Shown piece by piece: positions 1 through 64,000 of a stretch of 64,000 nucleotides of DNA; the first letter of the stretch is position 1, and each line of letters begins with the position of its first letter. The notes beneath the pieces are model-generated. The model ran no database searches and was not told where the DNA came from. It saw nothing but the letters and a program-made list of their open reading frames with translations. This DNA comes from Styela clava (Eukaryota > Chordata > Ascidiacea > Stolidobranchia > Styelidae). Both the position numbers and the translations under genes were made by a program. The stretch is from the NCBI RefSeq assembly GCF_964204865.1, contig NC_135261.1, positions 15,190,001 to 15,254,000 on the forward strand. The letters run 5' to 3'.

Positions 1-291
1 TTGTTTTTTAGGGCTCCATATTGTGGATTCAAAACAGTTTTGTAAAAATAAATACCTAAATGATAATGATGAATAAATAATAAACATAGTTAGGCTACAT
101 ATAACTGTACCGTATAATAAACACATGTATTCATAAACATCATCCAGTATTGTCCAGTAATTGATAGTGTTCCATTGTCAGATTGTTGATTCCGGATGAA
201 GTTAACCATGTTTATCATTAAATATACATTATTTTACATGTTTTTTAATTATTGATAGCAGAAAAATAAAATTTAGTCAAAGGTTCCTGTC
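1..291. other. flank left of the foldback element
   Basis: AT-rich sequence in which I see no gene, RNA or recognisable repeat. It is the host side of the transposon insertion; the matching right flank resumes at 13482. Confidence 0.5.
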
Positions 292-299
292 CTGCATAT
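292..299. repeat. left target-site duplication, CTGCATAT
   Basis: The 8-mer CTGCATAT sits directly before the first base of the long inverted repeat. The same 8-mer follows directly after the last base of the opposite arm at 13474. This defines the element as 300-13473. Confidence 0.9.
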
Positions 300-3200
300 A
301 CCTAGGTAAAGCTAGCGGCCACTTCCAGCGGACAGTTACCAATTTTTCCAAATTTGAACCCGCCATGTTCCACGACATTTGTCGCGAATTCACTTAATTG
401 CGGCTACATGGATGCAAAAAATTAGGTGATTCTCCCTTTTAGAAACTGACGACAGACCTGAAACATATTAAAAAACAAAAATGATTGAAACAACACATTT
501 TTTCCTCGATAAAATGAATTATTGCTCAGAAGCTCATTTATCGACAAAATCTAAAATTTAACTGAGTTGAAGCGTAATTTATGCAAGAAATAATTTTTTC
601 TCATCCAATTCATTAATACAGTGAATTTGATGAAGATATATAAAACATATATTAAATTTTAAAACAATTTCACTATGCGGAAAGTTGGGAAATACCCCCC
701 AATTAAAGGAAAATTTTTAGGAAATTGTCAATATAACTCAGTTAAAGCGTCATTTATGCAGGAAATAATATTTTCTCATCCAATTCATTAATACAGTGTA
801 TTAGTTGGACAAATATAAAATACATATTAAAATTTAAAAAAAATCCACCGTGCGGAAAGTAGAAAAATTCCCCCCAGTTTAAGAAAAAAATATAGGAAAT
901 CTCCAATTTAACTCAGTTAAAGCGTAATTTAGGTAAGAAGGAATTTTTTCTCATTCAATTCATCAATGCAATGAGTTTGGTGGACAAATATAAAATAGAT
1001 ATTAAAATTTAAAAAAAATCCACCGTGCGGAAAGTAGGGAAATTCCCCTCAATTTAATGAAAATATTTAGGAAATCGTCTATCCAACTCAGTTAAAGCAT
1101 AATTTATGCAAGAAAGAATATTTTCTCATCCAATTCATTAATACAATATATTTGATGGACAAATATAAAATACATATTAAAATTTAAAAAAAATCCACCT
1201 TGCGGAAAGTAGGGAAATTCCCCTCAATTTAAGAAAAAAATATACAAAATTGTCAATTTGACTCAGTTAAAGCGTAATTTAGGTAAGAAGGAATTTTTTC
1301 TCATCCAATTCATTAATGCAGTGTGTTTGGTGAACAAATATAAAATAGATATCAAAATTTTAAAAAAATCCACCATGCGGAAAGTAGGGAAATTCCCCTC
1401 AATTTAATGGAAATATTTAAGAAATCGTCTATCCAACTTAGTTAAAAGATAATTTATGCAAGAAAGAATATTTTCTCATCCAATTCATTACTACAGTGTA
1501 TTTGGAGGACGAATATAAAATACATATTGAAATTTAAAAAAAATCCACCGTGCGGAAAGTAGGGAAATTCCCCCCAATTTGATGAAAATATTTGAGAAAT
1601 CGTCTATTTAACTCAGTTAAAGCGTAATTTATTCAAGAAAGAATATTTTCTCATTCAATTCATTTATACGGTGTATTTGGTGGACAAATATAAAATACAT
1701 ATTAAAATTTAAAAAAAATCCACCATGCGGAAAGTAGGGAAATTCCCCTCAATTTGATGAAAATATTTAAGAAATCGTCTATCCAACTCAGTTAAAAAAT
1801 AATTTATGCAAGAAAGAATATTTTCTCATCCAATTCATTAATACAGTGTAATTGGTGGACAAATATAAAATACATATTAAAATTTGAAAAAAATCCACCG
1901 TGCGGAAAGTAGGGAAATTCCCCTCAATTGAAGAAAAAAATACAAGAAATCGTCAATTTGACTCAGTTAAATCGTAATTTAGGTAAGAAGGAGTTTTTTC
2001 TCATCCAATTCATTAATGCAGTGTGTTTGGTGGACAAATATAAAATACATATTAAAAGTTAAAAAAAATCCACCATGCGGAAAGTAGGGAAATTCGGTAC
2101 TCTCGAAATATGGACACAAAGATGACGCACATCCTGAAAATAAAAGGTGTACCAGGATAGGTTCAGATTTAGAATCTAGATTGTACGCTTTTGGGAGCGC
2201 AGGGAATAACCCATTTATGCAAAAAATATTTTTTTCTCATCAAATTTATTGATACAGTGTATTTGGTGGACGAATATAAAATACATATTAAAATTTAAAA
2301 AAAATCCACCGTGCGGAAAGTGGGGAAATTCCCCCCAATTTAATGGAAATATTTAAGAAATCGTCTATCCAACTCAGTTAAAGCATAATTTATGCAAGAA
2401 AGAATATTTTCATTTTCTCATCAAATTCATTAATACAATGTATTTGGTGGACAGATATAAAATACCTATTAAAATTTAAAAAAAATCCACCGTGCGGAAA
2501 CTAGGGAAATTCCCCTCAATTTAACGGAAATATTTAAGAAATCGTCTATCCAACCCAGTTAAAAAATAATTTATGCAGGAAAGAATATTTTCTCATCCAA
2601 TTCATTAATACAGTGTATTTGGTGGACGAATATAAAATACATATTAAAATTTAAAAAAAATCCACCGTGCGGAAAGTAGGGAAATTCCCCCCAATTTGAT
2701 GAAAATATTTGAAAAATCGTCTATTTAACTCAGTTAAAGCGTAATTTATCCAAGAAAGAATATTTTCTCATCCAATTCATTAATACGGTATATTTGGTGG
2801 ACAAATATAAAATACATATTAAAATTAAAAAAAAATCAACCGTGCGGAAAGTAGGGAAATTTCCCTCAATTGAAGAAAAAAATATAAGAAATTGTCAATT
2901 TGACTCAGTTAAAGCGTAATTTAGGTAAGAACGAATTTTTTCTCATCCAATTCATTAATGCAGTGTGTTTGGTGGACAAATATAAAATAGATATCAAAAT
3001 TTTAAAAAAATCCACCGTGCGGAAAGTAGGGAAATTCCCCTCAATTCAATGGAAATATTTAAGAAATCGTCTATCCAACTTAGTTAAAAAATAATTTATG
3101 CAAGAAAGAATATTTTCTCATCCAATTCATTAATACAGTGTATTTGGTGGACGAATATAAAATACATATTGAAATTTAAAAAAAACCACCGTGCGGAAAG

Positions 3201-4118
3201 TAGGGAAATTCCCCCCAATTTGATGAAAATATTTGAGAAATCGTCTATTTAACTCAGTTAAAGCGTAATTTATTCAAGAAAGAATATTTTCTCATCCAAT
3301 TCATTTATACGGTGTATTTGGTGGACAAATATAAAATACATATTAAAATTTAAAAAAAATCCACCGTGCGGAAAGTAGGGAAATTTCCCTCAATTTGATG
3401 AAAATATTTAAGAAATCGTCTATCCAACTCAGTTAAAAAATAATTTCTGCAAGAAAGAATATTTTCTCATCCAATTCATTTATACGGTGTATTTGGTGGA
3501 CAAATATAAAATACATATTAAAATTTGGAAAAAATCCACCATGCGGAAAGTAGGGAAATTCCCCTCAATTGAAGAAAAAAATATAAGAAATCGTCAATTT
3601 GACTCAGTTAAAGCGTAATTTAGGTAAGAAGGAGTTTTTTCTCATCCAATTCATTAATGCAGTGTTTTTGGTGGACAAATATAAAATCTATATTATAATT
3701 TAAATAAAATCCACCGTGCGGAAAGTAGGGAAATTCCCCCCAATTGAAGAAAAAAATATAAGGAATCGGCAATTTAACTCAATTAAAGCGTAATTTAGGT
3801 AAGAAGGAATTTTTTCTCATCCAATTCATTAATGCAGTGTGTTTGGTGGACAAATATAAAATACATATTAAAATTTGAAAAAAAATCCACCGTGCGGAAA
3901 GTAGGGAATTCCCCTCAATTGAAGAAAAAAATATAAGAAATTGTCAATTTGACTCAGTTAAAGCGTAATTTAGGTAAGAAGGAATTTTTTCTCATCCAAT
4001 TCATTAATGCAGTGTGTTTGGTGGACAAATATAAAATACATATTGAAATTCAAAAAAAATCCACCGTGCGGAACGTGGGGAAATTCCCCCCAATTTAATG
4101 GAAATATTTAAGAAATCT
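300..4118. repeat. left arm: about 20 tandem units of roughly 174 bp
   Basis: The first 375 bases are the unique terminal part of the inverted repeat. From about 600 onward the motif GCGGAAAGTAGGGAAATTCC recurs every 174-175 bases (near 854, 1028, 1202, 1377, 1551 and so on). Each unit also holds a CTCAGTTAAAGC block and a GTGGACAAATATAAAATA block. Two subtypes alternate: one with AGGTAAGAAGGAATTTTT, one with ATGCAAGAAAGAATATTTTC. The array is broken once, by a spacer of about 115 bp at 2093-2207. Short open frames here, such as 2900-3094, are repeat artefacts. Confidence 0.9.
2093..2207 (+). promoter_or_regulatory. promoter-like spacer module, left-arm copy
   Basis: This non-satellite segment replaces part of a repeat unit. 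It is the inverted equivalent of four modules in the right arm and points toward the core. At the TATA position it reads AAATAAAAGG, whereas the right-arm copies read TATAAAAGG, so the box looks weakened here. Confidence 0.55.
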
Positions 4119-5886
4119 AACTTATGTTAAAATCAACGGAATCGTAAATTTATATAAATTAAAGCGAAATCTTGTCATATTTATTGATCATTCCCATTCT
4201 CCTCCATAACTAAATATTATTTTTGAAGTTTTATCATGTTCTTATTACATTTTATTGGTTTACACTACAACCTCGTAACACCCCCTCTCACTCCATATAG
4301 CACTACCTTCCGTAAAACCTCAGTAGTAACTTATGCTGGTAGCTTTGGGTCACCTTAGGTGAACGTGCAGCCTTAACCCAGTACATCAGCAGCCTAAATC
4401 AGAATAGTATTGTCAACCTTAACAGATGAGGTGGCGTCATCAAGATTAGTAACGATTTGACACTTATGGCGCTTCATTTGTTATGTCGAATATGTATGTC
4501 GCCGAACCTTTTAATGCTGTTGTTAAAAAATATCTCAGAATTTGAAAGACTGTGAAACTGTATTAAAGAGCTAAAGGAAGTATGGCACACCGTACCAAGA
4601 CGTTGGAAGAAACGACGATACGATCGATAGCAGCCGCTACGATCACTGTAAACGTATGAAGAAACTTTCAATTCCCAAATGAAGTTTTCACATGAATCAA
4701 TCAACAAATCGTTTTTTATTCGCCAATCACAAAAAAATGGAAGCAAAAAATATCACGAAAAACTTGTATACAGTAGAAACTCTCCGTACGAAAGGCTCTG
4801 GATACGAAAAATCCAACAATTCTTTTCCGAAAACTTGCATAGTGATATTTGTTCATTTTAGATTAATTTAATGCAGTGATGTTCAATACAAACCTAATAT
4901 TTGAATATTGCGACCTTCGAATATCGTTTTTTTGGTGTTTTTGAGAATACCGAATATGACGCACATTTCCTAGCGCCGTCAAACTTTCGATTTAAAAAAA
5001 AATATTCACAGCCATTCTATTTTTTATCGCAATTGAAATCAGCCGTGCGCGTCGTGGCAATAAATTATGGCCAGCATGAAAGAAATTCAAAAAGCGCAAT
5101 TACAATTATTACACAATATTCACAATTATTATCGTCTATTCCAATAAATCTGAAAGCAAATTGTGTCGCAATTAATTGTTTTCACCCTCAATTTCGATAG
5201 CGACCGAACATAACAGGAATTTTTTTCATTTCTTACAATTAAGAGTTTATAAAATGACCTTTAAATGTTATTTAATATCTAACGCGGATTTTATCATTAT
5301 CCCGACGTCGTTGATGACAATATCGTTCACTTTAAGTTGGCGATATCAATAAGCAAAATTAAAATAATAACACCAGACATGAAAGATTAGCGCCGACTCA
5401 AATCAAGTAAAAACCGACTTGAAAAATAAAACAAGTTTTCAGGTCTTAATTCTCCATCAGTGGCGGACGGTAATTTGGGAATCAATCATTTGATTATGAC
5501 GATGGTAAACAAAGGTACATAAGCATACCGTTCTTAGTTTTTATTCGTTATTACTATGTTCTTCCTTCTTTCCGTATGTTCTTTGTTTATTTATTATGCT
5601 GTAATCTAATTCTAACATGTAGTTGTTGGATTTTAAGCATTAATATAATTTATACGAAAATGATGTCCGAGTTTTACGTGGACTTAAAACGGATTAGGGC
5701 ATTTACAGGTAAAACGCCTTATGTAATACGACGGGTCTTCGGAACGAATTAATTTCGTGGGTAGCGCTTCTACTGTATATTCATGGCTCTGTACTCAATG
5801 GACAGGTTAACGGGAAATGGCCATTTGATCTACTTGTTAGTGTCAAGTGGCAACCCTTTGAAACTTATTTTTACATCAAATGCGTT
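4119..5886. other. core of the foldback element, non-coding half
   Basis: I see no convincing gene here. Open frames at 4474-4746 (-), 4679-4861 (+) and 4901-5200 (+) match nothing I recognise. Around 4900-4985 the sequence shares short blocks (TTCGAATATC; CACATT then CTAGCGCCG) with 48080-48145 inside a hAT element, suggesting an old repeat within the core. Any transposase once encoded here is no longer recognisable by eye. Confidence 0.45.
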
Positions 5887-7709
5887 TTAATGCCAACCGG
5901 CCTCGTATGCTGGACATTTCCAAAGTACGTCCAATATCTCCGCAATATCTCCGTTGTAGCATCCAGCATGAAACCAGCGTGGACACACATCACAGCCAAT
6001 CTTTAAAAAAAGTCAAAATACCATGAATATAAAATTATATATTGCATATTTATTGAACACCTATTAGGTTACTTACCCATTCTGCTTCTCCCGTCTCCCC
6101 ACAAAAACTGCAGTACGTCTCCACGCAGTCTGTCAAAAATGTATTTTTAACTGCGTAATGTTTAGATAATTATCTAAATATCAAATATTCATTTCGTCAT
6201 ACCGGAATTCTGAATCACCCAACTGGCAATTTTCGCCCTTTCATATACATATACTGATGTATGGATAATTAAATTTGTATGACTTCCTATATACCTTTAT
6301 CACGTAAATTTCACAACTGGATCCATCCCTCTGAATGGGATGTTCAGTAACCGTTGGTGTCCAGTTTTCGCATTCTTTTCGTAAATTCATCCAGTTTCTG
6401 TGTGTTGTAACGTGTGTAAATTCAGTTTTACTAATATACTTCTCATGTAACTTGATTTTTAAAATCAATACTTTTCATTCAATTTCAATGTCATTCACAA
6501 TTGTCAATGTCATTCCAATTGTAAATACAGTTTGTTACTGGTACAATGTGATTATGTAGTTTATATATTACTTGTAAGAACAGGACACGTTTTTACAAAA
6601 ACAGCCGAATACTTTCAACAAGAGAAATAGAATATTAAAAATAAAGGACTGGATAACTGTAAAGAAGATAATTTTAAAAAATCCACTCCAGGATTTGAAA
6701 GCGATCTGGCAACAGTGAAGTAAAGGTTTATTGAGTTTCTACTTTAGCTTGTAGTTGAAATGGCTAACGATAAGATGTATTTCAGGAATTGAACTCACTT
6801 ATAATTTTCACATGCGTGAGTGGTCTCTTCAATTGAACTTCCATACGGATTCAGAAAGTAGAAATTAATTGTCGTTGTGTCAATGAATTGCAAAGATATT
6901 TTGTTCGAATCAAAATGAAGAATCAAATACAAAAAGGCAATATGTAATTTTGCCACAACAATTTCTTATTTATTGAATATTATTAAAATTTCAAAACAAA
7001 ACTTCATCCTCAGCAAAAGAACCCAGTGATTTTCATTTATCCTGCACGCAGAAACAATCACGCTATAGTTTCCTAAATTTAACTGTAAAACAAATGAGAT
7101 GATATAAGTATGATATTAAAGTGTTGTAGGAAAGATGAATATGGACTTTCTAGATAAAAAAACAATGTCGATTTTTCCAACCCTAATTTTGTTTATACCA
7201 ATGGTTTTCGATCATAGTTCCGCAAGTATATTCCAGCAGTTTTACATCAAATCCGAGGTGTTCGGCGTCAAATTGTTTTTTTCATATTTTTGTAACAAAA
7301 GTAATCATGAAATCAACTTATACATATCAATTACACCGGGGTTCTCGAGCCTCGGATATATTTATTGGTTGTTTCCTATCCGCCTGAAAAATTAAAAACA
7401 TCAAAGATTGAAAGATTGACTTACATCAGTCATTAGATGGTGATGCATGTTGGTGAAAAACACAACCAGCAATATAACTATTCATAACGTAAACATCACG
7501 GCGATTCTTTGTCATCAGTTGAAAGGAGTAAATAATAGTCTGAAAGTATGTGCCGATCAAAAAATTTGAGAACAGTTACAAACGAATTATAAAAATTATT
7601 TAATTGCTTGTGATTGAATAAATTATACTTTTATATCCCATTTGGAATCATGTAGAGGTAGAATTGTTACTGAGTTGTCTGTCGGGAACAGTAGCAGTGA
7701 GACGGTCAT
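5887..7709 (-). pseudogene. Ulp1-type (C48) cysteine protease with C-terminal PHD finger, decayed transposon gene
   Basis: Minus-strand exons, from 5' to 3', are read at 7629-7709 (ATG at 7709), 7425-7539, possibly 7337-7383, 7003-7082, about 6950-6799, 6397-6295, about 6254-6203, 6129-6077 and 6000-5887 (stop TAA). Ulp1 landmarks appear in order: VYVMNSYI (the family's NSF-like strand), NHWVLLL (catalytic His), FYFLNPYG (acidic/Asn region), then IQRDGSSC (oxyanion Gln and catalytic Cys). A PHD finger follows, with YCSFC, GCDVC, WFHAGC and WKCP. Damage: exon 7425-7539 reaches a stop just before its donor unless one T of a run is removed; one join near 6254-6295 is off by a base; the Gly after the catalytic Cys is Glu; the last PHD zinc ligand is Tyr. 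Such proteases cleave SUMO-like conjugates and PHD fingers read histone tails; the role here is inference. Confidence 0.7.
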
Positions 7710-7710
7710 T

Positions 7711-7826
7711 TATTCCCTGCGCTCCCAAAAGCGTACAATCTAGATTCTAAATCTGAACCTATCCTGGTACACCTTTTATATTCAGGTTGTGCGTCATCTT
7801 TGTGTCCATATTTCGAGAGTACCGAA
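7711..7826 (-). promoter_or_regulatory. putative promoter of the Ulp1-PHD gene (TATA module 1)
   Basis: Read on the minus strand, the module carries TATAAAAGG at 7780-7772, about 63 bases upstream of the ATG at 7709. That leaves room for a start site about 30 bases below the box and a short leader. It ends in GGGAGCGCAGGGAATA directly before the start codon. The satellite array lies immediately upstream. Promoter function is inferred from position and motif only. Confidence 0.6.
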
Positions 7827-8472
7827 TTTCCCTACTTTCCGCATGATGGATTTTTTTTAACTTTTAATATGTATTTTATATTTGTCCACCAAACACACTG
7901 CATTAATGAATTGGATGAGAAAAAATTCCTTCTTACCTAAATTACGCTTTAACTGAGTCAAATTGACGATTTCTTATATATATTTTTTAATTGAGGGGTA
8001 ATTCCCTACTTTCCGCACGGTGGATTTTTTTTCAATTTTAATATGTATTTTATATTTGTCCACCAAACACACTGCATTAATGAATTGGATGAGAAAAAAT
8101 TCCTTCTTACCTAAATTACGCTTTAACTGAGTCAAATTGACAATTTCTTATATTTTTTTCTTCAATTGAGGGGAATTTCCCTACTTTCCGCAAAGTGGAT
8201 TTTTTTTAAATTTTAATATGTATTTTATATTTGTCCACCAAATACACCGTATTAATGAATTGGATGAGAAAATATTCTTTCTTGGATAAATTACGCTTTA
8301 ACTGAGTTAAATAGACGATTTTTCAAATATTTTCATCAAATTGGGGGGGAAATTCCCTACTTTCCGCACGGTGGATTTTTTTTAAATTTTAATATGTATT
8401 TTATATTCGTCCACCAAAAACACTGTATTAATAAATTGGATGAGAAAAAATTAATTTTTGCATAAATGAGTT

Positions 8473-8587
8473 ATTCCCTGCGCTCCCAAAAGCGTACAAT
8501 CTAGATTCTAAATCTGAACCTATCCTGGTACACCTTTTATATTCAGGTTGTGCGTCATCTTTGTGCCCATATTTCGAGAGTAACGAA
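8473..8587 (-). promoter_or_regulatory. promoter-like spacer module 2 in the right arm
   Basis: Near-identical copy of the 7711-7826 module, TATA motif intact (CCTTTTATA on the + strand), embedded in the tandem repeats and pointing toward the core. Confidence 0.55.
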
Positions 8588-9757
8588 TTTCCCTACTTTC
8601 CGCATGGTGGATTTTTTTTAACTTTTAATATGTATTTTATATTTGTCCACCGAACACACTGCATAAATGAATTGGATGAGAAAAAACTCCTTCTTACCTA
8701 AATTACGCTTTAATTGAGTCAAATTGACGATTTCTTATATATATTTTTTAATTGAGGGGGAACTCCCTACTTTCCGCATGGTGGATTTTTTTTAAATTTT
8801 AATATGTATTTTATATTTGTCCACCGAACACACTGCATAAATGAATTGGATGAGAAAAAATTCCTTCTTACCTAAATTACGCTTTAATTGAGTCAAATTG
8901 ACGATTTCTTATATATATTTTTTAATTGAGGGGGAACTCCCTACTTTCCGCATGATGGATTTTTTTTAAATTTTAATATGTATTTTATATTTGTCCACCA
9001 AACACACTGCATTAATGAATTGGATGAGAAAAAATTCCTTCTTACCTAAATTACGCTTTAATTGAGTTAAATTGCCGATTTCTTATATTTTTTTCTTCAA
9101 TTGGGGGGAATTTCCCTACTTTCCGCACGGTGGATTTTTTTTAAATTATAATATGTATTTTATATTTGTCCACCAAAAACACTGCATTAATGAATTGGAT
9201 GAGAAAAAACTCCTTCTTACCTAAATTACGCTTTAACTGAGTCAAATTGACGATTTCTCATATTTTTTTCTTCAAATTGGGGGGAATTTCCCTACTTTCC
9301 GCACGGTGGATTTTTTTTAAATTTTAATATGTATTTTATATCTGTCCACCAAATACATTGTATTAATGAATTTGATGAGAAAATATTTTTTCTTGCATAA
9401 ATTATGCTTTAACTGAGTTGGATAGACGATTTCTCAAATATTTCCATTAAATTGGGGGGAATTTCCCCACTTTCCGCACGGTGGATTTTTTTTAAATTTC
9501 AATATGTATTTTATATTTGTCCACCAAACACACTGCATTAATGAATTGGATGAGAAAAAATTCCTTCTTACCTAAATTACGCTTTAACTGAGTCAAATTG
9601 ACAATTTCTTATATTTTTTTCTTCAATTGAGGGGAATTTCCCTACTTTCCGCACGGTGGATTTATTTTAAATTTTAATATGTATTTTATATTCGTCCACC
9701 AAATACACTGTATCAATAAATTGGATGAGAAAAAATTAATTTGTGCATAAATGGGTT

Positions 9758-9872
9758 ATTCCCTGCGCTCCCAAAAGCGTACAATCTAGATTCTAATTCT
9801 GAACCTATCCTGGTACACCTTTTATATTCAGGTTGTGCGTCATCTTTGTGTCCATATTCCGAGAGTACCGAA
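9758..9872 (-). promoter_or_regulatory. promoter-like spacer module 3 in the right arm
   Basis: Third right-arm copy, TATA motif intact. It lies inside the first copy of the duplicated 1.3-kb block. Confidence 0.55.
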
Positions 9873-11392
9873 TTTCGCTACTTTCCGCATGGTGGATTTT
9901 TTTTAACTTTTAATATGTATTTTATATTTGTCCACCAAACACACTGCATTAATGAATTGGATGAGAAAAAATTCCTTCTTACCTAAATTACGCTTTAACT
10001 GAGTCAAATTGACGATTTCTTATATATATTTTTTAATTGAGGGGGAATTCCCTACTTTCCGCACGGTGGATTTTTTTTTAATTTTAATATGTATTTTATA
10101 TTTGTCCTCCAAACACACTGCATTAATGAATTGGATGAGAAAAAATTCCTTCTTGCCTAAATTACGCTTTAATTGAGTTAAATTGCCGATTTCTTATATT
10201 TTTTTCTTCAATTGGGGGGAATTTCCCTACTTTCCGCACGGTGGATTTTTTTTAAATTATAATATGTCTTTTATATTTGTCCACCAAAAACACTGCATTA
10301 ATGAATTGGATGAGAAAAAACTCCTTCTTACCTAAATTACGCTTTATCTGAGTCAAATTGACGATTTCTTATATTTTTTTCTTCAATTGAGGGGAATTTC
10401 CCTACTTTCCGCACGGTGGATTTTTTTCAAATTTTAATATGTATTTTATATTTGTCCACCAAATACACTGTATTAATGAATTGGATGAGAAAATATTCTT
10501 TCTTGCATAAATTATTTTTTAACTGAGTTGGATAGACAATTTCTTAAATATTTTCATTAAATTGAGGGGAATTTCCCTACTTTCCGCACGGTGGATTTTT
10601 TTTAAATTTTAATATGTATTTTATATTTGTTCACCAAACACACTGCATTAATGAATTGGATGAGAAAAAATATCTTCTTACCTAAATTACGCTTTAATTG
10701 AGTTAAATTGCCGATTTCTTATATTTTTTTCTTCAATTGGGGGGAATTTCCCTACTTTCCGCACGGTGGATTTTTTTCAAATTTTAATATGTATTTTATA
10801 TTTGTCCACCAAATACACTGTATTAATGAATTGGATGAGAAAATATTCTTTCCTGCATAAATTATTTTTTAACTGAGTTGGATGGACGATTTCTCAAATA
10901 TTTCCATTAAATTGGGGGGAATTTCCCTACTTTCCGCACGGTGGATTTTTTTTAAATTTTAATATGTATTTTATATCTGTCCACCAAATACATTGTATTA
11001 ATGAATTTGATGAGAAAATATTTTTTCTTGCATAAATTATGCTTTAACTGAGTTGGATAGACGATTTCTCAAATATTTCCATTAAATTGGGGGGAATTTC
11101 CCCACTTTCCGCACGGTGGATTTTTTTTAAATTTCAATATGTATTTTATATTTGTCCACCAAACACACTGCATTAATGAATTGGATGAGAAAAAATTCCT
11201 TCTTACCTAAATTACGCTTTAACTGAGTCAAATTGACAATTTCTTATATTTTTTTCTTCAATTGAGGGGAATTTCCCTACTTTCCGCACGGTGGATTTTT
11301 TTTAAATTTTAATATGTATTTTATATTCGTCCATCAAATACACTGTATCAATAAATTGGATGAGAAAAAATTAATTTGTGCATAAATGGGTT

Positions 11393-11507
11393 ATTCCCTG
11401 CGCTCCCAAAAGCGTACAATCTAGATTCTAATTCTGAACCTATCCTGGTACACCTTTTATATTCAGGTTGTGCGTCATCTTTGTGTCCATATTTCGAGAG
11501 TACCGAA
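11393..11507 (-). promoter_or_regulatory. promoter-like spacer module 4 in the right arm
   Basis: Fourth right-arm copy, exactly 1635 bases from module 3 and sharing its variant base (AATTCTGAACC), so the two arose by block duplication. Confidence 0.55.
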
Positions 11508-13473
11508 TTTCGCTACTTTCCGCATGGTGGATTTTTTTTAACTTTTAATATGTATTTTATATTTGTCCACCAAACACACTGCATTAATGAATTGGATGAG
11601 AAAAAATTCCTTCTTACCTAAATTACGCTTTAACTGAGTGAAATTGACGATTTCCTATATATATTTTTTAATTGAGGGGGAATTCCCTACTTTCCGCACG
11701 GTGGATTTTTTTTAAATTTTAATATGTTATTTATATTTGTCCTCCAAACACACTGCATTAATGAATTGGATGAGAAAAAATTCCTTCTTGCCTAAATTAC
11801 GCTTTAATTGAGTTAAATTGCCGATTTCTTATATTTTTTTCTTCAATTGGGGGGAATTTCCCTACTTTCCGCACGGTGGATTTTTTTTAAATTATAATAT
11901 GTATTTTATATTTGTCCACCAAAAACACTGCATTAATGAATTGGATGAGAAAAAACTCCTTCTTACCTAAATTACGCTTTAACTGAGTCAAATTGACGAT
12001 TTCTTATATTTTTTCTTCAATTGAGGGGAATTTCCCTACTTTCCGCACGGTGGATTTTTTTCAAATTTTAATATGTATTTTATATTTGTCCACCAAATAC
12101 ACTGTATTAATGAATTGGATGAGAAAATATTCTTTCTTGCATAAATTATTTTTTAACTGAGTTGGATAGACAATTTCTTAAATATTTTCATTAAATTGAG
12201 GGGAATTTCCCTACTTTCCGCACGGTGGATTTTTTTAAAATTTTAATATGTATTTTATATTTGTCCACCAAATACACCGTATTAATGAATTGGATGAGAA
12301 AATATTCTTTCTTGAATAAATTATTTTTTAACTGAGTTGGATAGACGGTTTCTTAAATATTTTCATTAAATTGAGGGGAATTTCCCTACTTTCCGCACGG
12401 TGGATTTTTTTAAAATTTTGATATCTATTTCATATTTGTCCACCAAACACACTGCATTAATGAATTGGATGAGAAAAAATTCCTTCTTACCTAAATTACG
12501 CTTTAACTGAGTCAAATTGACAATTTCTCATATTTTTTTCTTCATTTGAGGGGAATTTCCCTACTTTCCGCATGGTGGATTTTTTTTTAATTTTAATATG
12601 TATTTTATATTTGTCCACCAAATATATTGTATAAATGAATTGGATGAGAAAATATTCTTTCTTGCATAAATTATGCTTTAACTGAGTTGGATAGACGATT
12701 TCTTTAATATTTTCATTAAATTGAGGGGAATTTCTCTACTTTCCGCACGGTGGATTTTTTTTAAATTTTGATATCTATTTTATATTTGTCCACCAAACAC
12801 ATTGCATTAATGAATTGGATGAGAAAAAATTCCTTCTTACCTAAATTACGCTTTAACTGAGTTAAATTAGAGATTTCCTATATTTTTTTCTTAAACTGGG
12901 GGGAATTTTTCTACTTTCCGCAAGGTGGATTTTTTTTAAATTTTAATATGTATTTTATATTTGTCCACCAAATTCACTGTATTAATGAATTGGATGAGAA
13001 AATATTATTCCCTGCATAAATGACGCTTTAACTGAGTTATTTTGACAATTTCCTAAAAATTTTCCTTTAATTGGGGGGTATTTCCCAACTTTCCGCACAG
13101 TGGAATTGTTTTAAAATTTAATATATGTTTTATATATCTTCATCAAATTCACTGTATTAATGAATTGGATGAGAAAAAATTATTTCTTGCATAAATTACG
13201 CTTCAACTCAGTTGAATTTTAGATTTTGTTGATAAATGAGCTTCTGAGCAATAATTCATTTTATCGAGGAAAAAATGTGTTGTTTCAATCATTTTTGTTT
13301 TTTATTATGTTTCAGGTCTGTCGTCAGTTTCTAAAAGGGAGAATCACCTAATTTTTTGCATGCATGTAGCCGCAATTAAGTGAATTCGCGACAACTGTCG
13401 TGGAACATGGCGGGTTCAAATTTGGAAAAATTGGTAACTGTCCGCTGGAAGTGGCCGCTAGCTTTACCTAGGT

Positions 13474-13481
13474 CTGCATAT
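13474..13481. repeat. right target-site duplication, CTGCATAT
   Basis: Exact copy of 292-299 directly after the terminal base of the right arm. Confidence 0.9.
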
Positions 13482-13885
13482 TATGTCAGGCTCTTTTCTA
13501 AAACTAGGTTTTTGTCTACATTGTTCTAATTTTCTCCTTGCTGAAAGGGATTTTCTAATTCTTGTCATGACATTTTTAACACTTGCTGACTAGAATTAAC
13601 ATTTTCAAAAATAACTGCATTACGTTCAATTAATGATAAATGTGAAAAACGCTGATTATTAAATTCTAGTAAAACAAAAGTTCTATTATCATTATTTTTT
13701 TTTAACTCGAAATTGTTTATTTTTAATAACACAGTAAAAACATAATCATACACATTTTGTGTAAAAAAGCACAGTTCCAAAATAAATTAGATAACTTTAC
13801 CTAGGATATTAGTTGCAGAATTGATTCTACAAGACTTGTCTTCACGCAATGTACACAATCATGTTTGAATCTGTGGTCATGAACA
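13482..13885. other. AT-rich flank, no recognised gene
   Basis: A 71-codon frame (13565-13780, -) has no recognisable domain and lies in low-complexity AT-rich sequence. I do not call it a gene. Confidence 0.4.
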
Positions 13886-13975
13886 GGGTTGCCAGATCCC
13901 AGCGATCAAATAAAGCCAAATCAAGACATAGTAAAGCCAAAAAGCCAACAATTTTACTAAGTTCAAAAGCCCCCT
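13886..13975. mobile_element. hAT-type terminal fragment (CAGGGTTGCCAGATCCCAG)
   Basis: Begins CAGGGTTGCCAGATCCCAG and continues with AAAGCCAAATC-type repeats. It is the inverted equivalent of 49900-49993, so both belong to one family. No partner end is seen nearby. Confidence 0.55.
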
Positions 13976-14022
13976 GAATGCCATGATTTGTCAGATTCGA
14001 AGCCCTTGGCACAATCAGACAA

Positions 14023-14097
14023 TAGGGTGACCATACGTCCTCCTTTTGGAGAATTTGTACTTCTTTTTAGTTAAAAATTTTATGTCCTCTGAGGACG
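14023..14097. mobile_element. hAT-type terminal fragment (TAGGGTGACCATACGTCC)
   Basis: Starts TAGGGTGACCATACGTCCTC, a common end of hAT-like elements. A matching inverted end (ATATGGGCACCCTA) occurs near 21655, but the flanking 8-mers differ, so they need not be one insertion. A second hAT element has inserted immediately to its right. Confidence 0.45.
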
Positions 14098-14105
14098 CTC
14101 TAAAG

Positions 14106-14546
14106 CAGGGGTCGGCAACCTACAGCCTGCGGGCCGGATCCGGCCCGCGGAGCAATATAATCCGGCCCGCGACGCTTCACTGAATTACAGTAACAAATTA
14201 TAGCTGTTTTGTCGATTATATTCTTTACGCAAAAGAATTTACGTGTAGACTAAATTATATTATAACGTCACAAGTATATAATTCACGATTACTCGTTTAA
14301 TGAGCCTATAATTTAATTATAATTTGGACAAATGGCAACCAAACGCAGAAAAGTTGATGCTAAGTGCAAATGGTTTAATGGCGCAAAAAATATTCAAATG
14401 GTCAGTCTTCGCGCGCTGCTTAAAATTTAACTTCTGATCTGTGCGTGATCCATTCAATTTTTTACTTTCTAAAAATATGTGCGGCCCACCAATGACTTGC
14501 AACCTTTATTTTTGGCTCGCGAGCGACAAAAGGTTGGCGACCCCTG
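14106..14546 (+). mobile_element. 441-bp non-autonomous hAT element with 8-bp target duplication
   Basis: Ends are CAGGGGTCGGCAACCT and, inverted, CAGGGGTCGCCAACCT. It is flanked by perfect CTCTAAAG copies at 14098-14105 and 14547-14554. At 14332 an ATG opens a frame beginning MATKRRKVDAKCKWFNGAK, which resembles the first residues of hAT transposases of the GTF2IRD2/Charlie8 type. The element is therefore an internal deletion derivative keeping the 5' end of its gene. A second, more degraded copy of that start lies at 57015. Confidence 0.8.
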
Positions 14547-14574
14547 CTCTAAAGTTACCCCAAACCTTGGGGTT

Positions 14575-15180
14575 TTAAGTTATGGACCGGACCTTTCCCC
14601 CAAAAGTGACTTTCTTTTTTACGTCATGACATTGGCCAATCAGCAAGATGCAAAATGTGACGCAACAATGCTCCCTTTTCGCATCTGCTCAGTCACTCTT
14701 CTCACTCAAACAGATTTTCAAGCGTGGTGTAAACATTACCTCGTTTTCGCGTTTTTGAACTCTATTCGTTAGTCTTCAGTTGTGTTTCGGAAACTTAAAT
14801 GTAAATCAGATAATTCAATGATCACTCTGTCTTCCTAGGAGTTTTAATATAATTACAGTATTAAAAAATAGTGTAGAAATAGCTGTGATGGACTAGGTTG
14901 AAATTCTCCAACAGTACTTTGAAGAAACAGATTGTTGTATGCGATGAATCATAATGATGGCTTTTAATTTAATTTCAATTTACTTGCAGTAATAAAAATT
15001 AGTGCAGAAATAGCTGTGATAGACTAGGCTAAAAAAATTTACCGGTACTGTACTTTTAAAAAACAAATTGTTGTATGCGATGATTTATATTGATGGCTTG
15101 AAACACATACCCCATTTTACAGGTGCTAACTCGCAAAAGCACTTATAAAATAGCCCCGAAAATTTTGCAATGTTAAAGTA
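14575..15180 (+). repeat. dispersed repeat family, copy A
   Basis: Shares long stretches in inverted orientation with 56331-56830: ATTGGCCAATCAGCAAGATG, TTTTCGCGTTTTTGAA, AGAAATAGCTGTGAT and ACCCCATTTTACAGG. Copy A contains an internal repetition (AGAAATAGCTGTGAT twice). Probably a transposon fragment; the class is not determined. Confidence 0.55.
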
Positions 15181-15949
15181 TAGGAATAAATTTCGGGGGT
15201 CCAAGGTAGAGGAAAAGTCCATTGCGAGTGCACTGTGCAACCACATATTTACGGTGCCACACCTCATTTCTAATCTTTTTAAAAATTGTAGCTCCGTTTT
15301 ACCGTAAATATATACCACTACGGTTTTACGAACAGGCTGAATGTAGGAAATAAGTGTATATAAATTGATATAGGAGCAACCCGTTTTTAGTTTCACTTAG
15401 TAATGGAATTTGTGGCAACAAATATTTCGTTAGAGTTTAACTAAATTATCATCCGTTCTGGACGGCTTCAAAATAACGCTAAGTCATAAGGTAGACTATG
15501 TCAATCCCTGCCAATATCTATTAAAAAACGCTTTAATTCGCATTTGAATGAAGTTTGAGAAATGACTGAGCTACCAACATTTTTGAGTTATCGTATCATC
15601 TTCCCGATCTCAAAAGTGCAATTTTTATACAACAAAAGATTATTGCTGCCAGCACCGTTGTGACACAACAATGACTATTTCCACGCTGCATATTGATATC
15701 TAAGGTTACACCACAATTATTATTTTCTATAACCATTCACAAAATGAGCTTCTCTATTGTGAAGTTCTAACTGCGCTCCTAATTCAGTAATTTTAACCGT
15801 TGAATGGGGCTCAACCGGAGCTAGCACAATAGTGTTTGGCAGGCCCGCAAAAGTTTAGAACCACTGCTCTAGGTTGAATGCATGCATGTAAATGCATCAC
15901 GTGAAAATCGTGTTGTTCTGCGATTATATTCACGTCATTTCATCTTCCC
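15181..15949. other. no gene recognised
   Basis: Mixed sequence with short hAT-end-like phrases (for example AACCACTGCTCTAGG near 15861). No supported coding region. Confidence 0.4.
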
Positions 15950-16105
15950 AGATAGCACAACTACGTTGGGCCAACGTTATAATCCGCCGGCAACCGTTGT
16001 ACGCGGTTTTACAACCATTTACCATGGTAAGGCCATGATTGGCCTTCAACGAAACACTCCATTATGCGAAGAAATGCGCGCGCGATTCGAATATAGCACA
16101 TGAGG
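15950..16105. repeat. repeat end with CCCAGATAGCACAACTACGT
   Basis: Starts CCCAGATAGCACAACTACGT, the exact complement of the end of the tandem block near 21290. Internal CCATGGTAAGGCCATG and GTTGGGCCAAC palindromes are typical of a small inverted-repeat element. The 15882-16103 open frame crosses this repeat and is not a gene. Confidence 0.45.
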
Positions 16106-16312
16106 TCGCCATTCATTTTGGCGGTACTCGTAATCGATAGCCTGTTACGAGGTTTTTACCGTGGATGGGACAGTGACATTGAACTTTTAATGCTTTCATA
16201 GTAGAATGGCGAAAGTAGAGATAGCCTAGTTGTAACCGTGTAAGTTAATCTCATGGTACCGGTACCCTGAGTGCGTTGTCAGGTCACGGTTCATAAGGGT
16301 GATAGGGTACCA

Positions 16313-16672
16313 TACCGGTAAAAGTTACATACCGTATTTATCCCTGGACACCGTACCGGTAACGGCAGAACGAGATGAGGTACGGTAACGGTACCGTGCT
16401 TGGTCTTTTGGCATTTTTTTGTTAAACTTTTTTAGGTTGCCATCTCTCATTTACCAGTATTCGTTATCGAGTACCGGTACCTATGGTAGATACCGGTAAA
16501 AGTTACATATTTATCCTGGACACCGTAGGTACCGGTAACGACAGAACGAGATGAGGTACCGTACCGGTACAGTACATTACCGTACTTGGTCTTTTGGCAC
16601 ATTTTTTTGTTAAACTTTCTGAGGTTGCCATCTCTTATTTACCAGTATTCGTTATCGAGTACCGATACCGGT
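16313..16672. repeat. two tandem copies of a roughly 178-bp repeat rich in TACCGGTA
   Basis: The phrase TACCGGTAAAAGTTACATA recurs at 16313 and 16491, followed in both by AACGAGATGAGGTAC, CTTGGTCTTTTGGCA and ATTCGTTATCGAGTACCG. The high density of the TACCGGTA palindrome is unusual. Confidence 0.7.
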
Positions 16673-16689
16673 ATTGGTCCTTCATCCCT

Positions 16690-17707
16690 GGATATGATTT
16701 TTTATATTTACTTTATTTGTATAAGTGCAAACATTTCCGCAGCCCAAATCCAACCCGTTGAACGACTTAATCCAGTAATCTGAATAGTTGTACATTTGTG
16801 AACCTTCTGTCTGATGAATTTCAACAAATCTAAATACAGATCTCAATTGGCTGAAATCTAAAATATGTTTTAACAATTGCCACAATCAAACTGAAACCAA
16901 AATTTGATGTTTTTGGGTAAAAAATAGCTCAAGGATTATTGTTTTCCCTTTTTGTTTTTGTAACACTTTAAATTTTTTTTTAAATTCTTGTCCGAGGTCC
17001 GAGAACTTTGTCCAACCCTGCTCTATTTCATATTTTCAGCTTTGTTAAGAAATAAATTACTGATTTTTGAATAATATCTATTTTGTTTTAAAATTCAATA
17101 GAATTATATTGGGTAATCATATATATTAATATGATTTATTTTCAGTATGTATGCTATGTAATCTTACCCAACCAACCTTAATTAAGTGTTATTATATTTT
17201 AAAGTGAATTGGAAAGTAGACCGCTAGCAAAAAAGATTCGGGCGATTGGGGGGAAGCCCACTCTGTACAATGACTGCCAAATGTGCATGCAACTGTGCAA
17301 TGCCCAGCGACTCTAAAAGCATGAAGTATTGTACGACACATCCTTTACAAATATTTGGACATATTTTGTGTAATATCCATTTTTTTCCGGTTCTAAATAT
17401 TTATTACCGATTAGATATTCTGTCAAGTGTCAATATTACCATTGTAAGTTTAATGATATATACCATTTTTATAATAGGCCCTATGACAATGGACTGGAAA
17501 ATTCACCTGCTTCAATTCCCTCTTTCACGCAATCATACACTGTGTCATTTCAAGCATCTCAATGTTTCAATGCGGACAATGCCCAAAACAGGTGTTTTTG
17601 TTTTATAGTTTGATAGTAGCTCCTTGCATACCTGTGCCATAAAATATTGCACAATAGCTAGATATATCGGTTGAATAATTACCTAGTACAACATCATGTG
17701 GTTAATA
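16690..17707. other. no gene recognised
   Basis: AT-rich sequence. The 120-codon frame at 17246-17608 shows no domain, homopolymer run or splice context that I recognise. I do not call it. Confidence 0.35.
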
Positions 17708-18168
17708 CCGTATTTTCCGGCGAATAAGTCGCTTTTCTAGACCCAAATTTTTAGCCTGATTTTGGGGGGGGGGGGTCGTCTTATTAGGTGAGTATGATCA
17801 TTTTCATTTTTTTGTTGCCCTATTATTGAACCCGGACAATAAAATACCTTCGGCGATAGCATCCCCCACGTCCTCATCAGGTTAGTTTAAATAAATCGAC
17901 ATTCTCGTGCTGTGAATCTGAAATTTCAATGCTGTGATTATCATATTTGCATTATCATATATGGACTGAATATTACGCTACAAAAAAAAGTCATAGGCTA
18001 TTTTAACCAATGCGCAAACGCGGCGACCGCTCGAAAGGCATTGCATGGTAATTTGAGATTCCCGACGTTGATGCGATTTTACTACCCCGACTCATCGGCC
18101 GGTTATATGCAAAAACCCATTTTTTCAGGCTTAAGAACAGGCCTCGTCTTATTCGCCGGAAAATACGG
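17708..18168. mobile_element. 461-bp MITE with inverted ends CCGTATTTTCCGGCGAATAAG, TA target
   Basis: The inverted termini are identical for 20 bases and flanked by TA dinucleotides (17706-17707, 18169-18170). This fits a Tc1/mariner-type target choice. A run of 11 or more G lies near the left end. Confidence 0.7.
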
Positions 18169-18285
18169 TAACTAATATTAATGAAAAATTTATATTCTGG
18201 TAATTAGTATAGGCCATTCGTTCACGTTTATCATCTGAAAGACAATCATGTACTATATATTGTGTAACACTAACTTGATTTTCAG

Positions 18286-19376
18286 AGATCAAGCCATGCT
18301 CCAATCCAACCCATGGAAAAATTGTTGGGACAGGCGGTAGAAACTCTTATGCTACAAGCTACGGCATCTGCAACTTTCCACTGATTATAGTGTGGACTCG
18401 GACATAAAGGAATTGATGAAATTCATTGTCAATTCATTGTCTGATTACATTTTGATCCAGAAAACATTCAAGGATGAAAAAATCGCTCGTAAGTTGAATA
18501 CTTTTATAGGCTGATTACATACACTTTACGGCAGTGGTACCCAAACTTTTTTTTCCGCGACCCCAATTTTTGTAAAATCACAGACTACAGATACTTGTGA
18601 CCCCACAACGAGAAAACATTAAAAATCAATTTATTCTATTCAATCATTCTGATGAAAATCAACTGTAAGTTTGCGGGGCATTAGTGCAACGTGGTTGTAC
18701 TTGTACTTAAGTTCAGTGGTTCCCAACCTTTTTACCCCAGCGGCCAGCGGGCAAGCAAAATTAATTTAAGAGTTCGCTGACCGGTAACACATGCCATCGT
18801 ATGAAGACCACGATGTATAAATCTCTGAGATTCAGAATATTTGTTTAGTTTTAGTACAATGTTAAAATATTGCAGATTACTCCATAATTAATTGGAAAGC
18901 CAAACAGAACATGAAAGTAAAATAGGTGAAAATACCCTTGCTGGGTCTCATCTTATTGAGTGCCTTTTATTTTTTGTCGTTTTGTTTTTGACTGCATGAA
19001 GCGCTTCGAATTTGTGTATGAAATACAATATGCCCAATATTTTCGCTTCATGTTCAAGGAAGATTATTTAAATGTCTAAATACGATCTGATTGCAATATT
19101 AAAATTGTTCACTTTTATACGAATGGGATGTGGACAAAACACATATGTGTATATTTTAGAGTAGATACTCGCGATAATTTAACATAGAGCTTTTGCAACG
19201 GATGAAAACCTTTTCATTAGATGTATTCTTATAATTGTGCTTATTTACTCATTCCAGATAAGACATTTGTCAAGTCTTGGAGGTTGCTCCGAGAAAGACT
19301 GGATTGGAGAATCATGAGCTCAGTTATAACAAATTTACTCTCCCGCTCTTTCAACTGTGCAGGACGCGGTGGATAA
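18286..19376 (+). pseudogene. two coding-like exons of an unrecognised gene, with a frameshift
   Basis: A 3' splice site (TTTTCAG, to 18285) opens a segment whose frame reads PMEKLLGQAVETLMLQATA and stops near 18380. In the next frame the segment continues TDYSVDSDIKELMKF and NSLSDYILIQKTFKDEKIA to a donor (GTAAGT) at 18489. Its phase fits an exon starting at 19258 after ATTCCAG, reading KTFVKSWRLLRERLDWR, with a stop at 19374. Composition looks genuinely protein-coding across the frameshift. This could be a gene relic or a real gene with a base error. A hAT end lies in the intron. I do not recognise the family. Confidence 0.4.
18534..18790. mobile_element. two hAT-type terminal fragments
   Basis: CAGTGGTACCCAAACTTTTT (18534) and CAGTGGTTCCCAACCTTTTT (18716) are classical hAT ends lying in the same direction. 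Partners and target duplications are not seen. Confidence 0.45.
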
Positions 19377-19559
19377 GGAGTGAGTGGGGCGCCCTTAGTT
19401 TCTGCTATTATAGGTACGTATGTAATATGTTTATCATATTGTACCACCATCTTTCTCTGCTCTACCCTCTTCTATTTTATAAGTATAAGATTATTTTGAC
19501 TCCAAATCAGCTTAAGATAATTCATAAGGGAAATGAACAAAAATTGATTAAATAGAATC

Positions 19560-20275
19560 TGACAATCTGGAGTGAAAACAAAACCTTAATTAAGATTGAA
19601 GCGTAAAGAATATAAGGTTTTGCCAAAAAGATGCCTATCGTGTTCATGAATTAAATTAAGTTACTCACACACAACAACAACAGAGATATAATAAAATAAA
19701 AACAGGCGAGAAAATTCAGATAAGTTTGGTAGTAAACAAAATGTACTTGCCAGTTGCCACACCATTCATTTTTATCATTATGATTGTCAAATTGAATAAT
19801 GATTTTGTAAACAACTGTGAACAGTAAAGAAATTGAATGTAGATTTTGTATACAAAAGTGAACAGTATAGAAAAATATTTATTAAGGAGATATCGCCAAG
19901 CTGATTATGGTTAGAGTCAAGTGCCAAATTGCCAATCCAATGTTGCCAGAGTTTGGTGCATAATGGCGAACAGTGGTTTTCGAACTTATTTGTTTCATCG
20001 CTCCCGTACAGTACTTTTTACATTATCATCCCCCCCTAGCACAACAGCAAATTATGAAGTTACAAATTAATTTATTTTAAATCAATTAAACAAATAGACT
20101 AATCATGGTGCATGATGTTTCTAATAATATAGATGAATTTCAACAAGGAATATTTGAAGACATTTTAGTCAGATAAAATCTCAAATCATCATTATTCCCT
20201 CCAACAAATATTCCCCTCAAAACATTGTCTACGCCCCCCTTGCGGAATCAAGAATTTCTGTATTTCTCAATTATT
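19560..20275. other. no gene; hAT-end-like fragment inside
   Basis: Around 19972 the phrase CAGTGGTTTTCGAACTT followed by C-rich blocks (ATCATCCCCCCCTAGC, CTACGCCCCCCTTGC) resembles a decayed hAT terminus. Nothing else is recognised. Confidence 0.35.
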
Positions 20276-20665
20276 ACTTATCGATCTTAAGATCGGTAAG
20301 TATATTGATAGGTATTTGTATGTATGTCTGTGTGTGTGTGTGTGTGTCTGTTAGATGCACGCGATATCTCACGAAAGCGGGATTGAATCTGCTCCAGATT
20401 TTGCATGTGCATTCATCTTATCTCGGACCATGATCCTATTGATTTTGGGCGAATTATGTCGTATAATTAGCGAGTTATCAATCAATTATTGATATAGTGA
20501 TCTAGATTTTTGTAAAGCGAGAGAATTTTGAAACCCGCCGAGTGTGTGTGTGCGATGCGCAGTGCGCAAGTTACAAGAGCGGATGAATCGAAACTGCAGT
20601 TTCTGTTTTGGAGGATCCCCTAACTATCGATCGATAAGTCTTCGGTTTCCAACCGATATTATTAT
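20276..20665. repeat. dispersed repeat family with ATCGATCTTAAGATCGGTAAGTA end, copy A
   Basis: Begins with a hairpin-capable TTATCGATCTTAAGATCGG and a (TG)n microsatellite at about 20329-20348. It then reads TTAGATGCACGCGATATCTC and, at the right end, ACTATCGATCGATAAGTCTT. The same order of blocks occurs at 60494-61065, so this is a mobile or dispersed element. No coding capacity is evident. Confidence 0.65.
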
Positions 20666-20974
20666 TGTCTTGTCAATGTAAGCTTCACTCACACATTTGC
20701 GACTGCACAAACTTGGCTTAAGATTCCTACTCTGAAAATTTGTTGGGATGCAGTCATTCAGACTAGGCTTTGAACTCTGGTGCTGTAATTTGCTAATACT
20801 ACAATTTAACACAGAATTTTAATATTTTTCAGCTCTGGATGATCTGACAACGAACTCCGATTAATTTTATTACATGTATACATATTTGTAAAATAAAGAC
20901 ATTTTGTTATCTTTTGTTTTTTATTATATAAATAATGTTAGATTAGTGGGAAATTTCTATGTAGTATAGATCCA

Positions 20975-21292
20975 TACCCTGTCTGTACAACACATCGCCT
21001 AACTTGGCCTGACCATGTGCCACGATTGTATTACAACGTGTCACCTACGTAGGCCCGTCCATATGTCACGATTGTGTTACAACGTATCGCCAACGTTGGA
21101 CCGGCCATATTTCACGATTGTGTTACAACGTATCGCCTACGTTGGCCCGACCATTTGCCACGGTTGCATTACAGCGAAAGGACCGACGTTGGCCCAGCGG
21201 CCAAATCTTCGCTGGAACATGGTTGTTCGCCATTATTGGGCCGGTGGTTCGAACAACGTTCGGCCATGGTTGTTCCGACGTAGTTGTGCTAT
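20975..21292. repeat. 46-bp tandem repeats ending in ACGTAGTTGTGCTATCTGGG
   Basis: CACGATTGTGTTACAACGTA recurs at 21021, 21067, 21113 and, degenerate, 21159, giving a 46-bp unit. Each unit carries an ACGTTGGCC-like core. The right end is the complement of 15950-15969. The three overlapping frames here (21015, 21074, 21118) are artefacts of the repeat. Confidence 0.7.
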
Positions 21293-21363
21293 CTGGGTTG
21301 TTTTTAGCAATTTGGTGAAATTTCTATTTTAGCAGTAAATTATGTCAGTAGACCCAGTACATT

Positions 21364-21655
21364 ATGCCGGAAAGAAAAACCTTTTTCACTAAAGAACTAA
21401 AGCAAAAATATCCATGCTTTAGATTTGAAAAAGATCTAATTGATAGTGAAGCGGAGTGCATTACTTGCGGCTACAGTTGCTCGTTGACAATACAAGAATG
21501 CATTATTGCATTGTCGTCACTTCGTCTATTGTTATTTCTATTTTCAATCTTAAAGAATCTAGTTGAAACTAGATATATGATGTATATCTAAGGCACATGT
21601 GAAATATTGTTCTACCAAACGATGTGTCCTTCTTTTCGGGTTTGGAAATATGGGC
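21364..21655 (+). pseudogene. fragment of a hAT-like transposase N-terminus
   Basis: The frame starts MPERKTFFTKELKQKYP and continues to an ECITCGYSCSL zinc-ligand pair. This is the layout of the BED-like N-terminus in hAT transposases that begin MPKRKxxFT. The frame then loses similarity. The inverted hAT end ATATGGGCACCCTA follows at about 21642-21655, consistent with a transposon remnant. Confidence 0.5.
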
Positions 21656-23207
21656 ACCCTACGGCCTACACAATAGTTGATTCGCACAGTTTACGATTTG
21701 CTGATGTAGTGTAGAGCCATCAGTTCATTTAGTGAGCCACACAAATGTCTTTTCGCATTGGAAGTTGTATTTTCGGTTGCTATCGTGGCGATTTCCACTT
21801 CATTGGGATAAATGGTTTAAAAGTAAAAAGAATTATTTGAATGACAGCATCAGAATCTACATTCGACACAATACAGTCCAGCTGACATCTATATAAAAAA
21901 AGTTTAAAAAAATCAAAAAACCAAATAATAAAAAATATCAAGCGGTTAGCTATAATTTACACTTCAATATATATATATATACAAATACAGGATGCCGCTT
22001 CAGTATGTGATATTCCTACATGTTTCTACTAAAACTTGTGACATACCCTAAAAATATTCTCCCTATACCGCGTACCGTACTTAACTAATGAAAAAAATAA
22101 TATTTTTCAAATTTTGAAACAATCATTTTCATTTCACTGATAGCTAATTTTAGCGTTAGTTAATCACATCGTTTGTGAGACTAAATTTTGATTACTGAAA
22201 CCAAACTGAAGCTTCTCGGAAGGCATTGTGACAATTAAGTTATACAATACGCAAAACTACACAAACGAGGCAATGTTTACAACCCTGCTTGAGCATCTGT
22301 CTGACTCTGAGTGGCTGCAAAAACTGCACTTGTTTCGTCATTGTCATAAATTCCATTCCGGCCGTCGTCGAGTGAGATGTGTCTGCTCAAGAAGACTAGA
22401 GAATGTTACGCGCTGTGTGTTTCGGTACAGTGATGTGCTGGGAATATCGTAACAACCGGAACGCACCTAATTCGCAAAAATGTAATATATTTAAGTGTAC
22501 TTATGAAACAAAATGACGCGGGCATTTACAGAAATTTGTGTATGTTTCAAGATAGAGCCGAAGGACTGCGATGACATATGAAGAAGTTATCTGAAATATG
22601 TCTGTGTAAAATTACAATAATATTCATAGCAATTCAATACAAATGTTATTATTAGAAATGTAACAGATGAATTTTTATGGGGTCAAAATTCAAGGAAACT
22701 TCTATTACACGTTACTGCTGTACTAATTATTTGCTTGATGTGATGTGAGAAGAATTACGAAATATGCTGTAACAAAACATAAATTATTAACTAAGTTTAC
22801 AAGAGAAACTAAACTTATTATAATATTTTGATTTCAACAACAGGAACGCAAATGCAATAAAATGTCCAACAACCGGAACGCCGTTCCGGCTACAGCTCAC
22901 CACTGTTTTGGTATTTGTTTTATCGCGTGATATCAACATGAGCAAAGCCCATCCACCCCGAGTGTTTTCTATTCTATAGTTTTATAGGAAAAGCACTGTT
23001 GTGTTACATATACACGTCTCACATTTTAAATTTAATTCAGAAGTATTGCCCGATTTTATATCGTGTTTTTGGTGGACGGGCACGTACGTTTTTAACTTTT
23101 CTATTAAGTTATGCCCGTCCTCCAGGTCCTCTGTATTTTGTTTGTCCGTTTGTTGTTGTTGTTTTTTTGTATCTATCATAGTGACCAAATAAATTCGATT
23201 TTAAAAC
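21656..23207. other. no gene recognised; hAT-like end near 22905
   Basis: On the minus strand, CAGTGGTGAGCTGTAGCC (near 22905) followed by GGAACGGCGTTCCGG resembles a hAT terminus. A second ACCGGAACG block lies near 22456. The open frames at 22228 and 22982 are unsupported. Confidence 0.35.
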
Positions 23208-23262
23208 AAAAGGGCAAGAGTGCGATCCTCAAATATATGGACACGAAAGCCATAACATAGGC
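23208..23262. mobile_element. end of the GCTCAAATATATGGACACG MITE family
   Basis: Contains CCTCAAATATATGGACACGA after AAGAGTGCG, a variant of the terminus seen at 37130, 50700, 54790 and 61280. Confidence 0.45.
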
Positions 23263-23267
23263 TTTCT

Positions 23268-23945
23268 ACGGGTAGGTATAAAATGGCTATGTCCCTACTA
23301 AAATGGCTATATGTACCTTTTAAATTGCGTTCCCGATATTTTCCATAGCCATTTTAGTAGGGACATAACCATTTGATTAGGGACATAGCAGTTTCAGTAT
23401 GAAAATATCGGGATCGCTATTTCAGAAAGGGGCACAGTCATTTTAGTAAGGACATAGCTATTTTAGTAGGAAAATATCGGGATCGCAATTTAGTGGGATC
23501 AGCTTCATTTTAGTAAGGACATAGCCATTTTAGTAGGAAAATATATGTATAGCAATTTTAAAGGGACATAGCCATTTTAGTAGGGACATAGCCATTTATT
23601 AGAGACATAGCCATTTCATTTGCGATCTCTATATTTCTATACTAAAATGGCTATGGTATGTTAGTCGTTGGTAGGGACATACTGACATAGGGCCATTTTA
23701 GTACGAAATTATCGGGAACATAGCCATTTCAGTAGGAAAATATCGAGATCGCAATTTTAGAAGACACATTTTATTAGGAAAATACCAGAGATAATAGCCA
23801 TTTTAGTAAGAAAATATCGGGATTGCATTTTAGAGGGGACCGGGACATACCGGTACCGGTAGGCCTAGTCATTTTAGTAGGAAATCATATGGATTGCAAT
23901 TTTAGAAGGGACATAGCCATTTTGGTAGGAAATATCGCGATTGCA
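23268..23945. repeat. degenerate minisatellite, ACATAGCCATTTTAGTAGG unit
   Basis: ACATAGCCATTTTAGTAGG alternates with GAAAATATCGGGATCGCAAT in irregular order for nearly 700 bases. Some units lie inverted near 23275-23310 (CTACTAAAATGGCTAT). An isolated unit recurs at about 24282-24305, just before the C2orf76 homologue. Confidence 0.75.
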
Positions 23946-24443
23946 ATTGTCAGATAGGTTTTTATTCTGTGTGTTGAAAGAATCAGAAGACTCAAGGGTT
24001 CCGGATTGGTTGTTTATTGTACGGCACTCCAATATATTAAAAACATACCGGTACCGTATACCAGTCAAACAGATTAAACAAAACATCACTAGAGAACTGA
24101 AAACAGAACTGACCTCCAGCCCGGCGGTCGGAGAAAGAGAGCGAAAGACACAGTTTTTCTCTCACATGTAATGGTTAGAGTCCAGATCCGACAAAACAGC
24201 ATTAAACAAAGGTAAATAAACTGTTTATAAACATAAAAATATATAAAAACACGGACACTTTAGTCAGCTACACAATTCGAAAGGGACATAGCCATTTTAG
24301 TACGAACATGGGGGTATCGTAATTTTTGCTAGAATGTTATTACTTTTATTTATTTCAAAAATTTCTGTAGGATAATAGGATTAATTTTGGTGTTTCTCCA
24401 TCCATTGTTAGTCTAGTCATTTGTTTCTATATAAAACTGTAAA

Positions 24444-24824
24444 ATGGCTATACTGACTATTCGTCTGATACGTTCATTCGAATACAATAATGTAAAGCCT
24501 GTTGTCTTTCAAAATGTGGATTTATCACTCAATACTGGTGATTTCATGAAGCTAGTGAAGCAAGAAATTCCTTCAAGACCTGGACTTCCACCGCCATTCA
24601 AAAAATTTGATTATGATACTATGAAGATATCTCATAAAGCACATGGCACAAAATCTGGTAATCTTGCAATAAATGTAGAAGACGATGACACTCTTATATT
24701 GGAAAAGGGTATTTCCCTTTCAGAAGGAGGAGTGGAAAATGAGACAGAAATATCATTTTTCAAAATGGAAGATTATACTAAATTCAAAACATCCGCTAAA
24801 ACGACAGTAAATTGGATGCAGTGA
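24444..24824 (+). CDS. C2orf76: UPF0538 family protein, C2orf76 homologue
   Basis: A single uninterrupted frame of 126 codons, the same length as the human protein. Family-typical blocks are visible: TIRLIRSFEYNNVKPVV near the N-terminus (residues 5-21), a LPPPFKKFDYD block (about 49-59), MKISHKAHGTKSGNL (about 61-75), VEDDDTLIL, and ETEISFFKMEDY close to the C-terminus. The molecular function of this family is unknown. A TATATAAAA-like string lies about 10 bases before the ATG, too close for a usual TATA box unless the leader is trans-spliced or very short. Delta-tubulin follows on the same strand after about 1.04 kb. The absence of introns is notable because the vertebrate gene is split. 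Confidence 0.9.
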   Translation: MAILTIRLIRSFEYNNVKPVVFQNVDLSLNTGDFMKLVKQEIPSRPGLPPPFKKFDYDTMKISHKAHGTKSGNLAINVEDDDTLILEKGISLSEGGVENETEISFFKMEDYTKFKTSAKTTVNWMQ

Positions 24825-25862
24825 ATCTTATGTAGTAGCCTATGTTGCAGAAAATCTGCAAATTCATCGCAATGTGACACACCCCCAGTACGGCACACAA
24901 AGGTTACAGTGGCATTTGAGAGCATTAAGCAAAAAAACAGCAATTTTGATCATATGACGGCTGGGATTAATTTAGATTATCATTGAGACAAGCATGGCGC
25001 ATGTGTGGGGTGGCAGACACCCCTTGTTTGTGAGAGACATGAAGCGTTTATTTTATTGAGCCAGATGACTGGACAGTCTTTGAATTTGGGTAGTGTGCCC
25101 TACTGCACACGGTAGTGTGCCCTACTGCACACTGTCTATGCTGGGAGCTTGTGAAGAAATCGTTCTATGAAATTTTCAGTCAAATGCTCTCCAAAATTCA
25201 CCCAAATACTGAAATAGAAAAAAAAGAGGCGCATGAATGGCAACAAAACACAGAAACACCAAATAAATTTGAACAAACATTGCTGATGTATCAGTGCACA
25301 GGAAAGAAACAAAAATTATTGTGATATGCACATCATGGCATCCAGTAGATACGGCCACAGATTATACAATACTGATATTTTAAAAGCTATTACTGTATTA
25401 AGAAAATAGTAGTTTTTCAAAAAAAGGAATTGATCGCTCGATTATGAATTTGATCTTTGTAATTGTGGACATCACAGTGAGTGATTCAGTGAATTTGGTG
25501 TTTTTAAATATTGTTGTGCAAACATTTCAACTGTTTTCTCCTATTCAATTTTCTCCTCAAATTATGTATTGAAATTTCTCTTGATTATCTAACCTTGTCA
25601 CTTTGCTCAAGTTTCTTGTTGTGTCTATTGCTTTTTTCGACTCAATTTGAATCTGGGTGTCACATACTCATGATGGTCAGTGCTGGTCTTCCACTACTAT
25701 CAGTCAATTGCGATATAACCTGGTTACATGATGTATAATAATTTGTGTTTAATTTATTATGCTTTCCTGCATGACATAAAGTGATAGCTCTAGAGTTTTG
25801 TTATGAGTGATGTTGTAAAATTGCTCTATAGAAATACCTATTTATGATTTATATTTGACAGA
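24825..25862. other. spacer between C2orf76 and delta-tubulin
   Basis: Contains a short direct repeat, GGTAGTGTGCCCTACTGCACAC (two copies at about 25089-25131). The frames at 25115 and 25511 have no recognisable domain. The last bases, TTTATATTTGACAG then A, form a 3' splice-site-like sequence directly before the delta-tubulin ATG. Confidence 0.5.
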
Positions 25863-27230
25863 ATGACATCTTCAAGTGTCCTTGTTCAACTAGGACAGTG
25901 TGGCACGCAGTTGGGTCATAATTTGCTTGACACAATTTATCAAGATGCCGTGGAATGTCCTCTTGGCTTTTCTGCCTCACAGAATGAAAGATATCACCGA
26001 ATATCAACTGAAACCTATTTCAAAGAATCAAAAACTGGTTTTCATGAAGCCAGAGCAGTGACTGTTGATATGGAGCCAAAAGTTGTCAATCAAGCTATTG
26101 AATCTGCCAGAAGAAGTGGAAAATGGACATATCCTGCTGGTATGCAACTTTGCCGTAAGTCAGGTTCTGGAAATAACTGGTCGTATGGATTTCAGATACA
26201 CGGATCAAGATGTGAAAATGAAGTATTGAGTTTGCTTCGTAAAGAGGCAGAAAAGTGCGATAGATTGTCTGGATTTATCGTTGTCATGAGTTTGGCTGGA
26301 GGAACTGGTTCAGGCCTTGGTTCGTATGTGGTCCAGCTTATTAAAGACAATTTTCCACATTCTGTTATTCTGAATCCTATTGTTATGCCTTACAAAGCCG
26401 GGGAAGTTGCAGTGCAAAACTATAACGCTGTTTTAACTCTTTCATGTGTGCTTACACACGCCGATGCATCAGTATTATTGCATAATGATCACTTGCACAA
26501 TGTATGTTCAAAATCACTCAATATTGATAAAGTTTCAATAAATCATTTAAACACAGTCGCCGCACATCAGCTTGCTTCTGTTCTGCAGCCCGCAGATTCT
26601 CTCTCAAACAACAGTCTTCTTGAACTTCCTTATAAGCGACAAGACATTTTATTTGATATTGTACGATCCACATCATGCCATTCTCAATACAAAATTTTAA
26701 CTTTGAGATCAGTGCCCCATTTGGCTGATCGTAGTATCGCATTTAGTACTTTTAACTGGCCAAGCCTTTTGAAACGCATGAAACAGATGCATTTGACCAA
26801 TTTTTTTGTTGATGAAGGCATGGACTGGCAAGTACGATTGGAGAAGAGTATGCCAAGTTACACTAAACAGCATAGCAAAAGCCTTGGGAACATGTTGTTT
26901 TTACGAGGTGAGGGTGCAGGAAAATTGACAGAAAATGACTTTCAAGAATTTTTTGATTCACGTTTATACGCTTCGTGGGTTCCTTCTGATGAACAATGCC
27001 ATATTTGGTCAACACAACGTCGTTTCAGACAGTATGAAAAGTCTGTATCAATGCTCAGCAACAACAGTTTTTGCACTGAAGGGCTTGACACTGTAATAAA
27101 CAAAGCTTGGAATATGTTTACAGCAAAAGCATATTTGCATCAATATACGAAATATGGACTCGAAGAAGAAGATTTTTTAAATGCATTTGTTAAAGTAGAA
27201 AATGTAGTTAACAGTTACAGAAAATTGTGA
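25863..27230 (+). CDS. TUBD1: delta-tubulin
   Basis: A 455-codon uninterrupted frame, matching the family length (human about 453). The N-terminal nucleotide-binding loop reads VQLGQCGTQLG (residues 8-18). VDMEPKV at 68-74 and SGSGNNWSYGF at about 100-110 are tubulin landmarks. The GTP-binding glycine loop is AGGTGSGLGS (145-154), and the C-terminus carries WNMFTAKAYLHQYTKYG followed by an EEED stretch, as in delta-tubulins. Delta-tubulin is needed for triplet microtubules of centrioles and basal bodies. The coding region has no introns, unlike vertebrate TUBD1. A 3' splice-site-like TTTGACAG lies one base before the ATG, suggesting a leader intron or trans-splicing. It converges with RSPH14, 441 bases away. 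Confidence 0.97.
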   Translation: MTSSSVLVQLGQCGTQLGHNLLDTIYQDAVECPLGFSASQNERYHRISTETYFKESKTGFHEARAVTVDMEPKVVNQAIESARRSGKWTYPAGMQLCRKSGSGNNWSYGFQIHGSRCENEVLSLLRKEAEKCDRLSGFIVVMSLAGGTGSGLGSYVVQLIKDNFPHSVILNPIVMPYKAGEVAVQNYNAVLTLSCVLTHADASVLLHNDHLHNVCSKSLNIDKVSINHLNTVAAHQLASVLQPADSLSNNSLLELPYKRQDILFDIVRSTSCHSQYKILTLRSVPHLADRSIAFSTFNWPSLLKRMKQMHLTNFFVDEGMDWQVRLEKSMPSYTKQHSKSLGNMLFLRGEGAGKLTENDFQEFFDSRLYASWVPSDEQCHIWSTQRRFRQYEKSVSMLSNNSFCTEGLDTVINKAWNMFTAKAYLHQYTKYGLEEEDFLNAFVKVENVVNSYRKL

Positions 27231-27671
27231 TTTCTTCACAAGAGGATTACCGTACTTATTTTACTCTAAAAACACTGGATTTAAGAACTTCAGCTAATTT
27301 CAAGCATCGTGTTGATGTAGTATTAAGTTTTTTTTATAAGCACAATCTAGGATATTTCAAATTGCCCACTTTAAGCAAAAAGGTAAAATTTGGCTGTAAT
27401 TTTTGAGTGTGGTCTCAATGAAATTCATATGCTGTATGTATGTTTGTTTTTCAAGCTATTAAAGATAAATACTATTTTTTTAAGTCATCCTGGCAATTAT
27501 ACTATTGAATCGATTTATAACAAACTGCCAAACAAGTACCATTCTTCCTCAAAACCACAATTAATGCGCATAGATTTCATTTGTTTTTCTATCTTGCTAT
27601 TATACAATTTCCAAAAAATATACTTTAAATACAAAAAAACTAAAACTTTAAAAAAATCATCGATTAGCTGA

Positions 27672-30470
27672 TTAAGGCTTCCAAGTGATGACGTTTTTAG
27701 CGATTTGAGCCGCTCTAGCAACTGCACGACTTGAATCCGATTCTCGCTCTTCAATCTCTGAAACAAAGTTTAAAAGTTTTGCTCGACCCTGTGGAGCTTC
27801 TGCTAATGTTGTTAAAGCTTTGATTGCATTGAGACGAGTTTCGCTTGACGTATCAAAGAGAAGTTGACGAAGTGCAGGGATAGCTTCTGCTTCTAGTGCT
27901 TTGTATTTACCTGGGTAAAAAAGACATGTAGTTGATGAAAGTTGTCATTTTTTACTGGTGATGGGATTTACCCCAGTCTGGTGCTCATTTTTATAAGCAA
28001 GTCATAGTTCGAGTTAACTGCAATAGAAAGAATAATGCAGTTTAATTGAACAGTGTTTGGTATCAAATAAAAATCATGTCAAAATGGTTGGTTAAAAAAG
28101 TCTATTATCTACTGCCCCTTTCTCTTTGCTAATAGTACTGTATGCACCAAATGTAGCAAGGATCAAAACCACTTGAAACAACTTTTTAGACCCATATTGA
28201 AATTATACTGCGTCTTTGATGATGTTACTGAACATAATTTTGAAAGTGTGATGCCAGATGTTTGACCACTAACATAATAAAAATACAGTGTTTACATTTG
28301 ACAAAATTAGAGCTGGGTGACATCAGTGATAGTCTCCGATGGTTATTCCCAATGTGATATATATTGGGTTATAGAAATGCATGTAATTAATTGTACAGGT
28401 ATACATTCAGACAAAAATAACTCGTCAAAGTGCTCTTTTGCTGCTCATTTAAAAAGCAAATACCTTGTGTTGTGATTGTGATGGTCATTATTGCGCCAGC
28501 TGCACGAGCTTTTACATCTGTATTTGCATCCGATAATAGTTTCACCAATGCAGGGACTATATTTTCATCTTTACATGCAGCAACTTTCCCTGCTAGTGGA
28601 ACTGTTACATCCATCATATCTCTCGCTGCAGCCCCTCTGATTTGTGGAGAATCATGAGCCAAAAGCTCCTAAATATAGTGTAGGTTGTCATGCAATTAGG
28701 ATTGATAAATGATTTATCATTAATAGAAGCATTTAAATAACAAGATCCAGTGATATATCGTACATAATACCAAAAAGTGGGAGGTTGTAATTGAATAGTT
28801 CGAAACTGGTATGGTCTTACATACAGTGTCCTCTATCTATCAATTTTCGGTTGATTTCAATCTATCATTTGCAAACAATGCACGGCAAAGGTGCTCTATT
28901 CCTTCTTGGACATCATAGTTGATGTTTGCTGTTATTTATAACAAAGATACCTTTAGAACTGGCATTATTCCAGCTGATAGAGCACTTTCAGCATCAACAT
29001 GCATACAGAAATGCAGTGTATCAAGAATTAATTCTTTAACTTCATCAAGTTCAATCTTCAATTTTTCAACGAGTTTGGGGATCAATTTTGCATCAACGAT
29101 TCCTTGTGCACCTGGAACATGTATATTTAATCAACAAACTTTAAATATGGCAAGTCTATACAGTGCAATATATATTTATTCCACAGATGAAAAATAGCTT
29201 TTTGTCACCTTAGACAGATTTCATAAGAATAGGAACTTAATATTTATTTGGGGGAGCTTAATCATATGGCAAACCATGACTTCTCATCTGGTTACTCATC
29301 CATGTCGGTTATTTGTTTCTAATGCATGGACTTGATGGTGGAAGAAGGCAAAACCGACTTGTGACAACGCTGGTTTGATATAAAAAGTGCAAAATCCAAT
29401 GAATTTATTAGTGCCTAATCAGAACTAACCAGATGGTATTTCTGCAAGCATTTCTAAACACAGATGACAGTTTCTTCTAACAATTTCAACTTCATCGTCA
29501 AAGAGCTAAAACATGTAAAAAGTCTGTCTTTAAAGCGATGCAATAAAATGCAAATTGCTTCAATGAAAATCTGCATGAATAGATCCTAAAGACATGTTTT
29601 ACAAAAGGAGAACGGCATACAACCTTGATAAGTCTGGTCATTACTATTGTCTCAAATTAATCAAACCTTGAGGAAGAAGTTTTAATGGTCGATTTCACCG
29701 CTATTATAGCAGCATACAAACACCAATTTGTTATTTTTCAATACTTCAGTTTCATCGGAATAAGCATATCATTACAGACTACCTATGTAATGAAAATTGA
29801 AATATTTATTGAGAAATGGGACATTATAATATGGTTTTTACGCTGAAAAAAGTTAGTGGTTTAAATTCAATTTATCATAGTACGGTGATTACTAAGACAA
29901 AATGCCTAATCTTTGCACACCCATAAAGCCTGAGTATATGGCGAAAAATCAGAATTTTTATATAGTCTCGGTATAATTCTTAATTATTTATTATAAAATA
30001 AAGTTAAATTATAATATTAAAAAAAAAGATAAGTTTTTACTTTGGATAGTGACGCTATCACATTGTTGTCCAGGAATGAGTTACGACCAACATTGTGTGC
30101 TACCATTATAGATAAAACTTCAGTTGCTTTCTGTCTAACTGTGTTGTCGGAGTCATTCAATAGCTTTTTCAAACTGTCCATACATCCTGAAAATAGAGTA
30201 TAAAAACATCCTGAGTATAAAAACACCGAATTGAATAGGACAGGTGACCTAGTGACTAATAGGTAACTCACCGACTTGAATTGATTCATGAACTTTTTCA
30301 GGATTATGAACTTGATCACATAAAGCCATTAAAGCCCTTTGTCTGATAATGAGTGTGTCATCTTTGAGCTCTCTATTGATCTTTGGAAGAGCTCTCACAC
30401 CAAATGCCAAAGGTGCATTTGTTGGGTCAATATTTGGTGGCAATGATTGCGATATTGTTGTACTTGCCAT
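27672..30470 (-). CDS. RSPH14: radial spoke head 14 homologue, six exons
   Basis: Exons in transcript order: 30470-30272, 30186-30041, 29505-29430, 29111-28951, 28668-28464, 27910-27672. All have GT-AG borders, phases match, and the sum is 1026 bases (341 residues; human about 348). The N-terminus holds the family phrase LPPNIDPTNAPLAFG, and the rest is armadillo/HEAT-like helical repeats (LKKLLNDSDNTVRQKA; VKLLSDANTDVKARAAGA; RLNAIKALTTLAEAPQG). The start at 30470 (MASTTIS) fits the vertebrate N-terminus better than an in-frame ATG 24 bases upstream. RSPH14 (RTDR1) belongs to the radial spokes of motile cilia. The 29430-28951 intron holds a SINE fragment. Confidence 0.95.
29262..29368 (-). 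mobile_element. SINE fragment in an RSPH14 intron
   Basis: Matches the 3' body of the tRNA-derived SINE at 31185 in inverted orientation: ATGGCAAACCATGACTTCTC, CATCCATGTCGG, then GCATGGACTTGATGGTGGAAG. The tRNA-like head is missing. Confidence 0.55.
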
Positions 30471-31184
30471 ATTTACGTTGCAGTTTACGTACAAGCATAC
30501 ACTTAAAAGCCTAGGTTAATTCCACATCAAATATCCAAGTCCGATAATAGATTTGTTAACACTTCCGTGACCCGCGTAGTCGTCGTCTTGGCAACAGCTC
30601 ATGTCAAGCGGCTTGGTGAACCGTATTTTAGACTTTATATGTAAGAAAAGAGAACCAACTCAATATTGATTGTTTTATGTGTCATTTGCTTAATAATAAT
30701 TAATTATTTTCATAACGTTTTTTTGTATGTATGTTTTAGAAAGGTTATCTCTTTGCTGTGACCATATGTGGTGCATTGTGGACTGAGGTTCAAAGGTCAA
30801 ACGTGGTAGTCAAATTTTACTAGTTTTTGTACCAATCTGCTGTTGTACATAAGATGGGATTTTCATATATATTCATGAAAAGACAGTAGCCAGTGATACA
30901 GCGTAATCATGTGACTACTCACAGCCTCTTGTTACGACCGACAAGGCGTTTTGTGAAGCACCTTACGCCAGTGAGGATTGCAGCAATCCCCTTGCAGATC
31001 ATTACCTCTCTCATGGTATTCGATCTTGGCAATCGCGTTTTTATCGCACGGGGCCTTTTCACCTAATGCCAGTTTTATTTTTAGTTCTTGCAAAGTGGTA
31101 GGTATTTCCTATGGGCATAACAATCCTTTTCTCAATACTGAATTCTTCTGAAGTCCTTATTTCCTTATCTTTGTCACTATCGGC
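30471..31184. other. spacer upstream of RSPH14
   Basis: Holds the RSPH14 5' region. CCCGCGTAGTCGTCGTCTTGG near 30571 is a GC-richer patch that could be promoter. No gene is recognised. Confidence 0.4.
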
Positions 31185-31527
31185 GCGGCGGTGTGGCTCA
31201 ACGGGCTAAGCGTTAGGAATACGCTCGCCACCGCACCTCTAAGTACTCTGCGTGGGTTCGCATGTTCGAATTCCATGCAGGTATGGTTATGTGCGAAAGG
31301 ATTGCTGGACTCCTCGCCGTCGTTGGGTGGTTCACGTAACCGCTGGTCGGTTACGGCTTCCTCCACCACCAAGTCCATGCTTTCGAAAACAAACAATACA
31401 GTAAATCTAATCCCATACCAGACTTGGAATGGTAACCGGACGAGAGGCCGTGGTTCGCCATATGGATAAGCTGTCTTATCGGCTTTCCTCTCCCCCAGGA
31501 TAAATATGTAAATCCTATCCTATCTGT
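31185..31527 (+). mobile_element. tRNA-derived SINE, near full length
   Basis: The head has RNA polymerase III promoter elements. A box A-like TGTGGCTCAACGGGCTAAG lies at about 31192 and a box B-like GGTTCGCATGTTCGAATTCC at about 31255. The body includes GGTCGGTTACGGCTTCCTCC and ends in ATAAATATG then a short ATCCT repeat tail. Pieces of the same body recur at 29262, 34318, 34967 and 41498, so this is an interspersed family. The open frames across it are artefacts. Confidence 0.8.
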
Positions 31528-31941
31528 TATATATTTGCTACACAATACTTTTCCCACTTCTCACATGAATGATGGTACATTTTACAACTTTAGACAAGCT
31601 ATGATATATGAAGTTTTTATTAATGAGAAAATATAAAAATTTTGCGACTAGAAATAATTATTCAGCAATGGTGACAAAATATGTTCTCAAAAAAGATACA
31701 TTCACAGCAAGTCATCATCACCACCAACAACATCAGCTCCATATGAAGGTGTCCAATAATAGAATCTGAATAAAATTCAATTTTGACATGGATTTACAAA
31801 GTATATTTTCGTAATCGAATTAGTATTTCGATAATAAACATGTTAGCAAGTATTATCCAAAAAAATAACTTTACTATGCAATTCAAGAATCCGGTGCACA
31901 CTAACAGAAATATATTTCTGCAACATTTCGTCTGACCAAAA

Positions 31942-34900
31942 TCAGATTTCCTCAGACAAGTAGTTCACAACGAAACCTTTCATAACCCCCAACTCATAGT
32001 TACCAGAAAATTTATTACAATATTGAGAAATTAAATCATACCTTTTGATACCATGACTAAGTTCTGCCAGATAATTTTTGCCATCAACTTCATATGGCTT
32101 AACATCTGTATTTTTAGGAAGCAATCTTCTGCGGTCAATCAGTTCTCGAAATGCCTGTGTAACATATGTTTTATTGGGCAACTATTAATGTGACTGGCCG
32201 AATAATAGAATAGAATGCTTCCCTTGTATGTACATTCCCTATGCCAATTACCGGTAGGTAATAGATATTAATAGATTTTGGGTAGTTTGAAGTTCTCTGA
32301 TTGAAGGTAAACTGTCATAGCAAAAATTACTTACGTCGCATGCAGATTCTTCAAGATTGTTTCCCCAAATATAAACATTTGACAACACATTGTTTGTCTT
32401 CATTGATTTTGCAATACATACTAAACCTTTTCCTTCAATACAATTGGAAGTGACTACAAGTCTGAAACAATTGAATCACCAATTCATTTAGAAAGCAATG
32501 AAGAATTGCCTTACTGATAAGACCATATTATGAAATAAAATGGACAAATACTTTTGAGCTACCGGTATGTAGTACTTACGCTTTTAAATTGCTGTTATAT
32601 GTTCCAATTGCTTCACTAAGATATTGAGCACCGTCATCTTCAATTCTGTTATATCCAAGATCCAATATTTCCAGTGGGGTGTTTTTTCGCAGTAAATGAG
32701 ACATGCATTTGGCACCATCTCTGGTAATACGGTTGCTATAATTCATGAAAAAAGTTCAGAACTTTATTTGTCTCAGAATTTATTAGTGTTTTAAAATCTG
32801 ATTACTGCGATGCCAGCACAGTTAGGGGTACAGATTTAACCAATATGGCATTACGCCGATTTTTATAACAATATTAATGCATGTACATATGTTGAAGAAC
32901 ACTGAAAAATATTTTGCATGATAGACATACCAGCTTAAATCCAAATACACGAGAGTGTAATTGTCGGTTAGTCCTTCACATAATCTTTCCATTCCAAAAT
33001 CTCGAATCATACATTTTGACATGTGAATTTCTCTCAAAGAGTGGTTTACCTGCAAAAAAGATTTTAAATTTTTCGATTTGTGCAAAAACATGATGAATTA
33101 CTTCAAAGTAATGGCATAAGATGAAAAAACTATTATCCTACATTTATTACCTCCCGTGTTATGTTTTCAGAAAGTAAAATTTACATTAAATTTATCTAAC
33201 CTTTAGCATTTTGCCAAAATGAACTGTTGTTTCTTCCTGGCATGAAAAAAGCAACGGTCGATTTATATTTAAAGCTCGTAGATGTCTGTTTTGATTCAGT
33301 ACTGTTGATAATGCAATCATGCTTTCAGTTCCCTGAAATATACAAATAAGTTCATGTATCGGGCAAAAAGTGAGATGAAATCTTACACTTTGTCATGAGC
33401 ATGTAAAACAATTTATGAATGTTAGCTAAAAATGTTGAATAAATTAACCATTGATGATATACTATATGCTAAGAGCTATGCTAATGAGTTTACCTGGTCA
33501 GTGTCACCAAGGTCTAATTCTCTCAGTTTTGTGTTTATCTGTAAGGCTTGTGCAAAATACATTCCACCTTTATTTCCAATCTTATTTCCATTCATTTTCA
33601 AAGACCTAAGTATAGCAAAATATAAATATTAAATGATATGTTATCGCTGTAAATATATGTGATCTTCAGCTTGTGAGCTATAATACCAATCTTAACACAC
33701 CACTTTACAATAGATTGCAAAATTAATAATATTTAATTAACTAAGAAACAATATGAAGTATTTGTATAATGAATGAATATTCAACAAAACAATATTAATT
33801 AAAATAAAACAAGCCATCTTATTGCAGAAAATATATATATTTCGGTTTCTATTTCATAAATAAATTATGTACACAAAAATTAAGAAAGTGCTTCAAACTA
33901 CCTAAATAGTAACTTGTCGATCGAATTGTTAAATTTCAACTAAATTTCATATACTATATGGTTTCATTGCATAATGCTTGATAATAACCCTTTTCTAATG
34001 ACACATAGTTATGAGTATTGCAAAAAATAACATCATGATTTGAACAACAAAATATTGAACAAACCTCAATGTCACATTATCATGTAATGCAGATGCAATT
34101 TTCTGTGCTCCATCAGACGTTAGTTCGTTGCACATTATATTGATTTTCTTAACACATGGACTTTCCTGAATACAAATACATACAATGCTAATAGAATGAT
34201 ATAATATGCAAATAAATATTAAAGTTTCGTCATGAAAACATAGTTTAGAGTAGATAAAATCTAAAGATTTATATTTTATAAGATTTTTATATCATACATA
34301 AAGAGTGGTTCGTAGATGCACTGCATACCACACCTCACTACGGCCTCTAATACTGTTACCAGTCCATGTCGAGTATGGGATTAGTTAGCCAGTTATTAGT
34401 TTCTTGGATACAGCAACCACTCTGCGGGCAACGAGCAACCTTATCACACAGAGTTATCTCACACTGGTTCCATACCTGCGAAAGCAGTGTAATCAGAGGT
34501 GCAGTGGCAAGCTTATTTCTAATGCTTAGCATGTGCACCCACCGCTGAGCCGCAGGCTCAGAACTAGGTTGGTACTGCTTATTAAAAAAACTCACCTCAA
34601 TCAATTTGGCAACAGCACCTGCTCCAACATCCGTAAAATTATTATATCGTAGATCAAGGGATGCCAGAACTGTACTTTTACTCAGAATACTACACAGGAT
34701 TTCTACATCAACGTCTTCCAGCCGTCTTTGTGTTAATAATTTATTATTACCGGCAAGGTCAACGTGCATTTCTTCTGTTTGACTCCTAAAAGAAACATTG
34801 AGCAAGATAAATATACTTGTGCTATATTTACTCCAACAATACGCATTTACCAAAAACCTACTAAGATTGTTTTAAATGAATACCGTAATTAGGACTATCG

Positions 34901-35428
34901 TAATTCTATATTATAATTAATAAACAAACATATCAAGTTTATGCATCTGAAACAAATAACTAAGTAACTAATCCCATACCAGATTTGAACTGGTAGCCAG
35001 ATGATAGGCTATGGCACGCCATATGATCAAGTCATATTGCCTTTCCTCACCCCAGGATAAATATGAAAATCCCAATGTTTGTTATTGCAAAAACCACATT
35101 AATAGTCATCGACTGAACTTTGTAGTATAATTTGTCAATGTTTAAACAAGAGCTTTTAGGTATCAGTAAGAATTGAAGCAGCATACATTATCAGGAAATC
35201 AGCTTGTTAATATACGGTTCCATATATAACTTCAAGTATAAGAAAAACAGGATCCTTGCATCCAACTGAGTGAATTTGTTCTACTGAAATAAATGTTTGA
35301 ACTTACAATAAGAAGTCTTTGGCAGATTTATTGAGAGCTTTTAATACATATTCATGAGGTTGTGTATTCCTTTGCTTGCATAATGCAGTATATCTTTCTC
35401 TAGTTTCATTTGGTGCTTTTGTCGACAT
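31942..35428 (-). CDS. LRRC34: leucine-rich repeat protein LRRC34, nine exons
   Basis: Exons in transcript order: 35428-35307, 34785-34596, 34165-34065, 33605-33494, 33332-33201, 33049-32931, 32735-32580, 32461-32335, 32154-31942. All joins are GT-AG and in phase, giving 1272 bases (423 residues). The N-terminus reads ETRERYTALCKQ and HEYVLKALNKSAKDF. Ribonuclease-inhibitor-type leucine-rich repeats follow (LASLDLRYNNFTDVGAGAV; LRSLKMNGNKIGNKG; LVYLDLSCNRITRDGAKC; LEILDLGYNRIEDDGA). A non-repeat tail ends NYLSEEI. LRRC34 is enriched in testis and stem cells in mammals and has been linked to nucleolar proteins; its role here is unknown. SINE material sits in the second intron. Confidence 0.93.
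34318..34560 (-). mobile_element. diverged SINE in LRRC34 intron 2
   Basis: On the minus strand it reads GCCACTGCACCTCTGATTAC after ATGCTAAGCATTAGAAATA, and later GCTAACTAATCCCATACTCG. This matches the order of blocks in the SINE at 31185, with a changed head. The 165-codon frame here runs from an LRRC34 exon into this SINE. Confidence 0.6.
34967..35075 (+). mobile_element. 3' fragment of the SINE, in LRRC34 intron 1
   Basis: TAATCCCATACCAG, GAACTGGTAGCCAGATGATA and CCCCAGGATAAATATG match the tail half of the element at 31185. Confidence 0.65.
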
Positions 35429-36082
35429 TGTCAAGTTTCTATTGCTGACCAAATAAATAAATATAGTAAATCTAAAATAAAACACCAGACTTTTATTCAA
35501 ACTTTGCAAAAAAAAATAACAATTACCGTTCAAAAAACATCAGCCAGTCAGTTTATGCATGGGAAAATTATTTGCTACAGGTTGCATACCGAACACTAAA
35601 ATGATGAATTGATTCAGACTTTTTGCCACATTTTCCCAATCCTCCTTTATTGTATCCTACCTACATACGAATTCCTAAAACTATACTCATATTTGTGTTA
35701 TAAGCTATACTTTTATATACAATAAGAGTCATGTACTAATAGTCACACATATTCACGAGTTGATTTATAGGGTTAGTTAACGTTAGACGTCAGGACGCAG
35801 AGAGGAGGGCAAACAATTTTAGTCCAATACTTTATCGTTGTAGCGAAAACAGTGAAGCCGTTGCCATGACAAGATTCAGCGAAAGCGCTGGCCATCTAAA
35901 TTAGCCCGGAACCAAAAAAATAATGGCGGCAAAAACAAAATCGAAATAACGAAATAAACTTATACTTATATTAATTATACTTATTAATCTAAATTTGCCA
36001 AGAACCAGAATAATAAGGATGACGGTAAAAACGAGATATTCCAAGTGCTTCAGGTTGTCAAAGGAAAAAGTCTGTTGATGAG
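35429..36082. other. LRRC34 upstream region
   Basis: Presumed 5' flank of LRRC34. No further gene is seen. Confidence 0.4.
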
Positions 36083-36776
36083 TAGGGCTGGGAATTTCAG
36101 GGAAAACATATTAACCGTTAACCGGGTAAAATTAACCGGTTAACCGCCGCGTGACGTTTGACGTAATAATTATAATTTCAGCTTGTTACGTCACAATGGT
36201 TATAAAGCAATTTCGCGTGTTCTTATCTCGGTATCGCTCAAAATTATTCACGAATTGAGATAGTTTCATGATTCCTCTGCTGCAAAAGATAGGCAGCGTG
36301 GTTCGGGCATGTGGAAATATTTAAGAAAACCCGATTCCGTTGTTAAACGTCATTTATGAGACAAATTTTCAGTGTTTGATGTGCAAATTCTACTTCGAGA
36401 TATATTTCATAGAGAAAACGGCATCAACTGCACACTTGTTGTATGACATTGAGTATCCGATTTTGCAATGAAATCGTGAACAATATATTTCGAAATCGAC
36501 CAAAAACTGATTCTGAATTTATCATTGTAAATTTTCATTATCAGCAACCTTGGTACTTCCATTATTTTTTACATTTATTGAGTCCTTACCCACACAGTTA
36601 GTAATATTTTTTTGAATTAAACGACGCAAGAGATAAATTTAAGATGACGTAATCATATTTAACGAAATTGTACGGTATAAAGATGATTTGTACCAGAGAT
36701 GTCAGTTAACGGTTAAAATAAATCATAACCGTTAACCATCTGAAATCGGTTAACCGGTTAACTATTCCCAGCCCTA
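36083..36776. mobile_element. 694-bp non-autonomous hAT element, TAGGGCTGGGAAT ends
   Basis: The inverted ends TAGGGCTGGGAAT are followed by repeated AACCGGTTAACCG-type palindromes on both sides. Flanking 8-mers TTGATGAG (36075-36082) and GTGATGAG (36777-36784) match at 7 of 8 bases, as expected for a hAT target duplication. No transposase is recognised. Confidence 0.75.
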
Positions 36777-36829
36777 GTGATGAGTCAAAAAAAAAACATT
36801 CGGCTCAGCGTTAAACCCAACCCTCCACC

Positions 36830-36961
36830 GTTGTCATCCTTCGGTGGAAATTATGTGTGTGAAGATTGCTGGGCCCTTTGCTGTCCCTAGGGTTGTTTGC
36901 GTAAACGCTGGTCGTTTACGACTTCTTCTACTTACACTAAAGTATGTGCATCTGAAACGAA
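36830..36961 (+). mobile_element. SINE-like body fragment
   Basis: GAAGATTGCTGGGCCCTTTG, GTAAACGCTGGTCGTTTACG and ACTTCTTCTAC parallel the middle of the SINE at 31185. Related scraps lie at 40588-40675, 41170-41225 and 57540-57650. Confidence 0.4.
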
Positions 36962-37120
36962 TAGGCCGCGAGCCGAGGTCATTTATCTTTCAGTTTCGTA
37001 GCGCACATAAGGTAACTACCCGGAAATGATTTTAAAATGTTCCTTAGAAATTTAGTAACAAATATTGCCTTGTTCCCACTTCCAAAAGTTGCACGTTTCA
37101 CAGAAAAGACACTTTTACTA

Positions 37121-37350
37121 CAACAAGAGAGCTATGCTCAAATATGTGGACACGTAGCGCCACCCAATGGCAATAATTTTGATGACGTCATAGCAAAAAA
37201 AAAGTAATAGCCTTCTGGAGAAAAATTTCATCTTTAACCACTGAAAATTTCAAAGCAATTGGTCCAGTATTCGAAGAGAAAAGCTATGACGTCATCAAAA
37301 TTATTGCCATTAAATGGCGCTACGTGTTCATATATTTGAGCATAGCTATC
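37121..37350. mobile_element. MITE with inverted ends of about 65 bp (GAGCTATGCTCAAATAT)
   Basis: The left part (AGCTATGCTCAAATATGTGG, then ATTTTGATGACGTCATAGC) is mirrored by the right part (GCTATGACGTCATCAAAATT, then ATATATTTGAGCATAGCT). The middle reads AAAGTAATAGCCTTCTGGAG and CAATTGGTCCAGTATTCGA. Relatives lie at 23208, 50700, 54789 and 61130. Confidence 0.8.
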
Positions 37351-38109
37351 TAGTTTTCAGTTATTATTAGTTCAGTTATTCTGAGGAGGTGTTGAAAAGT
37401 ATAAGTAAGATATTAAACACTTGTATATCCTTACCACGAATTGCAATTTTAGTTGAGCACTAGCTCATAAGACGTTGTTAAATAGGTACAGTGCGGTAAC
37501 CCCAAGGAAGGCTAGACCTAGAATAATATGTCACAAACATTGATATTTTCTGGCTTGCATGAAATGTTTATGATTAATTTAATGACTCTTCTTGACTATT
37601 CAGCAGACTTATACTACTATATAGGCCACAGCATATTTGGAAATAGAAATTAATGTCTGTTTCTGTAATGCACGGTTGTGTGAAAGAGAAGAAAATAATC
37701 AATTTTACTAATGTCGGTTGGTCTAAATCTAAATTCATAGAGTCGACAAGAATCTGGGAAGCAATGATAAGTTATGCCGGTGTGGAAAGAAAGTAGCATT
37801 GGAAACGATTGAGAGGTGAGAAATCAAGTTGTAGACAGACAGTTGATGTTTTAAAATATAGTCTATAGTCCATACTCATACTGTCATAGGGCATTTCAGA
37901 CTGTGATATATCAAAATTTAGTGTAGATATAGTCTAGTAATGGTATGCAAACACTGCTGGACTGTAGTACATGCAATGAGCATATATACGCTCATTGAGT
38001 ACATCAGATAAAATGCATTATGTATTATTAGCTAGTATTTAGTGGTGCCACTCATGCCGTTCCAAATATGGTTTTCTTCCTCATTTTAGATACTGTACAA
38101 TAAAAGAAA

Positions 38110-38205
38110 ATGGCAATGTTCCACCAATCCGACATAACGCAGGCTCCAATCCCTGCTGCTATCAGTGCTATAAAATGGATTAAACAAGAAGTCTTGAAGC
38201 GTAAA
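38110..38205 (+). other. possible first coding exon, unrecognised
   Basis: A CATTTTAG acceptor (to 38090) is followed by an ATG at 38110. A 32-codon frame reading MAMFHQSDITQAPIP then AISAIKWIKQEVLKRK ends at a GGTATATG donor. Composition looks protein-like, but I cannot identify it or its downstream exons. It may belong to the candidate transposon around it. Confidence 0.3.
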
Positions 38206-38252
38206 GGTATATGGGAATCATAATAGTTGCAAACAGCTTAGATGGGCTATTC

Positions 38253-38679
38253 CAGTGCTCTTCAACCGGGCATACGGTATACCCAGGTGTATACCAGAAC
38301 AAAAGTTGGGTATACAACTGATAAACGCGGCGCACATGAAATGTAAAATGTAATTAACGCTAAGAACCGACGTGAGCACGTTGTTACATCACAAATTATA
38401 TAGATGATACGGGCATGTGTCTGGGTTGGTGATTTCGGATGCCATGCACTTTGTTTGATTTACGTCAAACATTATTCCCGTCGACGCTAAGGCAGTCAGT
38501 CAAATTTATAACTTGCGGTCACTAGCCTATTAGATTGCATGGTGATATTGCAGTACAATATGTGCTTAAAATTTATTGTTTATTTGAGCCTTAAATAAAC
38601 ATTGGTATTTGTAAGGTATACAAAGTTCTTGAAAAACTGTAAAAGGTATACTTTGATAAAAAAAGGTTGAAGAACACTG
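38253..38679. mobile_element. 427-bp non-autonomous hAT element with perfect 8-bp duplication
   Basis: The ends are CAGTGCTCTTCAACC and, inverted, CAGTGTTCTTCAACC. The interior carries GGTATAC repeats on both sides. GGCTATTC lies on both flanks (38245-38252, 38680-38687). Confidence 0.85.
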
Positions 38680-38890
38680 GGCTATTCATATTGAAATACT
38701 TTAGCACTTTTCTGCAATTGGAACTGCCCATCAAACTCATGTTGGAGACTTGGAGGTTTTCAATTCATTTTTTTCTCCACTATAAAGATCTTTTGAGGTT
38801 AACGAGGCATTAATAAATAAAACTGAGGCATTTTTTGTTCACTGTATGAAGAGGATATGAAGAATGTAAATGATACCAGGGCACGTCTAT

Positions 38891-39043
38891 TGGTCGGTTG
38901 GCAAACATAAGGATTATACTCTACCACCCAACAATGATCCACTGAAGACGCATGTGGCCTTCAAATCAGTTCTTGAGTTGGCAAACTGCAAGTGTAGGAA
39001 ATCAGTCAAAATAATTTATGCAAGTGTGGCAAAATCAACTTAA
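38891..39043 (+). pseudogene. C-terminal scrap of a transposon-type ORF
   Basis: The frame WSVGKHKDYTLPPNNDPLK continues to VLELANCKCRKS and stops at 39041. A proline-rich step followed by an LELxxCxC cysteine cluster recalls the C-terminus of unclassified transposon proteins repeated in invertebrate genomes. The assignment is from memory of that pattern only. Confidence 0.3.
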
Positions 39044-40382
39044 ATTACAGATTTTTGTTTTTGTATTGACTGCAAAAATTACAGTACACTTATAGAGGAA
39101 AAGTCGATTTTCGAGATAGTGGATTTCGAAAACAATTCAGAAAAAAGGGAATTAGATATTGCAGTTGATTTAATAGGTATCATTTATTTTTATTTTTTTT
39201 CGGACATTTGTTAGTGTCGAAGTCCTGTTTCTAGAAATAATATTGCCTTTGTTCAAATACATAACCACATAAACTAAAAAAAGACTAATTGTAAATTTCT
39301 GTTCACTATGTTATGTACATATTGTACATTCATTTAATTTTCTTGACTTTTCCGGTAAATTCCTAAGTGAGAAATAACTGATTTATTTGTGTTTTCGTGC
39401 TCACGATGTTAATTTGTGACTTCATTGCTTAAAAATAAATACGTTTGATAGCTTCTATAAAATGGATGTAGCTTTTTATACTGTTCGTGTTGTAAACTGC
39501 TTGTGGTTATTACATAAAGTTTATTCGCTAATGTGAATCAGCGTTGTTGGTGTCGCTGCTTTCGAGGTCACTCGCGACTCACAATTACCACACAATTAAA
39601 GTATTTTTTGTTGTTGGTTACATGTATGCCATATTTTTCGTAATCTACCTAATAAATTATGATTGACTGAGGAAGTCCGATTTGGTCAGGCAAAACATTA
39701 GAGAAATACATTTGTGTTAGTGTGCTGTAGGGATCTCGAATTGCATAGTTCTTATGCATGTGTTGTAAACTTATGGTTATTGAATTTCCGGGAACCGCTT
39801 ATATTCAATTTCGCATCAGGATTGTGGAACAAGCTGTGTTGCGTTCAGTATGTTCATTTTCACACAAAACTGAAGAATTTATTTAGTTACCAGATGTGCG
39901 CTACGAAACTCATTTTCTGGGCGTTTTCAAGGCTTCGTCTCACGGCACATATCCGTGGTAAGGATCTACAAGTGTTTAATAACTTACTTATACATTTTTC
40001 AACAACGTCTTAGACTCTTAGCATAACTTAACTAATAATAACTAAACAGGGCTATGGAAAGGCTGCCCAACTCAACGCAAGGTCGAGCAGTAATAACTAA
40101 TATTCATCCGCTCGCTAACAGCTGATACGATTTAATTGTTACGTCATGCAGAAGTCATTGTTCATTGCCGAAAATGTAGAGAATATAGGACAGATCGTAG
40201 CACATATTTCTTGTAATAATAGCGTCTTTTTCGTAAAACGTGCAACTTTTGGAAGTGGAAACAAGGCAATATTTGTTACTACATTTTTAAGGAATATTTT
40301 AAAATCACTTTCAGGTAGTTACCAGATGTGCGCTACGAAACTCCCTTTCTAGGCGTTTTTCAGGGCCTCGGCTCGCGGCCTA

Positions 40383-41497
40383 AAAGGCGGAAAATTTCTC
40401 ATTGAATTGGATTGTCTTCTTTTTCACCGCCAACTTTTGTCGTAATTGCATTCTTTTGATTATGTTTTGTGTTTATGACATTTTTAGTTAATTTTGAAAG
40501 TCCCCCGGTTCGCAAAATTCGTTTTGAAATTTTACCGGTCCGCCAACTGAAAAAGGTTGGAAACCCCTGATCTAAAATGAATAAATGATCCCATGACCGA
40601 CATGGGCAGGTTACGACGAGGAGTCGTGGCTCGTCGACTTCTTCTACTAAAAAACGTGCATCTGAAACGAAAAAATGGTCAACCATTCCTAGGCTTACGA
40701 TACGTCCCGTTTTAAGCGGGACATTCCCATTTTTTAACGTTTTGTCTCGGCCGGTCAGTCAAAAGTCCCGTATTGGCGTTCAGCCAGTCACGAACATTAC
40801 GAATTGACATTGTTGATGTGTAGCGTACCGATAGCCTACTTAGTGGGGGTGGATGCGTGGTTTTGTTTGTTTCGTCGTTTTCCGCTAACATTGTTAGCTG
40901 GTAATTGCTACAATATGTTACGCGCAAGCCACGTACGTCGAAAGGGTGCTTAACGTTAACGTAAATTTCTTTCTATTTTTTTCGAACTGAAACCGATATT
41001 TAGACAGACGGCGCATGAACTCTCGATGACAATATGGTCAATGAAGACAGTCAGGATGGTTTTAAATGTAGTCAATGTAATGTAAAATCGGTAAATTTAA
41101 AGTTGGAAAACTCACAGCTATTGTCTTTGGAGGCGTCCCGCTTTGAGGTTACAAAATATGTTATCCCTTACTATTCCCATGACCGACATGGACATGTTAC
41201 GGGCGAGGGGTCGTGGCTCATATAACCGTAACAATAATTAACAATAACGTACGATATAACAAATAATTTGTACTTGTTTTTTATTGTTTTTTTTTAAATT
41301 CACTGAGTTATAGATCTTATTTTTCTCGCGTTTTTCTTATTTTATTATATTTCTGCGATTGTATGTGTGCAAATAAATACTCTCAGGTGAGAGAACACGT
41401 TCCACTTCTTTTGGCAAAACCTTCAAATTTGAATTCTATAAGTTTTCATACAGGTGCATTATTTTTGATAAAATTTTATTTATAGTATAGAATTTAC
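40383..41497. other. repeat scraps, no gene
   Basis: A hAT-type end, AAAAAGGTTGGAAACCCCTG, stops at about 40570. A palindromic GTCCCGTTTTAAGCGGGAC lies near 40705. SINE-like scraps occur at 40588-40675 and 41170-41225. The 41034-41225 frame includes a CSQC pair but nothing further recognisable. Confidence 0.4.
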
Positions 41498-41705
41498 ATA
41501 TTATCCCGGGGGAGAGGAAAGTCGATAACACGGCTTAATGAAATGGCGGACCACGGCCTCCCGTCCGGTTACCAGTCCATGTCGGGTATGGGATTAGTTA
41601 TTCAGTTATTTGTTATCGAAAGCATGGACTTGCTGGCGAAGGAAGCCGTAACCGACCAGCGGTTACGTGAATCGCGCATAGCACGATGTGCCACACCGCC
41701 TCTTC
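41498..41705 (-). mobile_element. SINE copy lacking the tRNA head
   Basis: In inverted orientation it matches the SINE at 31185: TATCCCGGGGGAGAGGAAAG, GGCGGACCACGGCCTC, ACCAGTCCATGTCGGGTATG and GGAAGCCGTAACCGACCAGC. Confidence 0.7.
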
Positions 41706-42281
41706 AATATTCAGTTTTAATTAATTCATCTTCATCAATTATTTTATCGTCTGTTGAGCCAACGACTAACATACGACTGGTTAAGCTGATTATGGAGTCG
41801 AAATATTGTTGGCCATTTGGCGACCAAGGAAAGAACCGTCACGGAACCACATTCGACATCACGATTTGTGCTCCATCTTGAGCAAGAGGCCGACGCCTGG
41901 CAGCCTGGGCTGACTGGCGGTTTTTTCTGTTTTAATTCAGTAGGTAGCCTACCGTTAATTTTTGAATCTGTAAACACGGTACGGTACATACGAATCTGTA
42001 AGTACGGTACCGGTACAGCGTACGGTGATTTCATTATGTTCAATACGGTATATTTGGGTCTTGTGAAGCAAACGATGTAACTGCTTAAATACGCTCAAAC
42101 ATCAACGTGGTGTAAAAATGAATGCTGTAAGTGCTTATATAACGCCGAACAAATAGGCATCTATATATATATATCTGTTTTTTATGTTTATGATTGTTAT
42201 CGGTCCCTCCATTTCAGAACAAGTTGCTGCGGCAGATCGTCTTGTCTGGTTGTTTTTGAAATTCATTAGATATAAAGTTAT

Positions 42282-42900
42282 ACACCTCGGTAGTCGAACA
42301 TAATTCTTCCGTGATCGGTTTCAACTATCGTTTTGTTAAAGACTTCGAGTACCAAAACTTTTATTGCCATAAGAAACAATGGAATTATTCCAATATGTTC
42401 TTATACATTCTGAAATTTCAATAAAACATGACCTAAGTAACAATAATTGCTGTCGCTCCCTGTTACTCTGTGCAACCTTAGTTTTCTTTATCATTTTTTT
42501 TTTTTCTTCAAAAACGGGGAAATGGTAGACGTTGCCATGCCATATTCTACAGTAAGGCGAGATCAGACACTCAACACCGTTCTCATATTTTGCGATAATT
42601 TGATTTTCCAACTCTATAGTTGGTTTCACTGTTTCCTCCTCTACAACTTTCCTTGGAGCCATGAAAAATCACAAATTTCTCAAGATGTATTATTCTGCTA
42701 ACGTTCTGACTTGAACTGATGCTCATTGTATGGTCGAAAGGCAGTCGAGATGAGCGATTCGGGTGCCTTCATCTCACTCGACTCGGGTGTTCGAGCTCCG
42801 AATTCCCGTTCGAGTACTGCAGCATTTTTTACTCAAATTTTTTGGTTTACTACGAAATTGTTCCAGTTTAGAGTCATTCGACTACCGAGCTGTCACTGTG
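42282..42900 (-). mobile_element. Tigger/pogo-like DNA transposon remnant
   Basis: The left edge reads ACCTCGGTAGTCGAACATAA and the right edge ATTCGACTACCGAGC, the inverted termini typical of invertebrate pogo/Tigger elements. On the minus strand an ATG at 42662 opens MAPRKVVEEE and then ELENQIIAKYENGV, resembling the helix-turn-helix start of Tigger/jerky transposases. The frame decays after about 45 residues and the catalytic region is missing. Confidence 0.6.
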
Positions 42901-44004
42901 ATAACGGAATGAACATAAATTTTTTTGTGAAATTTACGCATTAGGATTAATGTAAAATAGGTTCTTGAAGAAATATCGCTATCTGGAGTTATATGGAATA
43001 ATATTTGCTGCATGGTATTATTTAGCTTAGGGCATACCTAATGTCTGAATGTTGCAGTGGGCATGATAAACTAAGATATATGTTTCATCAAGATTACTAT
43101 AATAATATTCAATGATATTGTGGACATTCTTATTAAGATATATCTTTATTTTAAGTGTGTAGGTAACGTAATAACATTTTAATTGCATTTCAGAATTGTC
43201 ATTTTTCGTTATATTGCTATTTTTTTAAATTTATTCAGTGCCTTCGATAGGCCATTAATTTGGGGAATCTGTACATAGGCCGAACATAGGTCAATTGGAT
43301 TTACATATTAGCTGCTTGGTTGATAGAAAAAGTCATAGCAACTCAAACATCCATTGCAAATTCCTTGGAGAAGAGTTTAATATATATCAATTGCTACTAT
43401 GTACCCTGATTGCAATTCGGTTTTAGATAGTTACTTAATTTTACAGTTACCATATATGTTTAGGCTCATTAAAATAATTGGGCATTAGCCCTATTTAAAC
43501 ATTTGTATTGCAGTCAACTTATCAAAATTAATTCTTCCATATCAACTATAATGTTGAATAAAATTTAGTATAACGGAGCTTAATACTGTAATAAGAAAAT
43601 ATCCATCTCTTTTGTGTTTGGCAGTCCAAAGTATAAATGCAGCAAACTAGCTGGTAATTGCTGGATTTTGTGAAAACCAGTTGACTTTCTTGTATGTATA
43701 TAGCAGTTGGCATGCTAGTATCACTGATTTTAAGTCTAAAATATAACAGAGTTATGACTTATGAGACCAGCATTCATGAATAATGCAGACATAACTTTTA
43801 AGGATTATGTAGTAAAGAATATAACATGGTATTCTGGGTTTGACAGTTTGGTAATTTATCTGATGTTATGTATTTTTTCGATTTTCTTTGTTCTATTTAA
43901 CTGACAAATTAATTTGGTTAGTGGCATTTGATTGGATATTCATTCAAAGCGATTGTATTATTAATACTATTCACATGTCGCAAAATGTTGTGATCTGTTT
44001 TACA
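42901..44004. other. upstream region of the hnRNP H/F-like gene
   Basis: AT-rich with no open frame of note. GTTTTACAG ending at 44005 looks like a 3' splice site, so a leader intron probably lies here with its first exon unseen. Confidence 0.4.
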
Positions 44005-44082
44005 GGGATTGGGCCCAGATATCCATTACCTAGGTCATTTGTTTGTCATTTTCTGTCTGTCATTTAGTTAAAAAAAGGCAAC

Positions 44083-45408
44083 ATGGGTGAGGAAAATGAT
44101 GGGACATTTATTGTTCGAATTCGGGGTTTGCCCTGGTCTGCGAGCGAGGCAGAAATTCTTACTTTTCTTACTGATGTTAACATCGTTAATGGGGAGGAAG
44201 GGATCCACAAGACATACACAAGGGAAGGTCGGCCCAGCGGGGAGGCATATGTAGAACTTCATTCTGATTTGGACTTGCAAAATGCTTTGGCAAAAGATCA
44301 TGAAATGATGGGGAGGCGGTACATCGAGGTATTTAAATCGACAAGTAAAGAAATGGAATATGTCCTCGGTCGAAGTGGGCAGGATTCTGTAGAGCAGGAA
44401 AATTATGATGGTGTATTAAGAATTCGGGGTCTTCCCTATCAATGCTCGAAAGAGGAAATTGCCCAGTTTTTTTCAGGGTTAGAAATTAAACCCAATGGGA
44501 TTACTATGACAATCGCAAATGGTCGTTGCACTGGGGAAGCTTATGTGCAATTTGCCAGCCAAAACATCGCTGATGAAGCTATGAAAAAGCATAAGCAAAA
44601 AATAGGTCATAGGTACATTGAAATATTTAAAAGTAACAGGTCTGAACTTCGCGACTCGACGTCCGGGATACCAAGGTTGGGACGCAGCAACCCCCGAAGG
44701 GGTCCCTATGATAGGCCTTCACAGGGTGGTGGCGGTGGTGGAAGGGGCCCCAACCGAGGATATGATAGTGGGAGATCCGTGGGTGGCTATGGAGGTTACA
44801 GAGGTGGTGGGGATTACTCTGATGACTACGATAGCTATGGTGATTCTTCTAGTAGCTATGGACCATGGGGAAGAGGCGGGCAAAAGGGTTATTCACATGG
44901 AAGAAATGGTGGTGGGTGGAGCGGGGACAACAACTTCGATAATGGTGGTTCTGGTAGTAGTTATACTGTCCACATGCGGGGTTTGCCCTACCAGGCTAGA
45001 GATGATGATATCAACAGTTTTTTCTCCCCTGTTGTTCCTGTGTCAATTCACATGGAGCGTGGGAAAGATGGGAGGTTAAATGGGGAAGCGAATGTCGACT
45101 TTGCGTCATACCATGATGCCCAAGCGGCAATGTCAAATGATAGAGCGATGATGCAACATCGCTATATAGAATTATTTCTTCGATGTGATGGGAGCGAAGG
45201 GGATGGTGGAAGATCGGGTGGATATGGTCGTGGTGGTGGAGGTTACGGTGGAAATTCACGCACGGGAGGTGGTTATGGTGGAAGTCGCCAGGGATATGGC
45301 AGAGGAGGTGGAGGTCGTCAGGGTGGATATGACTACGGGGATAGTGGTGGTTATGGTTATGACAACTTCGATTCCTACAGTCGGGGTGGAAATTATAAAC
45401 CATTTTGA
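44083..45408 (+). CDS. hnRNP H/F-family RNA-binding protein, uninterrupted coding region
   Basis: A 441-codon frame with three quasi-RRMs: residues about 8-87 (VRIRGLPWSASEAEI; EGRPSGEAYVEL; RRYIEVFKS), about 105-182 (LRIRGLPYQCSKEEIAQFF; GRCTGEAYVQF; HRYIEIFKS) and about 293-368 (VHMRGLPYQARDDDINSFF; NGEANVDF; HRYIELFL). Gly/Tyr/Arg-rich linkers follow the second and third domains. This order is that of hnRNP H/F, which bind G-rich RNA and regulate splicing. Vertebrate members are multi-exon; here the coding region has no intron, though a GTTTTACAG acceptor at 44005 suggests a spliced leader. The start context CAACATGGG is good. Several long frames on other phases here come from the GGN codon runs. 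Confidence 0.93.
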   Translation: MGEENDGTFIVRIRGLPWSASEAEILTFLTDVNIVNGEEGIHKTYTREGRPSGEAYVELHSDLDLQNALAKDHEMMGRRYIEVFKSTSKEMEYVLGRSGQDSVEQENYDGVLRIRGLPYQCSKEEIAQFFSGLEIKPNGITMTIANGRCTGEAYVQFASQNIADEAMKKHKQKIGHRYIEIFKSNRSELRDSTSGIPRLGRSNPRRGPYDRPSQGGGGGGRGPNRGYDSGRSVGGYGGYRGGGDYSDDYDSYGDSSSSYGPWGRGGQKGYSHGRNGGGWSGDNNFDNGGSGSSYTVHMRGLPYQARDDDINSFFSPVVPVSIHMERGKDGRLNGEANVDFASYHDAQAAMSNDRAMMQHRYIELFLRCDGSEGDGGRSGGYGRGGGGYGGNSRTGGGYGGSRQGYGRGGGGRQGGYDYGDSGGYGYDNFDSYSRGGNYKPF

Positions 45409-45671
45409 AACTTATGCCTTCATAGAGATAAACTAGACTTCGTGTGGGACTACCAAGTCTGTAATGTCAGATTGTATGTGTGGTATATTTGTTGTTAACT
45501 TATTTTAAGTAACGAAATATCGTTTTGAATGGGTATGGGCCCTGAAAATTCTTCCATCACACTAAAAAACTTTCAATTAGTAGATTCTTCCTTTCGTAAC
45601 CATTTTCTTGCTACAAAATTATAGGTGGTCGCTGAATAGCTGGAAACAACTTCTTTATTTTCTAATATTTT

Positions 45672-45677
45672 AATAAA
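45672..45677 (+). terminator. candidate polyadenylation signal, AATAAA
   Basis: First AATAAA after the hnRNP stop codon, 264 bases downstream. Further AATAAA sites occur near 46091 and 46270. Confidence 0.4.
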
Positions 45678-46603
45678 TGAAAAACAACACCAATTATTTA
45701 TTACAAAAAAAAAGTAGTGATTACTACTTTCACAAATATGTTGAACAATCATGATACCCTATTAGTTTGTTTGGTGCCAAGCAAACTGTTTAAAATAGGA
45801 ATAGTTGAGTACCAACTATTACCAAAACTTATTTGTCAGTTTTTTTCGAAATAATGCTGGTTTTTATATCTAATCAATCGGGTCAATTTTACCAAGTTTC
45901 CATTTTTCTGGACATTAGCAGTATTTGGTGTTGGCTTGTAAAGTCAAGAATTTGGGAATGTATAACAAACGTAAGCAAATCTATTAATATTTCTGACACC
46001 TAAATGCTTGTAGTTTTGTTTCAGTAAATCGCAATGGCTGGCTTGTAACTCGCCAGTGTAGATGAATGGGCTGTCATAGATGATGGCTCTAATAAATGGT
46101 AATAAACTATTAGCATTTTCTTATTTTTACTTTATGGTAGGCATTCTTCGGTATTATCAGGGGATTTACCTTGTGTGTAATCTGCAAATGAAGAAGACAT
46201 TACAATGAATTAGGATTGAGTCTTTCATTTCACATAAATTTCTCTTACATAGCTAAATGAAACTTGTATAATAAAACGATATTTTGAACTTTTTAAGGTC
46301 AATCACCTGACGACGTGGTAAAGCGCTGGCAAACATAATTCCTTTCTAGTAAAAACTGAAGAAGCTAAAAATACCCACCCTTCCACTATAAATTATGTGC
46401 TCTTCTGTAGACGTTTCATTGTGCTCCGACACTAGAAATCGCGGCGTTCGATTAATAAACTCGTAGCGGTTTGGCTACTATAGATGGTAAAATAAATATT
46501 TATGTATCCTTTTAAACTGAACAACTGAGTTGCCTATGCAGGAAGTTGAGTTCGTGGTGAACCCCTCTCTTGAGGGAAACCTAAATTTTGCGGTACTCGT
46601 GTG
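45678..46603. other. no gene recognised
   Basis: AT-rich sequence, probably including the end of the hnRNP transcript. Confidence 0.4.
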
Positions 46604-46812
46604 GTGTGAACCAAGATGGCGGACACCGGAACGTAGTATATGTACCAGGTTACGGTTAGGTCATAATTTCGGGCATAAATACTGCGGGAGTCACTTGACT
46701 AGTCCCCGAACTCGTAATAGAACTAAAATAAGGAAATTTAGAATAAAATTATGTCCTAACTCTAACCTGGTACACATACTACGTTCCGGTGTCCGCCAAC
46801 TTGGTGCACATA
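46604..46812. mobile_element. roughly 209-bp inverted-repeat MITE (GGCGGACACCGGAACGTAGT)
   Basis: The left arm (ACCAAGATGGCGGACACCGG, AACGTAGTATATGTACCAGG) is mirrored by the right arm (CCTGGTACACATACTACGTT, CCGGTGTCCGCCAACTTGGT). The stems of about 65 bases leave a loop of about 80 bases. The 96-codon frame at 46530 is an artefact of this hairpin. Confidence 0.75.
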
Positions 46813-46823
46813 TGGCATAAATA

Positions 46824-47534
46824 ATGGGTAAATTCTGTTTGATTTTATTCTCAGATTTCCACGATACACAGAATACAAATCTTAAAACATTTATCCAGAC
46901 TAGCTTAGAATGGTTTACATCGTCTTCCCTCTTTCTTATCGAAAGATATCGGAGTCGTATTTATACGTTGATCATAAACCTTATTAAATACTGTAAACGT
47001 GAGCTCGTGATTCACGTTATAAACAGAAACTCCTATTATCTCAATAAAGGTAATTATGTACATCGTACGGATGGGAACTTAGATATAATTATTTCAATCA
47101 GTGCCAAAGGTCTTGAGAATATAGATTTTAATTTGATAATGACTGGATGGGACCTGTTATGTTTCTTAAACTGGTGTAATTTGATTCCTACGAAAGTCTT
47201 TGTTCGAATTTTGGGAAAAATTATCGAAAGATATCGGAGTCGTATTTATACGTTGATCATAAACCTTATTAAATACTGTAAACGTGAGCTCGTGATTCAC
47301 GTTATAAACAGAAACTCCTATTATCTCAATAAAGGTAATTATGTACATCGTACGGATGGGAACTTAGATATAATTATTTCAATCAGTGCCAAAGGTCTTG
47401 AGAATATAGATTTTAATTTGATAATGACTGGATGGGACCTGTTATGTTTCTTAAACTGGTGTAATTTGATTCCTACGAAAGTCTTTGTTCGAATTTTGGG
47501 AAAAATTAACTTTGTCATGATGATTTCAACATGA
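46824..47534 (+). other. 236-codon ORF built from an exact 285-bp in-frame duplication
   Basis: The frame begins at 46824. Bases 46938-47222 and 47223-47507 appear identical through their whole 285-base length (95 codons), so the frame stays open. Each copy encodes RYRSRIYTLIINLIKYCKRE, then GLENIDFNLIMTGWDLL and PTKVFVRILGKI. I recognise no family. Codon use and composition are compatible with coding, but the frame sits between a MITE and a hAT element, so it may be part of a transposon. Perfect identity points to a very recent duplication or an assembly artefact. Confidence 0.4.
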
Positions 47535-47740
47535 AATGGGGTACATTTGGGGGTTAGTTGCTATACACATACTACGGAAGCGCCAATTTCGGTGGGGCAA
47601 AAATCCACTTCACAAAATTGACATCTGCAAAGTGGAGCAACAAGTCACAAATGAAAATGACGTCACGGGCCTTCATAATCCATATCTATCATATGTAAAA
47701 TTATACCACGTCATAACATGGTCAAACACGATGTCATAAT

Positions 47741-48891
47741 TAGAGGTGTACCGATATCACTTTTGTCGCCGATACCATCTTAAAACGACGATACCGATAC
47801 TACAAAAAGGCCGATATTCCGATACCGATACTATGTAATTATTACTTAATTAGGTATGCTGTGTAGGGCAGAAGGGTTAAAACAATGGTCTTTGAGCGTT
47901 GTTCATAGTACACATTATTTCAGATCGAAAAAAATATATATCACATAATATGAAATTAATGTTTGGTATCCACATGTTGTAACTGATTAAGATACATTGT
48001 ACAGTAACGCTAGTAATATCGGTGTTCAATTAGAAAACTCATAAGCCGGGATGTCCAATTTGAATTTAATGTTAATATCGCGATCTTCGAATATCTTCAT
48101 TCGTGTTTAAAAGAATATCACCCACACATTCTAGCGCCGCCGTCCTACGTTCAAATTAAAAGCATTTTACAAATATTTTATTTAGTGGCTAATCGTAATC
48201 GTCGACGCAATAAGTCAAAGCCAACAAAAAGAAGGCCCACCGATAACCGTTGAGGATGTTTTTTTACTTCACTATTTTATAATATTTTACAATTGCTATC
48301 ATATATTTTGAGACAGACTAGGGCTAGGCGGTCAAGTCAATATATCTATAAAGAAATCGTGTAGTTGAGCAGAATTAAAATTAATACCTGTGTAGTGGGA
48401 TAATTGTGTCGGAATTTAGTTTATCGATGTCGACGGACTAAATGACACTCGTACTTGACGACAAACAGTCATAATTTATACCCGTGCTAAAAGTCCATGT
48501 GCCGTTAATAAGGAAGGACCCCAATTCCACTGTATGATTTAAAACTGGGCGCCTAGTTGCTTTTTGTTATGTGCTGTGTTAATATATTTCTTCATAAAAA
48601 CTATGTAATATTAAAAATGTCAATATAAAAATTCGACAGCGAAAATAGCCAAATTAGTTGAGCTAGTTTAGCTGATAAATAGCTAAAAACACATTCTCTC
48701 GCGGGGGTGGGGACATGTATGGCTCATAGCTCACGATCTCTCCAGACAAAAAATAAATTGAAAAGGAGTATTCTAACTTATCTTTTAAAACATTCTGGAC
48801 CATATCAAAAAGGTAAATATATCGGGAATATCGGCCTTAATCTAACCGATACCGAAAAAATGGCCGATACCGATACATCGGTACATCTCTA
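47741..48891. mobile_element. 1.15-kb hAT-type element, TAGAGGTGTACCGAT ends
   Basis: The left end is TAGAGGTGTACCGATATC and the right end, inverted, TAGAGATGTACCGATGTATC. Both are followed by arrays of CCGATACCGATAC-type repeats. Flanking 8-mers GTCATAAT (47733-47740) and GTCCTAAT (48892-48899) match at 7 of 8. No transposase is recognised. An internal stretch near 48080-48145 resembles part of the foldback core (about 4900-4985). Confidence 0.75.
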
Positions 48892-48926
48892 GTCCTAATT
48901 TCTTTTTAAAACTTCTCTCCCGTAAT

Positions 48927-49993
48927 CAGGGAGGCCAAATTTTACGATTTTGGCTTTTTTGAAACACGTTTGGCGTCAGAATTTCGGTTTGGCTTTTTTT
49001 GATGTCCAATGCTACTGTCTATTATTAAAATACAATACCGGTATTTAGTTTGCAAGAATAGCAAGCTCAGCTACTCAACATTTAGATTTTCCCTAAACCA
49101 CGACTAACATACCGATCAAAAATAAGCCAACAATGACATAACAATTGCAGGCGCTCAAACATATGTTCAAGCAGGCCTCGTTTTTATCAGTCAGTTTTAA
49201 ATTATGTTTTCAAAAAATAGTTGTATGCCTTAATTGTCATTTTGCCTTCCGAGGAGCTTTAGTTTGGTTGCAGTAATCGAAGTTCTCGCGGACGACGTGA
49301 TTAATTAGGGCACAAGGCTAAAATTAACTATCGGTATACTACGGTACCTGAGTAAGCGGCACATGGTTGGATAATTTTAGTAAAAATTATGCCTTCAAAC
49401 ATGTGAACCAGTTTACTTCAACCACTTACCACTTCAAAACAATCTCAAAATAAACAAATTTTCAATAGTAAAATATTAGAAGAATTTTCTGAGGTATGAT
49501 TTTTGCAAGTTTAAGTAGAAATATCTACATTTATTACATACTAAAGCGGTATACATGGTGGATTGCATAATATATTGAATTGAAAAAATAGTGCTCTCCG
49601 CTTAATATTTCCATTTTTTTGCTTTTTGATTTTTTTAAACTTTTTATGTGGATGTCAGCTTGACTGTATTATGTCGGAGATGTGTTCTAATTCTGCCATT
49701 CAATAATCCTTCTTAGTCGTAAACCCTTAATCATGCTGAAGTAGAAAACATCATGATAGCAACCAAAACTACAACCTTTAGTAGAAAATTCGATGTGGTC
49801 CACTAAATCCAAAGTGACTTTATAGTCACTTTGACTAAATCAAGTGGCTATAAATAAGCATATTGTAAACTGTGCGAATTCACTATTGTGCTAGGAGTTT
49901 CAAATCGTGAGGCTTTTGTAGGCCTACTTGTTAAAATTGTTGGCTTTTTCTGTCTTGATTTGGCTTTTTTATCACTGGGATCTGGCAACCCTG
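48927..49993. mobile_element. hAT-like element, CAGGG ends
   Basis: Starts CAGGGAGGCCAAATTTTACG and ends CACTGGGATCTGGCAACCCTG. Near both ends the word GGCTTTTT recurs. The right 90 bases are the complement of 13886-13975. The flanking 8-mers do not match, so the two ends may come from different insertions. Confidence 0.5.
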
Positions 49994-50128
49994 CGTGCTT
50001 CGCGAGTGTGGGAAGGTTTTTATGGGGAACCGTAGACTGCGATACCTGATCTGGTAATACGGAAGTGACTCGGTTCAGCTAGTTCTTTAATTCACGTTGA
50101 AAGTGAATCATGAAGAATGGATCATGGG

Positions 50129-50532
50129 CAGTGTTCCATCTAAGGTGTGCGCGTGTGCGCGCGCACACAGCTTTCAGAGGCTGCGCACACGCATAGATTT
50201 ACTGCGCACAGACGTATTTCGATATAATGTAACAATGTTCTTTTTTCACCCTTTATTTGAATTCAAATAAAACCATCTGTTACAATCAATTTCATTTATT
50301 ATTTTCCCTGTATGTTCATTGTTATCTACTGATAACATATAGCCTTCACTAAAGCATTTACAATCTATAGAAAAACATATTGAATATCCAAAATTTGCTT
50401 ATTCCCCTTATTACCCGGTTAGAACGCCAAATTTCTTCATTAGTTTTTGCACAAATATCAGTCATTTCCAAAAAAGTGCGCACACACCAAAATTTCTGCG
50501 CACACATACTACAAAAATTAGAGGGAACATTG
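50129..50532. mobile_element. 404-bp hAT-type MITE rich in GCGCACAC
   Basis: The ends are CAGTGTTCCATCTAAG and, inverted, CAATGTTCCCTCTAATTT. TGCGCACAC palindromic repeats lie near both ends. Flanking 8-mers ATCATGGG (50121-50128) and ATCATGGA (50533-50540) match at 7 of 8. Confidence 0.75.
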
Positions 50533-50694
50533 ATCATGGAACCTGGAAAAGCTACTGATGTACCGTCACCGGTACCCTGGGTAGTCGATATCTTCACGGT
50601 TTGTCCGTGTGGTGTAACCGAGACGTTCTTCCGACACAGCTACTGGTAAATTACAGCATATGATTTTCGGGAATTGTTGATAAAATATTTAGTT

Positions 50695-50745
50695 TTGCCC
50701 TCCGTGTCTATATTTTTGAACATAGCTCTCTTGCTCCATATTAAA
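50695..50745. mobile_element. solo end of the GCTCAAATATATGGACACG MITE family
   Basis: CCGTGTCTATATTTTTGAAC followed by ATAGCTCTCTTGC is the right terminus of the 37121 family. No left end is seen. Confidence 0.45.
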
Positions 50746-51156
50746 AACGCAGGTCTGCGATGTTTCTTTTGTAATCATTGTACTATTTAAAATTATGGCC
50801 CAATCAGTACTAAACACATTTAACGTAACTAGCGTTTATCATTTGGTTCAATTCAGGAGGAAAACTATCACTGTATGTCCGTTATTGCTCGAAAACGAAT
50901 ATTTATGTGATCGAAAATAAATATGTTATAATATATCAATGACATTAAACAACATGATAGGTAACTCTGACGTCACTCCATAAGACTGCAGGCGAAAGAT
51001 TGTATTTCATGATACGCTCCAATTCACATATTTCTCGTCGCCTTTCGCGACCGTTTTCCGCTCGCTCTTGCTACTCGGCGTCTTTCTTACGTGTAGTACC
51101 TGCCTTTTTGCGCCTGTGACAAAAGAAAATAATCTCTATATCTAAGAAGTTTGTGA

Positions 51157-51221
51157 AGAAGAAGTTATCTAAGAAGATTTGTGTGGAACATTTTGCAGAT
51201 AATGACAAAGTTCAAAGTTAG
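51157..51221 (+). pseudogene. possible THAP zinc-finger scrap
   Basis: The frame KKLSKKICVEHFADNDKVQS ends at a stop at 51219. IC-x-x-HF with a following acidic residue is the C-terminal half of the CxxH pair in THAP domains. The preceding CxxC half and AVPTIF-like end are not visible. It may be a fragment of a THAP gene or P-like transposon. A second coding-like exon, after TGCAG at 51495, reads RAEFNLQPYRSLDDAHLVW. Confidence 0.3.
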
Positions 51222-51639
51222 TAATTTTGATGTTTGCGCTTAAACATTGCATTTTCATTTAAAGAGGGTGTCCTACACAACTGTTTTTACTTCTCTTAAC
51301 GATGCTGTGATACAATTCTATAACACAAAGTTTGCACCTATCGAACTAGGTGAATTTATTAGACATATTACATATTCAGTTTATTGTAGGTAACATTGCT
51401 GGTACATAATGCATCGTAGATAGGTTAAATTAGGTTTGTGTCTAAATTTAGGAATTTAGCTCATAGCCCACTAATTAATATTATCTTCAATGCAGGAGGT
51501 TCCAGGGCTGAATTCAACTTGCAGCCTTACCGATCACTTGACGATGCTCATTTAGTTTGGCTCGAGCAAGTCTTCTTGAAATGCTTGTGTGAATGGAAAC
51601 TACCTATATGTTTTGCCATCCTCCGATATTAGACAACTT

Positions 51640-52115
51640 TATTCTGTGGGATTTCGCATATAATTCTCATTGATTGTTGGAAAGAGTTGAAAACTTTTTT
51701 ACCTAATTTACTGGCACCTTTTTCTTGTCAATACTCCAAGCTGAGGTAATAAACAAGACAATACATTTATGTCATCTGGAAGCAAAATATGCACACTAAT
51801 TAATAGTTTGACACATTGAGATAATACATCATGACAGAAAATACAAGTTAAAGATAAGTATGACCATCACATGGTAATTAAAATTAGAAAAATGAACAGG
51901 GGCTGTGGAGTATGAAAAGTTCAAGACAACGAAACAAATGTTCATAGCTAATGAACTCTCAATTTTGCCTCCATTACTTTGTGAAGGCCAATATATTTCG
52001 AGTGGCTGAATTGGTTTACCTTTATGATAGCAACGATTTTGTATTTAATATAGCGAGTTTTTTTTTAATTTAATTGAAGTGATATTCTTTCCCAAAGCTA
52101 TGCTTGAATCCTCTA
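51640..52115. other. no gene recognised
   Basis: AT-rich sequence. Nothing supported. Confidence 0.4.
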
Positions 52116-52123
52116 GAATAGAT

Positions 52124-53303
52124 CAGTGGTGTCAAACTCATGGGTTTTCGAGAGCCGCATTGCATTTTGGAAATTGTAAAAAGGGCCGCAAACAGTTTTT
52201 GATAATGTATACTTGAAAGATATTTTTAAGATAGTTTTAGTTTGTGACCTATGTTGTGATGCAACTAAACAGTTGGATTAAGTTTTATTATTTTCTCCAA
52301 TTTCAAATGCAATTACATATTAATATTTGCATTCCACTATTATTGCAACATTAGCAAGTTACAGTATTTATTATAAAAAATCATAAAATTCCATGTACAA
52401 CCATCAAAATCATTTTTGAACAAGCTTTGGATAAGGAAAAAATAATACATACACTAAAAATGACTTAATCTAAATATATGAACCTAAAATTAACAAAAAT
52501 ACTACAGTATATACTCAATGTTTTTTTAATTACATTTGTTCTGACGTTTGGCATCTTTTTTGTGTCACCAGCATACTAAGGCCAGGCTGAAATGATTATA
52601 GTACCAACTCTAACTAACGAGGTCACATGATCATGGGTTAATCTGGATCTTTGCGAATGTTTAATTAATTCCAGTAATGCAAAAAAGTTACTCATTTCAT
52701 GTATAGATCAGTAAAAAAACAAATGACAGATTTTTTCGACAAGACATTTCGCACCACATTGCGTGGCATAGGATTGCTTGAATTATTATTGATATTGATT
52801 TTTAGTAACTAAGTCGTTGTATAATTATATTAATATACAAACACATGGAAATTTTCTGTTCGAAGTTGGTCTTCGAATTTGTCATATTGACTGCTGAGCT
52901 TATTGTGTTTTTTCATTGTATTGATGAAAATATGACAAATTAAACAATGTGCTTCAGAATTTTGTGAAATGCAGAAATATTGCAACTCCCATTTTCTTCG
53001 AAAATGCCACCTTCTTCATGTACTTTGCGTTTAATTTAATCACTCAAGTGTTTTATTCAAGTATTCTTTGGCTAGATTGTTGTGTATTCTTAATTGGGTC
53101 AAAATGGGGACAAAAAAAAATCAATATTCCAAAACTACTTTCAGTAAATTGTTTTCTGTGTGAATAATCAATTTCACTTTTAAAGGTTTGAAAAATATAT
53201 TACATTTAGATAAAAAAAAACTTCCAAAATACTATTACAATTATTGTTAAGCGTTCTAGGGCCGCACTGGAAGTTCTCTGGGGCCACGAGTTTGACATCC
53301 CTG
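52124..53303. mobile_element. 1.18-kb hAT-type element, CAGTGGTGTCAAACTC ends
   Basis: The left end is CAGTGGTGTCAAACTCATGG with a GAGAGCCGCATTGCA block. The right end, inverted, is CAGGGATGTCAAACTCGTGG with a GGGCCGCACTGG block. Flanking 8-mers GAATAGAT and GTCTAGAT match at 6 of 8. The interior is AT-rich with no transposase recognised. Confidence 0.7.
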
Positions 53304-53472
53304 GTCTAGATTGAAGTTGTCCAAAATATATATATAAACAGTATTTTATCATGAATGATGATTATACCCCTTCCGGAATTTCTTCTATAATACTACCAAA
53401 AGTTGATGAACCAAATATAACACTGGTGCAGTGAGTTACCCGTAATCCTCATTTTCCAAAGCTGTTTTAAGT

Positions 53473-53903
53473 ATGTCTGGCATGTTTTGTGCCTTTTTAC
53501 AAAGAAGACCGCCTATGCAATCCTACGCTTTGGAATTTTTAGTTATTTTCCTCAAGCCCTGCAGGATGTGGGGGCCATACACAAATCTACCGGATGGTCG
53601 AATCTCGAATGTCTTTGCATGCTTCCATAGGTTGTTTTTCTATTGCAAACATTCATGGAGTACTCTAATTATATTTCTTGGAATCACACTGTCACTGATA
53701 TGTCGCCAGATTTCTGATATCTCCCCTTCTGGTATAGTTGTCCTGTGAATAAATAATGGGAAATTGAGATTAGGCGAATAGTTGAAAGTTTTGCTTTATG
53801 TCGGCTTAATTTCTTGATTGATATACTTACTATTTTTGCTATTGCCTCTTGTGCTGCAGGAGTCTCACAATGCTTAGACGGGTTGGTTCACAACTTTCAC
53901 ATC
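53473..53903 (-). pseudogene. broken coding sequence of unknown identity
   Basis: On the minus strand, an exon-like piece at 53903-53832 (CESCEPTRLSIVRLLQH) is followed by about 53740-53473. The latter reads IPEGEISEIWRHISDSVIP, then after a TAG, NLWKHAKTFEIRPSGRFVYG, and after another TAG, CIGGLLCKKAQNMPDIL. Residue choice looks coding through the stops, so a decayed gene or one with tiny introns is more likely than chance. I do not recognise the family. Confidence 0.35.
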
Positions 53904-53949
53904 TAAAGAAAGAGAGGAGATTTATTAATTTTCGTTAAGAATAAATAAA

Positions 53950-54788
53950 GCAGTCTATATGATTTAGAATGGAAAAGCTAATAAATCCAATATCTCATGT
54001 TTTATGTAAAAAATGTTTTACTGAATTTGGTATATAAACCAGCTAATAAAAGGGTTTAGTCAGAAAATTACAAGCATTGGTGGCTCTAAATACTTGAGAG
54101 ATCAGACTATACAATATAGACCGGTATGAGTGAAATGTTAGGTGAACTTGTCAACACTTTGATTCAATACGCAAATAAAAGTGAATGTGCAATAGTATGT
54201 TACAATGGACAGCAATCAGCAATGAGTATATATCCTCACTGATTAAAAAAATCTAAACGGAGGTGCATGAACTATTTGAAACCATAAGGGGTAAGTAAAT
54301 ATGCAATTTCGGCACATGGGCAACTACGTACCATACTGTAATAACTTCGTAGTATTTGACAAAGGCTGGCTTTCCACATGTACTTAACAGTGCGATGCCC
54401 GGGTGTGATATACAACAATAGTATTTATCTTACCGTTTTCCGATTTCTTTTTACCTCAACTTTCCAAAATATCATTAAAATCGACAACAACTGTCAAAGC
54501 AGGCGCGAACACTATTCGTGCTATTCCTTGAAAGCAGCACACATCCGCTCGTTTTCGTCTCGCCAAGTATGTGCATTGGAGCGTGCTATCGGATACGATC
54601 TTCGGCCAAAAATGCCGGAGTTGCGCATCATGTTGTTTAATGTCATTGAATATATAGACTATAGAGCGTAGATCTATGAAACAAAAATTATCATAGGCCT
54701 ATTATATACTTTATGCATTCTTTATTTTGATAATAATAAAATTCTTCGTGTGGTTAATTCATCTTTCAAAAAGTTAATGATAACAATA
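53950..54788. other. no gene recognised
   Basis: The 97-codon frame at 54378-54671 has no visible domain. The region around 54500-54610 is GC-richer, but I see no promoter signature. Confidence 0.35.
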
Positions 54789-55255
54789 CAAGAGAGCTAT
54801 GCTCAAATATATGGACACGTTTTAAGTAAATGAAAGTATCACGGTATTATAACAGCAGGTACCGCAGTCTACAAATATATTCACACCATGCGAAGCAAAC
54901 CGTACCTTTAGTTTAGCATCACCGATAACCTCGAAAAACTTACAATTTTTGAGCAACGATTTTCAGAATTCGCCTTCACGCGACGTTCGATGGCACGTGA
55001 TCATGCGTCCGCAGAACGTTCGGTGACGTCATAGCAAACAAAAACAAATCTCACAGAGCTAACAGAAATATTTGAAATAAATAAAAGTAATAGCCTTCTG
55101 GAGAAAAAAATCAAACTTTAACCACTGAATTTTAAAGCAATTGGTCCAGTATTCGAAGGGAAAATATATTTTATAATGAAGGTGACGAAGAATAATAACA
55201 ATAATTAAGAAGAGTGCCAGCCTAAAATGCAAAACAATCGTTATGTCCACTACGT
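54789..55255. mobile_element. longer member of the GCTCAAATATATGGACACG MITE family
   Basis: Starts AAGAGAGCTATGCTCAAATA, contains GGTGACGTCATAGCA, AAAGTAATAGCCTTCTGGAG and CAATTGGTCCAGTATTCGA, and ends near ACTACGTGTCCA. It has about 200 bases inserted relative to the copy at 37121. Confidence 0.65.
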
Positions 55256-56044
55256 GTCCAATAACGTCATACTAAATAGAATCAGATTCGGAAATATTCG
55301 AACCGTAACATTCTGATTCAAATTTCTACTCGAATATGAAATATTCGTAACTTACATTCCTAATCGAGATTAACACTGTGTCATGCTACATTTCATTAGA
55401 ACAAAAGCAACAATTTCAGACTTCGTTGAACCTCTTAGCCACCAAGCTTGGTTGCAACCAAAGTTAATATAATCGCTTTGGCTAAAGCTGAAGCTCATAT
55501 AAACAAATGGGGTTTATCGTAAAAACAAAGGCAGTGAGAGTAGATACGTCATAATTCTCATTTGAAAATATACATTCTTAATTAGATTGTAACGGACCTA
55601 TTAAACAAGTGTGCGCAAAAGATGAGCATTTTAAGCAAGACAACCAAATCATATGGTGAACTGACGATGAACATAAGCCGGGAGAAAAATGTGATGCGAC
55701 TTCTCTTTTTTTAGTGTTGCGAAAACCACGTCTCTCCTCCGGTTGCCTGTACAGGTGGGGTATGGGAAATAGCCAGAGACAGAGACTCGCGTCACCAAGA
55801 AATTTCTGCCAAAACAAAAGTCTAGCCGTGCTACGAGTATCAGCGAAATAGTTAACAATAACCTGTTTCTATCACGTCGAAGTCAAAGCGGCTGATTACA
55901 TAGCGTAATTCATTTTGAAAGCTCATAACGACACCTCAAAACCGAACAGTGCTAAGTCCACTTTTCCAAAAAATGACATTTTTCAATTGCTGATTTTCCT
56001 GGACTTAGCTCTACATTTTGGTCTATTTGCCTTATCTCTAGGTG
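55256..56044. other. no gene; host repeat interrupted by the next hAT element
   Basis: Near 55265-55375 several TTCGAA/ATTCGA words recur. From 55945 CTAAGTCCACTTTTCC and CTGGACTTAGCTCTAC resemble 58240-58385 on the other side of the hAT insertion. Confidence 0.4.
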
Positions 56045-56052
56045 CTCTAGAT

Positions 56053-58160
56053 CAGTGATTCCCAAAGTGGGCGATATCGCCCCCCGGTGGGCGAAAACGA
56101 TACAGAGGGGGGCGAAAAAGTCGAAGGGGGCGACAGGGGGGCGATTTCGCGAAACCCGTTTTTGTTCGGCGCATCGTACACTTGGTTACTGTACTCTGCG
56201 TGCTTTCATAAGTTTGAATCACGTGGGCGATTATCACAAGCGAAAGGATTGCTGGACTCGTCTTCGCAGTAAGGTACGGCAGTTTGCGTATCCCAATGGT
56301 CGGCAAAATACGGCCGGAGTAAAATAACCTGACCCGGGATGCTTCACTGAATGGACCTTTCCCCGACCTTTGACCCCGGAAAATGCTTCCTATACTTTAC
56401 CACTTTAAAATTTTCAGTGCTTATTCTGAGTGGTTTCGCGACTTGTTGCCTGTAAAATGGGGTATTTGTTTCAAACTATCATTCTAATTCACACCATTCA
56501 ACAATTTGTTTTTTAAAAGTACCGGTAAAGAATTTTATCACAGCTATTTCTGTACTAATTTTTGATTACTGTAATTAAACTGGAACTTCTAGGAAGACAA
56601 AGTGATCATTGACTTATTCGATTTATATTTGAATTTCCGAAAAAACAACTAAAACTAACGAATATAATTCAAAAACGCGAAAATGAGGTGATTTTCACGA
56701 CCACGCCTGAAAATCTGTCTGAGTGAGAAATGTGTCTGAGTGGATGTAAAAGGGTGCATTGTTACGTTTATTTTTGCATCTTGCTGATTAGCCAATGTCA
56801 CAAAGTAAACAAGGAAGTCTATGCCCGGGGAAACACCCAAGCGGCGGTTTTGACTAAGAATTAATTTTATTTATAATCTACGCTCGAGGAGTAAATTACA
56901 TTTTTTACGTAACAGAATTTATCGTGAGACACGTTTAGACTGAATTTCATTATATCCTAAAAATTCTACAGCTACTCATTTAACGAGCCTACAATTTAAT
57001 TATAATTAGACAAATGGAAACACGCAGAAAAGTTGATGTTGAGTGCAGGGGTTCAATAGCGCAGTAAATTTTTCGAATATATTGCAATGCAATGAGAAAA
57101 TTAAATTCATAGCCTATTCAAGAGATTCGTTCACCGCTTAATTTTTGTAAGAATGTATCTTCTTTAAAAAAATCTTCATCAAAATTTCACAAACCATGCG
57201 AAAATATTCACTTCGATGTTTGAAAGTACATATTTGTGCAAACAATTATTTTCGAAAATGAACATTACAAAGAACTAGGATTAATGATGCCCATTTAGAA
57301 AATGTTCCAATCTTGTCGTCGTAAGGCTATCAAGCGTAATACAGCAACAAGACAATGTCACAATAAATGTCATCGTAATAATTTTTCAATAGGACGACTG
57401 AGTTGAGATCACGAATTGTCGCAGTTTTCGCACGCTGTTCCGTTTTTAACTTTTTCAAAAAATATATGCGACCCGTAAAAGACTAGCAACCCTAAATTTT
57501 GTCCCGCGAGCGACATAAAATTTGCCGACCCCTGGGCCGTATCCGTTAGTTGGTCACGACTTCTTCCACATCCGAGTGCACGAATCCCAAACAATCGACT
57601 GATTAATTCTATGGACTGGATGACGTGATAGGATGAGGAATCGTGGATGAATTTTACCAAAGGCCGTTATATATCGTGTATTTTAGTGCAGGTCATCAGG
57701 CTATAGGGATGAACGAGATGTACGAAAATAATTAATATAAGTTTAGAAAGAGTAACTTTGTTTTCATTATTTTAATGTGAAATGGGGTGTATTTAAGGAG
57801 TTAAATGCTATAGGGCAAGAGTACACGGCGGTTTTTGAGAAGATAAAACCCTGGATTGTTTCATTTCCGACCTCTTATATGATGAAAAGGGATTTTCTGC
57901 CGTGCTACTATTGCTACCAAAACAACGAAATCGCCTTTCCATCAGTAAACGGGGTAATTTTAGATATAATAATAAACTCGCTGACGAACACCAAGCTCAT
58001 CCATCTCATTAAAAAAGACTATAAATTATGAGTTGTCTTCTTATTTGGTCTGTAATATATGCGTTCCTGGCTTTACATTTTTTTTTGTAGTGGAGGGGGG
58101 CGATGAAGTTGTATAAACTACTTTAGGGGGGCGATGGTCAAAAAAGTTTGGGAACCACTG
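56053..58160 (+). mobile_element. 2.1-kb hAT element with perfect 8-bp duplication and transposase remnant
   Basis: The ends are CAGTGATTCCCAAAGT and, inverted, CAGTGGTTCCCAAACTTT, with GGGGGGCGA blocks at both sides. CTCTAGAT flanks it on both sides (56045-56052, 58161-58168). At 57777-58031 a frame reads FEKIKPWIVSFPTSYMMKRD, and later ILDIIINSLTNTKLIHLIKK. This resembles the hAT C-terminal dimerisation region with its FPTSYxxE-type motif, degraded. Nested pieces interrupt it: repeat copy B (56331-56830, inverted), part of the hAT family at 14106 (start METRRKVDVECR at 57015; right end near 57535) and SINE-like scraps. Confidence 0.8.
56331..56830 (-). repeat. dispersed repeat family, copy B
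   Basis: Inverted relative of 14575-15180, nested in the hAT element at 56053. Shared blocks include GTAAAATGGGGTATTTGTTT, ATCACAGCTATTTCT and CATCTTGCTGATTAGCCAATG. Confidence 0.6.
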
Positions 58161-58168
58161 CTCTAGAT

Positions 58169-59350
58169 CTCAAGACAGCTATGGACATAACCCTGCTTTT
58201 TTTAGGGCATTTGAGAACTAAACAGAGCTGTGTCTACTATAGTGGACTTAGCTCTGGATAACTGCATTGTAAGTTGGGGCTAAGTCCGTTTTTTGGACAT
58301 AGCTCCTCTCAAAAAATATAATACAAAGCGCTAAGTCCATACCAGCCTCTATAATAACATAATAAAGGGGCCCTAAGTCCAATAAAATTGTTTCTGGTCC
58401 AGAAAATTGAGAGCCAAAAAGGGCAAATCTGCTTCTCCGATTACTCTCAAAGATAAAACTTTTGGAAAATAACGTAAATCTGCTGTAAAAACTCACGGAG
58501 TCACGGAATAAAATTTATTTCAGTACGATAAAAATTGATCGAATATACTTTAAATTAATTTATCTTTTATATCACCGGGAAAACCGGAAAAAAGTCGCGT
58601 TCTCATCCTTGCACCGGATTCACAATTCCGTACGAGTACAAAAAAAAAAGTATTTTTATAACTATCGTATCTGGCACAAAATTGTGGAAAATTTGTGATT
58701 TAGAGAGAGGCGTTTACAGCCTAAATAACACCTCACGATGATGAAAACAATCGGCGATTTTAGCAAAGGTTGCGTTTTAGCGGTATTGGCGACTTTTTCG
58801 GTTTTCAAAAAAATTCAAAAGATGGGGTTCGACCAAGGGCCACTCACTCCCCCTTGCTGAACTACTGAATTTTACCCACGAATATTTGCACCCATGTGCA
58901 ATTTCACCGGAGTTGCAATTGCGGAATCACTTTCTATGATGCATGAGAGGGCTTGATTGCGTCACGCTTGACCGCCGATCTTTTCAGCTAACTCCGATAC
59001 TCAGTTAATGCCGCTACTAATGTGCGACCCTCGCGCTGTGTATTCGAGCATTGATTGTGTTTCCTATTCACTGTTCATTCGCCCTATTTCATCCTAACTT
59101 TCAAAACGATAGGCTTGTTTGATCTATTTTTTATTTCTCAGGTAATTTTATAGTTATATACTCTATATTTTTTCCATTTTCTAAACCTAAACAGAAATTA
59201 GTGTTGATAATAATTATTAATAATTGTGAACAGCAATGACAAAAATTGTGTGCATATATCTATACAAGTTTGAAGAAAATCTCAGTTTAAACAAATTACA
59301 GTTTACGACACAGTTTTTAGTCAAAGTCGAACTTTTCCAGACATTGAAAT
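58169..59350. other. no gene recognised
   Basis: The first 230 bases continue a host repeat with CTAAGTCC words. The remainder, including the 59236 frame, shows no domain. Confidence 0.4.
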
Positions 59351-62037
59351 TTACAGGCAAATGGCTCCCATGCCTTTGTACATCTTGTCCAGGTAAACAA
59401 ATTTGTGCATGGGTTCTGTTTTCGATACCCTAATTGCCACTTTTATTCCTTTTGTTTCAGTCGGTAGAATAGGATAATCTGACAACCAGGTGGCCTTGGT
59501 ACCATCAGACAACGTCAGGTTGTTTATCTGAAATGAAAATAATCAACCGTTTGAGATAACTAATTATCCATGAATTGAACTAACTGAAAAGATTGCGTGG
59601 ATGGCTTTCAAATTAGGTAAAATAGTGAATTAGGCGTATAACGTGTTTCCAACTAATGCTTGTTGGTCTTCTTAATGTATTAGTTGATCCTCGTTATACT
59701 ATAGTTGATTCAGAAAACTATTTGTTGCTTGCAAACCTGATTTTAAGACCCGTTGTTATTGGAATGCGATGAACTTTTGCCATTCACTTACCGTTAGATT
59801 GTACTTCATTCCAGTCCAGACATGCAAATATCCTTTTTTCTCTTCTGCCAACCATTCACTGATGTACGAGACGATTGAACTATATTGCTTTTTGCTTTGG
59901 ATATCAGCGAGTTTTCGTCCGATTTTGGCGCAAATGGAAACGGCAGAAACAAAATTTGTTGTTCTTTCACCAGCTTTGACAGGCCAAAAACATTTACTGT
60001 CCTGATATATTGGACAAGATTCTGTAAAATGCAATCATTAAAATGCAAAACATCTCAAACTGGAATTACAACATATGACAAATGCTCTACTTTTCCTAAA
60101 ATTTCCACACAAGGGGATCACGAAACATTTAGAAAATTTAATGTTTTATCGGAATGGAAGTTGAAATTCCGAATGTTTAATCAAGTGACATATTTTTCAC
60201 CAAAAGTTCTTTGAAGAGGAAGTTCGATAGTTATTTCTTAGAGACCAATAATATTCAATACAAAATATATATTCATTATTGGGTTTTTATATCCACATAA
60301 TATTTTTCGCCACTAAACCGCAGTACAAAAGGTTTCACAACCTACCCTCCACTTTTCTCGCTGCCACATTTCTACGTAGTTGGCCAATTATTTCTGAATA
60401 AAAAAAAAACAATTGGATTACACTGCTAACAATGTGATTTTAAAACTTTCTTCCTACTGGACGCGAAATGGACCTATGAATCGTTTTGTTATTACTTATC
60501 GATCTTTAGATCGGTAATTACTTATCGATCTTTAGATCGGTAAGTATGTTAATAGGTATTTGTCTGTTTGTCTGTTAGATGCACGCGATATCTCACGAAG
60601 GCGTGGTTGAATCTGCTCCAACTTTTGCATGTGCATTCATCATATCTCGGACCAGAAGCCTATTGATTTTGGATGAATTAGTGTTGGAGAGATCTGGATT
60701 TTTACAAAGCGAGGTTCGGGGTTGCAGAATTCCTCACCAAAATATCGCTAGGCTGTGTTTGAATAGCCGTCGCAACCCTGGTTAGCGCCGTTGTATTTGA
60801 CACAAAATATAGGATTGGTAAATAGGCTATTGGCTGGAAACTAGTCGAAACAATCCAGTTCGGACTTGCAGAATTCTTCATAAAAGTATTTCCTCGAGTA
60901 GTATTTCGACGACGTTTCCTACTTTTTTGATATTGGCTGAAAACTATTTAAAACAATCCAGTTCGGGTTTGCAGGATTTTTCGAATCGAAACCGCAGTTT
61001 CTGTTTTGGGGATCCTCTAACTTTCGATCGATATGTCTTCGGTCTCTGACCGATATTCTCGTTATGTTGTTGTTATTATTCTGCTTATTGTTAACCTATG
61101 AAAAAAATCACTGTTCTCATTCACTAATGGACCAATTGCTTTGAAATTATTAGTGGTTAAAGATTGTAACACTGTTTTATGATATCCTGATGACTATCTT
61201 CCACGTTTTTATGGCATCGTGACGGGTCTGGCAGTTTGCATCGATTACTACGGCACTTTGAATTTCGTGTCCATATATTTGAGCATCGCTCTCTTGTTTC
61301 TTCTCGCAAAGAATTTTTTGATAAATAAAATATTAGACATATAAAACTTAATGCAAAATATGATCACAATGATACAATTTTATCATAGTTGTTGGGTACT
61401 AGCTTTATTTGACTTTTATTATATTAAAAAACTATCTACCTTCTTCTCAATTTTCTCGCAATGACCTTGACTGACAAATCGTCCGTTCTTTATCTTGGTT
61501 ACGCAAGGGCCAAAACCAACTAAAAATCAAACTCAATCAGTTAATTAACTCCTAGAAATTAATTATAATTTCATCTAATTAGAAAATATGGAATACTCGA
61601 ATGACAAAATTTTTACCCAGGAACAGAAGAAAAAAGATAAAACAAATGAAATATTTAGTTTTGTAAATGTTTACGTGAATTTGGAAATATAATGTTTATC
61701 TGACAAGCATTTCAACCAATCTGGTCAAAAAACCAACTAAAATGCGAACACTTTTTTATCTGTCAATGGAAATATAACAACAATCACCAATGTATCATAT
61801 GAATACATAGCGAGTACAAACTATCTTTAAATATTCTTTCGTAAGAGATCGCTCTGTCTCGAGCATAACCTACCTTCTCTTCTCACATTGCCAGGATTAG
61901 CAGTTTCCAGTGACATATTGTTAATGTAAATAATACCATAATTGAATCACTATGCTATACTTGTATTACTTACCTTGTACAGACATCATAAAGTGAGACG
62001 AAACAAACGACATAATGACAATAACATAGAATCTCAT
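59351..62037 (-). CDS. secreted C-type lectin-like protein
   Basis: Exons in transcript order: 62037-61974, 60393-60346, 60021-59792, 59527-59351, in phase, 519 bases (172 residues). The N-terminus MRFYVIVIMSFVSSHFMM is a signal peptide. A short helical IIGQLRRNVAARKVE segment follows, then the lectin fold: ESCPIYQDSKCFWPV, AVSICAKIGRKLADIQSKKQ (the CxxxGxxLAxI helix), YLHVWTGMKY, TKATWLSDYP and a final GAICL. No EPN/QPD or WND calcium-sugar motif is seen, so carbohydrate binding is doubtful. An extra exon-like piece at 61519-61440 (CVTKIKNGRFVSQGHCEKIE) has good splice sites and enters in phase, but would shift the downstream frame. An upstream in-frame ATG at 62109 would hide the signal peptide. 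Confidence 0.8.
60494..61065. repeat. dispersed repeat family with ATCGATCTTTAGATCGGTAA end, copy B
   Basis: Same block order as 20276-20665: hairpin end (here duplicated), TTAGATGCACGCGATATCTC, GAATCTGCTCCA, and right end ACTTTCGATCGATATGTCTT. It sits within a lectin intron. Confidence 0.65.
61130..61305. mobile_element. MITE of the GCTCAAATATATGGACACG family, partial
   Basis: GGACCAATTGCTTTGAAATT, then CCGTGT-like TTCGTGTCCATATATTTGAG and CATCGCTCTCTTG, inverted relative to 54789. It lies in a lectin intron. Confidence 0.55.
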
Positions 62038-62109
62038 TTTGCTGACTTGTAGGTAACTTGCTGCTCGCTTGACGTCGTTCCTTGCCGCAATGCGATGGTA
62101 ACACTTCAT

Positions 62110-64000
62110 GATATATCTGATGTTTAAATAGCGTGGTCATGGGACTTTTTTTTACCTTTCCTCATATATACTAAAATGTACCACTCAAAAAAGCGCCAGC
62201 AAAAACGATACTTCCTGTATAAATCAAAGGTGATAATTCAAAAAGATTTTGTTGGAGTTTTCCAATATTAGATAATCAAAACAATAGGTGACCAAAAAAT
62301 ATGGAAAAAAAATTAAAAAATATTTTTTTACTGGGTCGTTATTTTATTTATTTTGTCTACACCTGTATAAGAGACAGTGAAAACAATTTGAGTCGACAGA
62401 GATTTATATTTAACAAAATAGAAATTTTATAAACATTTTACTCGAGTTGTTAGATCAATGGGTATCTATAGGCCGTAAACTTTCGATTGGTGAAAACATC
62501 AAGCTTGGAAAAATAGTTGTGGATATATGGGAAAGCGTTCTGGGTTTCGACAATCCGTATTAAATCACGCTCTGAGATATTTTGTTTCGTTCATTTTATA
62601 CAATTTTATTATATCAACTTCCTATTATGAAGTATATGTTCATGAGCAATCTTTTTAGCTTCCATTCATTCAATGATAAATTTCCCTGAAAACTATTTCA
62701 TGAAGTAATCGGAAATTTTGATCCACTTATCGTTATAGGATGGAGTATAACAATGACCTAATGCTACTAGGTAGGATTACATGATGCAAAAATTTAAACA
62801 GCACGCTTATCAGTAGAGCGATTTGCTGGAAACGATGTAAGCATAACGGTTATGTCTGGAAATTCTATGACGAACTCAGCTACCACTTTATTTCCAGAAG
62901 AATTTTATTGATATATATGTGGGGTATAGTATATATATTATGAATTGTTATTAGAAAAACACCTTGTTCTCAATAGATCGAGATCCTTCTTATCATACAT
63001 ATGTAAGATATGTTACACTAAAGAGTTCACTAATTCGTTGGTTGGTAGAATAACAAAGTTTCAGATAGGAGTTGAATTGCTTGTTAGCAGAATATTGTAT
63101 TTGATTTTGCCTGACTGACTAAATATTGTGGTTGATATGCGGGAAATGATACACAATGAATCGATTAAGAGCAAAATTTCTTTTCCAGATATTGTGAGCT
63201 TAACAGATTATAATTTTCTCTTTCAGTATTTCAATATTTTGGTTGAATTGTTATTTTGCAACATTGTGCATTTGATTTGAGGCAGTTTATGCTAATGTAG
63301 TCAGGATACGTGCATTTACACATTGAATATTATGACTGATATGCGTAAAAAAGCTCAATAGCAATAAACAATGAGTCGATTGGATACAAAAGCTCACTTT
63401 GAGCTAAACGGGAATTTTGACCGAGTTCCAACGGACTGGTAATTATGATTTAACGGTACAATGGTAGTCGGAGCGAGGGCGTAATGTGACATGCTGCACG
63501 AGCGAATGTGGGATTAAAATTGCGGAAGTAACGGTAGATTAAATTTAATATTTTACTTCCTACATAACGCAAATCCTAACTCTCACTTGAGTATCACTTA
63601 CAACAAATTTTTATAATGTCACACAACACAAAGTGATGTGAACAACTGAAATATTTTTGTCAAATCTCACATATTTACTTCTACGCTTCTAACAAGGTTT
63701 TCAAAAAGCAACCACAGCAAGTATAGAGGCCTTATGTTTCAGAAAGATTGAGATAATTCCTTTTTCATGTTCTATTCAATTTATTATTATGGTAGTTATG
63801 GTATTTTTCTGGGATCTTTATTCGACGCAACAGCATCCTTCCAAATGGATAACCAAAATGGCGTATTTATGTGTTTTTGCTTAAAAAGAGTCAAAGCTAC
63901 TATAGGTCACTACGACCCATTTTTTTATTTACTCATTCAACTATTCTGAACAAAACTTATGTTTTTCTTACAATTGCTTTCGTCGAATGTTATATATATA
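62110..64000. other. no gene recognised
   Basis: The first part is presumably the lectin promoter region. The rest is AT-rich with no domain, repeat or RNA that I can support. Confidence 0.4.

Follow-up and report, generated by a model that had tools for sequence, protein, structure and literature searches.

Remains of an Ulp1-PHD gene in the core of a putatively Mutator-like foldback family of the ascidian Styela clava

Plant Kaonashi MULEs are Mutator-like elements that carry a ULP-like gene, much as the ascidian element described here carries an Ulp1-like one; they are not known to carry a PHD finger. Among DNA transposases, the pairing of Ulp1 with PHD was published in 2010 by Bao, Kapitonov and Jurka (PMC2836005). 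Table 1 of that paper gives Ginger1-9_HM as 'Ulp1, PHD'; the legend to its Figure 1e announces an alignment of Ulp1 and PHD from Ginger1 and Mutator transposases; and its text reports, for hydra and lancelet, Mutator elements that contain Ulp1, and suggests that in the course of transposition the Ulp1 and OTU domains of transposons may target DNA-repair factors further downstream. A foldback element with an Ulp1-PHD gene was not found among the literature titles and abstracts listed.

The locus considered here lies in a stretch of 64,000 nt (contig C16:15190001-15254000; G+C 34.6%), called the window below; the genome searched with it comprises 376.6 Mb in 379 contigs. TTAGGG repeats in that genome (3093 forward and 5245 reverse matches) argue against an arthropod host and, together with the tubulin-family and RRM genes of the window, for an animal. 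On the minus strand of the window, at 5887-7709, is the remnant of a multi-exon gene for an Ulp1-like (Peptidase_C48) protease with a PHD finger, inside the core of a foldback element. The initial annotation had proposed both the domain pair and the location, and both are confirmed: the Ulp1 landmarks and the PHD finger can be read in order in the window itself, the latter above the Pfam cut-off, and an element with inverted arms extends from 300 to 13473. The parts are as follows.

300..13473, no strand: foldback element, ends ACCTAGGTAAAGC...GCTTTACCTAGGT, with CTGCATAT (8 bp) flanking both sides
300..4116 (inner edge approximate), no strand: left arm; outer part of ~247 bp, then ~175-bp tandem repeats
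4767..5779, no strand: ~1-kb nested insert bounded by imperfect 27-nt inverted repeats; also found within the core of other copies
5887..6000, minus strand: exon 8; remaining PHD finger and stop codon; PF00628 match
6077..6129, minus strand: exon 7; first Cys pair of the PHD finger
6203..6244, minus strand: exon 6, 3' remainder; ~210 bp absent at 6244/6247
6295..6430, minus strand: exon 5; holds the catalytic Gln and Cys; matched by C48 in the composite
6799..6887, minus strand: exon 4; ID..LNPYG; AG missing from the acceptor in 16/16 foldback copies
7014..7082, minus strand: exon 3; holds the catalytic His-Trp; in the window copy the donor is not GT
7328..7383, minus strand: possible exon 2; acceptor AG in 16/16 copies and in L055
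7425..7539, minus strand: exon 1, C48 part; 115 bp, as in 7/16 copies, 123 bp in most others
7629..7709, minus strand: exon 0 (proposed); ATG at its start, donor GTATAA
7716..13473 (inner edge approximate), no strand: right arm; ~175-bp tandem repeats, longer spacings of ~236 bp, then outer part

The element is ~13.2 kb long. Self-comparison of the window shows 300-1763 to be 96% complementary to 12010-13473; inverted arms of such length, made up largely of tandem repeats, mark it as a foldback element. Its outer 247 bp have at least 40 matches in the genome (best 40 of 67 candidates scored), many of them inward-facing pairs 5-15 kb apart. Five elements, the window's and four others (the C3 element being left out), were read at both ends for target duplications. 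Four have exact 9-bp duplications: GATATGATA at C9:1.2 Mb, CCTAATTTT at C16:1.6 Mb, CATTTCAGG at L056 and TTTCCAATC at L061; the window's own is 8 bp, all five being read by eye. All lie in the range of 8-11 bp expected of MULEs. The family ends can enclose other contents: L056 has a different core with no ORF longer than 67 aa, and L061 has the 175-bp repeats without the Ulp1-PHD gene and without any large frame. The nested insert, which we take, by eye, to be pogo/Tigger-like, sits between the end of the Ulp1-PHD gene and the arm; part of it (5142-5778) recurs elsewhere in the genome at ~72%.

Elsewhere in the window three open frames may be noted: one of 460 aa at 25848-27227, of the tubulin family (PF00091, 150 bits) and delta-like by eye; one of 446 aa at 44068-45405, with two RRM stretches and hnRNP H/F-like by eye; and one at 46821-47531 whose translation contains a repeated stretch (ERYRSRIYTLIINLIKYCKRELVIHV), probably a tandem duplication.

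No transposase was found in the six read-through frames of the foldback core, where Pfam names the PHD finger alone (20.5 bits, below cut-off), nor in three plus frames of the L057 element over its initial 7.9 kb (L060). With L056 and L061 devoid of large frames, these four sequences yielded no MULE transposase in an element with such ends, and the Mutator assignment is therefore founded on ends and duplications. The connection with Mutator-like elements that was raised at the outset stands as far as the ends go (the 9-bp duplications in 4/5 elements and the long terminal repeats) and gains from a MULE-type frame with a C48-PHD tail in the same genome, described below; in the matter of a transposase it does not. 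The family is accordingly termed Mutator-like by its ends, as it appears from sequence, and is not filed as a MULE member.

The four Ulp1 landmarks are a W..II start motif at 7709-7629 continuing into 7539 (read by eye), His-Trp at 7082-7014, LNPYG at 6887-6799 and Q-x5-Cys at 6430-6295. Set by eye against L002, a SENP-like frame of the same genome, the His, Gln and Cys align, and the third residue of the triad is Asn where the SENP has Asp. A Pfam search of the exon translations, suggested earlier as a check, returns PHD (PF00628, cut-off 24) at 27.6 bits from the piece 5890-6012 alone and at 32.5 bits when the preceding exon is joined, on window letters only. Peptidase_C48 (PF02902, cut-off 20.7) reaches 17.4 bits with the window's own exons joined, below the cut-off; a composite that contains exons of sibling copies, and so is not window letters alone, gives 35.7 bits for C48 and 32.2 for PHD. 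Among PDB sequences the best matches are to PHD fingers, with CHD4 at the head (E 1.9e-07), whereas proteases match only weakly (ChlaDub2, E 0.034; SENP1, E 0.045). Seven of the eight C4-H-C3 zinc ligands are present, exactly as first counted, the last Cys being read as Tyr; as not all eight are there, the finger is degenerate. Of the splice joins modelled, six are in phase (0-1, 3-4, 4-5, 5-6, 6-7 and 7-8); the exon-3 donor is not GT and the exon-4 acceptor is not AG.

L002 and L003, the strongest Ulp1 matches opened in the genome, were considered as relatives and set aside: they are SENP-like frames of host type, not close to the foldback gene. Three places (C5:18272457/18279260, C8:15522210/15530123 and C17:12057373/12065113) also have C48 frames in inverted pairs, separated by 7-8 kb; those opened are SENP-like (L002, L003), and the pairs appear amplified, perhaps within palindromes.

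At least 19 other genomic places, of which two are short, contain part or all of the gene region at 95-99% identity; the element core matches at least 87 places (best 40 of 951 candidates scored). These further copies, together with the diverged relatives L055 and L057, which keep several exons, make the gene more than a chance assembly of motifs. Sixteen of the 20 gene-region copies (the window and 15 others) were aligned, along with L055; left outside were L043 (gene partial), L049 (split), L054 (lacking the 5' part) and a short fragment on C6 at 8.51 Mb.

That the window copy is damaged, as first noted, is plain. It lacks 210 bp of the exon 6 region, present fully or nearly so in 17 of 18 other fetched copies; its exon 1 is 8 bp short, a shortage found in 7/16 copies; and further lesions are common to the family. 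The exon-4 acceptor is not AG in any of the 16 foldback copies, and is AG in L055; the exon-3 donor is not GT in 10/16. The codon of the last PHD Cys is replaced in 15/16, one of these being frame-shifted and read at the DNA level; the sole aligned copy to keep it, L038, has a stop just before it. Exon 6 is wholly or partly gone in two of the 16, the window included, and is 12 bp shorter in a third. An exact anchor of exon 0 is found in 15/16, one of them with a stop. Stops in exons other than exon 4, whose acceptor is lost throughout, occur in at least five of the 16 (L038, L041, L042, L052 and L053). By the exon model no gene is intact among the 16; nor was an intact paralogue, of the kind that the initial annotation proposed to collect, found in the assembly among the best-scored candidates listed.

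The pattern of variation in the aligned copies agrees with this picture. Variable exon sites number 24, 26 and 24 at codon positions 1, 2 and 3 (of 226), against 79 of 1193 sites in intron columns with at least eight sequences. Variation that is even over codon positions, and no lower than in introns, gives no sign of protein-level selection while the family spread. With no intact copy besides, the Ulp1-PHD gene is to be regarded as an ordinary relic that spread in the foldback family as a passenger. When foldback copies are compared with L057, the bias towards any codon position is likewise slight or absent (6/6/10 and 5/4/5 changes), which does not demonstrate past selection.

The diverged relatives reach further back. 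L055 (C13) keeps exons 1, 4, 5, 6, 7 and 8 at 66-99% DNA identity; it is without exon 3, its Cys exon is disrupted, and its sequence diverges just upstream of LHDSKWDIK. In L057 (C3), a relative at ~70-80%, the Cys exon and the PHD exons remain, with parts of exon 6. Beyond its gene end comes a stretch like window 4721-4657 and, ~140 bp from that end, a terminal repeat resembling that of the window (local score 36; the maximum in 500 shuffles was 18), without the 175-bp arrays. Facing it at a distance of 9.15 kb is a repeat that matches it, though the outermost bases there do not. As L057 joins the same gene end to a related terminal repeat, the gene is an old resident of the transposon lineage and not a recent capture from the host.

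Other transposon-type frames of this genome show C48, PHD or both, the PHD match being weak in two of them. In L058:605-3643, open over 1013 aa, C48 scores 37.2 bits, over the cut-off, and PHD (16.4), MULE (15.2) and SWIM (13.6) fall below theirs; L059, which by eye resembles it and lies 5 kb off on the opposite strand, scores 34.0 for MULE, over the cut-off. L063:184-3729, open over 1182 aa, has C48 at 26.1, over, and PHD at 20.7, under; its front part is MULE-like by eye alone, and Pfam names no transposase there. L062:214-2256 (681 aa) joins DDE_1, of pogo/Tigger type, at 86.7 bits to a C-terminal PHD at 26.3, both over their cut-offs; frames of its size with the same weak match are found in at least five further places. 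All are distant from the foldback gene: the C48-PHD parts of L058 and L063 show 19-31% identity to it over parts, or 19-34% with L062 included. In tblastn against the foldback relatives the 1013-aa L058 protein gave a single match (E 3.9), and the three transposon proteins together likewise one, between PHD fingers (E 0.29). L058 and L063 are candidates for recently active families.

One way to account for these observations, and the one held here with good confidence, is that the window preserves, in decayed form, the 3' part of an Ulp1-PHD gene borne by a transposon, now a passenger in a non-autonomous Mutator-like foldback family. In the ancestral element the gene would have stopped just within one terminal repeat, being either a second gene of the element's own or the tail of its transposase. 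A derivative would then have lost the remainder, gained the pogo-like insert and grown arms of 175-bp repeats, and would have been mobilised by a transposase, presumably Mutator-like, acting in trans. In the ancestor the protein may have removed SUMO from proteins near PHD-bound chromatin and so helped transposition, the finger serving as a chromatin tether and the transposase being, we infer, a possible target.

A variant of this history makes the ancestral gene a standalone accessory one, with its start at the ATG of 7709, instead of the tail of a transposase. Exon 0 does open with that ATG at the arm boundary, in phase with exon 1; but the ATG stands at the edge of a truncated core, L055 differs just upstream of LHDSKWDIK, so that it may be accidental, and the two open frames of the same genome (L058 and L063) look like fusions. 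The variant is rather doubtful.

A second perspective supposes that the gene was never the element's own: that it is a captured fragment of a host gene, as in Pack-MULE transduplication. The gene retains introns and lacks its 5' part, as capture would have it, and capture by MULEs has been reported in metazoans (PMC8277862). Against this, the best-scored candidates listed include no source gene outside transposons; L057 has the same gene end and a related terminal repeat without the 175-bp arrays; and C48 accompanies PHD in two other transposon-type frames of the genome. Capture is therefore a distinctly unlikely origin.

The initial annotation's further suggestion, interference with host chromatin or SUMO silencing, taken here as a functional protease and histone reader with which the element would resist silencing by its host, can draw on the catalytic His, Gln and Cys kept in most aligned copies and on the recurrence of the domain pair in transposons (PMC2836005), but is scarcely credible for a gene with one acceptor lost in every aligned copy, stops elsewhere in several and codon positions 1 and 2 as variable as 3. 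The domains of a dead cargo gene are in themselves no evidence of a fight against host silencing.

A wider reading is offered tentatively. Several transposon-type proteins of different kinds in this one genome (the MULE-type, the 1182-aa, the DDE_1/pogo-type and the foldback ancestor) would each have a C-terminal PHD finger, preceded in three by Ulp1. A chromatin-reading deSUMOylase may thus have been recruited repeatedly and convergently, the foldback gene being the fossil of a further lineage. A role for deSUMOylation in transposition is testable on the open C48-PHD frames, L058 and L063.

Known elements resemble this one in different respects. Rehavkus (PMC6446971) shares 9-bp duplications, a PHD finger and a minisatellite near the TIR; it differs in that the finger lies within the transposase, in TIRs of 26-400 bp, and in that 'Ulp' is not named in that text. 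Tetris, a foldback element of Drosophila virilis, is like the present family (PMC4079207) in having TIRs with ~220-bp tandem repeats and duplications of 8-10 bp, and in being placed in Mutator by duplication length with no autonomous copy found; its complete copies have no conserved ORFs, whereas the core here holds a recognisable gene relic. Ginger1-9_HM, as given in PMC2836005, is alike in the Ulp1 catalytic domain and PHD finger, in being a cut-and-paste DNA transposon and in having introns. In Ginger1 and Mutator transposases, by the same account, Ulp1/PHD is the C-terminal part of the transposase, whereas here there is a dead gene in an element with kilobase arms; Ginger1 has 4-bp CCGG/CCGT duplications and TIRs of 40-270 bp, as against 9-bp duplications here. 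Membership of Ginger1 was accordingly rejected: the foldback ends are ACCTAGGT, with those 9-bp duplications, not TGTNR with CCGG/CCGT. The foldback family with its arms of 175-bp repeats is an addition to the known DNA transposons bearing Ulp1 and PHD.
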